Shown here in pieces: positions 1 through 64,000 of a DNA stretch of 64,000 nt. Source of the stretch: Mycobacterium sp. ITM-2016-00317 (GTDB taxonomy: Bacteria; Actinomycetota; Actinomycetes; Mycobacteriales; Mycobacteriaceae); NCBI RefSeq assembly GCF_002968295.1, contig NZ_CP134399.1, positions 2,666,001 to 2,730,000 of the forward strand, in the 5' to 3' direction. The position numbers were made by a program, and so were the translations under genes. Below the pieces are notes generated by a model that ran no database searches, was not told the origin of the DNA, and was given only the letters and a program-made list of their open reading frames with translations. How positions within the stretch are numbered: the stretch's first letter is position 1; the number at the start of each line of letters is the position of its first letter.

Positions 1-127
1 GCTGGAGGCCCACATGCAGGCCGAGGGGCTCGGCCAGCTCTACATCCGGTTGCTGACGAGCAATTTCGAGGAGGCGGTGGCGGCCCGCAAGGACAAGCGT
101 CCGCCGCACTTCACCGACGACCGGTAG
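1..127 (+). CDS. Enoyl-CoA hydratase, C-terminal end (partial, EchA12-like)
   Basis: Only the last 41 codons are inside the window. The reading frame starts at base 2 and ends with TAG at 125-127. The tail reads ...NFEEAVAARKDKRPPHFTDDR, the typical C-terminus of crotonase-superfamily enoyl-CoA hydratases, where the last helix carries a 'F.EAV.A...KR.P.F' pattern. The next genes (ABC-F ATPase, small HTH protein, TetR, aconitase) match the order after echA12 (Rv1472) in M. tuberculosis, which supports the assignment. The catalytic glutamates lie outside the window, so activity cannot be judged. Confidence 0.75.
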   Translation, partial: LEAHMQAEGLGQLYIRLLTSNFEEAVAARKDKRPPHFTDDR

Positions 128-148
128 CAGGGGCCTGTGGTTAACGAT

Positions 149-178
149 TGGCCTCAGGCCAGCCGGAGCCATTAGCCT
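149..178 (+). promoter_or_regulatory. Putative promoter/operator of the ABC-F gene
   Basis: A TAGCCT hexamer at 173-178 fits the mycobacterial -10 consensus TANNNT. It would give a leader of about 60 bases before the GTG at 247. Just upstream, 149-161 is a perfect dyad (TGGCCT-C-AGGCCA) located at roughly the -35 position, where a repressor or activator could bind. Inferred from sequence only. Confidence 0.35.
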
Positions 179-246
179 TTAACCAGTCATCCACGGCATG
201 GGTTGCGGTGCAGCCCGTCATGCCTATCAGTTTCAGGAGCATCAGC

Positions 247-1875
<1,629 letters not shown>

Positions 1876-1964
1876 GAATTCACGTTTCCCCTGTGTCAAG
1901 GGTCACGCCGTTGGGTATGCGGTCGCTACATCCGTGCGGCACTGCATGCGGGGAAGGCGCGAAC

Positions 1965-2162
1965 GTGAATAAAAACGGCAAATCGAGAGATCAGCTGATG
2001 ACCGAGTTGCGCAGCGCCTATGAGCGCGGCGCCAGTATCCGAACGCTGGTGGCCGCCACCGGCCATTCCTACGGCTCCATCCACAGCCTGCTGCGCGAAT
2101 CGGGGGCGACGATGCGCAGCCGCGGCGGCCCGAACCACCGCGGCCGGCGGGCGGCCGGCTGA
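1965..2162 (+). CDS. Small helix-turn-helix protein (Rv1473A-like)
   Basis: A 65-residue basic protein with a single helix-turn-helix: 'LRSAYERGASIRTLVAATGHSYG' reads as two helices, with 'SIHSLLRESG' as the recognition helix, followed by a short Arg/Gly-rich tail (RSRGGPNHRGRR). The GTG at 1965 follows a purine-rich GGGGAAG stretch (1950-1956). The GTG gives a length close to the 63-residue M. tuberculosis equivalent, whereas the longer frame upstream has no conserved look. Actinobacteria carry many copies of this resolvase-like HTH mini-protein. The targets are unknown. It lies 90 bases after the ABC-F gene on the same strand and may be co-transcribed with it. Confidence 0.75.
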   Translation: MNKNGKSRDQLMTELRSAYERGASIRTLVAATGHSYGSIHSLLRESGATMRSRGGPNHRGRRAAG

Positions 2163-2171
2163 CCGGGCGGC

Positions 2172-2731
2172 CTACCGTAGGCGGACCGAATCCTCCACCA
2201 AATCCAGTACGGCACTGAGCTTTCCGGGGTCGTCGCCGGATGCCAGCCGGGCCACCAGCCCGTCGAGCACCAGCTCCAGATAGGTACGCAGCACGTCGCC
2301 TTCGACGTCATCGCGCAGCCGGCCTGTTTCTGGCGCCTGAGCCGCTCGGTGGTGGCCGCCGACAATTCGGCGGACCGCTCCGCCCAGCCCCGGCTGAAGG
2401 TCGGGTCGTTCCGCAGTTTGCGGGCGATCTCCAGCCGGGTTGCCAGCCAGTCGAATTGGTCTGGCGCGGCGAGCATGTCGCGCATCACCTGGATCAGGCC
2501 CTCGCGCGCCGCGACGTCGGCCATCCGTTCGGCGTCCTCGCGGGCGAGTTCGAAGAACAGCGTGTCCTTGTCGCGGAAATGGTGGAAGATGGCGCCGCGC
2601 GACAGCCCGATCGTCTGTTCGAGCCGTCGCACGGTCGCCTCGTTGTATCCGTACTCCGCGAAGCAGCGCCGGGCACCGTCGAGGATCTGGCGGCGGCGGG
2701 CCGCCAGATGATCGTCGGTTACCCGGGGCAC
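2172..2731 (-). pseudogene. TetR-family regulator (Rv1474c-like), frame broken by a 1-base deletion
   Basis: The N-terminal 120 or so residues form a normal TetR DNA-binding domain (ARRRQILDGARRCFAEYGY..., then LSRGAIFHHFRDKDTLF) starting at GTG 2729-2731. After '...TTERLRRQKQA' the frame turns into Trp-rich nonsense. The correct C-terminus (LRDDVEGDVLRTYLELVLDG, then ...LVEDSVRLR) continues in the next frame and stops at 2172-2174. Restoring one base near 2319-2323 gives a 186-residue protein, about the 187 residues of Rv1474c. The start lies only 17 bases after the aconitase stop, so the two are probably one operon, and this family is thought to sense cell state for acn. It may be a true pseudogene or a sequencing error. 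Confidence 0.8.
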
Positions 2732-2748
2732 AGTGAGATCAGCCCGCC

Positions 2749-5769
<3,021 letters not shown>

Positions 5770-6357
5770 GTGACCGGACCGCTTTTCGTGCCGTTCCTGC
5801 CGACCTACATCCCGCCGGAGCTGTGCCTGACCGTGGGCATCGACCCGGCGGCGCCAGGCGCGCCCGACGTGTGCATGGACGTCGTGCGGGACGACGTCGC
5901 TGCGACGGGTGTCAGCGCCCGGGGTCTGGACCCCGAAGCGGTGGCGCAACTGGAGCAGGTCGTCGAGGACGCCGAGAGTCAGGGCATCGATCTCAAGATC
6001 GTGGTGGTCGATGCGAACCCGCCGATCCACACGCCGCTGCGCGACGTCGCCACCGAGATCGGCGCCGACAACCCGGGCGCGACGGTGCTGGCGCTGAGCC
6101 CGAGCTTCGCCGGCACCTACAGTCCGGAGTTCGACCGGGTGACCCTGGAGGCCGGCGAGGATCTGGCCAAGACGGGGGATCCGGTGCTGTCGTCGAAGAA
6201 TTTCGTGGGCGAGTTGACGGCCCCGCACTTTCCGTGGACGCCATTCACCATTGTCGTTGTTTCCGCAGTCGCTCTCGCCGTCGTCGCGACCCGCCTGCTG
6301 CAGAAATGGGGCAAACGCGATGCGTCTGCCGATAGTGCCTCCACCAGCTCTGACTGA
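5770..6357 (+). CDS. C-terminally membrane-anchored conserved protein (Rv1476-like)
   Basis: A 195-residue protein. A soluble region of about 160 residues is followed by one strongly hydrophobic segment (PFTIVVVSAVALAVVATRLL) and a short basic tail (QKWGKR...), so it is probably anchored by its C-terminus. The soluble part (GIDLKIVVVDANP..., ...GATVLALSPSFAGTYS) looks like an alpha/beta fold and resembles TPM-type domains only loosely. It sits directly upstream of ripA, as in M. tuberculosis, which hints at a cell-envelope role. The GTG start at 5770 was chosen because it lies 8 bases after a -10 hexamer and gives a length near the 186 residues of Rv1476. No biochemical function is recognised. 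Confidence 0.7.
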   Translation: MTGPLFVPFLPTYIPPELCLTVGIDPAAPGAPDVCMDVVRDDVAATGVSARGLDPEAVAQLEQVVEDAESQGIDLKIVVVDANPPIHTPLRDVATEIGADNPGATVLALSPSFAGTYSPEFDRVTLEAGEDLAKTGDPVLSSKNFVGELTAPHFPWTPFTIVVVSAVALAVVATRLLQKWGKRDASADSASTSSD

Positions 6358-6411
6358 CGCACGCAGCTACGTCTGCAAATTCAAAGATCACCATTTGATA
6401 ACACCGATTGC

Positions 6412-6429
6412 AATTACATTGTTGTAATT
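6412..6429. promoter_or_regulatory. AT-rich perfect dyad in the ripA upstream region
   Basis: AATTACA (6412-6418), a 4-base spacer TTGT, then TGTAATT (6423-6429) form a perfect inverted repeat in an otherwise GC-rich genome, about 145 bases before ripA. In mycobacteria ripA is known to be controlled by the MtrA response regulator. Whether this dyad is the MtrA site is inference. The rest of the 217-base gap (6358-6574) shows no ORF. Confidence 0.4.
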
Positions 6430-6574
6430 TGTGGCTAAAGTTTCTTTGGCGTCAGAAGTGACGTACGGTGCAATCGGTGCCTGTTGTTGCGGTTGTTCCT
6501 GATGTGACTTCTGAGCTTGGGCGCCCGGCCCTGTGCCGACACCTATGCGTGGAGCCTGAGGAGATTCGAGTCGA

Positions 6575-8023
6575 ATGAGACGCACCCCCGGCAGCGCCTC
6601 CGCTTCGCGGCTGTGCGCGGCGTCGCTGGCTATGGGCATGTCGATGGGCATGGTCATCACGCTGCCGAACCTGGCGCCCAACCTGGCCCTGGCGCAGCCT
6701 GTCCAGCAGAGCGGCCTGGCCGCGCTGGTGACCGACGTCGCCAACGTCAATCAGAAACTGCAGGACCTCGGCGCGCAGATCCAGATGCAGCAGGAGAGCG
6801 TCAACAAGGCGATCCTCGACGTGCAGAACGCCCGGGAAAAGGCAGAGGCCGCCAAGCTCGAGGTCGACGCCAGCGCGCAGCGCGTCAAGGACGCCAACGC
6901 CGCGATCGCCGCCGCGCAGGACCGGTTCGACACCTTCGCCGCGTCGATGTATGTCAGCGGACCGTCGAGTTCCTATCTGAGCGCGTCCGATCCGTCGGAC
7001 ATCCTGCGCACCGCGGCGACCGGGCAGGCGCTGTCGATCAGTTCGCAGAAGGTGATGGCCGATCTGCAGCGGGCCCGCACCGAACAGGTCAACCGGGAGT
7101 CCGCCGCCCGGCTGGCCCAGCGCCAGGCCGATGACGCGGTCAAGGCCGCCGAGGGCAGCCAGCAGGACGCGGTGGCCGCGCTGACCAACGCCCAGGAGAC
7201 CTTCAAGTCCCAGCAGGTCGAACTCGACCGGCTCACCGCCGAGCGCGCGCAGGCGCAGGCCAAGCTGCAGGAGGCCAGGACGCTGGCCGCCCCGTCGGGC
7301 ACCGGACCCGCCGCCGCGCCCGCGGGGGCGGCCAAGCCCGCGCCGGGGTCGGCTGCGGCGCCCGCCCCGGGCGGCGGCAGTGCCGACTGGGACGTCGACC
7401 CCGCGACCGGCAACCGCGAGACCGCCTGGGACATGACGCTGCCCCAGATCCCGAGCGCGTTCGTCAGCGGCGATCCGATCCAGATCATCAACGCGGTCAT
7501 CAAGATCATCACGACGTCGTTGAAGGTCACCCAGGATCTCGGCCGCAAGTTCCTGCAGAGCATCGGTCTGCTGCCGACCCCGACCGGCATCACCAACGGT
7601 GCGATCCCGACGCTGTACGGCAGGCAGGCCACCGAGTACGTGATCAAGCGCGGCATGTCGCAGATGGGTGTGCCGTACTCGTGGGGCGGCGGTAACGCCT
7701 CCGGCCCCAGCCGCGGAATCGACCGCGGCGCGAACACGGTCGGCTTCGACTGCTCCGGTCTGATGCTCTACATGTTCGCCGGCGTCGGCATCAAGCTCGA
7801 CCACTACTCGGGCTCGCAGTACAACGCAGGCCGCAAGGTGCCGTCGTCGCAGATGCGCCGCGGCGACATGATCTTCTACGGCCCCAATGCCAGCCAGCAC
7901 GTCGCGATGTACCTCGGCGACGGCCAGATGCTGGAAGCCCCGTACACCGGTTCGGTGGTCAAGATCTCGCCGGTGCGCACCAGCGGGATGACCCCGTTCG
8001 TGACCCGAATGATCGAGTGGTGA
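6575..8023 (+). CDS. ripA: Peptidoglycan endopeptidase RipA (NlpC/P60)
   Basis: RipA is a secreted D,L-endopeptidase that cleaves between D-Glu and meso-DAP in peptidoglycan and is needed for daughter-cell separation. The 482-residue protein begins with a signal peptide (about residues 1-40, ending near ...LALA). A long alpha-helical coiled-coil region (about 45-245) follows, then an Ala/Pro-rich linker, then a C-terminal NlpC/P60 domain (about 345-482). The catalytic triad is visible as Cys393 (GFDCSG), His442 (QHVAMYLG) and Glu454 (MLEAP), each offset by +10 from the known Cys383/His432/Glu444 of M. tuberculosis RipA. The helical segment acts as an inhibitory lid in the zymogen. The ATG at 6575 has GAGGAG at 6558-6563. 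ripB overlaps the stop codon. Confidence 0.95.
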   Translation: MRRTPGSASASRLCAASLAMGMSMGMVITLPNLAPNLALAQPVQQSGLAALVTDVANVNQKLQDLGAQIQMQQESVNKAILDVQNAREKAEAAKLEVDASAQRVKDANAAIAAAQDRFDTFAASMYVSGPSSSYLSASDPSDILRTAATGQALSISSQKVMADLQRARTEQVNRESAARLAQRQADDAVKAAEGSQQDAVAALTNAQETFKSQQVELDRLTAERAQAQAKLQEARTLAAPSGTGPAAAPAGAAKPAPGSAAAPAPGGGSADWDVDPATGNRETAWDMTLPQIPSAFVSGDPIQIINAVIKIITTSLKVTQDLGRKFLQSIGLLPTPTGITNGAIPTLYGRQATEYVIKRGMSQMGVPYSWGGGNASGPSRGIDRGANTVGFDCSGLMLYMFAGVGIKLDHYSGSQYNAGRKVPSSQMRRGDMIFYGPNASQHVAMYLGDGQMLEAPYTGSVVKISPVRTSGMTPFVTRMIEW

Positions 8024-8709
8024 TCGCCCTGCGTCGCTTCGTCATCGCGGTGGCAACCGCCGTCGCACTGCTGGCAGGCGCTGTCGCGCCGGCCACCGCC
8101 CAACCCGACAGCGGGCAGTGGGACCCGACCCTGCCGAAGATCTTCAGCGCCGGCGCGCCCGGCGACCCGCTGGCGATCGCGAACGCGTCGCTGGCGGCCA
8201 CCGCCCAGGCCACCCAGGTGACCATGGACTTGGGCCGCAAGTTCCTGCAGACCATCGGGCTGGCGCCCAAGGACGCAACCGGTGTCGCCCCCGGCGTCGT
8301 TCGGGGGCCCGCGGCCATCGAGTACGTGATCCGGCGCGGCGGCACCCAGATCGGCACCCCGTACTCGTGGGGCGGCGGTAAGCCCAACGGTCCCAGCCGC
8401 GGCATCGACTCGGGCGCCAACACCGTCGGCTACGACTGCTCCGGCTTCACCCAGTTCTCCTACGCCGGCGTGGGCGTACTGATCCCGAAGTACTCCGGCG
8501 ATCAGTACAACACCGGCCGCAAGGTCCCGGTCCAGCAGGCCAAGCGCGGCGATCTGCTGTTCTGGGGTCCCAACGGCAGCCAGCACGTCGCGATCTACCT
8601 CGGCGGCGGCAAGATGCTGGAGTCCTCGGGTAGTGCCGGCAAAGTGACCGTCAGCCCCGTGCGCATGTCCGGCCTGCAGCCGTACGTGGCCCGCATCATC
8701 GAATCCTGA
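8017..8709 (+). CDS. ripB: Peptidoglycan endopeptidase RipB (NlpC/P60)
   Basis: A 230-residue secreted NlpC/P60 hydrolase, the short paralogue of RipA without the coiled-coil lid. The signal peptide is clear (FVIAVATAVALLAGAVAPAT, then AQP). The catalytic domain shows GYDCSG (nucleophile Cys), SQHVAIYLG (His) and MLESS (Glu). The linker region LDLGRKFLQTIGL resembles the same stretch in RipA, so the two genes look like a tandem duplication. Two overlapping GTG codons (8017 and 8020) can start the protein inside the last codons of ripA, implying translational coupling. It acts with RipA in septal peptidoglycan remodelling. Confidence 0.93.
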   Translation: MVIALRRFVIAVATAVALLAGAVAPATAQPDSGQWDPTLPKIFSAGAPGDPLAIANASLAATAQATQVTMDLGRKFLQTIGLAPKDATGVAPGVVRGPAAIEYVIRRGGTQIGTPYSWGGGKPNGPSRGIDSGANTVGYDCSGFTQFSYAGVGVLIPKYSGDQYNTGRKVPVQQAKRGDLLFWGPNGSQHVAIYLGGGKMLESSGSAGKVTVSPVRMSGLQPYVARIIES

Positions 8710-8786
8710 GTGTGGCCTGAGTTAAAGCTGAGCAGCACGGGCGACGTCGACGGATCTCCAACCGCCTGGAATAGTTGACGGCGAGC

Positions 8787-8808
8787 GCGCGGCCAGCACG
8801 GGCCGCGC
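8787..8808 (+). terminator. GC-rich hairpin between ripB and moxR1
   Basis: GCGCGGCC (8787-8794), a 6-base loop AGCACG, then GGCCGCGC (8801-8808) form a perfect 8-bp stem. No U-tract follows, as is usual for mycobacterial candidate terminators. It sits in the 141-base gap between ripB and moxR1 and could attenuate read-through. Structure seen, function inferred. Confidence 0.3.
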
Positions 8809-8850
8809 CGCGAGTGGCCAGCATGTACGGCGCATGTGGAAGGAATGTTG

Positions 8851-10008
8851 ATGACCTCACCGAGTGGACCGCCGCAGGGCGCTGGAGGATATCCCGGACA
8901 GGCCCCGGCACAGGGCTACTCCGCGGGTGCGCACGCCGCGCCTGCGCAGTCCGGTTCCGCGCAGTCCAACGGCGGTCTGCAGAACGAGGTGCACACCCTG
9001 GAGCGGGCGATCTTCGAGGTCAAGCGGATCATCGTCGGCCAGGACCTGCTCGTCGAGCGGATGCTGGTGGGGCTGCTGGCCAAGGGGCACGTGCTGCTCG
9101 AAGGCGTCCCCGGCGTGGCCAAGACACTCGCCGTCGAGACCTTCGCGAAGGTGGTCGGCGGGACGTTCGCCCGCATCCAGTTCACCCCCGACCTGGTGCC
9201 CACCGACATCGTCGGCACCCGCATCTACCGGCAGGGCAAGGAAGAGTTCGACATCGAACTCGGCCCCGTGGTGGCCAACTTCCTGCTTGCCGACGAGATC
9301 AACCGTGCGCCGGCCAAGGTGCAGTCCGCGCTGCTCGAGGTGATGGCCGAGCGCAAGATCTCCATCGGCGGCAGGACCTTCCCGCTACCCAGCCCGTTCC
9401 TGGTGATGGCCACCCAGAACCCGATCGAGCAGGAAGGCGTTTACCAGCTGCCGGAGGCCCAGCGTGACCGCTTCCTGTTCAAGCTCAACGTCGACTACCC
9501 GACGCCGGAGGAAGAGCGCGAGATCATCTACCGGATGGGCGTGAAGCCGCCGGAGCCCAAGGCGATCCTCAACACCGGTGACCTGCTGCGCCTGCAGGAC
9601 GTCGCCGCCAACACCTTCGTCCACCACGCGCTGGTCGACTACGTGGTGCGCATCGTCACCGCCACCCGCGAACCGGAGAAGTTCGGCATGCCGGACGCCA
9701 AGGCGTGGATCGCCTACGGCGCGTCCCCGCGCGCGTCGCTGGGCATCATCGCCGCGTCCCGGGCGCTGGCCCTGGTGCGCGGCCGCGACTATGTGATCCC
9801 GCAGGACGTCGTCGAGATCATTCCGGACGTGCTGCGGCACCGCCTGGTGCTGACCTACGACGCGCTGGCCGACGAGATCTCCGCCGAGACCGTGGTCAAC
9901 CGCATCCTGCAGACAGTCGCGCTGCCGCAGGTGAACGCGATTCCGCAGCAGGGGCATGCGGTGCCGCCCGTAGTCCCGGCCGCGGCGGCCGCGGCGAGCG
10001 GTCGCTGA
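8851..10008 (+). CDS. moxR1: MoxR-type AAA+ ATPase
   Basis: A 385-residue AAA+ ATPase of the MoxR family, chaperone-like ATPases that work with VWA-domain proteins. After a Gly/Ala/Gln-rich N-terminal tail, the Walker A motif reads GVPGVAKT, the Walker B region ADEINRAPAK, and sensor 1 MATQNP. The ATG at 8851 is preceded by GGAAGGA (8838-8844) at 6 bases, so it was preferred to an in-frame ATG 15 bases upstream. The genes behind it encode a DUF58 protein and a membrane VWA protein, giving the standard MoxR-DUF58-VWA module. Its position next to ripAB suggests envelope-related assembly or activation work, but the client is unknown. Confidence 0.93.
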   Translation: MTSPSGPPQGAGGYPGQAPAQGYSAGAHAAPAQSGSAQSNGGLQNEVHTLERAIFEVKRIIVGQDLLVERMLVGLLAKGHVLLEGVPGVAKTLAVETFAKVVGGTFARIQFTPDLVPTDIVGTRIYRQGKEEFDIELGPVVANFLLADEINRAPAKVQSALLEVMAERKISIGGRTFPLPSPFLVMATQNPIEQEGVYQLPEAQRDRFLFKLNVDYPTPEEEREIIYRMGVKPPEPKAILNTGDLLRLQDVAANTFVHHALVDYVVRIVTATREPEKFGMPDAKAWIAYGASPRASLGIIAASRALALVRGRDYVIPQDVVEIIPDVLRHRLVLTYDALADEISAETVVNRILQTVALPQVNAIPQQGHAVPPVVPAAAAAASGR

Positions 10009-10012
10009 CCTG

Positions 10013-10957
10013 GTGACCCGCTCAAGCCGCTCTGTCGACCTGCCGTCGATGCAGCGCGGGGAGATCCGGGACCCTGCGCTGACCGCGGCGCTGCGCAAGC
10101 TCGAGCTCACCGTGCGCCGCAAGCTCGACGGTGTGCTGCACGGTGACCACCTCGGGCTGCTGCCGGGCCCGGGATCCGAACCGGGGGAGTCGCGGGTCTA
10201 CCAGCCCGGCGACGACGTCCGGCGGATGGACTGGTCGGTGACCGCGCGCACCACCCATCCGCACGTCCGGCAGATGATCGCCGACCGCGAGCTGGAGACG
10301 TGGCTGGTGGTCGACATGTCGGCCAGCCTGGACTTCGGCACCGCCAACTGCGAGAAGCGCGACCTGGCGGTGGCTGCGGCCGCGTCGATCGCATTCCTCA
10401 ACAGCGGCGGCGGCAACCGGATCGGCGCGATCATCTCCAACGGCGAGACCACCCGCCGCGTGCCCGCGCTGTCGGGCCGCATGCACGAGCAGGAACTGCT
10501 GCGGGCCATCGCCACCACCCCGCGCGCGCCGGTGGGGGTGCGCGGTGACCTCGCCGCGGCGATCGACGCACTGCGGCGGCCGGAGCGGCGCCGCGGCATG
10601 GCCGTGATCATCAGCGATTTCCTCGGGCCGATCGACTGGATGCGTCCGCTGCGCGCCGTCGCCGGCCGACACGAGGTACTCGGGATCGAGATCCTGGACC
10701 CGCGGGACATCGAGTTGCCCGACGTGGGTGATGTCGTGCTGCAGGACACCGAGACCGGCCGCACCCGCGAGTTCACCATCGACGAGCAGTTGCGCACCGA
10801 CTTCGCCAGGGCCGCCGCGGCGCACCGCGCCGAGGTGGCACGCACCCTGCGCCGCTGTGGTGCCCCGCTGCTGACCCTGCGTACCGACCGGGACTGGATC
10901 GCCGACGTGGTCCGGTTCGTCGCGAGCCGGCGCCGCGGTGCGCTCGCATCGCGGTGA
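10013..10957 (+). CDS. DUF58 domain protein of the MoxR module
   Basis: A 314-residue protein (Rv1480-like). The DUF58 core is recognisable from 'SRVYQPGDDVRRMDWSVTAR' (about residues 60-80), followed by a von Willebrand A-like fold: VVDMSASLDFG has a MIDAS-type DxSxS. It starts at GTG 10013, only 4 bases after the moxR1 stop, so the two are translationally linked. DUF58 proteins accompany MoxR ATPases and are thought to be the adaptor or substrate. No signal peptide or membrane segment is evident, so it should be cytosolic or peripheral. Confidence 0.85.
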   Translation: MTRSSRSVDLPSMQRGEIRDPALTAALRKLELTVRRKLDGVLHGDHLGLLPGPGSEPGESRVYQPGDDVRRMDWSVTARTTHPHVRQMIADRELETWLVVDMSASLDFGTANCEKRDLAVAAAASIAFLNSGGGNRIGAIISNGETTRRVPALSGRMHEQELLRAIATTPRAPVGVRGDLAAAIDALRRPERRRGMAVIISDFLGPIDWMRPLRAVAGRHEVLGIEILDPRDIELPDVGDVVLQDTETGRTREFTIDEQLRTDFARAAAAHRAEVARTLRRCGAPLLTLRTDRDWIADVVRFVASRRRGALASR

Positions 10958-11002
10958 TGACTTCTCCGACGATCCCGATAACGACGAAATGACAAGTGAC
11001 GC

Positions 11003-12010
11003 ATGACTTTACCGTTGCTCGGACCGATGTCGCTCTCAGGTTTCGAACATCCGTGGTTCTTCCTGTTCTTCTTCGTCGTGCTCGGGATCATCGCGCTGTA
11101 CGTCGTGATGCAGCTGTCCCGCCAGCGGCGGATGCTGCGCTTTGCGAACATGGAGCTGCTGGAGAGCGTGGCGCCCAAACGGCCCAGCCGGCTGCGGCAC
11201 CTGCCTGCGGTGCTGCTGATCCTGTCGCTGGTGTCGTTCACGATCGCGATGGCCGGGCCCACCCACGATGTGCGGATCCCGCGCAACCGGGCCGTGGTGA
11301 TGCTCGTCGTCGACGTCTCGCAGTCGATGCGGGCCACCGACGTGGCCCCCAACCGGCTGGTCGCCGCGCAGGAAGCGGCCAAACAGTTCGCCGACCAGCT
11401 GACCCCGGGCATCAACCTCGGCCTGATCGCCTACGCGGGCACCGCGACGGTGCTGGTGTCACCGACCACCAACCGTGAGGCCACCAAGACCGCGATCGAC
11501 AAGTTGCAGCTCGCCGACCGCACCGCCACCGGTGAGGGCATCTTCACCGCACTGCAGGCGGTGGCCACCGTCGGCGCGGTGATCGGCGGCGGCGACGAAC
11601 CGCCACCGGCGCGCATCGTGCTGATGTCCGACGGCAAGGAGACCGTGCCGTCCAACCCGGACAACCCCAAGGGCGCCTACACCGCCGCGCGCACCGCCAA
11701 GGACCAAGGGGTGCCGATCTCCACGGTGTCGTTCGGCACCCCGTACGGCTACGTCGAGATCAACGACCAGCGCCAGCCGGTCCCGGTCGACGACGAGATG
11801 CTCAAGAAGATCGCCGACCTGTCCGGCGGCGAGGCGTTCACCGCATCCAGCCTCGAGCAACTCAAGCAAGTTTTCACCGACCTGCAGGAGCAGATCGGCT
11901 ACGAGACCATCAAGGGCGACGCCAGCGTGGGCTGGCTCCGGCTCGGTTCCGCTCTGCTGGCGCTCGCCGCGCTGGGGGCGCTGCTGTTCAACCGGCGCCT
12001 GCCCGGCTAG
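11003..12010 (+). CDS. Membrane VWA-domain protein of the MoxR module
   Basis: A 335-residue protein, the same length as Rv1481. It has two N-terminal transmembrane helices ([20 protein letters not shown] and [19 protein letters not shown]), a von Willebrand A domain with a complete MIDAS metal site (VVDVSQSM; a Thr further on; a distal MSDGKE), and a C-terminal helix ([17 protein letters not shown]). The topology puts the VWA domain between membrane anchors, as in the BatA/BatB proteins of MoxR operons. It is the third gene of moxR1-DUF58-VWA, after a 45-base gap. The likely role is a metal-dependent scaffold on the membrane used by the MoxR ATPase. Confidence 0.88.
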
Positions 12011-13083
12011 TACCGCGCGGTGCCTTCGGCCAGCGGGGGATAGGCGACCGACGCCAGTCCGTCCACCGTCGCGCCGGCGAACTGCAACGCGGCCAGCAGT
12101 TGGGGCGCCACCGGAACCTGCAGTTGCGGTGCGGACACCGTGTCGAGACGTTCCAGCTGATCGGGCGTCAAGGTGATCTCCAGGCCGGCGAGGTTGGTCT
12201 CCAGATGCTGGAGACGTCGTGCTCCCAGGATCGGCACGACGGTGCCGCGGCGGGCCCGCAGCCACGCCAATGCCACAGCGGCCGAGGTGGTGTCGAGTTC
12301 CTCGGCAACGGCCGCGACCGCATCGATCACCGTGAACTCGGCCTCGGTCGGACCGCCGACGAAGGCGGCCCGGGCAGAATCGGTGACGTGCGTCCCACGC
12401 CGGTATTTTCCTGACAGGAACCCGTTCTGCAACGGGCTCCACGGCACCAGCGCCAGGCCCTGGTCCCACGCCAGCGGGGCGATCTCGGCCTCCACTGCGC
12501 GGTTCAGCAGCGAGTAGCCGACCTGCAGCGCCACCAGGGGTGTCCAGCGGGCGAGCAGCGCCATCGTCTGCGCCTGGGCGGTCACCCAGGCGGGGATGTT
12601 GGAGAAGCCGATGTAGCGGACCTTTCCAGCCCGGACCAGATCGTCGAGGGTGCGCATGGTCTCCTCGATCGGTGTGTGCCGGTCCCAGTTGTGCAGCCAG
12701 TACAGATCGACGTGGTCTGTGCGCAACCGGCGCAGGCTCTCCTCGAGTTGAGCCACCATCGACCGTCTGCCGGCGCCCCCACCGTTGGGGTCGCCCGGGT
12801 ACATGTTGGTGAAGAACTTGGTCGCCAGGATGACACGATCCCGCCGATGGGGACGCGCAGCGAAATAGTCACCGAGAATCTTCTCGGAGTGTCCGTTGGT
12901 GTAGAAGTTCGCGGTGTCGATGAAGTTTCCGCCGCGCTCGAGGTAGCTGGTGATGATGGACTCGGACTCGGCGACACTGCAGCCGGCTCCACCGGAATCC
13001 TCACCGAATGTCATGGCACCCAGGGCGAATGGGCTCACGCGCAGGCCGGAACGGCCGAGCGTGACGTAATGGTCGAGTGTCAT
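12007..13083 (-). CDS. Aldo/keto reductase
   Basis: A 358-residue NADPH-dependent oxidoreductase of the aldo/keto reductase superfamily (YajO/AKR11-13 type). The catalytic tetrad is visible: Asp in [12 protein letters not shown], Tyr a few residues later, Lys in VILATKFF, and His in DLYWLHNWD. The cofactor-binding C-terminal part reads [17 protein letters not shown]. The ATG at 13081-13083 has CGAAGGAG about 7 bases upstream on the minus strand, so it is preferred over the longer frame. It is divergent from an AraC regulator 109 bases away, which probably controls it. A TACCGT -10 candidate (13145-13150, minus) would give a short leader. The substrate is unknown. M. tuberculosis has a different gene at this spot, so this pair looks inserted. 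Confidence 0.88.
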
Positions 13084-13192
13084 CTTTGTTCTCCTTCGTG
13101 GCGTCGGATCGGACACTGTCGATACAACGCCGTGGTGCCGGTGAACGGTAGACCGATACGCCCAAGCTCTTGCCTGATCCTGCTCACTATGG

Positions 13193-14934
<1,742 letters not shown>

Positions 14935-14953
14935 CAGAGATAAGGACTTTCAC

Positions 14954-15763
14954 ATGGCAGGTTTTCTCGAAGGTAAGCGCATCCTCGTCACGGGGATCAT
15001 CACCGACTCCTCGATCGCGTTCTACATCGCCAAGGTCGCCCAGGAGGCCGGCGCCGAACTGGTGCTGACCGGGTTCGACCGGATGAAGCTGATCCGCCGC
15101 ATCGCCGACCGGCTGCCCGCACCGGCGCCGCTGATCGAGCTCGACGTGCAGAACCAGGAACACCTCGACACCCTGGCCGACCGGGTCACCGCCGAGATCG
15201 GCGAGGGCAACAAGCTCGACGGCGTGGTGCACTCCATCGGCTTCATGCCCCAGACCGGCATGGGCATCAACCCGTTCTTCGACGCGCCCTACGAGGACGT
15301 CGCCAAGGGCATCCACATCTCGGCGTACTCCTACGCGTCGCTGGCCAAGGCCGTGCTGCCGATCATGCACCCGGGCGGCGGCATCGTCGGGATGGACTTC
15401 GACCCGACCCGCGCCATGCCCGCCTACAACTGGATGACGGTCGCCAAGAGCGCGCTCGAATCGGTGAACCGGTTCGTCGCGCGGGAAGCCGGCAAGGTCG
15501 GAGTGCGGTCCAATCTCGTTGCGGCGGGCCCGATCCGGACGCTGGCGATGAGCGCCATCGTCGGCGGCGCCCTCGGCGAGGAGGCCGGCGCCCAAATGCA
15601 GCTGCTGGAAGAGGGCTGGGACCAGCGGGCGCCGCTGGGCTGGAACATGAAGGACCCCACCCCGGTCGCCAAGACGGTCTGCGCCCTCATGTCGGACTGG
15701 TTGCCCGCGACCACGGGCACCGTGATCTACGCCGACGGCGGCGCGAGTACTCAGTTGCTGTGA
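14954..15763 (+). CDS. inhA: Enoyl-ACP reductase InhA (FAS-II; isoniazid target)
   Basis: NADH-dependent trans-2-enoyl-ACP reductase, the last step of each FAS-II cycle and the target of isoniazid-NAD and ethionamide-NAD adducts. At 269 residues it is exactly as long as M. tuberculosis InhA, so the numbering carries over: the [10 protein letters not shown] nucleotide-binding loop with Ile21, Ser94 in VHSIGFMP, and catalytic Tyr158 and Lys165 in [12 protein letters not shown]. The residues commonly mutated to resistance (Ile21, Ser94) are wild type. AAGGA (14942-14946) lies 7 bases before the ATG. It is co-transcribed with fabG1, and hemH starts 6 bases after its stop. Confidence 0.97.
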
Positions 15764-15769
15764 GATCCC

Positions 15770-16789
15770 GTGACGTTTGACGCGCTGCTGCTGCTGTCGT
15801 TCGGGGGCCCGGAGGGCCCCGAACAGGTGATGCCGTTCCTGGAGAACGTCACCAGGGGACGGGGCATCCCGCGGGAGCGGCTGGAGTCCGTCGCCGAGCA
15901 CTACCAGCATTTCGGCGGCGTCTCACCCATCAACGGCATCAACCGGGAGCTGATCGCCGCGATCGAGGCCGAGCTGTCCCACCGCGGTCTGCAGATCCCG
16001 GTCTACTTCGGTAACCGCAACTGGGCGCCGTACGTCGAGGACACCGTCACGGCCATGCGCGACAACGGCATCCGCCGTGCGGCCGTGTTCTCCACCTCGG
16101 CCTGGGGCGGGTACTCGGGCTGCACGCAGTACCAGGAGGACATCGCCCGCGGCCGGGCGGCGGCAGGTCCGGACGCCCCGGAACTGGTCAGGCTGCGGCA
16201 GTACTTCGACCACCCGCTGCTGATCGAGATGTTCGCCGACGCCGTCGACGCCGCGGCGGCGACGCTTCCCGAGAAGCTGCGCGGTCAGGCGCGCCTGGTG
16301 TTCACCGCGCACTCGATCCCGTTGCGCGCCGCATCGAGGTGCGGGCCGGACCTCTACCAGCGCCAGGTCGAGCACACCGCCGCGCTGGTCGCGGCCGCCG
16401 CGGGCTACCCCGAGTACGACCAGGTGTGGCAGTCCCGGTCGGGGCCGCCGCAGGTGCCGTGGCTGGAACCGGACGTCGGTGATCATCTGACAACGCTGGC
16501 CGCACAGGGAACCAGGGCGGTGATCGTCTGCCCGGTGGGCTTCGTCGCCGACCACATCGAGGTGGTGTGGGACCTCGACAACGAACTGGCCGAACAGGCC
16601 GCGAAGGCCGGCATCGCCTTCGCCCGGGCGTCCACCCCCAACGCGCAGCCGCGCTTCGCCGAACTGGCCGTCGATCTGATCGACGAACTGCGACTTAAGG
16701 TTCCGCCGCGACGAGTCGGCGGCGGGCAGGTGCCGTGCTACGGCAGCACCGTCAACGGCGCGCTGTGCACGCCGGACTGCGCAGGCTGA
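15770..16789 (+). CDS. hemH: Ferrochelatase (coproporphyrin type, CpfC/HemH)
   Basis: Inserts Fe(II) into a porphyrin. In Actinobacteria the substrate is coproporphyrin III, so the enzyme is better called CpfC. The 339-residue protein has the family's [12 protein letters not shown] start, the catalytic His in VFTAHSIP, and the acidic [12 protein letters not shown] stretch. The extreme C-terminus carries Cys323, Cys333 and Cys337 ([15 protein letters not shown]). These are consistent with the [2Fe-2S] cluster of actinobacterial ferrochelatases, with a further Cys at about 191 or 118 as the possible fourth ligand. GTG 15770 is 6 bases after inhA. The M. tuberculosis order fabG1-inhA-hemZ is the same. 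Confidence 0.94.
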
Positions 16790-16795
16790 CGGGTC

Positions 16796-17665
16796 CTAAC
16801 CGCGCCAGGCCGAGTGCAGGATCGCCTCCACCGCGGCCAGCCGCGCCGAGCGCACCACCGCGGTCAGTGGCCGCAGCACGTCGCTGGCCAGCTGGACCTC
16901 CGACGAACTCTGCAGGCCGATCGGGATCAGTCCCGAGCTGACCGTGATGATCGCGTCCACGTGGGCGGCGTTCTCCATCACCCGCACCGCCCGCGTCGGG
17001 GCGTGGTCGGGGATGCGGTGCAGACGGGTGGAATCGAGCACCTGCTCGACGAGCCGGCGCGGGTCCGCCACCTCACCCCCGGACGCGCCGGCGCGCAGCG
17101 CGCCCAGGGCGTCGGCGGCCGAGCGCACCGCGTCGCGCAGCTGGTACTCGGACTCGCCGAGGTCGAAGTGTCCGGCCGGCGGGGCCGAGTCGAACGAGTA
17201 CACCGTCCAGGACAGCCCGCTCAACTCGGCTTCGAACTCGTAATCGTCGTCGGGGTCGTCCGGGTCGGGAAAGCTGTCCTGGTACTCGAAGTCGGGCACC
17301 AGCCCGATCGCGCCGTCGGCGCCGTTGACGATGACCGCCTCCCCGGCGGTCACGGCGTCGCGGCCGAACTGCGTGCCCGGCGGCAGGCCCCGGACGTCGC
17401 CGGGGACCGGCAGGGTCAGCGCGATCGACGGTTGCGGAACGCCTCGGCCTGCGACCGTGCGCACCGTCTGCAACAGCGACATCGAGGCCGCTTCGTCGAG
17501 GTCCGGCCAGGACAGCCCGGTGCGCTCCGCGGCGACCGAATCGTAAGCGGTCACCGAATGCTTTGGCGTCCACTGCGATAACGCGTCAAGGACGTCGTCG
17601 GGCGCGGCAGCGCCTGCCAACCAGGCGTTGGCCCATACCGAAAGCGAAACACTGGGGCACCACAT
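16796..17665 (-). CDS. Conserved mycobacterial protein of unknown function (Rv1486c-like)
   Basis: A 289-residue, acidic soluble protein without signal peptide or membrane helices. No catalytic motif is recognised. Two features stand out: a strongly acidic insert ([17 protein letters not shown], about residues 135-150), and a well-ordered C-terminus rich in hydrophobic helices ([22 protein letters not shown]). The length and the position between hemH and the NfeD/SPFH pair match Rv1486c (288 residues). Start ATG 17663-17665 lies 9 bases after a TACACT hexamer (17675-17680 on the minus strand), so the mRNA leader would be only a few bases. Confidence 0.75.
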
Positions 17666-17712
17666 GATGGCTGCAGTGTAGTTGTTGCCGGCTCATCGAG
17701 TCGGTTGCGCGT

Positions 17713-17718
17713 TAGGCT
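17713..17718 (+). promoter_or_regulatory. -10 hexamer TAGGCT, leaderless promoter of the NfeD-SPFH operon
   Basis: The hexamer ends 6 bases before the ATG at 17725, and no ribosome-binding site is present. It lies back to back with the promoter of the divergent Rv1486c-like gene. Confidence 0.45.
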
Positions 17719-17724
17719 GGCTTC

Positions 17725-18159
17725 ATGCCCGTCTCGCTGATCTGGCTGATCGCAGCATTGGCGCTCGCCGGCGCGGAGGCGCTCACCGGTGACCTGTTCC
17801 TGCTGATGCTCAGCGGAGGCGCGCTGGCCGCGGCCGGCTCCAGCTTCGCGTTCGACGCGCCGATCTGGGTCGACGGCATCGTGTTCCTGGTGGTGTCGCT
17901 GCTGCTGCTGGTCGGGGTGCGTCCCGCGCTGCGCCGCAGGATGCAGTCCGGCACGGGTCTGCCCGAACCGGCCAAGGCGCTGGAGGGCAAGAGCGCGCTG
18001 GTGCTCGACCGGGTCGCCCGCCACGAGGGCCAGGTCAAGCTCGACGGTGAGGTCTGGACCGCCCGGCCCTACAACGAGACCGACATCTACGAACCCGGCG
18101 ATCAGGTCACCGTCGTGCACATCGACGGCGCGACCGCGGTCGTCTCCAAGATCGGCTAG
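17725..18159 (+). CDS. NfeD-like membrane protein
   Basis: A 144-residue protein, the same length as Rv1487. Two to three N-terminal transmembrane helices (PVSLIWLIAALALAGAEAL; LFLLMLSGGALAAAGSSFAF; GIVFLVVSLLLLVGVRPAL) are followed by a soluble C-terminal OB-fold (LEGKSALVLDRVARHEGQVK, then GDQVTVVHIDGATAVV), the NfeD architecture. NfeD proteins are encoded next to SPFH/stomatin proteins and are thought to assemble with them in membrane microdomains. Here the SPFH gene starts 14 bases downstream, so the pair is surely one operon. Confidence 0.88.
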   Translation: MPVSLIWLIAALALAGAEALTGDLFLLMLSGGALAAAGSSFAFDAPIWVDGIVFLVVSLLLLVGVRPALRRRMQSGTGLPEPAKALEGKSALVLDRVARHEGQVKLDGEVWTARPYNETDIYEPGDQVTVVHIDGATAVVSKIG

Positions 18160-18173
18160 AGAAGGGACTCCAC

Positions 18174-19355
18174 ATGGATGGTGCTATCACGGGGCTGGTC
18201 TTACTTGGTGTGCTGGTGTTGTTCGCCGTGGTCGTGGTCGCCAAGTCGGTGGCGCTGATCCCACAGGCTGAGGCCGCGGTCATCGAACGGCTGGGCCGCT
18301 ACAGCAAGACGGTGTCCGGTCAGCTGACCCTGCTGGTGCCCTTCGTGGACCGCATCCGGGCCCGCGTCGACCTGCGGGAGCGGGTGGTGTCGTTCCCGCC
18401 GCAGCCCGTCATCACCGAGGACAACCTCACCGTCAACATCGACACCGTGGTGTACTTCCAGGTCACCAACCCCCAGGCGGCGGTGTACCAGATCAACAAC
18501 TACATCGTCGGCGTCGAGCAGCTGGCGACCACCACGCTGCGCAACGTCGTCGGCGGGATGACCCTCGAGCAGGCCCTCACCTCTCGCGATTCCATCAACA
18601 AACAACTGCGCGGCGTGCTGGACGAGGCCACCAACAGGTGGGGGCTGCGCGTCGCGCGGGTCGAGCTGCGCAGTATCGACCCGCCACCGTCGATCCAGGA
18701 TTCGATGGAGAAGCAGATGCGCGCCGACCGCGAGAAGCGGGCGATGATCCTGACCGCCGAAGGCAGCCGGGAGGCGGCCATCAAACAGGCCGAAGGCCAG
18801 AAGCAGGCGCAGATCCTGGCGGCCGAAGGCGCGAAGCAGGCCGCCATCCTCACCGCCGAGGCCGACCGGCAGTCCCGGATGCTGCGCGCGCAGGGTGAAC
18901 GCGCCGCCGCATACCTGCAGGCCCAGGGCCAGGCCAAGGCCATCGAGAAGACGTTCGCGGCGATCAAGGCCGGCCGACCGACCCCGGAGATGCTGGCGTA
19001 CCAGTACCTGCAGACCCTGCCGCAGATGGCCAAGGGCGAGGCCAACAAGGTGTGGCTGGTGCCCAGCGACTTCGGTTCGGCGCTGCAGGGGTTCACCAAG
19101 CTGCTCGGCGCGCCGGGCGAGGACGGCGTGTTCCGCTACACCCCGTCGCCGGTCGACGACGCTTCGGCCCGGCCCGTCGACGACTCCGACGAGGTCGCCG
19201 ACTGGTTCAACACCGAGACAGATCCCGCGATCGCCGCGGCAGTGGCCAAGGCCGAGGCCGACGCGCGGACCCCGGTCGACAGGCCGGGACACCTGTCTGC
19301 TCCGGCGGCGCCCAGCCAGATCAGTGCGCCGCGGCCCGGGGCGCAGGACCAATAA
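18174..19355 (+). CDS. SPFH/Band 7 (stomatin-like) membrane protein
   Basis: A 393-residue protein with an N-terminal membrane segment (GLVLLGVLVLFAVVVVAKSV), a Band 7/SPFH domain (about residues 30-190, with PQAEAAVIERLGRYSKTV and RVDLRERVVSFPPQPV), and a long Ala/Glu/Gln-rich coiled coil (about 185-260) built of repeats such as 'EGSREAAIKQAEGQKQAQIL'. The C-terminal tail is Pro/Asp-rich and disordered. Such proteins oligomerise into cages on the membrane, often housing a protease. AGAAGGGA before the ATG serves as ribosome-binding site. The partner NfeD gene lies immediately upstream. It corresponds to Rv1488. Confidence 0.92.
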   Translation: MDGAITGLVLLGVLVLFAVVVVAKSVALIPQAEAAVIERLGRYSKTVSGQLTLLVPFVDRIRARVDLRERVVSFPPQPVITEDNLTVNIDTVVYFQVTNPQAAVYQINNYIVGVEQLATTTLRNVVGGMTLEQALTSRDSINKQLRGVLDEATNRWGLRVARVELRSIDPPPSIQDSMEKQMRADREKRAMILTAEGSREAAIKQAEGQKQAQILAAEGAKQAAILTAEADRQSRMLRAQGERAAAYLQAQGQAKAIEKTFAAIKAGRPTPEMLAYQYLQTLPQMAKGEANKVWLVPSDFGSALQGFTKLLGAPGEDGVFRYTPSPVDDASARPVDDSDEVADWFNTETDPAIAAAVAKAEADARTPVDRPGHLSAPAAPSQISAPRPGAQDQ

Positions 19356-19717
19356 TGAGCGCGCTGACGTCGCAGCGGACCTACGCCGTGCTCGCCGCGA
19401 TGCAGGCCGCCGTCGCCGCGGCCGGTGTCGGGCCCATCGCGCCGGTCAAGAAGTCGTTGGAGGACGTCGGGCTGCCCAGGAAACTCTGGCCGCTGCTTCC
19501 GATCGTCAATGCGGCCAGCGCGGTCGGCCTGCTGTCGGTGTTCCGCTGGCCGGCACTGGCGCGGCTGACGACGTTCATGCTGACCGTCTACTTCACCCTG
19601 GCCGTCGGCTCCCATGTCAGGGCCAAGGACTGCTCTCCGAATCTGGTCGCCGCGTCGTCGCTGCTGACGCTGTTCGCCGCGATGACGGTGAAGGGGCCCG
19701 ACGTCAGGACGCCGTGA
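19355..19717 (+). CDS. Small DoxX-like membrane protein (Rv1489-like)
   Basis: A 120-residue protein with three or four hydrophobic helices (YAVLAAMQAAVAAAGVGPIA; KLWPLLPIVNAASAVGLLSV; LARLTTFMLTVYFTLAVGSH; LVAASSLLTLFAAMTV), the DoxX_2-like four-helix pattern. The ATG at 19355 overlaps the last base of the SPFH stop codon (TAATG), which argues for co-translation with the NfeD-SPFH unit. The 3' end overlaps the convergent TVP38-type gene by 14 bases. The molecular role is unknown. Confidence 0.75.
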   Translation: MSALTSQRTYAVLAAMQAAVAAAGVGPIAPVKKSLEDVGLPRKLWPLLPIVNAASAVGLLSVFRWPALARLTTFMLTVYFTLAVGSHVRAKDCSPNLVAASSLLTLFAAMTVKGPDVRTP

Positions 19718-20426
19718 CCGGGGTCCGGCTGCGCCGCTCGGTCCTGATCTCGTAGAGCAGTCCGGCGACCCCGATCGCCGCCGTGCACACCGACACCACC
19801 AGCAGCAACGGGCTGATGCGGCCGGTCAGCGCATCCCCGAACACCACGATCGCCGACGTGCCGGGAAGTACGCCGACCAGGGTGGCGAGCGTGTACGGCA
19901 GCGCCCGCACCGACGACGCGCCCGCAGCGTAGTTGAGTACCGAGAACGGCACGGCCGGGATCAGCCGGGTGGCCAGCACCACGGGCCAGCCCCGCTCGCT
20001 CAGCCGCTTGTCGACCGCGGTGAGGCGGGGATGGGACACCAGGCGGCTGACCTGCCAGCCCGCCGTCCGGACCAACACCAGCGCGATCACCGCGCTGAGC
20101 GTGCTGGCGACCACCGCGATCGGGATGCCCAGCAGCGGACCGAACAGCAGGCCCGCGGCCAGCGTGAACACGGTGCGGGGGAACGGGAACACCGTCGCCA
20201 CGACATGGGCGGCGAAGAACACCAGCGGGAACCACGGCCCCGCCGCGGTGGCCCAGTCCCGCACCTGCAACGCGGTGGGAAACGGCACGAAAAGCGCAAC
20301 TGCGACGAGAATCACAATCCCCATCAGCGCCGCGGCGAGCCTGCCCCGCGGAGCCGTCTTCAGCGTGACGACGACCGCGGCACCGACGGTACCCAGCGTG
20401 CTGACTACGGATTTCACGATTCCCAA
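19704..20426 (-). CDS. TVP38/TMEM64 (DedA-superfamily) membrane protein
   Basis: A 240-residue integral membrane protein with about six hydrophobic segments. The VTT/SNARE-associated (DedA-like) signature is visible in the middle: 'VFPFPRTVFTLAAGLLFGPLLG' and later 'RLIPAVPFSVLNYAAGAS'. Members of this superfamily act in lipid scrambling or proton-coupled transport across the bacterial membrane. It matches Rv1491c in position. The frame opens at a TTG (20424-20426); a GTG at 20415-20417 is an equally good start and would shorten the protein by three residues. Confidence 0.85.
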   Translation of the reverse strand: MGIVKSVVSTLGTVGAAVVVTLKTAPRGRLAAALMGIVILVAVALFVPFPTALQVRDWATAAGPWFPLVFFAAHVVATVFPFPRTVFTLAAGLLFGPLLGIPIAVVASTLSAVIALVLVRTAGWQVSRLVSHPRLTAVDKRLSERGWPVVLATRLIPAVPFSVLNYAAGASSVRALPYTLATLVGVLPGTSAIVVFGDALTGRISPLLLVVSVCTAAIGVAGLLYEIRTERRSRTPVTAS

Positions 20427-20509
20427 GGGTACGGGGGTGCGGCAGATGCGCTCGTCGGGCGGGACAGTGCGGTTGGCTACCAGCCCACGAGAGTGTGATG
20501 GCGATCATT

Positions 20510-20515
20510 TAGCCT
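20510..20515 (+). promoter_or_regulatory. -10 hexamer TAGCCT, promoter of mutAB-meaB
   Basis: The hexamer ends 1 base before the ATG at 20517 but exactly 7 bases before an in-frame GTG at 20523. The spacing seen at other leaderless genes here suggests that transcription and translation start at the GTG, making mutA two codons shorter than annotated. Confidence 0.4.
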
Positions 20516-20516
20516 G

Positions 20517-22397
20517 ATGGCTGTGCAGAATCCCAGCGCCGGCGCTGCCGGCGGAGTAATCGATTCCGATCTGGACCGGTGGCGCTCCGCTGTGGCGGGC
20601 GTGCTGGCGAAGTCCCTGAAGCGGGACCCGGCCGACCTGCCCGCCGAACCCGAGCGGCTGCTCGACTCGGACACCTACGACGGCTTCCCGATCCGGCCGC
20701 TCTACACCGGCGCCGACGAACTGGCCGAGCCCGCGCTGCCGGGGCAGTGGCCGTTCGTGCGTGGCGGGGACGCGCTGCGCGACGTGAAGTCGGGGTGGAA
20801 GGTCGGCGAGACCTTCCCCGCGGAGGCCGCGAGTGTGGCCGAGGCCAACGGGGCGATCCTGCTGGGCCTCACCGAAGGCGTCAGCGCGCTGGTGCTGCGG
20901 GTCGGCGACGCCCCCGGGGCGGTCGCGCCCGCCGACCTGGCGGGATTGCTGGACGGTGTCTATCTGGACCTGGTGCCGGTGGTGGTCGAGGTGGCCGGCG
21001 ACGGCTCCGCCTACGGCGCGGCCGCCGACGCGCTGCTGGCGCTGCTGACCGGGCTCGACGCGGATCAGCGTTCGCGGCTGTCGATCGACCTCGGGGCCGA
21101 CCCGCTGACGGCACCGCTGTCCGGGCGTCCGGCGCCGGGGAACGACGACATCGTCGCCGTCGCCGAGAAGGCCTTGCAGTACGGCACTCACGTCCGCGCG
21201 ATCACCGTCGACGGGCCGGCGTTCCACAACGCGGGTGCCGGCGCGTCCTGGGAACTGGGTGCGGCCGTCGCGGCCGGGGTGGCCTACCTGCGGATACTGA
21301 CGGACGCGGGCCTGTCCACCGCAGACGCGCTCGGACAGATCAGCTTCCGGTTCGCCGCCGACGACGACCAGTTCATGACTATCGCCAAAATGCGTGCCGC
21401 ACGCCAACTCTGGGCCCGCGTCGCCGAGGTCGTGGGCGAGCCGGATGCCGGTGCGGCCACCCTGCACGCCACCACGTCACTGCCGATGATGACCGCGCGG
21501 GACCCGTGGGTGAACATGCTGCGCACCACGGTCGCGGCGTTCGGGGCCGGCGTCGGGGGAGCGGACACCCTGCTGGTGCACCCCTTCGACGTCGCGATTT
21601 CCGGTGGATTCCCCGGCACCGCCCGTAGTTTCGCGCGCCGCATCGCCCGCAACACCCAGCTGCTGCTCCTCGAGGAGTCCCACCTGGGCCGGGTGCTGGA
21701 CCCGTCGGGCGGATCGTGGTTCATCGAGGACCTGACCCGCAGCCTGGCCGGCCAGGCGTGGCAGCACTTCCAGGAGATCGAGGCCGAGGGCGGCTTCGAC
21801 GCCGCCCGCGAGCACGTCAGCGCCGGCATCGCCGAGGTGGCCCGCCGGCGCGCCGACGACGTCGCGCACCGGCGCACCGCGGTCACCGGCGTCAACGAGT
21901 TCCCCAATCTCGGTGAAGTCCCGCTGCCCCAAGGGGATCCGCTGCCGCACGTGCAGCGCTACGCCGCGGCCTTCGAGGCGCTGCGGGACCGCTCGGATGC
22001 CTTCCTGGAGAAGACGGGCGCGCGGCCGAAGGCGCTGATGCTGCCGCTCGGGCCGTTGGCCGAACACAACATCCGGACCACCTTCACCGCGAACCTGCTC
22101 GCCTCCGGCGGGATCGAGGCCGTCAACCCGGGCCCGCTGGATGCCGCCGGGGTCGCCGCCGCGGTGTCCGACGCCGGCGTGACCGAGGTCGCCGTGATCT
22201 GCGGCATCGACGCCCGCTACGCAGGTGAGGTCGCGGCCGTTGTCGAGGCCGCACGCGCGGCAGGGGTTTCCCGCGTGCTGCTCGCCGGACCGGAAAAGGC
22301 GGTCGCAGAAGTCGATTCGAAACCCGACGGATACCTCACCGCGAAGATCGACGCGGTCAGCGCCCTGTCGGACCTGCTGACCCGATTGGGAGCATGA
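20517..22397 (+). CDS. mutA: Methylmalonyl-CoA mutase, small subunit
   Basis: The catalytically inactive partner of the adenosylcobalamin-dependent methylmalonyl-CoA mutase heterodimer, which converts (R)-methylmalonyl-CoA to succinyl-CoA (propionate and cholesterol catabolism, and supply of methyl-branched lipid precursors). The 626 residues show the substrate TIM barrel ([40 protein letters not shown]) and a C-terminal flavodoxin-like domain that lacks the B12-binding DxHxxG, as expected for the small subunit. The frame opens at ATG 20517; a GTG at 20523 is the start favoured by the -10 position. mutB begins 1 base after its stop. Confidence 0.95.
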
Positions 22398-22398
22398 C

Positions 22399-24654
<2,256 letters not shown>

Positions 24655-25668
24655 ATGAACCAGCCGGTCAGTGAACTCGCCGCGGCGTTGCGCGGTGGTG
24701 ACCGCTCCGCGCTGGCGCGGGCGATCACGCTCGTCGAGTCGACCCGTGCCGATCATCGGCAGCGGGCCCAGGAGCTGCTGCTGGAGCTCTCGCCGGCCAG
24801 CGTGCCGAGTGCGCTGCCCGAACCGGCGACGCGGGTCGGCATCACCGGGGTGCCCGGGGTCGGCAAGTCGACGACCATCGAAGCGCTCGGCATGTACCTG
24901 ATCGAGCAGGGGCACCGGGTCGCCGTGCTCGCGGTGGATCCGTCGTCGACGCGCACCGGCGGCTCGATCCTGGGGGACAAGACCCGGATGGCGAAGCTGG
25001 CCGTGCACCCGGACGCCTACATCCGGCCGTCACCGACCTCGGGGACGTTGGGCGGGGTCGCCAAGGCGACACGCGAGACGATTGTTTTGCTGGAATCGGC
25101 CGGTTACGACGTGATCCTGGTCGAGACCGTCGGTGTCGGGCAGTCCGAGGTGACGGTTGCCAACATGGTCGACACCTTCGTCTTCCTGACCCTCGCGCGC
25201 ACCGGTGACCAACTGCAGGGCATCAAGAAGGGCGTGCTGGAGCTGGCCGACATTGTGGTGGTCAACAAGGCCGACGGCGAGCACGCGCTGGAGGCCAAGT
25301 CCGCCGCGCGGGAGCTCGCAGGCGCCATCAGGCTGATCTATCCACGCGAAACACTTTGGCGCCCACCAGTTTTGACCATGAGCGCGTTGACCGGCGCCGG
25401 ACTGGCCGAGCTGTGGGAGACGGTGCTCAAGCATCGCCGCGTGTTGACCCAAGCCGGCGAGTTCGACGCCCGGCGCCGCACCCAGCAGGTCGAATGGACC
25501 TGGTCGATGGTGCGCGACACCATCCTGGACCGGGTGCTGTCCAGTCCGGGCGTGCGTGCGATCCGTGGCGACGTCGAACGCCAGGTCCGCGACGGCGAGC
25601 TGACTCCGGCGCTTGCTGCGCAGCAGATTCTCGACGCGGTCGAGCCACCGCCGGCAAGCATCGATTAA
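24655..25668 (+). CDS. meaB: MeaB/ArgK-type GTPase chaperone of methylmalonyl-CoA mutase
   Basis: A G3E-family GTPase that protects methylmalonyl-CoA mutase from inactivation and gates loading of adenosylcobalamin. The 337 residues show Walker A G65VPGVGKS (residues 65-72), the switch DPSSTRTGGSILGDKTRM, the ETVGVGQSE motif and the base-specificity NKAD (VVVNKADGEH). The C-terminal helices (dimerisation) end at residue 337. The ATG directly abuts the mutB TAG, so the three genes are one operon and the protein's partner is clear from context. It corresponds to Rv1496. Confidence 0.95.
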   Translation: MNQPVSELAAALRGGDRSALARAITLVESTRADHRQRAQELLLELSPASVPSALPEPATRVGITGVPGVGKSTTIEALGMYLIEQGHRVAVLAVDPSSTRTGGSILGDKTRMAKLAVHPDAYIRPSPTSGTLGGVAKATRETIVLLESAGYDVILVETVGVGQSEVTVANMVDTFVFLTLARTGDQLQGIKKGVLELADIVVVNKADGEHALEAKSAARELAGAIRLIYPRETLWRPPVLTMSALTGAGLAELWETVLKHRRVLTQAGEFDARRRTQQVEWTWSMVRDTILDRVLSSPGVRAIRGDVERQVRDGELTPALAAQQILDAVEPPPASID

Positions 25669-25707
25669 CAAATCGGTAACTCCGGGTTGGTTTGCCGGGC
25701 ACCGGGG

Positions 25708-25713
25708 TAAATT
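25708..25713 (+). promoter_or_regulatory. -10 hexamer TAAATT, leaderless promoter of lipL
   Basis: The hexamer ends 6 bases before GTG 25720, with no ribosome-binding site in between. This indicates a separate transcript from the mutAB-meaB operon 51 bases upstream. Confidence 0.45.
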
Positions 25714-25719
25714 CGAGCT

Positions 25720-27012
25720 GTGACGGGCGCCATGAACCCGGAGCGCGACGAGGCGCTCTCACACGGCCAAGGTGCGACCTTGCCCCGTGGTATCCAGGGG
25801 GCGGCCGACCCCAACTTCGGTTGGGCGGTGCGCGCGTTCGCGCAGATGTTCCCGTGGCGCCGGCTCGGCGGCGGAGCCCTGTCGGTGTACCTCGACGGCG
25901 AACCGGTCGTCGACGTGTGGACCGGCTGGGCCGACCGCAGGGGCACCCGGCGCTGGACCGCCGACACTGCGCCGATGGTGTTCTCGGCGACCAAAGGTGT
26001 GGCGGCGACCGTCATCCACCGACTCCACGACCGCGGGCTGATCGACTACGACGCCCCCGTCGCCCAGTACTGGCGCGAGTTCGGCGCGAACGGCAAGTCG
26101 GCGATCACCGTGCGCGACGCACTCCGGCACCGCGCCGGGCTGTCTCAGCTCAACGGCGCCGCCAGGGCAGACCTGCTCGACCACCTGACCATGGAGGAAC
26201 GGCTCGCCGCCGCGCCGATCAGCTGGTTGCACGGGAAGCCCGCTTACCACGCGTTCACGTTCGGCTGGCTGCTGTCGGGCCTGGCCCGATCGGTCACCGG
26301 CAAGGGGATGCGGGAACTGATCCGCACCGAGGTGGCCGCGCCGCTGAACACCGACGGGCTGCACCTCGGGCGCCCACCGGTGCAGGCCCCCACACAGCCG
26401 GCCCAGATCATCGGTCCGCAGTCCCAGCTGCAGAATCCGATGTTCAACCTGGTGGCTCCCCGGATCGCGGCGCTGCCGTTCTCGGCGGCCTTCGGCGCGA
26501 TGTACCTGCCCGGGGTGAAAGCGCTGGTGCAGGGGGATACGCCGCTGCTGGACAGCGAGATCCCGGCGGCCAACGGGGTCGCGACCGCGCGGGCGCTGGC
26601 GCGCATGTACGGCGCGATCGCCAACGGCGGACGTATCGACGGCACCCAGTACCTGTCCAGCCAGACCGCGGCCGAGCTGATCGGCCGGCCGAGCCTGCGC
26701 CTGGACCACAGCATGGTCATGCCGCTGTCGTTCCACCTCGGCTACCACGGACTGCCGCTGCCCGGCGTCATGCCCGGGTTCGGGCACGTCGGTCTCGGCG
26801 GATCGCTCGGCTGGGCCGAGCCGCACACCGGGCTGGCCTTCGGCTACGTGCACAACCGACTGCTCACCCCGCTGGTGGTCAGCGACCAGGCCGGTTTCGT
26901 CACCACCGCCGCGCTGATCCGGCGCGGGGCCGCGCTGGCCCGCAGGAACGGCTATCGGCCGGTGCGCGAGTACGGGGCGGGGTTCGACGACGCGACCGCG
27001 ACCGCGGTCTGA
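25720..27012 (+). CDS. lipL: Serine hydrolase, class C beta-lactamase fold (esterase/lipase LipL)
   Basis: A 430-residue serine hydrolase of the beta-lactamase/DD-peptidase fold (EstB/LipL type), one residue longer than M. tuberculosis LipL (Rv1497). The nucleophile motif SxxK is S89-A-T-K92 (MVFSATKGVAA). The later catalytic Tyr lies in the HGKPAYHAFTFGWLL segment, and the HGxG-like third motif in FGHVGLGGSLGWAE. No signal peptide is visible, though LipL has been described as cell-surface associated. The likely activity is hydrolysis of short-chain esters and possibly beta-lactams. The gene has its own -10 at 25708-25713 and is followed 15 bases later by a convergent membrane-protein gene. 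Confidence 0.9.
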   Translation: MTGAMNPERDEALSHGQGATLPRGIQGAADPNFGWAVRAFAQMFPWRRLGGGALSVYLDGEPVVDVWTGWADRRGTRRWTADTAPMVFSATKGVAATVIHRLHDRGLIDYDAPVAQYWREFGANGKSAITVRDALRHRAGLSQLNGAARADLLDHLTMEERLAAAPISWLHGKPAYHAFTFGWLLSGLARSVTGKGMRELIRTEVAAPLNTDGLHLGRPPVQAPTQPAQIIGPQSQLQNPMFNLVAPRIAALPFSAAFGAMYLPGVKALVQGDTPLLDSEIPAANGVATARALARMYGAIANGGRIDGTQYLSSQTAAELIGRPSLRLDHSMVMPLSFHLGYHGLPLPGVMPGFGHVGLGGSLGWAEPHTGLAFGYVHNRLLTPLVVSDQAGFVTTAALIRRGAALARRNGYRPVREYGAGFDDATATAV

Positions 27013-27027
27013 TCGACCCGGGCTATC

Positions 27028-27762
27028 TCAGCGGTTCGCCCCGGTGAACCAGCGGGTCCGCATCCGCCACGACTGCGCCGACGTGAGCGCGAACCCCGCG
27101 CCGCAGGCGCACGCGAACACCCAGACCAGCGTGGTCCCCTCAACGGTCTGCAACTGCGGGACGAACGCGGTGGTGATGCGCACCAGGCAGGCCAGGATGC
27201 CCATCGTCGACGCGAACAGGTACACGTTGGCGACCTGGCGCGAGCGGGGGTCGGTGCGCAGGATCATCAGCGCCCGCACGCAGTAGGCGAGCAGGTAGAT
27301 CAGCATGCCGCAGAGCAGCAGCCAGTACACGTTGAGCCAGAAGTCGGTGGGCACGTCGAAGAAGTCGGCGCGGTAGATCGACGCGCCGTTGCCGAGCCAG
27401 AACGTGGCGAGCAGAAGCGGAATGCACAACGTCGCCGGACGTTCGATGTGCTGGCGGAACCGTTGCTGGAGCGCGTGGTCCTGTTCCAGCCGGCCCAGCG
27501 TGTTGTAGACCACCGCGGACGCGGCCACGATGTAGAAATCGTGGGCCAGATAGTCCTCGAGATTCCACTTGCCGGTCAGCGCGTGGAGCAGCGGACCGAC
27601 CGTTTCGGACGCCAGCGGCGACATCAACAACACCGCAGCCCCGTGCAGGGCGATGTTGAGAGTCGCGGCCACTTCCCACCGGCATGACCAGGTCACTCGG
27701 CGAATCCACAAGCTCCACCCGATGCATATCAGGGTGATCACGATGAGTGATGCAAGAGCCAT
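27028..27762 (-). CDS. Seven-helix membrane protein of the accessory cassette
   Basis: A 244-residue integral membrane protein with about seven predicted helices (SLIVITLICIGWSLWI; VAATLNIALHGAAVLLM; FYIVAASAVVYNTL; LCIPLLLATFWLGNGA; LNVYWLLLCGMLIYLLAYC; VYLFASTMGILACLVRI; LVWVFACACGAGFAL). The pattern, and the stretch LTGKWNLEDYLAHDFYIVAA, resemble the N-terminal membrane half of the actinobacterial MAB_1171c-type putative transporters, but without the C-terminal cytosolic domain. It lies 53 bases downstream of the HTH gene on the same strand, so the two are probably one operon. The function is unknown. M. tuberculosis has no counterpart in this position. Confidence 0.7.
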   Translation of the reverse strand: MALASLIVITLICIGWSLWIRRVTWSCRWEVAATLNIALHGAAVLLMSPLASETVGPLLHALTGKWNLEDYLAHDFYIVAASAVVYNTLGRLEQDHALQQRFRQHIERPATLCIPLLLATFWLGNGASIYRADFFDVPTDFWLNVYWLLLCGMLIYLLAYCVRALMILRTDPRSRQVANVYLFASTMGILACLVRITTAFVPQLQTVEGTTLVWVFACACGAGFALTSAQSWRMRTRWFTGANR

Positions 27763-27815
27763 TGGGAATCGCTTTCGAGCGTGCCGTTGTCAGCAAATTG
27801 TAGGCGCCGATGCCG

Positions 27816-28190
27816 TCAAAGGGGAGGAGCGTCCAGTCGGGGTGTCAGATCGGCGAGCCGCGTGCGTCGCCCGGTGTCCGCCTTTGTCGTGGTCGTGGGC
27901 TGTGTGGCGACCGCGGCGGGGGTCCGGCCCGTCGCCTCGACGTACTGCCAGATCTCCTGCCGGCTCATCAGGCCGAACTGAATCTGCAGGTCCGGGTAGC
28001 TAAGACCGAAGCGGTCGGCGACCAGGCGCAGCTCCTCGGCCGAGGGGTAGTCGGCTTCTTTGATGCGCCGGTAATACGTGCTGCTGGAGATGCCGAGCGC
28101 GTCGATCAGGTCCTTGGCGTCGATCTCTCCGTCCAGCAGATAGTCGAGCAGGGCTTTCAACTGTCTGCCGTTCTCGTCCGTGCGGGGCAT
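27816..28190 (-). CDS. HTH transcriptional regulator of the accessory cassette
   Basis: A 124-residue protein. The N-terminal 65 residues are a lambda-repressor-like/XRE helix-turn-helix (LLDGEIDAKDLIDALGISSS, then TYYRRIKEADYPSAEELRLV), and the second half (about 85-124) is Thr/Pro/Ala-rich and probably disordered. It is divergent from the condensation-like gene, and the shared 136-base region holds a triple TGGGA/TCCCA operator, so autoregulation plus control of the neighbour is likely. Start ATG 28188-28190 lies 6 bases after a TAAGGT hexamer. Mycobacteriophage-type repressors look similar, but no other phage gene is present. Confidence 0.75.
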   Translation of the reverse strand: MPRTDENGRQLKALLDYLLDGEIDAKDLIDALGISSSTYYRRIKEADYPSAEELRLVADRFGLSYPDLQIQFGLMSRQEIWQYVEATGRTPAAVATQPTTTTKADTGRRTRLADLTPRLDAPPL

Positions 28191-28196
28191 TTGACC

Positions 28197-28202
28197 ACCT
28201 TA
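28197..28202 (-). promoter_or_regulatory. -10 hexamer TAAGGT, leaderless promoter of the HTH-membrane protein operon
   Basis: On the minus strand TAAGGT is followed by 6 bases and the ATG at 28190. No ribosome-binding site is visible. The promoter faces away from the operator array at 28279-28304. Confidence 0.45.
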
Positions 28203-28278
28203 ATGTGCGATCCCCCGTTTGGGCATCCCCTCCCGGCAAATACATGGCACGCTCTTTATTGACATAGCCGTCACAGTT

Positions 28279-28304
28279 TTGGGAGCGGTCTCCCAATTCT
28301 GGGA
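28279..28304. promoter_or_regulatory. Triple half-site operator in the divergent HTH/condensation-like region
   Basis: TTGGGAG (28279-28285), CGGT, CTCCCAA (28290-28296) form a perfect 7-bp dyad. The right arm also forms a second dyad, TCCCA (28291-28295), ATTC, TGGGA (28300-28304). Three alternating half-sites are therefore spaced about 11 and 9 bases apart, one helical turn each. The array covers the -35 position of the TACGGT promoter at 28314-28319, a place where a bound repressor would block transcription. The adjacent HTH protein is the obvious candidate ligand. Confidence 0.6.
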
Positions 28305-28313
28305 CATTCGCTG

Positions 28314-28319
28314 TACGGT
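28314..28319 (+). promoter_or_regulatory. -10 hexamer TACGGT, leaderless promoter of the condensation-like gene
   Basis: The hexamer ends 7 bases before ATG 28327, with no ribosome-binding site. The operator array lies immediately upstream over the -35 region. Confidence 0.45.
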
Positions 28320-28326
28320 TAGCCAC

Positions 28327-28933
28327 ATGGTCGCTCCATACATCTCGGACGAGGTCAAACAACGGCCCGTCCTGTCCGCGCTGAAATCGCTGGATGTGTT
28401 CGATCGCGTAGCGATCGACGTGCTGCCCGCCCGCTCGCTGAAGTTCGGCACCGTGCCGTCGAGCGAACTGACCGAGGAACTCGACGGCGCCGCGGAATGG
28501 CTGGGAGTGCCCGGCCGAGGAGATTCTGCTGGCCGCCCTCGGCCGCACCTTCGGTCGCACCCGCGGCGACGGAACCGTGGCCGTCGACGTCACCGGCGGC
28601 CACCGCTGGCTCAACCATCCGGTGGCCGTGGCGTGCACGGCCGACCCGGAGGTCGGTCCCACCGAGATGTTGCAGAGTGCGCACAGCGCGCTGGCCGGAT
28701 CGCCCGGCCATCCGGTCGCGCAGTCCGAGGTGTTGCTGAACGTCGCCGACGGGGCGGACGAGGGCCCGAGCGCCCGCGCGCTCGAGTTGCGCGTGCAGCG
28801 CGTGGGCGATCTGCTGCAGATCGACTGGTGGTACGACGAGTCCCGCCTGGACGCGTACTCGGTGCAGGAGTTGGCCGAGCAGTTCCCGCTGGCCGTTGTC
28901 GAGATCACCTCGGACGCTGCGGCGCCACGCTAG
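28327..28933 (+). pseudogene. Condensation-domain-like protein, frame broken by a 1-base insertion
   Basis: The first frame (MVAPYISDEVKQRPVLSALK...SELTEELDGAAEWL) is lost at about 28504 in a GGG run. Removing one G joins it to ECPAEEILLAALGRTFGRTR, then VAVDVTGGHRWLNHPVAV, and finally DLLQIDWWYDESRLDAYSVQ ending at TAG 28931-28933. The rebuilt protein is about 201 residues. The C-terminal pattern (V.dGrL.idWWYD..rld..sv.eLAe.f..a) resembles the second lobe of NRPS condensation/epimerisation domains, but the first lobe with HHxxxD is absent. So it is a half-domain or a relative of unknown function. It is the plus-strand member of the HTH/membrane cassette and ends just before the ileS riboswitch. 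Pseudogene or sequencing error. Confidence 0.6.
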
Positions 28934-28943
28934 ACGCGCCCGC

Positions 28944-28949
28944 TAAACT
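28944..28949 (+). promoter_or_regulatory. -10 hexamer TAAACT, promoter of the T-box leader and ileS
   Basis: TAAACT is a good match to the mycobacterial -10 and would start the transcript near 28956, just before the T-box stem I. The ileS leader is then about 215 bases. Confidence 0.5.
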
Positions 28950-28955
28950 GGGGCG

Positions 28956-29173
28956 ATCGGCGTCGATCCGGCCATCACCGGGGAGCCTTCGGAAGAACGG
29001 TGGGAGCGCCGGTCGCGCTCACGCCCAGTAGAACCGAACGGGTGGGCCCGTCATCGCCTGACATGAGCGGCGCACCCAGGGTGCGCAAGCGGGGTGGTAC
29101 CGCGGCGCTCGCGCACCGGCGCGACGTTCGTCCCCGTGCCTGAATTCGACATGGCACGAGGAGCACGACGTCC
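28956..29173 (+). promoter_or_regulatory. Translational T-box riboswitch (tRNA-Ile sensor) upstream of ileS
   Basis: The leader carries the hallmarks of an actinobacterial T-box. An AUC isoleucine specifier can be placed at 28974-28976 (GCCATCACCGG). The conserved AGTAGAACCGAACGGG lies near 29028-29043, and the canonical T-box GGTGGTACCGCGG begins at 29092. Its UGGU bulge (29095-29098) can pair with the ACCA end of uncharged tRNA-Ile. TCCCCGTGCC (29131-29140) can pair with GGCACGAGGA (29153-29162) with one mismatch, masking the AGGAG ribosome-binding site (29159-29163). Alternatively the same C-run pairs with GGGG (29091-29094) in the antisequestrator. Uncharged tRNA-Ile should therefore open translation of ileS, rather than antiterminate transcription. 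Confidence 0.93.
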
Positions 29174-32100
29174 GTGACCGCCTATCCGAAGCCCGCCGCT
29201 GGCGCTCCGAAGTTCCCGACGCTGGAAGCCGATGTGCTCAGCTACTGGGACAGCGACGACACCTTCAGGGCCAGTGTCGCGCGCCGCGACGGTGCGCCCG
29301 AATACGTGTTCTACGACGGGCCCCCGTTCGCGAACGGGCTGCCCCACTACGGTCACCTGCTCACCGGCTACGTCAAGGACATCGTGCCGCGCTACCGCAC
29401 GATGCGCGGCTACAAGGTGGACCGCCGGTTCGGCTGGGACACCCACGGCCTGCCCGCCGAGCTGGAGGTGCAGCGCCAACTCGGCATCACCGACAAGGCC
29501 CAGATCGAAGAGATGGGCATCGAGAAGTTCAACGACGCGTGCCGGGAGTCGGTGCTCAAGTACACCGGTGAGTGGCGCGAGTACGTCACCCGTCAGGCGC
29601 GGTGGGTCGACTTCGACAACGACTACAAGACCTTGGACATCGGCTTCATGGAGTCGGTGATCTGGGTCTTCAAACAGCTCTGGGACAAGGGCCTGGCCTA
29701 CGAGGGCAACCGGGTGCTGCCGTACTGCTGGAACGACGAGACCCCGTTGTCCAGCCACGAGCTGCGGATGGACGACGACGTCTACCAGGACCGGCAGGAC
29801 CCCGCGCTGACGGTGGGCTACCGGGTGGACGGGGGACCGGTCCCGGATCTGGTCGGCGCCTATCTGCTGATCTGGACCACGACGCCGTGGACGTTGCCGT
29901 CCAACCAGGCGGTCGCGGTCAACCCCGATGTCACCTACGTCGTGGTCGAGGCCGACGGGCGCCGCTACGTGCTCGCCGAGTCGCGGCTCGGCGCGTACGC
30001 GCGGGAACTGGGCGAGGAGCCCACGGTCGTGTCCATCTACACCGGACGCGACCTGCTCGACGTGCACTACGCGCCGCCGTTCCCGTACTTCATGGACTCG
30101 CCCAACGCGTTCCGGGTGCTGCCCGCCGATTTCGTCAGCACCGAGGACGGCACCGGCCTGGTCCACATGTCGCCGGCCTACGGCGAGGACGACATGGCCA
30201 CCGCCCAGGCGGGCGGGATCGAGGCCGTGACCCCGGTGGACGCCAAGGGGCGCTTCGACGCGACCGTCCCCGACTACGCGGGCCAGCACGTGTTCGACGC
30301 CAACCCGCAGATCATCCGCGATCTCAAGAACGGGTCGGGCGCCGCGGCCGCCAACGGCGCGGTCCTGCTGCGCCACGACACCTACGAGCACTCCTATCCG
30401 CACTGCTGGCGCTGCCGCAATCCGCTGATCTACCGGGCGGTGTCGTCCTGGTTCATCAAGGTCACTCAGTTCCGCGACCGCATGGTCGAGCTGAACCAGC
30501 AGATCACCTGGTATCCCGAGCACGTCAAGGACGGCCAGTTCGGCAAGTGGCTGCAGGGCGCGCGGGACTGGTCGATCTCCCGGAACCGCTACTGGGGCAC
30601 GCCGATTCCGGTGTGGAAGTCCGACGATCCGGCCTACCCGAGGATCGATGTCTACGGCAGCCTCGACGAACTCGAACGCGACTTCGGGGTCCGGCCCGAC
30701 AACCTGCACCGGCCGTACATCGACGAGCTGACCCGGCCCAACCCCGACGACCCGACCGGCAAGTCGACGATGCGGCGCATCGAGGACGTGCTCGACGTGT
30801 GGTTCGACTCCGGGTCGATGCCCTACGGGCAGGTGCACTACCCGTTCGAGAACCAGGACTGGTTCGAGTCGCACTACCCGGGTGACTTCATCGTCGAGTA
30901 CATCGGGCAGACCCGCGGCTGGTTCTACACGCTGCACATCTTGGCCACCGCGCTGTTCGACCGGCCGGCGTTCCGCACGTGCGTCTCGCACGGCATCGTG
31001 CTGGGCAACGACGGGCAGAAGATGAGCAAGTCGCTGCGCAACTACCCGGACGTGTCGGAGGTGTTCGACCGCGACGGCTCCGACGCGATGCGCTGGTTCC
31101 TGATGGCGTCGCCGATCCTGCGCGGCGGCAACCTGGTCGTCACCGAGCAGGGCATCCGCGAAGGGGTGCGGCAGGTGCTGCTGCCGTTGTGGAACGCGTA
31201 TACGTTCCTGGCGCTCTACGCTCCCGAGAAGGGCACCTGGCGCACCGATTCGCAGCACGTGCTGGACCGCTACATCCTGGCCAAACTCGCGGTGCTGCGT
31301 GACGAGCTGACTGCCTCGCTCGACGTCTGCGACATCTCGCAGGCCTGCGACCAGCTGCGCCAGTTCACCGAGGCATTGACGAACTGGTATGTGCGGCGGT
31401 CACGTTCACGTTTCTGGGAAGAGGACTCCGACGCGATCGACACCCTGCACACCGTGCTGGAGGTGACCTGCCGGCTGGCCGCTCCGCTGCTGCCGCTGAT
31501 CACCGAGCGGATCTGGCGCGACCTGACCGGTGAGCGGTCGGTGCACCTGACGGACTGGCCCGAACCGGGTGTCGTGCCCGCCGACCCGCAACTGGTCGAC
31601 GAGATGGACCTGGTGCGCGACGTCGCGTCGGCCGGGTCGTCGCTGCGCAAGGCCAAGAAACTGCGGGTGCGCCTGCCGCTGCCGAAATTGACGGTGGCAG
31701 TTGATGATCCGGCGCGGCTGGCACCCTACCGGGATATCATCGCCGACGAGCTCAACGTCAAGTCCGTCGAGCTCACCGACGACATCGCCGCGCACGGCCG
31801 CTTCGAGTTGACCGTCAACGCCCGCGTCGCGGGCCCGCGCATCGGCAAGGACGTGCAGGCCGCGATCAAGGCGGTCAAAGCGGGGGAGGCGGTCGTCAAC
31901 GACGACGGCACCCTGACCGCGGGCCCGGCCGTGTTGCAGCCCGAGGAGTACAGCTCGCGGCTGGTGGCGGCGGAGCCACGGGAGACGGAGCGCAGCGGAG
32001 CTCGACCCGAGGATGTGTACACCGCGGCACTGCCCGACGGCGCGGGCCTGGTGGTGCTCGACGGCACCGTAACCCCTGAGTTGGAGGCCGAGGGCTGGGC

Positions 32101-32326
32101 CAAGGACCGGATCAGGGAACTGCAGGAGCTGCGCAAGTCGACGGGTCTTGAGGTATCCGACCGCATCGCCGTGGTGATGTCGGTGCCCGCACAGCATCAG
32201 GAGTGGGCGCAGACGCACCGAGACCTCATCGCCGGGGAGATCCTGGCGACCAGCTTCGAGTTCGGTGAACCCGACGGCGGGACGGAGATCGGCGACGGCG
32301 TGTGCGTGGCCATCGCCAAGGCCTGA
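29174..32326 (+). CDS. ileS: Isoleucyl-tRNA synthetase
   Basis: Charges tRNA-Ile with isoleucine. The 1050-residue class I synthetase is of the long 'eukaryote-like' IleS type found in actinobacteria (M. tuberculosis IleS, 1041). The HIGH motif is HYGH at about residue 57 ([18 protein letters not shown]). The KMSKS motif lies at about residue 615 ([12 protein letters not shown]), with the editing domain ([14 protein letters not shown]...) in between and a C-terminal anticodon-binding and tail region. The GTG at 29174 follows an AGGAG by 10 bases, and that AGGAG is sequestered by the T-box. Expression should rise when isoleucyl-tRNA runs low. A short Glu/Arg-rich insert ([13 protein letters not shown]) sits near residue 935. 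Confidence 0.97.
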
Positions 32327-32337
32327 CAGCGGCGGAG

Positions 32338-32571
32338 TCAGCCCTCGGTGACCCGCGCGGCGTGACCGGCGAACGCGACCACGTCGCCCGCGTGCAGCTG
32401 CCTGCCGCGGCGCCGCTCGGTCTCGCCGTTCACGCTGACCTCACCGTCGGCGATCGCCGACTTGGCGTCGGCGCCGGAGTCGATGAGGTTCGCCAGCTTG
32501 AGGAACTGGCCGAGCCTGATCGACGCATCGCGGATCGCGACATCGGCGGGTTCGCCACTCGGGTGTGCCAT
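32338..32571 (-). CDS. Small S4-domain RNA-binding protein (YbcJ-like)
   Basis: A 77-residue protein that is almost entirely an S4 RNA-binding domain: '[20 protein letters not shown]' then '[20 protein letters not shown]' and '[13 protein letters not shown]'. This is the YbcJ/S4_2 type, found singly in many bacteria and related to ribosome-associated S4 proteins. The ATG at 32569-32571 is 7 bases after a TACCGT hexamer and gives the family length; the longer upstream frame is spurious. It is divergent from DNA polymerase IV, with the two -10 elements only 11 bases apart. The RNA target is unknown. Confidence 0.8.
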
Positions 32572-32578
32572 ACCGGCC

Positions 32579-32601
32579 ACGGTATCGGCACCGCCTAGCA
32601 T
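32579..32601. promoter_or_regulatory. Back-to-back leaderless promoters (S4 protein / DNA polymerase IV)
   Basis: On the minus strand TACCGT (32584-32579) lies 7 bases before ATG 32571. On the plus strand TAGCAT (32596-32601) lies 8 bases before GTG 32610. Only 11 bases separate the two hexamers, so the polymerases would compete. No LexA-type palindrome is seen, so dinX is probably not under direct LexA control. Confidence 0.45.
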
Positions 32602-32609
32602 CGGCGGGT

Positions 32610-33974
32610 GTGGCTGCCCGATGGGTCCTGCACTTGGACATGGACGCGTTCTTCGCATCCGTGGAGCAGCTGACCCGCCCGACCCTGCGGGGGCGGCCGG
32701 TGCTCGTCGGGGGCGTGGGCGGACGCGGGGTGGTGGCCGGCGCGAGTTACGAGTCGCGGGTGTTCGGCGCCCGCTCGGCGATGCCGATGCATCAGGCGCG
32801 CAGGCTGGTCGGCGCCGCCGCGGTGGTGCTGCCACCGCGCGGTGTGGTGTACGGGCTGGCCAGTCGCCGGGTCTTCGACACGGTGCGCGCCAAAGTTCCT
32901 GTGCTCGAACAGCTCTCTTTTGACGAGGCGTTCGGCGAGCCGGCCGAGCTGGTCGGCGCCGCGCCGGCCGAGGTGGCCGCGTTCTGCGAGGAACTGCGGG
33001 CCGAGGTGGCCGCTGTCACCGGGCTCGTCGCGTCCGTCGGCGCCGGGTCGGGAAAGCAGCTGGCCAAGATCGCCTCCGGGCTGGCCAAACCGAACGGCAT
33101 CACGGTGGTGGCCCGCGACGAGGAGCGGGCACTGCTGGACGGGCTGGCGGTGCGCAAGCTGTGGGGCATCGGGCCGGTGGCGGAGGAGAAGCTGCACCGG
33201 CTGGGCATCGAGACCATCGGTGGGTTCGCCGCACTCACCGATGCCGAGGTCGCCAACATCCTCGGGCCCACCGTCGGGCCTGCGCTGCACCGGCTGGCCC
33301 GCGGGATCGACGACCGCCCGGTGGCCGAGAACGCGCCCGCCAAGCAGATCAGCGCGGAGTCCACGTTCGCCGAGGATCTGACCACGTTGCCGCAACTCGT
33401 CGACGCGGCCGGGCCGATCGGTGAGCACGCGCACCGGCGGCTGCTCAAGGACGGCCGTGGCGCGCGCACCGTCACCGTCAAGCTCAGGAAGTCCGATATG
33501 AGCATCCTGACCCGGTCGGCCACGCTGCCGTATGCCACCACGGACCCGGGCACGCTGATCGCGACCGCGCGCCGGCTGCTGCTCGACCCGGTCGAGATCG
33601 GGCCCATCCGGCTGGTCGGGGTGGGGTTCTCCGGGCTCTCCGACGTCCGGCAGGAATCGCTGTTCCCGGACCTGGAGACGGTCGGCTCCGACGAGATCAC
33701 CGGCACTGGCGCCGCCGCACCCGCCGCAGAGCCCGCGCCGTCGGCGCCGGCCTGGCGGGTCGGCGACGACGTCACCCACCCCGACCTCGGGCACGGCTGG
33801 GTGCAGGGCGCCGGGCACGGCGTGATGACCGTGCGGTTCGAGACGCGCAGCAGCGGGCCGGGCCCGACCCGCACGTTCCGCGCCGACGATCCCGCGGTGA
33901 CCCGCGCGAACCCGGTGGACAGCCTGGACTGGCCGGAGTTCGTCGCGGAGCTCGCCGAGCGCGACGCCCCGTGA
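32610..33974 (+). CDS. dinX: DNA polymerase IV (DinB1/DinX, Y family)
   Basis: Error-prone Y-family polymerase for lesion bypass. In the 454 residues the metal-binding acids are Asp10 ([12 protein letters not shown]) and Asp105-Glu106 (SFDEAF), and the steric gate Phe-Phe follows the first. The little-finger domain runs to about residue 340. A beta-clamp-binding motif QESLF is at 348-352, so it should be recruited to the replication clamp. A C-terminal extension of about 75 residues ([18 protein letters not shown]...TFRADDP...) forms a small extra domain, seen also in other mycobacterial DinB1 proteins. The start GTG 32610 follows TAGCAT. It corresponds to Rv1537. Confidence 0.93.
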
Positions 33975-33980
33975 CCGGGG

Positions 33981-34880
33981 TCAGCCCCAGGCCGCGAACA
34001 CCTGCTGAGGGTCGGCCGCCGCGGCCAGCGACGCCATCAACAGCACCCGGGCCTGAGGCGGCCGCAGCCGGGGGACCACGACCGCACCCGCGTCCACCAG
34101 CGCGCGGCCCGGGCCGTAGCCGGGGCTGACCCGCCCGCCCGGCACGCGGGTGGACACCGCGACGACGACACCGTCGCGGCAGTGCCTGCCGACCCCGTCG
34201 ATCAGGGCGGCGCCGGCGTTCCCCGAGCCCAGGCCCTCCAGCACGATGCCCCGTGCGCCGGCCGCCACGCACGCGTCCAGCGCCGCGGAGTCGGCCCCGG
34301 GGTAGGCGGCGACGATGTCGACCCGCGGGGCGTCCGCGGCGCGCAGCGGCCCCAGGTACGGGCGTACGCGTCCGGCGTCGGCGGCGTACCCGGCGAAGCT
34401 CTGCAGGTCGGCCGTCGACACCTTGTGCACACCGAGGGCGGCGAAGACAGCGCCGGCGAAGCTGACCACCACCCCGGTGCCCCGCGACTCCGGCCGCGCC
34501 GCCACCGCCAGCGCACCACGCAGATTGGCGGGGCCGTCGGCGTCCGGGGCGTCGGCGCTGCGCTGGGCGCCGGTGAGCACCACCGGGACGTTTCCGTCGT
34601 AGGTCAGCTCCAGCCAGAGGGCGGTCTCCTCCATGGTGTCGGTGCCGTGGGTCACCACGACGCCGTCCGCGCCGGAGGCCGCCGCGTCGCCGACAGCGGC
34701 CCCGATCCGGTCCCAGTCGGCCGGGGTGAGCAGCGAGCTGTCCACCGCGAGTACGTCGATGACCTCGACGTCGAGGCCCGCGGTCAGGTCGGCGCCCGAA
34801 CGCGCGGGACGCTTCACCCCCTCGGCGTCGGCACTCGTCGAGATGGTGCCTCCGGTGGCGATGACGACGAGACGACCCAT
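33981..34880 (-). CDS. ansA: L-asparaginase
   Basis: Hydrolyses L-asparagine to aspartate and ammonia. In mycobacteria AnsA supports nitrogen assimilation and acid resistance. The 299-residue protein has the type I/II asparaginase signatures: the catalytic Thr in [10 protein letters not shown] near the N-terminus, and the second Thr with Asp in [16 protein letters not shown]. The segment [19 protein letters not shown] completes the active-site region. No signal peptide is visible, so it should be cytosolic. Start ATG 34878-34880. It is convergent with dinX (6-base gap) and divergent from lspA, as around Rv1538c. Confidence 0.92.
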
Positions 34881-34922
34881 GGCTGGGATTCTCACCCACC
34901 GGCGCTTTGCGATGATGGAGGC

Positions 34923-35519
34923 GTGACTGATGAATCGTCGAGCCCGGTCGAGCCCACGACAGGTGACGACAAGGCTGCCGAGGAGGTGCCGGCTGCGACG
35001 CCGGTACCGCGCCGGCTGCGCCTGCTGCTCACCATCGCGGGCGTGGTGCTCGTCCTCGACGTCATCACCAAGGTGCTCGCGGTCAAGCTGTTGACGCCCG
35101 GCCAGCCGGTGTCGATCATCGGCGACACGGTCACCTGGACGCTGGTGCGCAACTCGGGTGCGGCGTTCTCGATGGCCACCGGATACACCTGGGTGCTGAC
35201 GCTGGTCGCCACCGGTGTGGTGATCGGCATCATCTGGATGGGCAGGCGGCTGGTGTCGCCGTGGTGGGCGGTCGGGCTCGGGTTGATCCTGGGTGGCGCG
35301 CTGGGCAACCTGGTGGACCGGTTCTTCCGGTCGCCGGGCCCGCTGCGCGGCCACGTCGTCGACTTCCTGTCCGTCGGCTGGTGGCCGGTGTTCAACGTGG
35401 CCGACCCGTCGGTGGTCGGTGGCGCGATCCTGCTGGTGGTGCTGTCGCTGCTGGGCTTCGACTACGACACCGCGGGTAGGCGTAAGCCCGAGGACGGCGA
35501 AAAGTCCGGGGCGGAATGA
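34923..35519 (+). CDS. lspA: Lipoprotein signal peptidase (signal peptidase II)
   Basis: Integral membrane aspartyl protease that cleaves signal peptides from diacylated prolipoproteins; the target of globomycin. The 198 residues have a 28-residue hydrophilic N-terminal tail and four transmembrane helices ([20 protein letters not shown], etc.). The catalytic pair is Asp132 (GNLVDR) and Asp161 (NVADPS), with the conserved NSGAAFS loop between. The start is GTG 34923; a GATGAT sequence 6 bases upstream may be a weak -10. rluD overlaps its stop codon (ATGA), so the two are one transcript. Confidence 0.95.
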
Positions 35520-36445
35520 CGACACGGTCGATGCCGGTGCCCGAGGGGCTGGCCGGGATGCGGGTGGACGCCGGGCTGGCCCGGCTGCTCGGCTTGTCCC
35601 GGACGGCGGCTGCCGCGATCGCCGAGGACGGCGGCGTCGAACTGGACGGGGCTCCGGTGGCCAAGTCCGACAAGCTGACCGCGGGCGCCTGGCTCGAGGT
35701 GCGGCTGCCCGAGGCGCCACCGCCGGTGGAGAACGTCCCCGAACAGATCGAGGGGATGACGATCCTGTACTCCGACGACGACGTCGTCGCCGTCGACAAG
35801 CCGCCCGGGGTCGCCGCGCACGCGACCGTCGGCTGGCACGGGCCGACCGTGCTGGGCGGGCTCGCCGCCGCCGGCTTCCGGATCAGCACCTCCGGCATCC
35901 ACGAGCGGCAGGGCATCGTGCACCGACTGGACGTCGGCACCTCCGGGGTGATGGTGGTGGCGCTGTCCGAGCGCGCCTACACCGTGCTCAAGCGGGCATT
36001 CAAGCAGCGCACCGTGCACAAGCGCTATCACGCTCTGGTGCAGGGCCATCCGGATCCCTCCAGCGGCACCATCGACGCCCCGATCGGTCGGCACCGCGGC
36101 CACGACTGGAAGTTCGCGGTCGTCGAGGGCGGCCGCGAGAGCGTCACCCACTACGACACGCTGGAGGCGCACCAGGCGGCCAGCCTGCTCGACATCGAGC
36201 TGGAAACCGGACGCACGCACCAGATCCGGGTGCACTTCGCCGCGCTGCACCACCCGTGTTGCGGTGACCTGACCTACGGTGCGGACCCGACGCTGGCGAA
36301 AAAGCTGGGGCTGGAACGGCAGTGGCTGCACGCGCGGTCCCTGGCGTTCGCGCATCCGGCGGACGGGCGGTGGATGGAGATCACCAGCCCGTATCCGGCG
36401 GACCTGCAGCACGCTCTCGACGTCTTGCGCCGGCACGACCTGTGA
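35516..36445 (+). CDS. rluD: RluD-type 23S rRNA pseudouridine synthase
   Basis: A 309-residue pseudouridine synthase. An N-terminal S4 domain ([20 protein letters not shown]) is followed by the RluA-family catalytic domain with Asp139 in HRLDVGTSG, plus the [13 protein letters not shown] motif. RluD-type enzymes modify helix 69 of 23S rRNA, but the exact positions in mycobacteria are not given by sequence. The ATG overlaps lspA by 4 bases (ATGA), and the next gene starts within its stop codon. lspA-rluD is the same pair as Rv1539-Rv1540. Confidence 0.93.
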
Positions 36446-37332
36446 GGTCGGGTCTGCTCTACGGAGCCGGCGCCTATGTGATGTGGGGCCTGTTCCCGGC
36501 CTTCTTCCCACTGCTCAAACCCGCAGGCGCGGTGGAGATCCTCGCCCACCGCATCATCTGGGGCTTCGCGCTGATGGTCATCGTGGTGGCGCTGGTCGGC
36601 CGGATGTCCGACCTGCGCACCATCGACCGGCGGACGTGGCTGCTGTTGATCGCCGCGGCCGGGCTGATCTCGGCGAACTGGCTGATCTACGTGTACGCGG
36701 TGAACAACGGTCACGTGGTGGACGCCGCGCTCGGGTACTTCATCAACCCGCTGGTGGCGATCGCACTCGGGGTGCTGATCTTCCGCGAGCGGCTCAACCG
36801 CTGGCAGTTCTTCGCGCTGGCGCTCGCGGTGGTGGCGGTGGTGATCCTGACCGTGCAGCTGGGGCAGCCGCCGCTGGTAGGTCTCGGCCTGGCCTTCTCG
36901 TTCGCGCTGTACGGCGCCGTGAAGAAGCTGGTCCGCGTCGATCCGCGGGTCAGCGTCGGGCTGGAGGCCGCGATCGCGGCGCCGTTCGCGATCGGGTATC
37001 TGGTGGTGCTGCAGGCCGGCGGCGGTGGCACCCTGACCGGCCACGGCGCTTCGCACGTCGTGCTGTTGATCCTGTCCGGGATGCTGACCGCGCTGCCGCT
37101 GCTGCTGTTCGCCGCGGCCGCGCAGCGGCTGGCGATGGTCACGCTGGGCCTGTTGTTCTACGTGACGCCGGTGATGCAGATGTCCTGGGGCGTGCTGGTC
37201 GGCGGCGAGCCGATGCCGCCGATGCGGTGGGTGGGCTTCGCGTTGATCTGGCTGGCGCTGCTGGTTTTCACCGCGGACGCGGTCCGGCGGGCCCGCATCG
37301 ACCGGCGGTCTTCTCAGCCGAGCCGGGTCTGA
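36442..37332 (+). CDS. rarD: EamA-family permease RarD
   Basis: A 296-residue drug/metabolite transporter of the EamA superfamily, RarD type, with ten predicted transmembrane helices. The N-terminus [20 protein letters not shown] and the [20 protein letters not shown] stretch are typical of RarD. The start is taken as GTG 36442, which overlaps the rluD stop codon (GTGA) and gives the family length; the longer upstream frame is a run of Arg/Ala with no hydrophobic character. RarD proteins are linked to chloramphenicol sensitivity in Pseudomonas, but the substrate here is unknown. It lies where M. tuberculosis has lprI-glbN. Confidence 0.88.
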
Positions 37333-37336
37333 ATTT

Positions 37337-37378
37337 GCGAAAGTTCGCGTTGACCGTTCGGTAGCTATGTCATAACGT
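37337..37378 (+). promoter_or_regulatory. Putative autoregulatory promoter/operator of the TetR gene
   Basis: GCGAA-AG-TTCGC (37337-37348) and ACCG-TT-CGGT (37353-37362) are short inverted repeats just before TAACGT (37373-37378). This hexamer ends 6 bases before GTG 37385, so the mRNA is probably leaderless. The palindromes suit TetR autorepression. Inference. Confidence 0.4.
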
Positions 37379-37384
37379 TTGCTC

Positions 37385-38050
37385 GTGGAGTATGCCGACC
37401 CTGCCGTGCCCCCGGTGCGCAAGCGAGGCCGCCCGGTCGGGGCCGACTCCGAGCAGACCCGCCGCACCATCGTGCGCGCCGCGGGCGAACTGGTCGCCGA
37501 GCGGGGATACCACGCCGCGACGTTCCAGCAGATCGCCGCCAGAGCGGGGGTCAGCAGGCCGACGCTGCACTACTACTACGCGAGCCGCGAGCAGCTCTAC
37601 GAGGCGCTGCTCACCGACCTGCGCGACAACGTCGACGACTGCGCCGCCGAGGCGATGCCGGCGGGCACCCTGCTTACGCAGTTGGCCGCGTTCATCGCCG
37701 GGATCCAGCGGCTGGGCGCTGCCCAGCCGGCCCTGTTGAAGGTGCTCGTCACCGCCCGGATCGACCACCACCGCGGAGCGCACCGCCACGACGGCGCCGC
37801 CGCGCTGGCCGCGGCCGTGCACGCGTTCTACGACGCGGTCGTCGTCGACGCCGTCCGGCGCGGCGAGCTGCCGCCCGACACCGACGCGCACGCGGTCGCC
37901 GACCTGCTCGGCGCCCTGTTCTGGGGGCTCGGGTTCCACGCCGGGTTCATCGGCGGGCACGACCAGTCTCTCGAAATAGCCAGGCAATTGTTCAGTTGCC
38001 TCGCAAACGGGTTGCTGGATTCGCAGCAGCCTGCGCCTGTCGAGGCGTGA
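37385..38050 (+). CDS. TetR-family transcriptional regulator
   Basis: A 221-residue regulator with a typical TetR N-terminal domain (RRTIVRAAGELVAERGYHAA, then FQQIAARAGVSRPTLHYYYA) and a C-terminal ligand domain ending in FFWGLGF-like hydrophobic helices (ALFWGLGFHAGFIGGHDQSL). The GTG at 37385 was preferred over the TTG two codons upstream because it lies 6 bases after the TAACGT hexamer. It follows rarD by 52 bases on the same strand but has its own promoter. It may control rarD, itself or remote genes. No M. tuberculosis counterpart lies in this interval. Confidence 0.85.
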   Translation: MEYADPAVPPVRKRGRPVGADSEQTRRTIVRAAGELVAERGYHAATFQQIAARAGVSRPTLHYYYASREQLYEALLTDLRDNVDDCAAEAMPAGTLLTQLAAFIAGIQRLGAAQPALLKVLVTARIDHHRGAHRHDGAAALAAAVHAFYDAVVVDAVRRGELPPDTDAHAVADLLGALFWGLGFHAGFIGGHDQSLEIARQLFSCLANGLLDSQQPAPVEA

Positions 38051-38106
38051 GCAGGACGACGCGAGACACGCAGCCCGACACGCCGGGCGCTGTCGGTGGG
38101 CGGTCC

Positions 38107-38112
38107 TAGACT
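38107..38112 (+). promoter_or_regulatory. -10 hexamer TAGACT, promoter of dnaE1
   Basis: The hexamer ends 9 bases before ATG 38122, giving a leader of 0-3 bases. No ribosome-binding site is visible between them. Confidence 0.4.
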
Positions 38113-38121
38113 GACTTCCCT

Positions 38122-41100
38122 ATGAGCGGGTCATTCGTGCATCTGCACAACCACACCGAGTACTCGATGCTCGACGGCGCCGCGAAGGTCAAGCCGATGC
38201 TGGCCGAGGCGCAACGACTGGAAATGCCCGCGATCGGCATGACCGACCACGGAAACATGTTCGGCGCCAGCGAGTTCTACAACGCGGCGACCGACGTCGG
38301 CATCAAGCCGATCATCGGGATCGAGGCGTACATCGCGCCCGCCTCGCGGTTCGACACCAAGCGTGTCCTGTGGGGTGATCCGAGCCAGAAGTCCGACGAC
38401 GTCTCCGGCAGCGGGTCCTACACCCACATGACGATGGTCGCCGAGAACGCGACGGGTCTGCGCAACCTGTTCAAGCTGTCGTCGCTGGCCTCGTTCGAAG
38501 GTCAGCTCGGCAAGTGGTCGCGGATGGACGCCGAGATCATCGCCGAGCACGCCGAGGGCATCATCGCCACCACCGGCTGCCCGTCCGGGGAGGTGCAGAC
38601 CCGGCTGCGACTGGGCCATCGGCAGGAGGCCCTCGAAGCGGCGGCCAGGTGGCGGGAGATCTTCGGGCCGGAGAACTTCTTCCTCGAGTTGATGGACCAC
38701 GGCCTCGACATCGAGCGGCGCGTGCGCGAGGGTCTGCTCGAGATAGGCCAGAAGCTGGGCATCCCGCCGCTGGCCACCAACGACTGCCACTACGTCACCC
38801 GCGACGCGTCGCAGAACCACGAGGCGCTGCTGTGCATCCAGACCGGTAAGACGCTCTCGGACCCGACCCGCTTCAAGTTCGACGGCGACGGCTACTACCT
38901 GAAGTCGGCGTCCGAGATGCGCGCGCTGTGGGACGGCCAGGTGCCCGGGGCGTGCGACTCGACGCTGCTCATCGCCGAACGCGTGCAGTCCTATGCCGAC
39001 GTGTGGACGCCGCGGGACCGGATGCCGGTCTTCCCGGTCCCGGACGGGCACGACCAGGGGTCGTGGCTGCACCACGAGGTGATGGCGGGGCTGGAGCGCC
39101 GCTTTCAGAACGTCGCCGACGGATCCGTGCCCGCGGAGTACATCTCGCGCGCCGAGTACGAGATCAAGGTCATCTGCGACAAGGGTTTCCCGGCGTACTT
39201 CCTGATCGTCGCCGACCTGATCAACTACGCGAAGTCGGTCGGCATCCGGGTCGGCCCCGGCCGTGGCTCGGCCGCGGGCTCGCTGGTGGCCTACGCGATG
39301 GGCATCACCAACATCGACCCGATCCCGCACGGTCTGCTGTTCGAGCGGTTCCTGAACCCGGAGCGGCCGTCGGCCCCCGACATCGACATCGACTTCGACG
39401 ACCGCCGACGCGGCGAGATGCTGCGGTATGCGGCCAACAAGTGGGGCAGCGACCGCGTCGCCCAGGTCATCACCTTCGGCACCATCAAGACCAAGGCCGC
39501 GATCAAGGACTCGGCGCGGGTGCACTACGGGCAGCCCGGCTTCGCGATCGCCGACCGGATCACCAAGGCGCTGCCGCCGCCGATCATGGCCAAGGACATC
39601 CCGGTCTCGGGCATCACCGACCCGACCCACGAGCGGTACAAGGAGGCCGCCGAGGTCCGGGCCCTGATCGACACCGATCCCGATGTGCGCACCATCTACG
39701 AGACCGCGCGGGGCCTGGAGGGCCTGGTCCGTAACGCCGGTGTGCACGCGTGCGCGGTGATCATGAGCTCCGAACCGCTGATCGACGCGATCCCGTTGTG
39801 GCGCCGCCCGCAGGACGGCGCGGTGATCACCGGTTGGGATTACCCGTCGTGCGAGGCCATCGGCCTGCTGAAGATGGACTTCCTCGGGCTGCGGAACCTG
39901 ACGATCATCGGTGACTGCATCGAGAACATCAAGGTCAACCGCGGGGTCGACATCGACCTGGAGTCGCTGGCCCTCGACGATCCGAAGGCCTACGAACTGC
40001 TCGGCCGCGGCGACACCCTGGGGGTGTTCCAGCTCGACGGCGGGCCGATGCGCGACCTGCTGCGGCGCATGCAGCCCACCGAGTTCAACGACATCGTCGC
40101 CGTGCTGGCGCTGTACCGCCCGGGCCCGATGGGCATGAACGCCCACAACGACTACGCCGACCGCAAGAACGGCCGGCAGCCGATCAAGCCGATCCACCCC
40201 GAGCTCGAAGAGCCGCTCAAAGAGATCCTGTCCGAGACCTACGGCCTGATCGTCTACCAAGAGCAGATCATGTTCATCGCCCAGAAGGTCGCGTCCTACA
40301 CCATGGGCAAGGCCGATGCGCTGCGAAAAGCCATGGGCAAGAAGAAGCTTGAGGTGCTCGAAGCCGAGTACAAGGGCTTCCGCGAGGGCATGACCGCCAA
40401 CGGCTTCTCCGAGGCCGCGGTGAAAGCGCTGTGGGACACCATCCTTCCGTTCGCCGGCTACGCGTTCAACAAGTCGCACGCCGCGGGCTACGGGCTGGTG
40501 TCCTACTGGACGGCCTATCTCAAGGCGAACTATCCGGCCGAGTACATGGCGGGTCTGCTGACCTCGGTGGGTGACGACAAGGACAAGGCCGCGGTCTATC
40601 TCGCCGACTGCCGCAGGCTGGGCATCACGGTGTTGCCGCCGGACGTCAACGAGTCGGTGCAGAACTTCGCCTCCGTCGGCGACGACATCCGCTTCGGTCT
40701 GGGCGCGGTGCGCAACGTCGGCGCCAACGTGGTGGCCTCGCTGGTGAACACCCGCTCCGAGAAGGGCAAGTACACCGACTTCTCGGACTACCTCAACAAG
40801 ATCGACATCGCCGCCTGCAACAAAAAGGTGACGGAGTCGTTGATCAAGGCGGGCGCCTTCGACTCGCTGGGCCACCCCCGCAAGGGTCTGTTCCTGGTCC
40901 ACACCGACGCGGTCGACTCGGTGCTGGGCACCAAGAAGGCCGAGGCGATGGGTCAGTTCGACCTGTTCGGGGGCGGGGACGACGGTGCAGGCGGCGCCGA
41001 TTCGGTGTTCACCATCAAGGTGCCCGACGAGGAGTGGGAGGACAAGCACAAGCTCGCCCTGGAACGGGAGATGCTCGGCCTGTATGTGTCGGGCCACCCG

Positions 41101-41673
41101 CTCAACGGGATCGCCCATCTGCTGGCCGCGCAGGTCGACACGCAGATCCCGGCGATCCTCGACGGCGACGTGGCCAACGACACCCAGGTCCGGGTCGGCG
41201 GCATCCTCGCGTCGGTGAACCGGCGCGTCAACAAGAACGGACTACCCTGGGCCTCGGCGCAGATCGAGGACCTCACGGGCGGCATCGAGGTGCTGTTCTT
41301 CCCGCAGACCTACTCGATGTTCGGCGCCGAGATCGCCGACGACGTCGTGGTGCTGGTGGGCGCCAAGGTCGCGATTCGCGACGACCGTATCTCGCTGATC
41401 GCCAACGAGCTTGTGGTGCCCGACTTTTCGAGCGCCCAGGCGAATCGTCCGGTCGCGGTGAGCCTGCCGACACGGCAGTGCACGGTCGACAAGGTGTCCG
41501 CGCTCAAGCAGGTGCTGGCGCGACACCCCGGCACGGCACAGGTGCATCTCCGGCTGATCAGCGGTGAGCGCATCACCACGCTGGAGTTGGATCAGTCGCT
41601 GCGGGTCACCCCGTCCTCGGCGTTGATGGGCGACCTCAAGGAACTGCTCGGGCCGGGCTGCCTCGGCGGATGA
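38122..41673 (+). CDS. dnaE1: DNA polymerase III alpha subunit DnaE1 (replicative)
   Basis: The replicative polymerase, 1183 residues (M. tuberculosis DnaE1, 1184). The N-terminal PHP domain keeps its metal ligands ([13 protein letters not shown], then TDHGNMFG and later TNDCHYV), so the intrinsic 3'-5' proofreading exonuclease known for mycobacterial DnaE1 should be active. The polymerase acids are in PDIDIDFDD at about residues 418-426. Helix-hairpin-helix, beta-clamp-binding and C-terminal OB domains ([20 protein letters not shown]) follow. Nargenicin-type inhibitors act on this enzyme. No intein is present. Confidence 0.97.
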
Positions 41674-41690
41674 CCGCCGTCGCGGCGTAG

Positions 41691-41903
41691 CCCGGCCGAG
41701 GCCGCGCGGACGCGCTCGAAGGGGTCAGGCTGCACCGGGCCACCGCGGTGGGCCTGGTGAGCAGCGCGCTGGAGCGTGACGAGTTGTTCGCGGAACGGTC
41801 GACGCCGTCGGGGGCGCCGGACGGGTTCGGGGCCGTGCAGCGGCGGCGCTTCAATCAGGCCGAGGGGATCCGCGCCCAGCGCGACCGGCTATCGACGCAG
41901 TGA
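41691..41903 (+). pseudogene. Possible crotonase-family gene remnant
   Basis: After dnaE1 an open stretch of about 70 codons without a start reads ADALEGVRLHRATAVGLVSS, then ALERDELFAERSTPSG, and ends FNQAEGIRAQRDRLSTQ with TGA at 41901-41903. The phrase 'A.AVGLVSSALERDELFAE' resembles the C-terminal part of enoyl-CoA hydratases, and a TAG precedes it in frame. It may be the decayed end of such a gene, or chance coding-like composition. The last 15 bases overlap the convergent small membrane gene. Confidence 0.25.
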
Positions 41904-42119
41904 GCAGACCAGTCCGAGGCTCAGCCAGAGCGCGGTGGCAACGCCGGCTCCGCTGAGAACAGCCGGTGCGGCGGACGTGGTGGCGAGGCCGACCAGGACG
42001 AACACCAGGAACCCGACCAGCAGCGAGAGCACTTTGTAGGCGGGCCAGGGCACCCCTGCCACAGACAACGACGTGGCCGGACGGGCCACTACGGCTCGGA
42101 ATTGTTCGGCGGTCGTCAT
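41889..42119 (-). CDS. Small two-helix membrane protein
   Basis: A 76-residue protein with two hydrophobic helices (YKVLSLLVGFLVFVLVGLAT and AVLSGAGVATALWLSLGLVC) joined by a short Ser/Ala loop. A hydrophilic N-terminus of about 25 residues (MTTAEQFRAVVARPATSL...) faces the cytosol or outside. The ATG 42117-42119 lies 6 bases after a TATCGT hexamer on the minus strand (42126-42131). The longer frame upstream has no membrane or coding character. No family is recognised; it is divergent from ilvA. Confidence 0.6.
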   Translation of the reverse strand: MTTAEQFRAVVARPATSLSVAGVPWPAYKVLSLLVGFLVFVLVGLATTSAAPAVLSGAGVATALWLSLGLVCSLRR

Positions 42120-42125
42120 GGGATC

Positions 42126-42131
42126 ACGATA
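42126..42131 (-). promoter_or_regulatory. -10 hexamer TATCGT, leaderless promoter of the small membrane protein
   Basis: Read on the minus strand, TATCGT is followed by 6 bases and then the ATG at 42119. The remaining ilvA upstream region (42132-42228) shows no attenuator or ORF. Confidence 0.4.
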
Positions 42132-42228
42132 GCTCGTATCTGAGTTTTCGGCCAGCCGAAACATTGGTTGTGGGGTGGCGGCTTGAACGCATTTCACCCG
42201 GGGTGCGATCTGGTGGCACCATTGTCCG

Positions 42229-43518
42229 GTGTCCACTGAGCTGAGCCAGAGTCCCAGGATCGATCCGTCCGCGCCGCTGCGCGCGGCGGACATCGACGCG
42301 GCGGCGCAGCGAATTTCCGGGGTGGTGTCCAAGACCCCGCTGCAGTTGAGCGAACGGCTGTCGGCGCTGACCGGAGCCCAGGTCTATCTCAAGCGTGAGG
42401 ACCTGCAGGCGGTGCGTTCGTACAAACTGCGCGGCGCCTACAACCTGCTGATGCAGCTGAGCCCCGAGGAGAAGGCCGCCGGCGTGGTGTGCGCATCCGC
42501 CGGTAACCACGCGCAGGGCTTCGCGCTGGCCTGCCGTTCCATGGGCGTGCACGGCCGCGTCTACGTCCCGGCCAAGACGCCCAAGCAGAAGCGCAACCGG
42601 ATCCGCTACCACGGCGGTGACTTCATCGAGTTGATCGTCGGCGGCAAGACCTTCGACATGGCCGCCGAAGCAGCGCTCGAGGACGTCACCCGCACCGGGG
42701 CGACGCTGGTACCGCCGTACGACGACCTGCGCACGATGGCCGGGCAGGGCACCATCTCCGTGGAGATCCTCGACCAGCTCGGCTTCGAACCGGATCTGGT
42801 GGTGGTGCCCGTCGGCGGCGGCGGGTGCATCAGTGGGATCACCACCTACCTGGCCGAGCGCACCGCGACCACGTCGGTGCTCGGTGTCGAACCGGCCGGG
42901 GCGGCGTCGCTGGTCGCCGCGCTGGCCAAGGGGGAACCCGTCACGCTCACCGACGTCGACCAGTTCGTCGACGGGGCTGCGGTCGCCCGGGTCGGCGCGC
43001 ACCCGTTCGCGGCGTTGTCGGCCGCGGGGGACATGGTGTCGATCACGACGGTCGACGAGGGCGCGGTGTGCACCGCGATGCTCGACCTGTACCAGAACGA
43101 GGGCATCATCGCCGAGCCCGCGGGCGCGCTGTCGGTGGCCGCGCTGCTCGACGCCGACATCGAGCCGGGATCGACGGTGGTGTGCCTGATCTCCGGTGGC
43201 AACAACGACGTGTCCCGCTACGGCGAGGTCCTGGAACGCTCGCTGGTGCACCTCGGTCTGAAGCACTACTTCCTGGTTGACTTCCCGCAGGAGCCGGGCG
43301 CGCTGCGGCGGTTCCTCGACGAGGTGCTGGGGCCGAACGACGACATCACGCTGTTCGAGTACGTCAAGCGCAACAACCGCGAGACCGGTGAGGCGCTGGT
43401 CGGCATCGAGATGGCGGCCGCCTCCGATCTGGAGGGGCTGCTCGAGCGGATGGACGCCTCGGAGTGCCACATCGAGCTGCTCGAGCCCGGGTCGCCGACC
43501 TACCGCTACCTGACCTGA
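42229..43518 (+). CDS. ilvA: Threonine dehydratase (threonine ammonia-lyase)
   Basis: PLP enzyme that converts L-threonine to 2-oxobutanoate and ammonia, the committed step to isoleucine. In the 429 residues the cofactor lysine is Lys66 (VRSYKLRGAYN). The phosphate-binding glycine loop is VPVGGGGC, and the SAGNHAQGFA motif is intact. The C-terminal ~100 residues (HYFLVDFPQEPGALRRFLDE...) form a single ACT-like regulatory domain, shorter than the double domain of E. coli IlvA, so feedback control by isoleucine is likely but simpler. The GTG at 42229 was chosen as start. The 3' end overlaps treZ tail to tail by 13 bases. Confidence 0.95.
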   Translation: MSTELSQSPRIDPSAPLRAADIDAAAQRISGVVSKTPLQLSERLSALTGAQVYLKREDLQAVRSYKLRGAYNLLMQLSPEEKAAGVVCASAGNHAQGFALACRSMGVHGRVYVPAKTPKQKRNRIRYHGGDFIELIVGGKTFDMAAEAALEDVTRTGATLVPPYDDLRTMAGQGTISVEILDQLGFEPDLVVVPVGGGGCISGITTYLAERTATTSVLGVEPAGAASLVAALAKGEPVTLTDVDQFVDGAAVARVGAHPFAALSAAGDMVSITTVDEGAVCTAMLDLYQNEGIIAEPAGALSVAALLDADIEPGSTVVCLISGGNNDVSRYGEVLERSLVHLGLKHYFLVDFPQEPGALRRFLDEVLGPNDDITLFEYVKRNNRETGEALVGIEMAAASDLEGLLERMDASECHIELLEPGSPTYRYLT

Positions 43519-45242
43519 CGCCGCAGGATCGCCACGCTGTGCCCGCCGACGCGGGTGGTCTCGTCGCCGACGGTCGGTTCGTCCCACGCCAGCACCACCT
43601 CGCCGGCGACGGGCACGTCGACCGGTTCGGGGCCCAGATTGCACGCGATCGCCAGCGCGCCGCGGTGCATCACGAGCCACCGGGCGTCTTCGTCGTAGTC
43701 GACGCGGAGGTCGTCGAGCCACGGGTCGGCCATGTCCGGCTCGCTGCGGCGCAGCGCGACGAGGCCGCGGTAGAACTCCTGCAGCTTCGCGTGGTCGCCC
43801 GTGCCGATCTCCTCCCAGTTCAGCTTGGAACGCTGGAAGGTCTGCGGATCCTGCGGATCGGGAATCGCGTCGGCGTCCCAGCCGTGCTCGGCGAACTCGC
43901 GTTTGCGGCCCTCGGCGGTCGCGCGCGCCAGTTCGGGTTCGGGATGGGAGCTGAAGAACTGGAACGGTGACGACGAGCCCCACTCCTCGCCCATGAAAAG
44001 CATTGCCGTGTAGGGCGATCCGAGCACCAGCGCGGCCTTGACCGCCAGCTGGCCGGGGGTCAGGTTCTGTGAGGGCCGGTCGCCGATGGCCCGGTTGCCC
44101 ACCTGGTCGTGGGTGACGGTGTAGGCCAGCAGGCGGGTGGCCGGGATCGTCGCCGTGTCGAGCCGGCGGCCGTGTCTGCGGCCGCGGAACGACGAATAGG
44201 TCCCGGCGTGGAAGAACCCGTGCCGCAGCGTCTCTGCCAGCGTCTCGATGCTGCCGAAATCGCCGTAGTAGCCCTGTCGTTCGCCGGACACCGCGGTGTG
44301 GATCGCGTGGTGGATGTCGTCGTCCCACTGGGCGGTCAAGCCGAGCCCGCCGTCCTTGCGCGGCGTGATCAGCCGCGGGTCGTTCATGTCGCTCTCGGCG
44401 ATCAGGGACAGCGGCCGGCCCACTTCCTCTGCCAGCGCGTCGGTTTCGGTGGAGAGCTCTTCGAGAATGTGGATCGCGGTGGTGTCGACAAGCGCGTGCA
44501 CGGCGTCGAGGCGCAGCCCGTCGGCGTGGAAGTCCCGCATCCAGCGCAGCGCGCAATCCAGGATGTAGCGGCGCACCTCGTCAGCGCCGGCATCGGCGAT
44601 GTTGATCGACTCGCCCCACGGATTGGAGCCGCTGGACAGATACGGCCCGAACTGCGGCAGGTAGTTGCCCGACGGGCCGAGGTGGTTGAACACCGCGTCG
44701 ATGAGCACGCCCAGACCCCGGGCGTGGCAGGCGTCGACGAACCGGATCAGCCCGTCCGGACCGCCGTAGGCCTCGTGCACCGCGTACCAGAGCACGCCGT
44801 CGTAGCCCCAGCCGTGCGTGCCACCGAACGCGTTGACCGGCATCACCTCGACGAAGTCGACGCCGAGATCGACCAGGTGCTCCAGCTTCTCGATCGCCGA
44901 GTCGAACGTGCCGCCGGGGGTGAAGGTGCCGATGTGCAGCTCGTAGATCACCGAGCCCTCGATCGAGCGGCCCTGCCAGCCGGTGTCCGACCACGCGTCG
45001 GGCGAGGGCTGCCACAGCTGAGAGCGCTCGTGGACGCCGTCGGGCTGGCGCGGGGAGCGCGGATCGGGCAGCACCTTCGGGTCGTCGTCGAGCACGAACC
45101 CGTACCGGGCGTCGGGGGCGGCGTCGACGACGGTGCGCCACCAGCCGTTCTCATCGCGTGTCATCGGATGCAGCGTGCCGTCGACGTCGAGTCGCACCTG
45201 TTCGGGTCGCGGTGCCCATACCGCGAATTCGTGGTCAGGCAT
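43506..45242 (-). CDS. treZ: Malto-oligosyltrehalose trehalohydrolase
   Basis: Releases trehalose from maltooligosyltrehalose, the last step of the TreX-TreY-TreZ route from glycogen. The 578-residue GH13 enzyme (M. tuberculosis 580) has an N-terminal beta-sandwich (FAVWAPRPEQVRLDVDGTLH) and the catalytic barrel with Asp in ADGLRLDAVHAL, Glu in LIAESDMNDP and the THDQVGNRA motif. The start is ATG 45240-45242, which overlaps the treY stop by 8 bases; the longer in-frame extension lies entirely inside treY. It is last in the operon acyltransferase-treX-treY-treZ. Confidence 0.95.
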   Translation of the reverse strand: MPDHEFAVWAPRPEQVRLDVDGTLHPMTRDENGWWRTVVDAAPDARYGFVLDDDPKVLPDPRSPRQPDGVHERSQLWQPSPDAWSDTGWQGRSIEGSVIYELHIGTFTPGGTFDSAIEKLEHLVDLGVDFVEVMPVNAFGGTHGWGYDGVLWYAVHEAYGGPDGLIRFVDACHARGLGVLIDAVFNHLGPSGNYLPQFGPYLSSGSNPWGESINIADAGADEVRRYILDCALRWMRDFHADGLRLDAVHALVDTTAIHILEELSTETDALAEEVGRPLSLIAESDMNDPRLITPRKDGGLGLTAQWDDDIHHAIHTAVSGERQGYYGDFGSIETLAETLRHGFFHAGTYSSFRGRRHGRRLDTATIPATRLLAYTVTHDQVGNRAIGDRPSQNLTPGQLAVKAALVLGSPYTAMLFMGEEWGSSSPFQFFSSHPEPELARATAEGRKREFAEHGWDADAIPDPQDPQTFQRSKLNWEEIGTGDHAKLQEFYRGLVALRRSEPDMADPWLDDLRVDYDEDARWLVMHRGALAIACNLGPEPVDVPVAGEVVLAWDEPTVGDETTRVGGHSVAILRRQVR

Positions 45243-47538
45243 CGTCACGCACCAGCAGCGCGACGGGCAGGCCCGCGAACAGGTCCGCGGCGCGGACCGG
45301 CCCACGCAGCGACGCGCCGGTCAGGCGATCTGTCCAGGTGCCCTCGGGAAGCGTCAATGTGGTTTCCCCCCAACCGGTCTCGTCCAGGCGTGCGGTCCAC
45401 CGGCCGACGGCCACCACCACGTCGTCGCCGCGTTGGAACGACACGACGTGCTCCGCGGCGTCGCCGTCGGCGAGCAACGGCTGGTACCCGCCGGACAGGA
45501 ACGTGTCGGGCCGCTCGCGGCGCAGGTGCAGCGCCGCGCGCACCACCCGCATCTTCGGGTGCTCCCCGGTGGCCAGGGCCTCGCGGCGGGCGGCGTAGTC
45601 CACCGCGCGCCGGTTGTCCGGATCCACCAGGCTGTCCTCCCACAACTCGGTGCCCTGGTACACGTCGGGCACGCCGGGGGCGGTCAGCGTGATCAACTTC
45701 TGGCCCAGCGCGTCGTTGCGGCCGTGCGCGTCGAGGCGGCTCACCAGTGCGGTCATCTCGGCCCCGACCGGACCGTCGATGACGGTGTCGATCCAGCGGT
45801 GCACGGCGGACTCGAACTCCTCGTCGGGGTCGTTCCACGACGTGTGCAGCGCCGCCTCGCGGATCGCCTTCTCGGTGTAGGCGTGTAGACGTTGCCGCAG
45901 GCTGTCGCTCACCGCCCCGTCTGCCGGCCACACGCCGAACATGTTCTGCCACAGGAACAGTCCGGTGGCCGGATCCGGGGGAGGGGTGCTCGTCTGCCAG
46001 CTCTGTACGAACTCCGACCACAGCGACGGAACCTGGGACAGCACCCCGATGCGGGCGCGCACATCCTCGCCGCGCTTGGTGTCGTGGGTGGTCAGCGTCG
46101 CCATCGCCGCCGGCCACATCGCCGCGCGCACCGCGGCCCGCTGGTGGAACTCCGCGGCGCTGACCCCGAACCGCTCCGGTTCGCCGCCGACCTCGTTGAG
46201 CGACACCAGCCGGGCGTCGCGGTAGAACAGACAGTCCTCCATCGACTTGGCGGTCGCGGCGCCGCACAGTTGTTGCAGCCGCACCTCGACCTCGCGGTGG
46301 GTCAGCGCCGCGGCGAGCAGTTCGAGTGCGTCGGCAAGTTCGGGCTGTTCGGCGGCGGTCTCGGCCAGGGCCACCGGCAGCACCGTGGCCAGCGACGGGT
46401 AGTCGGACCGGTAGACGCCGATGTGGCTGAGCACGGTGGCGATCGCGTCCGGGAGACGGTCGTGGTCCCGGCCGGTGGCCGCGATCACGGTGCGGCGCAG
46501 CCGAGCGAGTTCACTGCCGAGCGTCACGGTGACCGCGTGCTTCTTGAGTGCGCGGGCCTGGGCGTGGGCGGCCGAATGGTCCACGCCCGCCGCCTCGACC
46601 AGCGCGGTCAGCGCCTTGCGGCCGGACGGGTCGACGAACAGCCCGCCGCATTCACGCAACGCGTCGTAGCCGGTGGTCCCCGCGACGGGCAGGCTGTTGT
46701 CCAGCGCCTCGTCCACGGCGAGGATCTTCTCGATGACGATCCACGCCTGTGGCCCGGCGATCTCCCGCAGCCAGGCGAGATAGCCTGCGGGATCGGACAA
46801 TCCGTCCGGGTGGTCGATGCGGATGCCGTCCACCAGGCCCTCGGTCAGCCACCGCCGGACCTCTTCGTGGGTGGCGTCGAACACGGCGCGGTCCTCCTGG
46901 CGCAGCCCGGCCAGCGACGTGATCGAGAAGAACCGCCGGTAGCCGCACACGTTGTGGCGCCAGCCGATCAGTTTGTAGTGCTGACGGTCGTGCACCTGCG
47001 GACCGCTGCCCGGCTGTGCGTCCGGGCCGGTGCCCGGCGCGATCGGCCATGTCCGGTCGCCGAGTCGCAGCACGTCACCGTCGACGGTCAGATCCGCGAC
47101 GTCGTCGTCGGAACCGAGCACCGGCAACACGATCCGGCCGTCGGGGTCGAGGGTCCAGTCCACGTCGAAGAACGACGCGTACCGCGACTCGCGGCCGTGG
47201 GCCAGCAGGTCCCACCACCACGCGTTCTGCTCCGGGGACTCGACGCCGACGTGGTTGGGCACGATGTCGACCACCACGCCCAGCCCGGCCGCATGCGCTT
47301 GTTGCACCAGGCGTTCGAACCCCTCGGGCCCGCCGAGTTCAGCGGAGATGGTCGTCGGGTCGGTGACGTCGTAGCCGTGGCTGGAGCCTTCTCCCGCGGT
47401 CAGGATGGGGGACAGGTAAAGGTGGGAGACGCCGAGATCGGCGAGGTAGTCGACCAGGTTCTCGGCATCGGCGAAGGTGAACGCCTCGCCGCTGGCCTGC
47501 CCGCGCATCTGCAGCCGGTAGGTGGACAGTACGGTCAT
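45235..47538 (-). CDS. treY: Malto-oligosyltrehalose synthase
   Basis: Rearranges the reducing-end alpha-1,4 bond of maltodextrins to alpha-1,1, making maltooligosyltrehalose. The 767-residue GH13 protein starts MTVLSTYRLQMRGQ, a strongly conserved TreY N-terminus. The barrel motifs are GLGVVVDIVPNHVGVESPEQ, VDGIRIDHPDGLSDP (nucleophile Asp), WIVIEKILAVDE (Glu) and TTHDTKRGEDVRAR. It begins 2 bases after the treX stop codon and overlaps treZ, so translation of the three is tightly coupled. Trehalose is essential for mycobacterial cell-wall mycolate transport. Confidence 0.96.
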   Translation of the reverse strand: MTVLSTYRLQMRGQASGEAFTFADAENLVDYLADLGVSHLYLSPILTAGEGSSHGYDVTDPTTISAELGGPEGFERLVQQAHAAGLGVVVDIVPNHVGVESPEQNAWWWDLLAHGRESRYASFFDVDWTLDPDGRIVLPVLGSDDDVADLTVDGDVLRLGDRTWPIAPGTGPDAQPGSGPQVHDRQHYKLIGWRHNVCGYRRFFSITSLAGLRQEDRAVFDATHEEVRRWLTEGLVDGIRIDHPDGLSDPAGYLAWLREIAGPQAWIVIEKILAVDEALDNSLPVAGTTGYDALRECGGLFVDPSGRKALTALVEAAGVDHSAAHAQARALKKHAVTVTLGSELARLRRTVIAATGRDHDRLPDAIATVLSHIGVYRSDYPSLATVLPVALAETAAEQPELADALELLAAALTHREVEVRLQQLCGAATAKSMEDCLFYRDARLVSLNEVGGEPERFGVSAAEFHQRAAVRAAMWPAAMATLTTHDTKRGEDVRARIGVLSQVPSLWSEFVQSWQTSTPPPDPATGLFLWQNMFGVWPADGAVSDSLRQRLHAYTEKAIREAALHTSWNDPDEEFESAVHRWIDTVIDGPVGAEMTALVSRLDAHGRNDALGQKLITLTAPGVPDVYQGTELWEDSLVDPDNRRAVDYAARREALATGEHPKMRVVRAALHLRRERPDTFLSGGYQPLLADGDAAEHVVSFQRGDDVVVAVGRWTARLDETGWGETTLTLPEGTWTDRLTGASLRGPVRAADLFAGLPVALLVRDDA

Positions 47539-47540
47539 GG

Positions 47541-49688
47541 TCAGGCCGTCTTACGCAGCACGAGGAGCGAGTAGGGCTCCAGCGAGATCGTCTCGCCGGC
47601 AACCACTTCCAGCGTGGTCTCGCCCTGGGGTTCGGTGGTGTCGATGGCGCCGGCCCACTCCTTGGCGTAGTCGCCGTCGGGTACCACGAAATCCAGCGGC
47701 TCGTCGTGGGCATTGAAGCACAACAGGAACGAGTCGTCGGTGACGCGTTCGCCACGGTCGTCGGGAGCCGGAATGGCGTCGCCGTTGAGGAAGACCGAGA
47801 TGCACTCGAAGCCCGACCCCCAGTCCTGCTGCGTCATCTCCTGCCCGGACGGGTTGAGCCAGGCGATGTCACGCACCTGGTCGCCGGTACGCAGCGGCTT
47901 GCCCTCGAAGAACCGCCTCCGCCGGAACACCGGATGGTCCTTGCGGAACTTGACCACCCGGCGGGTGAACTCGACGAGGTCGGCGTTGGTGTCACACAGC
48001 GACCAGTCCATCCAGGACAGTTCGGAGTCCTGGCAGTAGACGTTGTTGTTGCCCTGTTGGGTGCGGCCCATCTCGTCGCCGTGCGCGATCATCGGCGTGC
48101 CCTGCGAGAGCATGAGCGTGGCTATGATGTTGCGCATCTGCCTGCCGCGCAGCGCACGGATCTCGGGGTCGTCGGTCGGCCCCTCCACCCCGCAGTTCCA
48201 CGAGCGGTTGTGGCTCTCGCCGTCACGGTTGTGCTCGCCGTTGGCCTCGTTGTGCTTCTCGTTGTAGGACACGAGGTCGTTGAGGGTGAAGCCGTCATGG
48301 CAGGTGACGAAGTTGATGCTGGCGGAGGGCCTGCGGCCCGTCGCCTCGTAAAGGTCCGACGACCCGGTCAGCCGGGACGCGAACTCGCCTAGGGTTGCGG
48401 GCTCTCCCCGCCAGTAATCACGCACAGTGTCGCGATACTTCCCATTCCATTCGGTCCACAAACCTGGGAAATTGCCGACCTGATAACCGCCTTCACCGAT
48501 GTCCCACGGCTCGGCGATCAACTTGACCTGGCTGATGACCGGATCCTGCTGGATGATGTCGAAGAACGCCGAGAGGCGGTCGACGTCGTAGAACTCGCGG
48601 GCCAGCGTGGAGGCGAGGTCGAAGCGGAAGCCGTCGACGTGCATGTCGATCACCCAGTACCGCAGCGAGTCCATGATCAACTGCAGGGTGTGCGGATGGC
48701 GGGCGTTGAGGCTGTTGCCGGTGCCGGTGAAGTCCTTGTAGAGGCGCAGGTCCCCGTCGAGCAGACGGTAGTAGGCCGCGTTGTCGATGCCGCGGAAGTT
48801 GACGGTCGGGCCGAGGTGGTTGCCTTCGGCGGTGTGGTTGTAGACCACGTCGAGGATCACCTCGATGCCGGCTTCGTGGAACGCGCGCACCATCGTCTTG
48901 AACTCGGCCACCGCGCCGCCGGCGGCGCGGTTGGCGGCGTACTGGTTGTGCGGCGCGAAGAACCCGAACGTGTTGTAGCCCCAGTAGTTTCGCAGTCCGA
49001 GGTCGAGCAGCCGGTGATCGTGCATGAACTGGTGCACCGGCATCAGCTCGATCGCCGTGATGTTCAGCGATTTCAGGTGGTCGATGATCACCGGGTGGGC
49101 GAGACCCGCATACGTGCCGCGCAGTTCCTGTGGCACCCCCGGATGGGTCTGCGTCATGCCTTTGACGTGCGCTTCGTAGATGACCGTCTCGTGGTACGGC
49201 GTGCGCGGCGGGCGGTCCGAACCCCACTGGAAGAAGGGGTTGATCACCACGCTGGTCATCGTGTGGCCCAGTGAGTCGACGCGCGGCGGCACCCCGCCGC
49301 CGGCCGGATCCTCGGCATCCAGATCGTAGGAGTACAGCGCCTGGGAGAAGGCGAAGTCGCCGTGGAACGACTTGCCGTACGGGTCGAGCAGCAGCTTGCT
49401 GGAATCGCACCGGTGCCCGGCGCCGGGATCCCATGGGCCGTGCACGCGGAAGCCGTACCGCTGGCCGGGGGTGACCGTGGGCAGGTAGCAGTGCCAGACG
49501 AAGCCGTCGACTTCTTCGAGTTCGATGCGCTGCTCGCGCCCGTCCTTGCCGATCAGGCACAACTCGACACGTTCGGCGACCTCGGAGAACAACGAGAAGT
49601 TCGTTCCCGCACCGTCATAGGTGGCGCCGAGCGGATAGGAGTCACCGGGCCAGACGGTATGGACGGACGAGCCCTCGGTCGTGGTCAT
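47541..49688 (-). CDS. treX: Glycogen debranching enzyme TreX/GlgX
   Basis: Isoamylase-type GH13 enzyme that cuts alpha-1,6 branches of glycogen and supplies linear dextrins for TreY. The 715 residues carry an N-terminal CBM48 domain (YPLGATYDGAGTNFSLFSEV), then LDVVYNHTAEGNHLGP, GFRFDLASTLAR (nucleophile Asp), LIAEPWDIGEGGYQ (acid/base Glu) and VTCHDGFTLNDL. ATG 49686-49688 overlaps by one base the TGA of the upstream acyltransferase (TGATG on the minus strand), so it was preferred to an in-frame start four codons earlier. In the operon with treY and treZ. Confidence 0.95.
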   Translation of the reverse strand: MTTTEGSSVHTVWPGDSYPLGATYDGAGTNFSLFSEVAERVELCLIGKDGREQRIELEEVDGFVWHCYLPTVTPGQRYGFRVHGPWDPGAGHRCDSSKLLLDPYGKSFHGDFAFSQALYSYDLDAEDPAGGGVPPRVDSLGHTMTSVVINPFFQWGSDRPPRTPYHETVIYEAHVKGMTQTHPGVPQELRGTYAGLAHPVIIDHLKSLNITAIELMPVHQFMHDHRLLDLGLRNYWGYNTFGFFAPHNQYAANRAAGGAVAEFKTMVRAFHEAGIEVILDVVYNHTAEGNHLGPTVNFRGIDNAAYYRLLDGDLRLYKDFTGTGNSLNARHPHTLQLIMDSLRYWVIDMHVDGFRFDLASTLAREFYDVDRLSAFFDIIQQDPVISQVKLIAEPWDIGEGGYQVGNFPGLWTEWNGKYRDTVRDYWRGEPATLGEFASRLTGSSDLYEATGRRPSASINFVTCHDGFTLNDLVSYNEKHNEANGEHNRDGESHNRSWNCGVEGPTDDPEIRALRGRQMRNIIATLMLSQGTPMIAHGDEMGRTQQGNNNVYCQDSELSWMDWSLCDTNADLVEFTRRVVKFRKDHPVFRRRRFFEGKPLRTGDQVRDIAWLNPSGQEMTQQDWGSGFECISVFLNGDAIPAPDDRGERVTDDSFLLCFNAHDEPLDFVVPDGDYAKEWAGAIDTTEPQGETTLEVVAGETISLEPYSLLVLRKTA

Positions 49689-51884
49689 CAGCCGGACCAC
49701 CAGCCGGTGGCCGCGCCGATCTGGCGGCCCAGTTCATTGGTCATGGTGCGCATGTACGTCGACGAGATGTGGTGTGCGTCGTGGTACACCAGCACGTTCC
49801 CCTCCACTGCCCGGCAGTAGTCGACACGACACACTGCGTCGGTCATGTCCAACGGCTTGAGCAACGGGAACCGCTTGACGTAATCCAGTGTCGGGTTGCG
49901 ATCAGACAGTACTTCGGATCGCTCGATGCCGCAGGAGACGGCGTCGCCGCCGTCGGAGAGGCAGTCGGACGGGAAGAACGGTTCCCCGTCGCGCACCATC
50001 CACGGGGTGTCGCGCATGGCCAGCACCGGAATCCCGTTGTCCGACAGTTCCTGCCAGATGCCGAGATAGCTCGAGGGCATCACGTCGCCCGGCTTGATGT
50101 TCCACGGGCGGGTGGACGTGGTGAAGACGTAGTCGGGGTGGTCGGCGATGATCTTGGGCAGCACCCGGTCGTTCCATTCCCGGCACTTGGGATAGGGATT
50201 GTTGTTCCCCATCACCAGCGGCATCTCCTCGGTGGTCAGCGGGCAACCCATCTTCAGGTACGTGACGACCTTGAAGTGGTGCAGCCGGCCGAGCAGGTCC
50301 AGTGCGGTGATCCAGTGCTCGGCGTGCGAACCGCCGGCCAGCGCGATGGTCCGCGCGGCCGCCTTGTCGCCATAGGTGCAGTTGATGATGCCGACGTTGT
50401 CGAAGTCGCTGATGCAGCCGTCGGTGGTGGACTGCGGGATGTCGTTCTTGGCTTCGAGCGCGGTCGGGCGCATCGGCAGCTGCGGCACCCTGGCGTTCTC
50501 CACCAGCGCCCGCGCGCCGGGGTAGTCGCGGGTGGACAGCACCGACAGCTCTTTGCCGTTGGCGCGCAGCACCGTGACGTGCTCGCGCCAGGTGAACGAC
50601 GTCGCGGTCAGCGCCACCGCCAGGAGCGCCACGGCGGAGCCCAGCACGATCGTGGGCCAGGCGCAGCCGCGACCACAGCGACACCGCGCTGACGGGGCCG
50701 GTCGCCGCTGCCGAACCGCGCATCCGCAGCGGCTCCTCGACGTAGCGGGTGGTCAGCCACGCGAGCACACCCGACACCAGCAGAACCGATGCGCCTTCGA
50801 CGAAGTTGACCCGCGAGTTGCCGGTGTAGGCCAGATAGAAGATCAGCAGCGGCCAGTGCCACAGGTACAGCGAGTACGCCATCGCGCCGAGCGCCACGAA
50901 GGGCCCGGACGCCAGCAGCCGGTTCGGCGCCGGGATCCGGCCCGCCGTGTACGGATCGGCGTGGCGGTTGGCCGCGGTGAGGATGAACAGCAGCGTCGCG
51001 CCGACGGGGACCAGGGCCCACGGGCCGGGGAACTCGCGTACCCCGTCGATCAGCGCGCCACAGGACAGGATCGCGCCGAGCGCGACGACGGCGAGCACGG
51101 TGCGCAGCCACATCGGGCAGCGCACGTAGGGCACCAGTGCGCCGACCAGCGCCCCGAGCAGCAGTTCCCATGCTCTGGCGAAGCTGTCGTAGTACGCCGT
51201 GGCCTGGTCGATGTTGTGCGCGTTGATCGCGTGGACGAACGACGCGACGGCCAGCGCGGTGAGCAGGACCACGAACGCGATGCGTGCGTGCCTGCCGAAG
51301 ACGCGGCGGAACACCCACGCCGACAACATGATCAACGCCAGGAACGCGATGTAGAACTGGCCCTGCACCGACATCGACCAGATGTGCTGCAGCGGGCTGA
51401 CCGTCTCGCCGGCGCGCAGGTAGTCCGACGCGGTGCGGGCCAGCTCCCAGTTCTGGTAGTAGCCCAGGCTGGCCAGGCTCTGGTCGGCGAAGGTCTCCCA
51501 GCGGGTCTGGGGCTGGATCAGCACCGTCAGTACGGCGGACACGGCCAGCACCACGACCAGCGCGGGCAGCAGTCGCCGGATCAGCCGGGTGACCTCCGGC
51601 ACCGGACGCAACGCCACGCCGGGGGTCAGCGCACCGCGCAGCAGGCGCCCGCCGAAGAAGAAGCCGGACAGCACGAGGAAGACGTCGACGCCGCCGGAGA
51701 CCCGGCCGAACCACACGTGGAACACGGCGACGAGCGCGATGGCGACGCCCCGGAGACCGTCCAGATCGTGCCGGTAGAAGCCCGAGTTGCGGGTGCCCAT
51801 CCCCGCGCCACGCGCCGCGCGCGCTGCCGAAGTCGGGCCCGGGGCTCTCGGAGATGCCGGCCGGGCAGGGGCGAGGGTCATCAT
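49688..51884 (-). pseudogene. OafA-type membrane acyltransferase with SGNH domain, frame broken by a 1-base insertion
   Basis: The N-terminal half (from ATG 51882-51884) is an acyltransferase-3 domain with about ten membrane helices: [20 protein letters not shown] with its RLDGLRG-like motif, then [17 protein letters not shown] and MAYSLYLWHWPLLIFYLAYT. After '...VSAVSLWSRLRLA' the frame is lost at a GGG run (50654-50656). Deleting one base continues into TIVLGSAVALLAVALTATSF and a periplasmic SGNH domain with GGSHAEHW (Ser) and YHDAHHISSTYM (Asp/His), ending at TGA 49688-49690. The rebuilt protein is about 731 residues, like Rv1565c. Such proteins O-acylate envelope carbohydrates. It heads the tre operon. 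Pseudogene or sequencing error. Confidence 0.85.
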
Positions 51885-51894
51885 GGTCGACGGC

Positions 51895-51900
51895 TAATCT
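51895..51900 (+). promoter_or_regulatory. -10 hexamer TAATCT, leaderless promoter of bioA
   Basis: The hexamer ends 7 bases before GTG 51908 and no ribosome-binding site is present. It lies in the 23-base gap between the divergent acyltransferase and bioA. No BioQ palindrome is visible here. Confidence 0.5.
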
Positions 51901-51907
51901 ACCGAAG

Positions 51908-53209
51908 GTGCCTGCGATGACGCCTATCGAGATCAGCGCCGTCGACGCCGCTCACATATGGCATCCGTACAGCCCGATCGGTGCGGACGCGCTCGCGCCG
52001 GTGGTCGCCGTCGGCGCGCGCGGAGCATGCCTGACGCTGGTCCATCAGGGTCGCGAGGTCGAGGTGCTGGATGCGATGGCGTCGTGGTGGACCGCGGTGC
52101 ACGGCCACGGCCACCCGGTGCTCGACGCGGCGATCACCCGTCAGCTCGCGACGATGAACCACGTCATGTTCGGCGGGCTCACCCACGAACCCGCGGCGCG
52201 GCTGGCGCAGCTGCTCGTCGAGGTCACCCCCGACGCACTGCAGACGGTGTTCTTCAGTGATTCGGGTTCGGTGTCGGTGGAGGTCGCGGTCAAGATGGCG
52301 CTGCAGTACTGGCGCAGCTCCGGCCACACCGCCAAGAGCCGGCTGATGACGTGGCGCGGCGGCTACCACGGCGACACGTTCACGCCGATGAGTGTGTGCG
52401 ACCCCGACGGCGGCATGCACGAGCTGTGGACCGGGAAGAACTCGCTGCTCGCCGACCAGGTGTTCGCACCGCCGGTGCCGGCGGCCTACGACTCCGGCTA
52501 TGTCGACACGTTCGAAGCGCAGCTCGCCGCGCACGCCCACGAGCTGGCGGCGGTGATCGTCGAACCCGTCGTGCAGGGCGCCGGGGGGATGCGGTTCCAC
52601 GATCCGCGGTACCTGACCGAGCTGCGGCGGATGTGCGACGAGCACGGCGTGCTGCTGATCTTCGACGAGATCGCCACCGGGTTCGGCAGGACCGGGGCGC
52701 TGTTCGCCGCCGACCATGCCGGGGTGTGCCCCGACATCATGTGCGTCGGTAAGGCTCTGACCGGCGGATACCTGACGCTGGCCGCGACGCTGTGCACGCG
52801 CGCGGTGGCGGCGACGATCAGCGAGCACCCGCCGGGGGCGTTGATGCACGGCCCGACGTTCATGGCCAACGCGCTGGCCTGCGCGGTGAGCGTGGCCTCG
52901 GTCGAGTTGCTGCTCGCCACGGACTGGCAGAGCCAGGTGCGTGGCATCGCGGAAGGGCTCCGCTCGGGCCTGGCCCCGGCCGCGGACCTGCCACACGTCG
53001 TCGACGTGCGGGTGCTCGGCGCGATCGGCGTGATCGAGGTGGACCGGCCGGTGGACCTCGCCGTCGCGACGCCGGTCGCGATCGAGCACGGGGTGTGGCT
53101 GCGGCCGTTCCGGAACCTGATCTACGTGATGCCGCCCTATGTCTGTACCGGCGAGGAGATCGCACAGATCGCCTCGGCGATGATCGCAGTCGCGCGTGCA
53201 CTAACCTGA
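51908..53209 (+). CDS. bioA: Adenosylmethionine-8-amino-7-oxononanoate aminotransferase
   Basis: PLP aminotransferase that makes 7,8-diaminopelargonate from KAPA with SAM as amino donor, the second step of the biotin ring pathway. The 433-residue protein (M. tuberculosis 437) starts at GTG 51908 ([12 protein letters not shown]...), chosen because a -10 hexamer ends 7 bases upstream; ATG 51917 is the alternative. The active-site Lys282 is in [11 protein letters not shown], with the aromatic IWHPYSPI and [11 protein letters not shown] stretches near the N-terminus lining the substrate pocket. The TGA stop (53207-53209) lies inside a BioQ operator of the downstream bioF promoter. Confidence 0.95.
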
Positions 53210-53219
53210 ACGGTGTTCA
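53202..53219 (+). promoter_or_regulatory. bioF promoter with BioQ operator
   Basis: A TAACCT -10 hexamer (53202-53207) is overlapped by the palindrome TGAACGGTGTTCA (53207-53219, TGAAC-N3-GTTCA), identical in pattern to the one at 56227-56239 beside bioQ. The first three bases are also the bioA stop codon. BioQ, the TetR repressor of mycobacterial biotin genes, binds TGAAC-N3-GTTCA-like sites, so bioFD should be repressed separately from bioA. Confidence 0.75.
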
Positions 53220-53281
53220 ATGGCCGGCCGGGCTGCTGTCGGGGCCCGGCTCGCCGGTTCATTCCTTCCAGGAGGAGCGCC

Positions 53282-54424
53282 GTGACACGCGTGGGTCTTT
53301 CCCCGTTGGCCTGGCTCGGTGAGGTCGAAGCCCAGCGGCGTGCGGCCGGATTGCGCCGGTCGCTGCGCACCCGCCGACCCGTGGGCGCCGAGTTGGACCT
53401 GGCCTCCAACGACTATCTCGGGCTCTCCCAGCACCCGCACGTGATCGACGGCGGTGTCGCGGCCCTGCGCACCTGGGGCGCCGGATCCACCGGATCGCGT
53501 CTGGTCACCGGCAACACCGAACTGCACGAGGCCTTCGAGGCCGCGCTGGCGGCGTTCGTGGGCGCCGAGTCCGCGCTGGTGTTCTCCGCGGGCTACACCG
53601 CCAACCTCGGCGCCGTCGTCGCGCTGTCGGGACCCGGCTCACTGCTGGTCTCCGACGCGCTGACCCACGCGTCGCTGGTGGACGCCTGCCGGTTGTCCCG
53701 GGCGCGGGTCGCGGTCACCCCGCACAACGACGTCGCCGCGGTCGAGCACGCGCTGGCCACCCGCTCGGAGGACCGCGCCGTCGTGGTCACCGACTCGGTG
53801 TTCTCGGCCGACGGCGACCTCGCGCCGCTGCGCGACCTGCACGCCGCGTGCCGCAGGCACGGCGCTCTGCTGATCGTCGACGAGGCGCACGGTCTGGGTG
53901 TGCGGGGGACCGGGGGCCGCGGACTGCTCGACGAGGTCGGGTTGGCCGGCGCCCCCGACGTCGTGATGACCACCACGCTGTCCAAGGCGCTGGGCAGCCA
54001 GGGCGGGGTGGTCCTGGGCCCGGCGGCGGTGCGCGCCCACCTGATCGACGCGGCCCGGCCCTTCATCTTCGACACCGGCCTGGCGCCCGCCGCGGTCGGC
54101 GCCGCACACGCCGCGTTGCAGGTGCTCATCGAAGAGCCCTGGCGGGCGCAGCGCGTGCTCGACCACGCCGCGACGCTAGCCTCGATCTGTGCGGGGCCCG
54201 ACGTTCCCACCTCGGCGGTGGTGTCGGTGATTCTCGGCGAGCCCGAGGTCGCCTTCGCCGCGGCGTCCGCCTGCCTCGACCGCGGTGTCCGGGTCGGCTG
54301 CTTCCGGCCACCGACGGTTCCGGCGGGCACCTCGCGGCTCCGGTTGACCGCGCGGGCGTCGCTGACCGAGGACGAGATGACGCTCGCCCGGCAGATCCTG
54401 ACCGAAGTGCTGGCGCCGGCATGA
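53282..54424 (+). CDS. bioF: 8-amino-7-oxononanoate synthase (KAPA synthase)
   Basis: PLP enzyme that condenses pimeloyl-ACP/CoA with L-alanine to make KAPA, the first step of ring assembly in biotin. The 380 residues (M. tuberculosis BioF1 386) show the PLP lysine Lys235 in [13 protein letters not shown], the [11 protein letters not shown] loop, and the [13 protein letters not shown]-terminal motif. GTG 53282 follows a strong GGAGGA (53271-53276), which decides the start. bioD begins inside its stop codon (ATGA). The leader (from about 53214) is short and has no riboswitch. Confidence 0.95.
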
Positions 54425-55101
54425 GTGTCCTGGTGGTCACCGGGACCGGCACCGGGATCGGCAAAACCGTCGCGACCGCGGCGCTGGCGTGCCATGCGCG
54501 GCTGGCCGGGATCGACGTCGCGGTGTGCAAGCCGGTGCAGACCGGCACCCGCGATGGCGACGACGACCTCGCCGAGGTGGCCCGGTTGGCCGGGATCACC
54601 GAGCTGCACTCGTTGGCCAGATTCCCCGAGCCGCTCGCACCGCTGGCGGCCGCGCAGCGGGTAGGCGCGGTACTGCCGGAGCGCTCCGAGATCCTGGACC
54701 TCGTCGCCTCGGCGGCGCGTCCCGGCCGGCTGACCCTGGTCGAGGGTGCGGGCGGCCTCTTGGTCGAGATCGGTGCCGGCGGGACGACGCTGCGAGACGT
54801 CGCCGACGACCTCGGGGCGCCGGTGCTGACCGTCGTCGCACCGGGTCTGGGCACGTTGAACCACACCGTGCTGACGCTGGAGGCGTTGGCGCACCGGGGG
54901 ATCGCGAGCGCGGGTCTGGTGATCGGCGCATGGCCTGCCCAGCCTGGGGTGGCCGAGATCGACAACCGCGACGCGCTGGCCCGCCTGGGCCCGGTGCGCG
55001 CCGCGCTGCCCGCCGGTGCCGGGTCGCTCGGTGCCGCCGACTTCGAGCGCCTCAGCGCCGACGCGTTCGACCGGAGCTGGGTGTCGGGTCTGGCCGGCTG
55101 A
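54421..55101 (+). CDS. bioD: Dethiobiotin synthetase
   Basis: ATP-dependent carboxylase that closes the ureido ring of dethiobiotin from 7,8-diaminopelargonate and CO2. At 226 residues it matches M. tuberculosis BioD. The Walker A-like P-loop is G8-T-G-T-G-I-G-K15-T, the [15 protein letters not shown] segment holds the substrate lysine, and [13 protein letters not shown] follows. ATG 54421 overlaps the bioF stop by four bases (ATGA), and its own stop overlaps the next ATG by one base (TGATG), so bioF-bioD-2H protein is a tightly coupled operon. Confidence 0.95.
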
Positions 55102-55617
55102 TGGTGCACTCGGTCGAGCTGCTGTTCGACGCCGCGACCGAGTCCGCGGTCCGCCACATGTGGGAGGAGTTGTCCGAGGCCGGGATTCGCAGCATGGCCG
55201 GGCACCGGTCGCCGACCAACCGGCCGCACGTGACGCTGACCGTCGCCGAGGAGTTGGACGGCGCCGTCGACGACGCGCTGGCCGAGGTGCTGGGCCGGTT
55301 GCCGCTGCCCGGCGTCCTCGGCGCGCCGATGCTGTTCGGCGCCGGCCGCGCCGTCACCCTGGTGCGGCTGCTGGTGCCGAGCCGGGAACTGCTCTCCCTA
55401 CAGGCCGACGTGCATCGGATCTGTCTGCCGCATATGCCGAAAGGCGCGCTGCCGCACGCGGATCCGGGTGGGTGGACGCCGCACGTGACGCTCGCCCGCC
55501 GGGTCCCGGTCGATCAGCTGCCCGCGGTGTTCACGCTGCGCGCGGTGACCCGGGATCTTCCCGTCACGGCGGTGGGGTTACGGCACTGGGACGGCGACGA
55601 ACGCGTCGAGCACGCGA

Positions 55618-55634
<17 letters not shown>
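55101..55634 (+). CDS. 2H phosphoesterase / 2'-5' RNA ligase family protein (Rv1571-like)
   Basis: A 177-residue protein with two HxT motifs, H-V-T in NRPHVTLTVAEE and in TPHVTLARR. This is the twin-His signature of the 2H superfamily (LigT, cyclic phosphodiesterases, 2'-5' RNA ligases). The ATG at 55101 overlaps the bioD stop by one base, so it is co-translated with biotin genes although no link between 2H enzymes and biotin is known. It overlaps bioQ tail to tail by 17 bases. The substrate is probably RNA or a cyclic phosphate, and remains undetermined. Confidence 0.85.
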
Positions 55635-57278
<1,644 letters not shown>

Positions 57279-57288
57279 AACCGATCAG

Positions 57289-57528
57289 GTGATGGTCACC
57301 GACAGCACAGAGCTGCCAGCACCGGTCGGTGCGGGCGCCTACAACGTCTACACCGGCGCGCAGGCGGGCAGCGCCGTCCCCACCGCGGCCCAACTCGGCC
57401 TGGAGCCGCCGCGGTTCTGCGCCGCGTGCGGCCGCCGGATGATCGTGCAGGTCCGCCCCGACGGCTGGTGGGCGAGATGCTCCCGGCACGGTCTGGTGGA
57501 CTCCACCGACCTGGATCTGTACCGATGA
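57289..57528 (+). CDS. bsaP: Biotin synthase auxiliary protein BsaP
   Basis: A 79-residue protein, the same length as Rv1590, which has been described as BsaP, a small protein needed by mycobacterial BioB to convert dethiobiotin to biotin. Three cysteines (44, 47 and 64) and His67 are visible in RFCAACGRR and WWARCSRHG, suited to binding a metal or Fe-S cluster; the N-terminal 40 residues are Ala/Gly-rich. GTG 57289 and ATG 57292 are both possible starts. It lies between bioB and the DUF2567 gene, and its stop overlaps the next ATG (ATGA). Confidence 0.85.
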
Positions 57529-58217
57529 GCGGCCACACCGCGGCCACGGCAACCACCGCGGACGCGGTGGACCCCGCGGCGCCGACGGTTTCCCGGTCCA
57601 GGGCGCTGGCGACCGTCGTGGCCGGACTCGCGGCGGCGGGGGTGCTGACCGGCGCACTGTGGGCGTGGCTGGCGCCGCCGATCCACGGGGTGATCGCGCT
57701 GACGCGCGCCGGCGACCGCATCAAGGCCTATCTGGGCGCCGAGGCCGACCACTGGTTCACCTCGGCCGCCCTGATGATCGGGATGCTCTCGGTGCTCGCC
57801 GTGGTGGCCGCGGTGCTGGTGTGGCAGTGGCGGCCGTATCGCGGGGCCGGCATGGTGGGAGCGCTGACGCTCGGTTCGGTCGCCGCTGCCGCGACCGCGT
57901 CCGGCGTCGGCGTGCTGGTCGCGCACCTGCGGTACGGCGGGATCGACATCGCCGGGGCGCCGGTGACCGAACAGCAGCGGGTGCATTACATCGTCGAGGC
58001 GCCGTCGGTGTTCTTCGGCCACTCGCCGTTGCAGATCGCGCTGTCGTTGCTCTATCCGGCAGCGGTTGCCGCACTGGTGTACCTGTTGGCGGCGGTGGCG
58101 ACTCCCCGCGACGACCTCGGCGCCTGGCCGCCGGTGGAATACCCGGTCGTGCCTACTGGTCGAAGCGTGACAGGGGCTGACGTTCCACCCGTCGTCCCAA
58201 CATCACCTTCGCCGTGA
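57525..58217 (+). CDS. DUF2567 membrane protein (Rv1591-like)
   Basis: A 230-residue protein with four predicted transmembrane helices ([78 protein letters not shown]), charged N- and C-terminal tails, and a loop containing [19 protein letters not shown]. It matches the DUF2567 family of actinobacteria. ATG 57525 overlaps the bsaP stop by four bases, so it is the third gene of bioB-bsaP. Linkage to biotin genes is kept in M. tuberculosis, but a role in biotin metabolism or transport is unproven. The 3' end overlaps the lipase gene tail to tail by 65 bases. Confidence 0.8.
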
Positions 58218-59505
58218 TCCTGCCCAGGGTGAGCATGCCCCGGTAGGTGGACGGGTTCAGCAGCGTCGGCCACTTGGTCCGGCTGATGTGGGTGCGCAGC
58301 GGCCGCCCGGCGAACCGGTCGCGGAGCCAGCGCAGCGTCATGGGTGCCGACATCGGGTGCAGCAGAAGGTGTTCGCTGAACATGTCGCGGTGATAGGTGA
58401 CGCGGGCGCCGCCGTTGGTGTAGGTCTCGGTGAGCTCGTCGATGTCGTCGACGGAGATGATCCGGTCGTGCACCGCCTGGACGATGAGCACCGGAACCTG
58501 CGGCGCGGCGGTGCCGAGCTTGATGCTGTCGAAGACGTGCTGCACCTCGGGGGTCTGCAGGATCTCCTCCAGCGGCCGGTCGACCATGTCGGCCATGTCC
58601 CGGCCGACCAGCCGGAGCATTGCGTGCGCGGTGGTCATCTTCTCGATGCGGGCGAGCATCGCCTTGCCGTCTTCGGTCGCGTGGGACTGGATGATCCGGT
58701 GGAGGTCGGGATAGATGTGGGTCAGCGCGGCGACCACCATCGCGGGTAACCCCGAGTAGATGCTGCCGTTGAGACGGCGGAACGCGTGGCCGAGATCGCC
58801 GACCGGCGAGCCCAGGACCGCACCGACGACGTTGAGGTCGGGGGCGTAGGTGTGCTGCACCTCCGCGGCCCACGCCGAGGCCAGACCCCCGCCGGAGTAC
58901 CCCCACAGCCCGACAGGGGCGTCCTGGGCCAGCCCGAGCGCCTCGTGGTTGAGCGCGGCGCGCACGCCGTCGAGGACGTGGTATCCGGGCTCGAAGGGTG
59001 CACCCCACATGCCTGCGGTGCCCTCGTGGTCGGGCACCGACACCGCCCAGCCCTCGGCCAGCGCGGCGGCGATCAGCAGGAACTCGAACTGCGCGACGGC
59101 GCCGACGGCCTTGGCCCCGCGCCGCAGTGCGTACGACGGGAAGCACCGCCCGGCCACCGCGTCGATCGCGCACTGGTAGGAGACGATGGGCACCGGTCTG
59201 CCCGCGGTTCGCTCGGCCGGCACCACCACGGTGGTCGCCGCGGCCTGGGCCTCACCGTGCAGATCGGTGCTGCGGTAGAGCAGCTGGGTCGCGTGGAACT
59301 GCTGCGGAATCACCCCGAGGAAGGCCAGTTCCACGTCGCGCGAACGCAGCACGGTGCCCGGGCGGGCATGCTCGAAGCCCGCGGGCGGCTGGTAGAACGG
59401 ATCGTCGGCCGGAATGACCGGCCGTGACTTGGGTTGCAGGGGTTCGTGGGGCGGCTGACCGATCCATTCGGCGCCGGTCGACCGCGCCACGTTGCCCAAG
59501 TCCAT
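58153..59505 (-). CDS. Secretory-lipase-family esterase/lipase (Rv1592c-like)
   Basis: A 450-residue alpha/beta hydrolase of the LIP (fungal secretory lipase-like) family; M. tuberculosis Rv1592c (446) is a lipase induced by isoniazid. The nucleophile Ser is in [12 protein letters not shown], the Asp probably in [12 protein letters not shown], and the His in [12 protein letters not shown] long N-terminal segment ([20 protein letters not shown]) is typical. No signal peptide is seen. ATG 59503-59505 is the start; an AACAAT about 6 bases upstream could be its -10. It follows nrtR on the same strand after 42 bases. Confidence 0.88.
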
Positions 59506-59547
59506 CTGGGCATTGTTACTTAAGAATGCTATGAGAAGCTAGCCGAC

Positions 59548-60252
59548 TCACCCGGGCGGGCGCAGCGCGGCGAACTCGTCGGTGACGCGGTATTGGGAGT
59601 CGGTGAAGCGGTAGAGCGCGGCCGGACGTCCGCCGCTGCGGCCCGAACGCGCCACGGTGCCGGTGCGGGTGATCACCTGGCGGCGTTCCAGCACCCGCTG
59701 CAGGTTGGTCGCGTCGACGGGGTGCCCGAGTGCGGCGCTGTAGATGTCGCGCAATGTCGACAGCGCGAATGTTGCAGGCGCCAAGCCGAATCCGATGTTC
59801 GTGTAGGACAGTTTGGCGACCAGGCGGTTGCGGGCGTGCTCGACCATCGGGCCGTGGTCGAAGGCCATCGGGGGTAGGTCGCTGACGGGGTGCCAGCGGG
59901 TGTCCGGCGGCAGTTCCGGTGTCGCGGGGGAGGGCACCAGGCCCAGGAACGTCGACGCGATCGTGCGCGAACCGGGGACGCGGTGTGGGTCGGAGAACAC
60001 GGCCAGCTGCTCGAGGTGAGCCAGCTCGCGCAGGTCCACCTTCTCGGCGAGCTGGCGGCGGACCGAACTGGTCATGTCCTCGTCGGGTCCCAACCGGCCA
60101 CCGGGCAGCGCCCACCGACCCTTCTCGGGATCGAGCGCCCGCTGCCAGAGCAGCACGTGAAGTGCGGGTTTACCGGTGGGCGCCGGTGGCGCACCCTGGC
60201 GCACCTGGAACACCACGGCCAACACTTCGTGCTCGGTGTTAGTATGTGCCAT
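59548..60252 (-). CDS. nrtR: NrtR: Nudix-related repressor of NAD biosynthesis
   Basis: A 234-residue protein with an N-terminal Nudix fold (about residues 5-145) and a C-terminal winged helix (about 150-234: ATFALSTLRDIYSAALGH, LQRVLERRQVI). The Nudix box is degenerate: after GGRLGPDEDMTSSVRRQLAE, the catalytic 'REUxEE' pattern is missing, so the domain should bind rather than hydrolyse ADP-ribose-type ligands. That, and the divergent position against nadABC with a perfect dyad between, is the NrtR arrangement; mycobacterial NrtR represses the nadABC operon. ATG 60250-60252 lies 7 bases after TACAAT on the minus strand. M. tuberculosis Rv1593c is the counterpart. Confidence 0.88.
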   Translation of the reverse strand: MAHTNTEHEVLAVVFQVRQGAPPAPTGKPALHVLLWQRALDPEKGRWALPGGRLGPDEDMTSSVRRQLAEKVDLRELAHLEQLAVFSDPHRVPGSRTIASTFLGLVPSPATPELPPDTRWHPVSDLPPMAFDHGPMVEHARNRLVAKLSYTNIGFGLAPATFALSTLRDIYSAALGHPVDATNLQRVLERRQVITRTGTVARSGRSGGRPAALYRFTDSQYRVTDEFAALRPPG

Positions 60253-60275
60253 GTTTTCGATTGTAAGTCGAAAAC
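60253..60275. promoter_or_regulatory. NrtR operator (23-bp perfect dyad) with nrtR -10 hexamer
   Basis: GTTTTCGA (60253-60260), a 7-base spacer TTGTAAG, then TCGAAAAC (60268-60275): a perfect 8-bp inverted repeat in the 47-base gap between nrtR and nadA. It overlaps the nrtR -10 hexamer TACAAT (60265-60260, minus), which lies 7 bases before the nrtR start. Bound NrtR would shut both promoters, giving autorepression plus repression of nadABC. Confidence 0.8.
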
Positions 60276-60299
60276 CTCGATAACGTGAAGGAGTCAGCG

Positions 60300-61339
<1,040 letters not shown>

Positions 61340-61343
<4 letters not shown>

Positions 61344-62896
61344 CGCCGTCGTGCGGCGGGGCCGGGATGTGGCGCCGACGCGCCGACGTGGTCGTCGTCG
61401 GTACCGGGGTCGCCGGACTCGCCGCGGCGCTGGCGGCGCACCGCCGCGGGCGCAAGGTGGTGCTGCTGAGCAAGGCCGGTGAGACCGCGACGGGCTACGC
61501 CCAGGGTGGTATCGCGGTGGCCTTGCCGGACGCCGACGATTCGGTCGACGCGCACGTGGCCGACACGCTGACCGCGGGTGCCGGGTTGTGTGACCCGGAC
61601 GCGGTGCGTTCGATCGTGGCCGACGGTTACCGCGCCGTCTCCGAACTGGCCGGCCTCGGAGCCTGTTTCGACGAGTCCGCGCCGGGGCGATGGGCGCTGA
61701 CCCGTGAAGGCGGACACACCAGGCGCCGCATCGTGCACGCCGGCGGAGACGCCACCGGCGCCGAGGTGCAGCGCGCGCTCGACCGGGCTGCCGCGGTCTT
61801 CGACATCCGGCGCGCCCACGTCGCACTGGGTCTGCTCTTCGACCACGGCGCGGTGGCCGGGGTATCCGTCCTGAGCCCGGACGGACCCGGCGCGGTGTAC
61901 GCGCCGTCGGTGATCCTCGCGACAGGCGGTCTGGGGCACCTGTATTCGGCCACAACCAACCCGGTCGGCTCGACCGGCGACGGCGTCGCCTTGGCGATGT
62001 GGGCCGGGCTGCCGGTGGCCGACCTCGAGTTCATCCAGTTCCACCCGACGATGCTGTACACCGGCCGAGGCGGCGGCCGCCGCCCGCTGATCACCGAAGC
62101 CCTTCGCGGCGAGGGAGCGAAAATTGTTGATGCGCAAGGAGTTTCCGTGACATCCCGGGTGCACCCGATGGGGGACCTGGCACCTCGCGACGTGGTGGCC
62201 GCGGCGATCGACGCGCGGTTGTCCGAGACCGGGGACGACTGTGTCTACCTCGACGCACGTGCGGTGCCCGACTTCGCCGCCCGGTTCCCGACCGTCAACG
62301 CGGCCTGTCTGCGGGCGGGCGTCGATCCCACCCGTGCGCCGATTCCGGTGGTTCCCGGCGCCCACTACAGCTGCGGCGGTGTGGTGACCGACGTCCACGG
62401 GCGCACCGGGGTCGCCGGGCTCTTCGCCGCCGGTGAGGTCGCCCGGACCGGGATGCACGGCGCCAACCGCCTGGCCTCCAACAGTCTGCTCGAGGGCCTG
62501 GTGGTCGGCGGCCGCGCGGGCGAGGCGGCCGCGAGCCATGCTGCAGCGGCCGGGCCGGGCCGGATCGTCGATCCGCCGCCCGCGGTGCGGCCTGCGTTGC
62601 GGCGCAACGAGGTCGCCCGGCTGATGACGCGGCACGCCTCCGTCGTCCGCGACAGTGACGGACTGCGTGAGCTGGCCGGGGCGGTCGGCGCCGCGCGTCC
62701 GCGCGCGCTGCGGTCGCGGTCGGACTTCGAGGAGGCGGCGCTGACCGCGGTCGCCGGTGCGGTCGCGGCCTCGGCACTGGCGCGCACCGAGACCCGTGGC
62801 TGTCACCATCGCCGCGATTTCCCCGGGCCCGACCCGGCGCAGGCGATCAGCGCGGTTCGCGATGCGGCTCCCGCGGCTGTGGCGGTGGTCTGCTGA
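61340..62896 (+). CDS. nadB: L-aspartate oxidase
   Basis: FAD enzyme that oxidises L-aspartate to iminoaspartate for NadA. The 518 residues start with the dinucleotide-binding fold [20 protein letters not shown] and keep the fumarate reductase-like active site: [31 protein letters not shown], the substrate Arg/His segment [34 protein letters not shown], and [19 protein letters not shown] 61340 overlaps nadA (ATGA). The C-terminal helices are Ala/Arg-rich. nadC overlaps the stop by one base. Confidence 0.95.
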
Positions 62897-63753
62897 TGAC
62901 ACTCACCAACGCCGAACTGGCCGATGCCCGTGCCGTCATCGCCCGCGCTCTCGACGAGGATCTGCGCTACGGGCCCGATGTGACCACGCACGCCACCGTT
63001 GCCGCCGGGGCGCGCACCACCGCCTCGATGGTCTCGCGGGAACCGGGGGTGGTGGCCGGTCTGGACCTGGCGCTGCTGGTGCTCGACGAGGTACTCGGCG
63101 CCGACGGATACCGCGTCGAGCACCGGGTGTCCGACGGCACGCGGTTGGCCGCCGGCGGCGTCGCGCTGACCGTCGAGGCGCCCACGCCGGGTCTGCTGAC
63201 CGCCGAACGCACCATGCTGAACCTGGTGTCACATCTGTCGGGCATCGCGACCGCGACGGCGGCCTGGGTCGACGCGGTGTCGGGTACCTCCGCGCAGATC
63301 AGGGACACCCGCAAGACCCTGCCCGGGCTGCGCACCCTGCAGAAGTACGCCGTGCGCGTCGGTGGCGGCACCAACCACCGGCTCGGCCTCGGCGACGCCG
63401 CGCTGATCAAGGACAACCACGTCGCCGCCGCCGGTTCGGTGGTCGCCGCACTGCGCCAGGTTCGTGCGGCCGCACCGGATCTGCCGTGCGAGGTCGAGGT
63501 GGACTCGCTGGAGCAACTCGACGAGGTGCTCGCCGAGGACGTGGAATTGGTGCTGCTGGACAACTTCCCGGTGTGGCAGACCCAGATCGCGGTGCAGCGC
63601 CGCGACGCGCGGTCGCCGAAGACGAAACTGGAGTCCTCGGGCGGTCTCGCGCTGGAGAACGCCGCCGACTACGCGGGCACCGGGGTGGACTATCTCGCGG
63701 TGGGGGCGCTGACCCACTCGGTGCGTGTGCTCGACCTGGGGTTGGATCTGTAG
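62896..63753 (+). CDS. nadC: Nicotinate-nucleotide pyrophosphorylase (carboxylating)
   Basis: Quinolinate phosphoribosyltransferase: quinolinate plus PRPP to nicotinate mononucleotide, CO2 and PPi. The 285 residues equal M. tuberculosis NadC. Visible motifs are ERTMLNLVSHLSGIATAT, TRKTLPGLRTLQKYAVRVGG (PRPP/substrate Arg and Lys), HRLGLGDAALIKDNH, and the C-terminal LESSGGLALENA, YAGTGVDYLAVGALTHS. The ATG overlaps nadB by one base (TGATG). It closes the nadABC operon under NrtR. Confidence 0.96.
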   Translation: MTLTNAELADARAVIARALDEDLRYGPDVTTHATVAAGARTTASMVSREPGVVAGLDLALLVLDEVLGADGYRVEHRVSDGTRLAAGGVALTVEAPTPGLLTAERTMLNLVSHLSGIATATAAWVDAVSGTSAQIRDTRKTLPGLRTLQKYAVRVGGGTNHRLGLGDAALIKDNHVAAAGSVVAALRQVRAAAPDLPCEVEVDSLEQLDEVLAEDVELVLLDNFPVWQTQIAVQRRDARSPKTKLESSGGLALENAADYAGTGVDYLAVGALTHSVRVLDLGLDL

Positions 63754-63756
63754 ACC

Positions 63757-64000
63757 ATGAAGTGGTCGCTGGCGGTCGCGGTGCTGGCCCTCGGGGTGGC
63801 GGGGTTCGCGCTGTTTCACACGTACGACACCGGGCCGGACTACACCGACGCACAGCGCGGTGACGCGACGGCGCGGATCTGCTCGGCGTTCGACACGGTG
63901 CGGACCGGGGTCGCGACCAACACCAACGTCGAGGCACCCGCGGACATCGCCGGAGCACTGGCGGCGGCGGCCAACGCGCGGGTGGCGCTGTTCGACGGTG
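63757..64000 (+). CDS. Exported or membrane-anchored hypothetical protein, N-terminal part (partial)
   Basis: The window ends inside this gene. The first 81 codons start ATG 63757, 3 bases after the nadC stop, with no clear ribosome-binding site. An N-terminal hydrophobic segment (WSLAVAVLALGVAGFALF) after a single Lys acts as signal anchor or signal peptide. The rest is a hydrophilic helix-rich domain (DAQRGDATARICSAFDTVRT, TNVEAPADIAGALAAAANAR). No family can be named from this part. It resembles the small 'anchored helical' proteins common in mycobacteria, and may belong to the nadABC transcript. Confidence 0.6.
   Translation, partial: MKWSLAVAVLALGVAGFALFHTYDTGPDYTDAQRGDATARICSAFDTVRTGVATNTNVEAPADIAGALAAAANARVALFDG

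What the first reader, a model, noticed from the sequence alone, without database searches (positions are those of the whole stretch)
27028..28933. Accessory three-gene cassette (7-TM protein, HTH regulator, divergent condensation-like protein)
Between two core genes, lipL and ileS, an interval where M. tuberculosis has other genes, sit a membrane protein and HTH gene (one minus-strand operon) and a divergent small protein resembling only the second lobe of an NRPS condensation domain. A strong shared operator separates them. I recognise no described system with this make-up, so it may be an undescribed regulated module, perhaps acting on lipids or acyl groups. The condensation-like assignment is distant.
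Basis: partly seen in the sequence, partly recalled or inferred. Interest (0 to 1): 0.7.

Follow-up and report, generated by a model that had tools for sequence, protein, structure and literature searches.

The report
Phage-type repressor with receptor-like membrane partner
Near ileS, many mycobacteria carry a stable gene switch whose DNA-binding protein and seven-helix membrane protein are relatives of a gene pair found at the lysogeny switch of temperate mycobacteriophages, which suggests that a receptor-shaped membrane protein may control such repressors.

Summary
In detail: a 7-TM and an HTH gene form a minus-strand operon; a divergent gene encodes only the second lobe of a condensation domain (broken in this window, intact in relatives). 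It is no accessory cassette: in 79 of 80 named loci the three genes keep this order, with ileS within 3 kb in 78 of the 79. One operator block lies between the divergent genes, once per genome in 52 of 116 genomes, always here. Key link: the 7-TM protein has homologues in 360 Mycobacterium phage records (up to 69% identity), and the HTH domain resembles phage immunity repressors (166 records, 27-43% identity). In 24 of 24 opened phage loci repressor and 7-TM genes are adjacent. The 7-TM model has a GPCR-like helix arrangement, most invariant residues lying near the cytoplasmic face. The HTH ends in DAPPL in 77 of 79; 12 of 24 phage repressors end similarly. Best reading: a chromosomal relative of a phage lysogeny switch in which a membrane receptor gates a repressor through its tail. 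The coupling, and the C-lobe protein's role, are inferred.

The parts
27028..27762 (-). 7-TM membrane protein, 244 aa; predicted GPCR-like seven-helix arrangement, N-out/C-in by charge
   Evidence: model pLDDT 93.1; fold matches; charge and conservation; phage homologues
27816..28190 (-). HTH repressor-like protein, 124 aa, N-terminal 60-71% similar to mycobacteriophage immunity repressors
   Evidence: 166 phage records, none covering 80% of the query; profile matches; no Pfam family above gathering score
27819..27833 (-). codons of the HTH C-terminal tail DAPPL, proposed docking motif
   Evidence: 77 of 79 orthologues end in DAPPL, 79 of 79 in DAPxL; phage tails
28191..28326 (.). 136-bp divergent regulatory region
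   Evidence: length and sequence conserved in relatives
28259..28304 (+). operator block: TTGAC-N6-GTCAC, then TTGGGAG-N3-TCTCCCAA inverted repeat and a third TGGGA half-site
   Evidence: 80 rows aligned; once per genome in 52 of 116 genomes, always at this locus, control 0; in the own genome only this place (two overlapping readings of the palindrome)
28314..28319 (+). TANNNT -10-like element 7 nt before the C-lobe ATG (leaderless start inferred)
   Evidence: 74 of 74 rows tested have TANNNT 6 or 7 nt before the ATG; 6 rows with an uncertain start were left out
28197..28202 (-). TANNNT -10-like element 6 nt before the HTH ATG (leaderless start inferred)
   Evidence: sequence; a looser pattern, TANNN[TG], lies mostly 6 or 9 nt before the ATG in relatives
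28327..28933 (+). condensation C-lobe gene, broken in this window: one frame carries model positions 1-62 (28327-28512), another 59-204 (28502-28927)
   Evidence: intact copies of 186-221 aa among the 54 aligned relatives
25720..27012 (+). lipL, flanking gene
   Evidence: 744 bits against a cut-off of 650
28954..29138 (+). T-box leader of ileS (below the gathering score)
29174..32326 (+). ileS, flanking gene
   Evidence: ORF; orthologues

Best explanation
A chromosomally fixed relative of the lysogeny switch of temperate mycobacteriophages. The HTH protein represses its own operon and the divergent C-lobe gene from the operator block between them. The 7-TM protein, which has the helix arrangement of a GPCR, sits in the membrane and is proposed to bind the conserved C-terminal tail of the HTH protein with its cytoplasmic face, so that a signal in or outside the membrane releases or captures the repressor. 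The output gene occupies the place where many phages carry cro; its product is a half condensation domain without the active-site motif, probably a binding or adaptor protein. Shown here by computation: gene order, conservation, operator, phage homology, predicted folds, tail conservation. Inferred: repression, tail-receptor binding, signal, and the function of the C-lobe protein.
For: 79 of 80 loci in one order. Operator block once per genome, only here, in 52 of 116 genomes. 7-TM: 360 phage records, 341 covering at least 80% of the query, best 68.8%. HTH: 166 phage records; 49 of the 60 rows listed are labelled immunity repressor, transcriptional repressor or repressor. Repressor-type and 7-TM genes adjacent in 24 of 24 opened phage loci; the divergent neighbour of the repressor is labelled Cro in 11, another HTH or repressor gene in 9, unnamed in 4. 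Tail DAPPL in 77 of 79 chromosomal HTHs; [PS]P[LVM] end in 12 of 24 phage repressors against 1 of 157 other genes of the same loci, including two prophage repressors that form a separate similarity group. R91 is kept in 56 of 56 and R21 in 55 of 56 host and phage 7-TMs; of the eight residues invariant in alignment A2, seven (W19, R21, T24, E30, R91, R169, W232) lie at predicted cytoplasmic ends. ICL1 and ICL3 score 3.41 and 3.16 bits, ECL2 and ECL3 1.89 and 1.40. MAB_1171c-type 7-TM genes lie about 0.5-0.6 kb downstream of HTH_3 genes in L214, L219 and L223.
Against: No binding, expression or co-folding data. Half of the phage repressors miss the strict tail (12 of 24), 8 of these 12 from Weiservirinae. 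Conservation is not only cytoplasmic: the short ECL1 scores 3.10 and ICL2 2.44 bits, and W142 and W214 on the other side are kept in 51 and 53 of 56. The GPCR resemblance is geometric: 6-17% identity, best Foldseek E 0.014. The operator is assigned to the HTH by position alone, and 4 of 55 C-lobe genomes (G002, G049, G052, G070) show no operator match. A 7-TM orthologue occurs with another HTH subtype and no C-lobe gene in G030, G094 and G117. No integrase or cro in the window. The C-lobe gene is broken here.
Confidence: 0.47

Rival explanations
1. The 7-TM protein is an independent partner that is only co-expressed with the repressor, for instance a superinfection-exclusion or membrane-defence protein in phages that was kept by the host. 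The HTH works alone.
For: Prophage-expressed defence genes are known (Sbash gp30/31, compared with lambda RexAB; passages of PMC6426596). Adjacency alone fits this. Half of the phage repressors lack the strict tail; some extracellular-side residues and ECL1 are conserved too.
Against: R91 is kept in 56 of 56, ICL1 and ICL3 are the most conserved long loops, and a near-invariant HTH tail sits after a variable linker of 33-53 aa; a contact explains these better. No PADLOC match for the 7-TM, HTH or C-lobe protein.
Confidence: 0.29
2. The C-lobe protein is the effector of a polyketide or lipid pathway: a decoy or adaptor for carrier proteins derived from the C-terminal domain of a PpsE-like PKS, and the switch controls an envelope lipid.
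For: Its closest relative found in the own genome is a PKS C-terminal domain (hmmsearch i-E 3.5e-42 over model positions 8-195; DNA match); that PKS lies beside DrrA-like, DrrB-family and PapA5-type genes.
Against: 38 of 55 genomes with the stand-alone protein have no strong PpsE-like domain and 31 have that domain without it; the association is, if anything, negative (odds ratio 0.43, p 0.04, related genomes). HHxxxDG is absent in 54 of 54. This rival can be true together with the best explanation.
Confidence: 0.13
3. Three unrelated neighbours kept together only by their place upstream of ileS.
For: Linkage to ileS is near constant among the 79 loci.
Against: The HTH-7TM pair recurs away from ileS in hosts and in phages, and the operator lies at this locus in all 52 genomes that have it.
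Confidence: 0.04

Closest known systems
Immunity repressor locus of temperate mycobacteriophages (e.g. Gaia gp68/67, Cheetobro gp47/46, ZoeJ gp45/44, TeardropMSU gp51/50)
   Same: Repressor-type HTH and 7-TM genes side by side, co-directional in 19 of the 24 loci opened, with a divergent control gene in most
   Different: In the window no integrase and no cro; the divergent gene encodes a condensation C-lobe; the locus is fixed near ileS across many species; the phage 7-TM genes are labelled only as hypothetical or membrane protein in the 24 loci opened; the HTH similarity is limited to its N-terminal part
MAB_1171c family (NF042915) with C-terminal DUF6545
   Same: N-terminal membrane part aligns (hhalign E 2.2e-6, probability 89%); encoded near HTH_3 genes in L214, L219 and L223
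   Different: No match of the window protein to the family model and no DUF6545; in L214 and L219 a further gene lies between HTH and 7-TM, CapP-like in L214
C-terminal lobe of NRPS condensation/epimerization domains, in the own genome nearest the C-terminal domain of a PpsE-like PKS
   Different: No first lobe, no HHxxxDG, stand-alone, about 55 residues fewer than the PKS lobe in the alignment
G protein-coupled receptors (fold only)
   Different: No sequence homology detected; no G proteins of this kind known in bacteria (recalled); common descent not shown

Membership tests
Mycobacteriophage immunity repressor/7-TM module | HTH homologous to phage immunity repressors | tested here: met
   166 phage records at E<=1e-3, over 60-71% of the query; 20 of 24 phage repressors match the host HTH profile, E 4e-13 to 3e-34
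Mycobacteriophage immunity repressor/7-TM module | adjacent homologous 7-TM gene | tested here: met
   24 of 24 opened phage loci, all 24 7-TMs match profile A2
Mycobacteriophage immunity repressor/7-TM module | divergent cro-type gene | tested here: not met
   the divergent gene is a condensation C-lobe; no phage match for it
Mycobacteriophage immunity repressor/7-TM module | integrase and other prophage genes nearby | tested here: not met
   the neighbours mutB, meaB, lipL, ileS, dinB (names other than lipL recalled) recur around the unit in relatives
NRPS condensation domain | C-lobe fold | tested here: met
   on an intact relative (L104)
NRPS condensation domain | N-lobe with HHxxxDG active site | tested here: not met
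   0 of 54 sequences; proteins of 186-221 aa
MAB_1171c family (NF042915) | score above the curated cut-off of 100 bits | tested here: not met
   no match for the window protein; 7 of 32 A2 members match at E<=5, best 9.5e-8; two scored 15-16 bits
MAB_1171c family (NF042915) | C-terminal DUF6545 domain | tested here: not met
   absent from the Pfam matches of the 32 A2 members; present in L214 and L219
GPCR | seven-helix receptor fold | tested here: inconclusive
   strong geometric match of a predicted model, no sequence support
GPCR | ligand-driven coupling to a cytoplasmic partner | not testable with these tools
   needs binding and reporter assays

The most novel reading that the evidence does not exclude
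Temperate mycobacteriophages and their hosts share a receptor-coupled repressor: a GPCR-shaped 7-TM protein grips the C-terminal tail of an HTH repressor and gates it by a membrane or extracellular signal. Phages would use it to let lysogeny respond to the cell envelope or to other cells; the window holds a host-owned copy that drives a stand-alone condensation C-lobe protein instead of lytic genes.
Probability: 0.28. Interest if true: 0.92.

Novelty: new variant of a known kind. Interest (0 to 1): 0.75.

Why it matters
360 mycobacteriophage records hold a 7-TM homologue; in all 24 opened it stands beside the repressor and has no assigned role. If it is a receptor for the repressor tail, lysogeny in these phages responds to a membrane signal, and a GPCR-like receptor would act directly on a transcription factor in bacteria. 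The chromosomal copy offers a test bed in laboratory strains and shows how a phage-type switch can become host property. A stand-alone half condensation domain is also unusual.

Tried and rejected
Accessory or mobile cassette: rejected, because the order and the link to ileS are conserved and there is no plasmid match. Dependence on PpsE: rejected, 17 of 55 C-lobe genomes carry it. The counts rest on lists copied by hand; the C-lobe list holds 5 genomes (G041, G063, G077, G087, G109) whose match is flagged with an internal stop, kept in the count. PADLOC: no match for the window 7-TM, the window HTH or the L104 C-lobe protein; CapH/CapP-like matches only for the neighbours in L214. Operator in paralogue loci: a TTGGGA half-site in 1 of 14, the TTGAC-N6-GTCA element in 0 of 14. 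Tail control in a phage without the 7-TM: Giles gp47 (repressor role recalled) has no such tail, and gp46 beside it does not match the 7-TM profiles; n = 1. Tree: host and phage 7-TMs interleave with four label changes (bootstrap 3-5), but well-supported branches force only one, with several open forks and long branches, so origin and direction stay open. Literature: searches gave no account of this locus, of MSMEG_3167/3168 (tags between lipL and ileS, inferred), or of the MAB_1171c family beyond PMC8707978. Papers: passages read in PMC8707978, PMC3662644, PMC2335280, PMC10433963, PMC6426596, PMC3706429 and PMC8092301; others were seen in search listings only.

Full report
Setting. The window is G000:C1:2666001-2730000 of a 6.06-Mb single-contig genome, closest to Mycolicibacterium vaccae among the named loci (97% identity of the 7-TM protein). 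The 124-aa HTH protein reaches no Pfam gathering score. lipL is an NCBIfam equivalog, and a T-box leader precedes ileS (28.3 bits, below the gathering score).

Conservation of the unit. A scan of named genomes with an alignment of the 7-TM protein gave 144 relatives, of which 80 were kept, all Mycobacterium, Mycolicibacterium or Mycobacteriaceae by title. In 79 of these 80 the C-lobe, HTH and 7-TM genes lie in this order and orientation; the exception is L155, with neither an HTH nor a C-lobe match in the stretch. ileS lies within 3 kb in 78 of the 79, L130 being the exception. In an even draw of the genus, 58 of 118 genomes have a strong 7-TM match (E below 1e-100) and 55 a stand-alone C-lobe match; 53 have both. 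The five with the 7-TM alone are G008 (near a contig end), G030, G071, G094 and G117. All three genes are under purifying selection (median pN/pS 0.25 C-lobe, 0.08 HTH, 0.12 7-TM over 18 pairs). In 249 genomes of the order, matches of the HTH profile outside the genus are 3 and weak, and matches of the C-lobe profile outside the genus are weak (E 7e-7 at best) and lie in longer frames.

The regulatory region. The HTH and C-lobe start codons are 136 bp apart in the window and 134-149 bp apart in relatives, except six rows of 110-278 bp in which my choice of C-lobe start is uncertain. The alignment of 80 rows shows a near-invariant block: TTGAC-N6-GTCAC, then TTTTGGGAG-N3-TCTCCCA and a third TGGGA. 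A pattern of it, with up to three mismatches, occurs once in each of 52 of 116 genomes, with 0 matches of the reversed control. By comparison with the coordinates, each of the 52 lies between the C-lobe and 7-TM genes, or beside the one that is on the contig (G008, G013). Four genomes with a C-lobe match (G002, G049, G052, G070) have no operator match. So the site belongs to this locus, not to a regulon. TANNNT lies 6-7 nt before the C-lobe ATG in the 74 rows tested, which suggests leaderless transcripts (inferred).

The phage link. tblastn of the 7-TM protein finds 360 records, all Mycobacterium phages, up to 68.8% identity in Gaia and Nebkiss. The HTH finds 166 records over 60-71% of its length at 27-43% identity; 49 of the 60 rows listed are labelled as repressors. 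I opened 24 phage loci, 20 chosen across the 7-TM list and 4 from the HTH list, not at random. In 24 of 24 a repressor-type gene is adjacent to the 7-TM gene; in MalagasyRose, Phrappuccino, WXIN and LeBron the product is labelled hypothetical but matches the HTH profile, and in TeardropMSU, KashFlow, prophiGD102-1 and prophiGD15-1 the gene is labelled immunity repressor but does not match it. In 19 loci the two genes are co-directional, repressor first; in five (MalagasyRose, Phrappuccino and three M. abscessus prophages) they converge. The divergent neighbour of the repressor is labelled Cro in 11, another HTH or repressor gene in 9 and is unnamed in 4. The C-lobe protein has no phage match. 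In a tree of 56 host and phage 7-TMs the chromosomal group sits near Gaia and a set of phages, with four label changes (bootstrap 3-5), of which well-supported branches force one; origin and direction are open.

The tail. Chromosomal HTHs end in DAPPL in 77 of 79 and in DAPxL in 79 of 79; the linker before it is 33-53 aa in the 74 measured. Of 15 distant host paralogues listed, 12 end in PPL or PPV. Of 24 phage repressors, 12 end strictly in [PS]P[LVM]; others have near forms (RQDAPPI in KashFlow, RKDAPPLG in Phrappuccino, PDASPLH in prophiGD03-1, RGDADPL in Thyatira and Psycho, QVDAPGI in Aminay), and ZoeJ, Strobilo, Validus, Nutello, Sunflower1121 and SirPhilip lack the proline motif. Among 157 other genes of the same loci 1 has the strict end; the rows are related, so the Fisher value (1.8e-11) overstates the case. 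The two M. abscessus prophage repressors of a separate similarity group carry the tail too. Across the 56 7-TMs R91 is invariant, R21 is kept in 55, E30 and W232 in 54, but W214 (53) and W142 (51), on the other side in the model, are nearly as constant. A conserved tail on one partner and a conserved cytoplasmic face on the other are what a docking pair would show; contact is not demonstrated.

Conclusion. The three-gene unit is a stable chromosomal switch built from relatives of the HTH/7-TM pair of mycobacteriophage immunity loci with a new output gene. Membership in the phage module is met for the two proteins and not met for cro and integrase; by anatomy it works like a repressor switch with a membrane partner. 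The most novel reading, a receptor-gated repressor shared by phages and hosts, is plausible and testable.

Noticed in passing
28954-29138: T-box leader upstream of ileS, 28.3 bits, below the Rfam gathering score
   Followed up: no
L209, L210 (own genome C1:3008000-3046000): A PDIM-type locus (large PKS frames, DrrA and DrrB-family genes, a PapA5-type equivalog above its cut-off) in a genome close to M. vaccae
   Followed up: partly
L083-L088: HTH gene followed by three or four tandem 7-TM paralogues, in genomes that also carry PpsE-like domains
   Followed up: partly
L214, L219, L220: HTH and peptidase-like genes (CapP-like in L214, weak M78 match in L220) beside 7-TM genes with DUF6545 in other families of the order
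   Followed up: partly
L211 (G332): A C-lobe match flagged with an in-frame TGA, a second possibly broken copy
   Followed up: no
L104 and close relatives, C-lobe gene end: The C-lobe protein of the window's clade often ends in DAAAPL, similar to the HTH tail; not conserved across the family
   Followed up: no
lipL region: A weak GlnR site is reported at MSMEG_3166, listed as beta-lactamase and inferred to be lipL (PMC3662644, passage)
   Followed up: no
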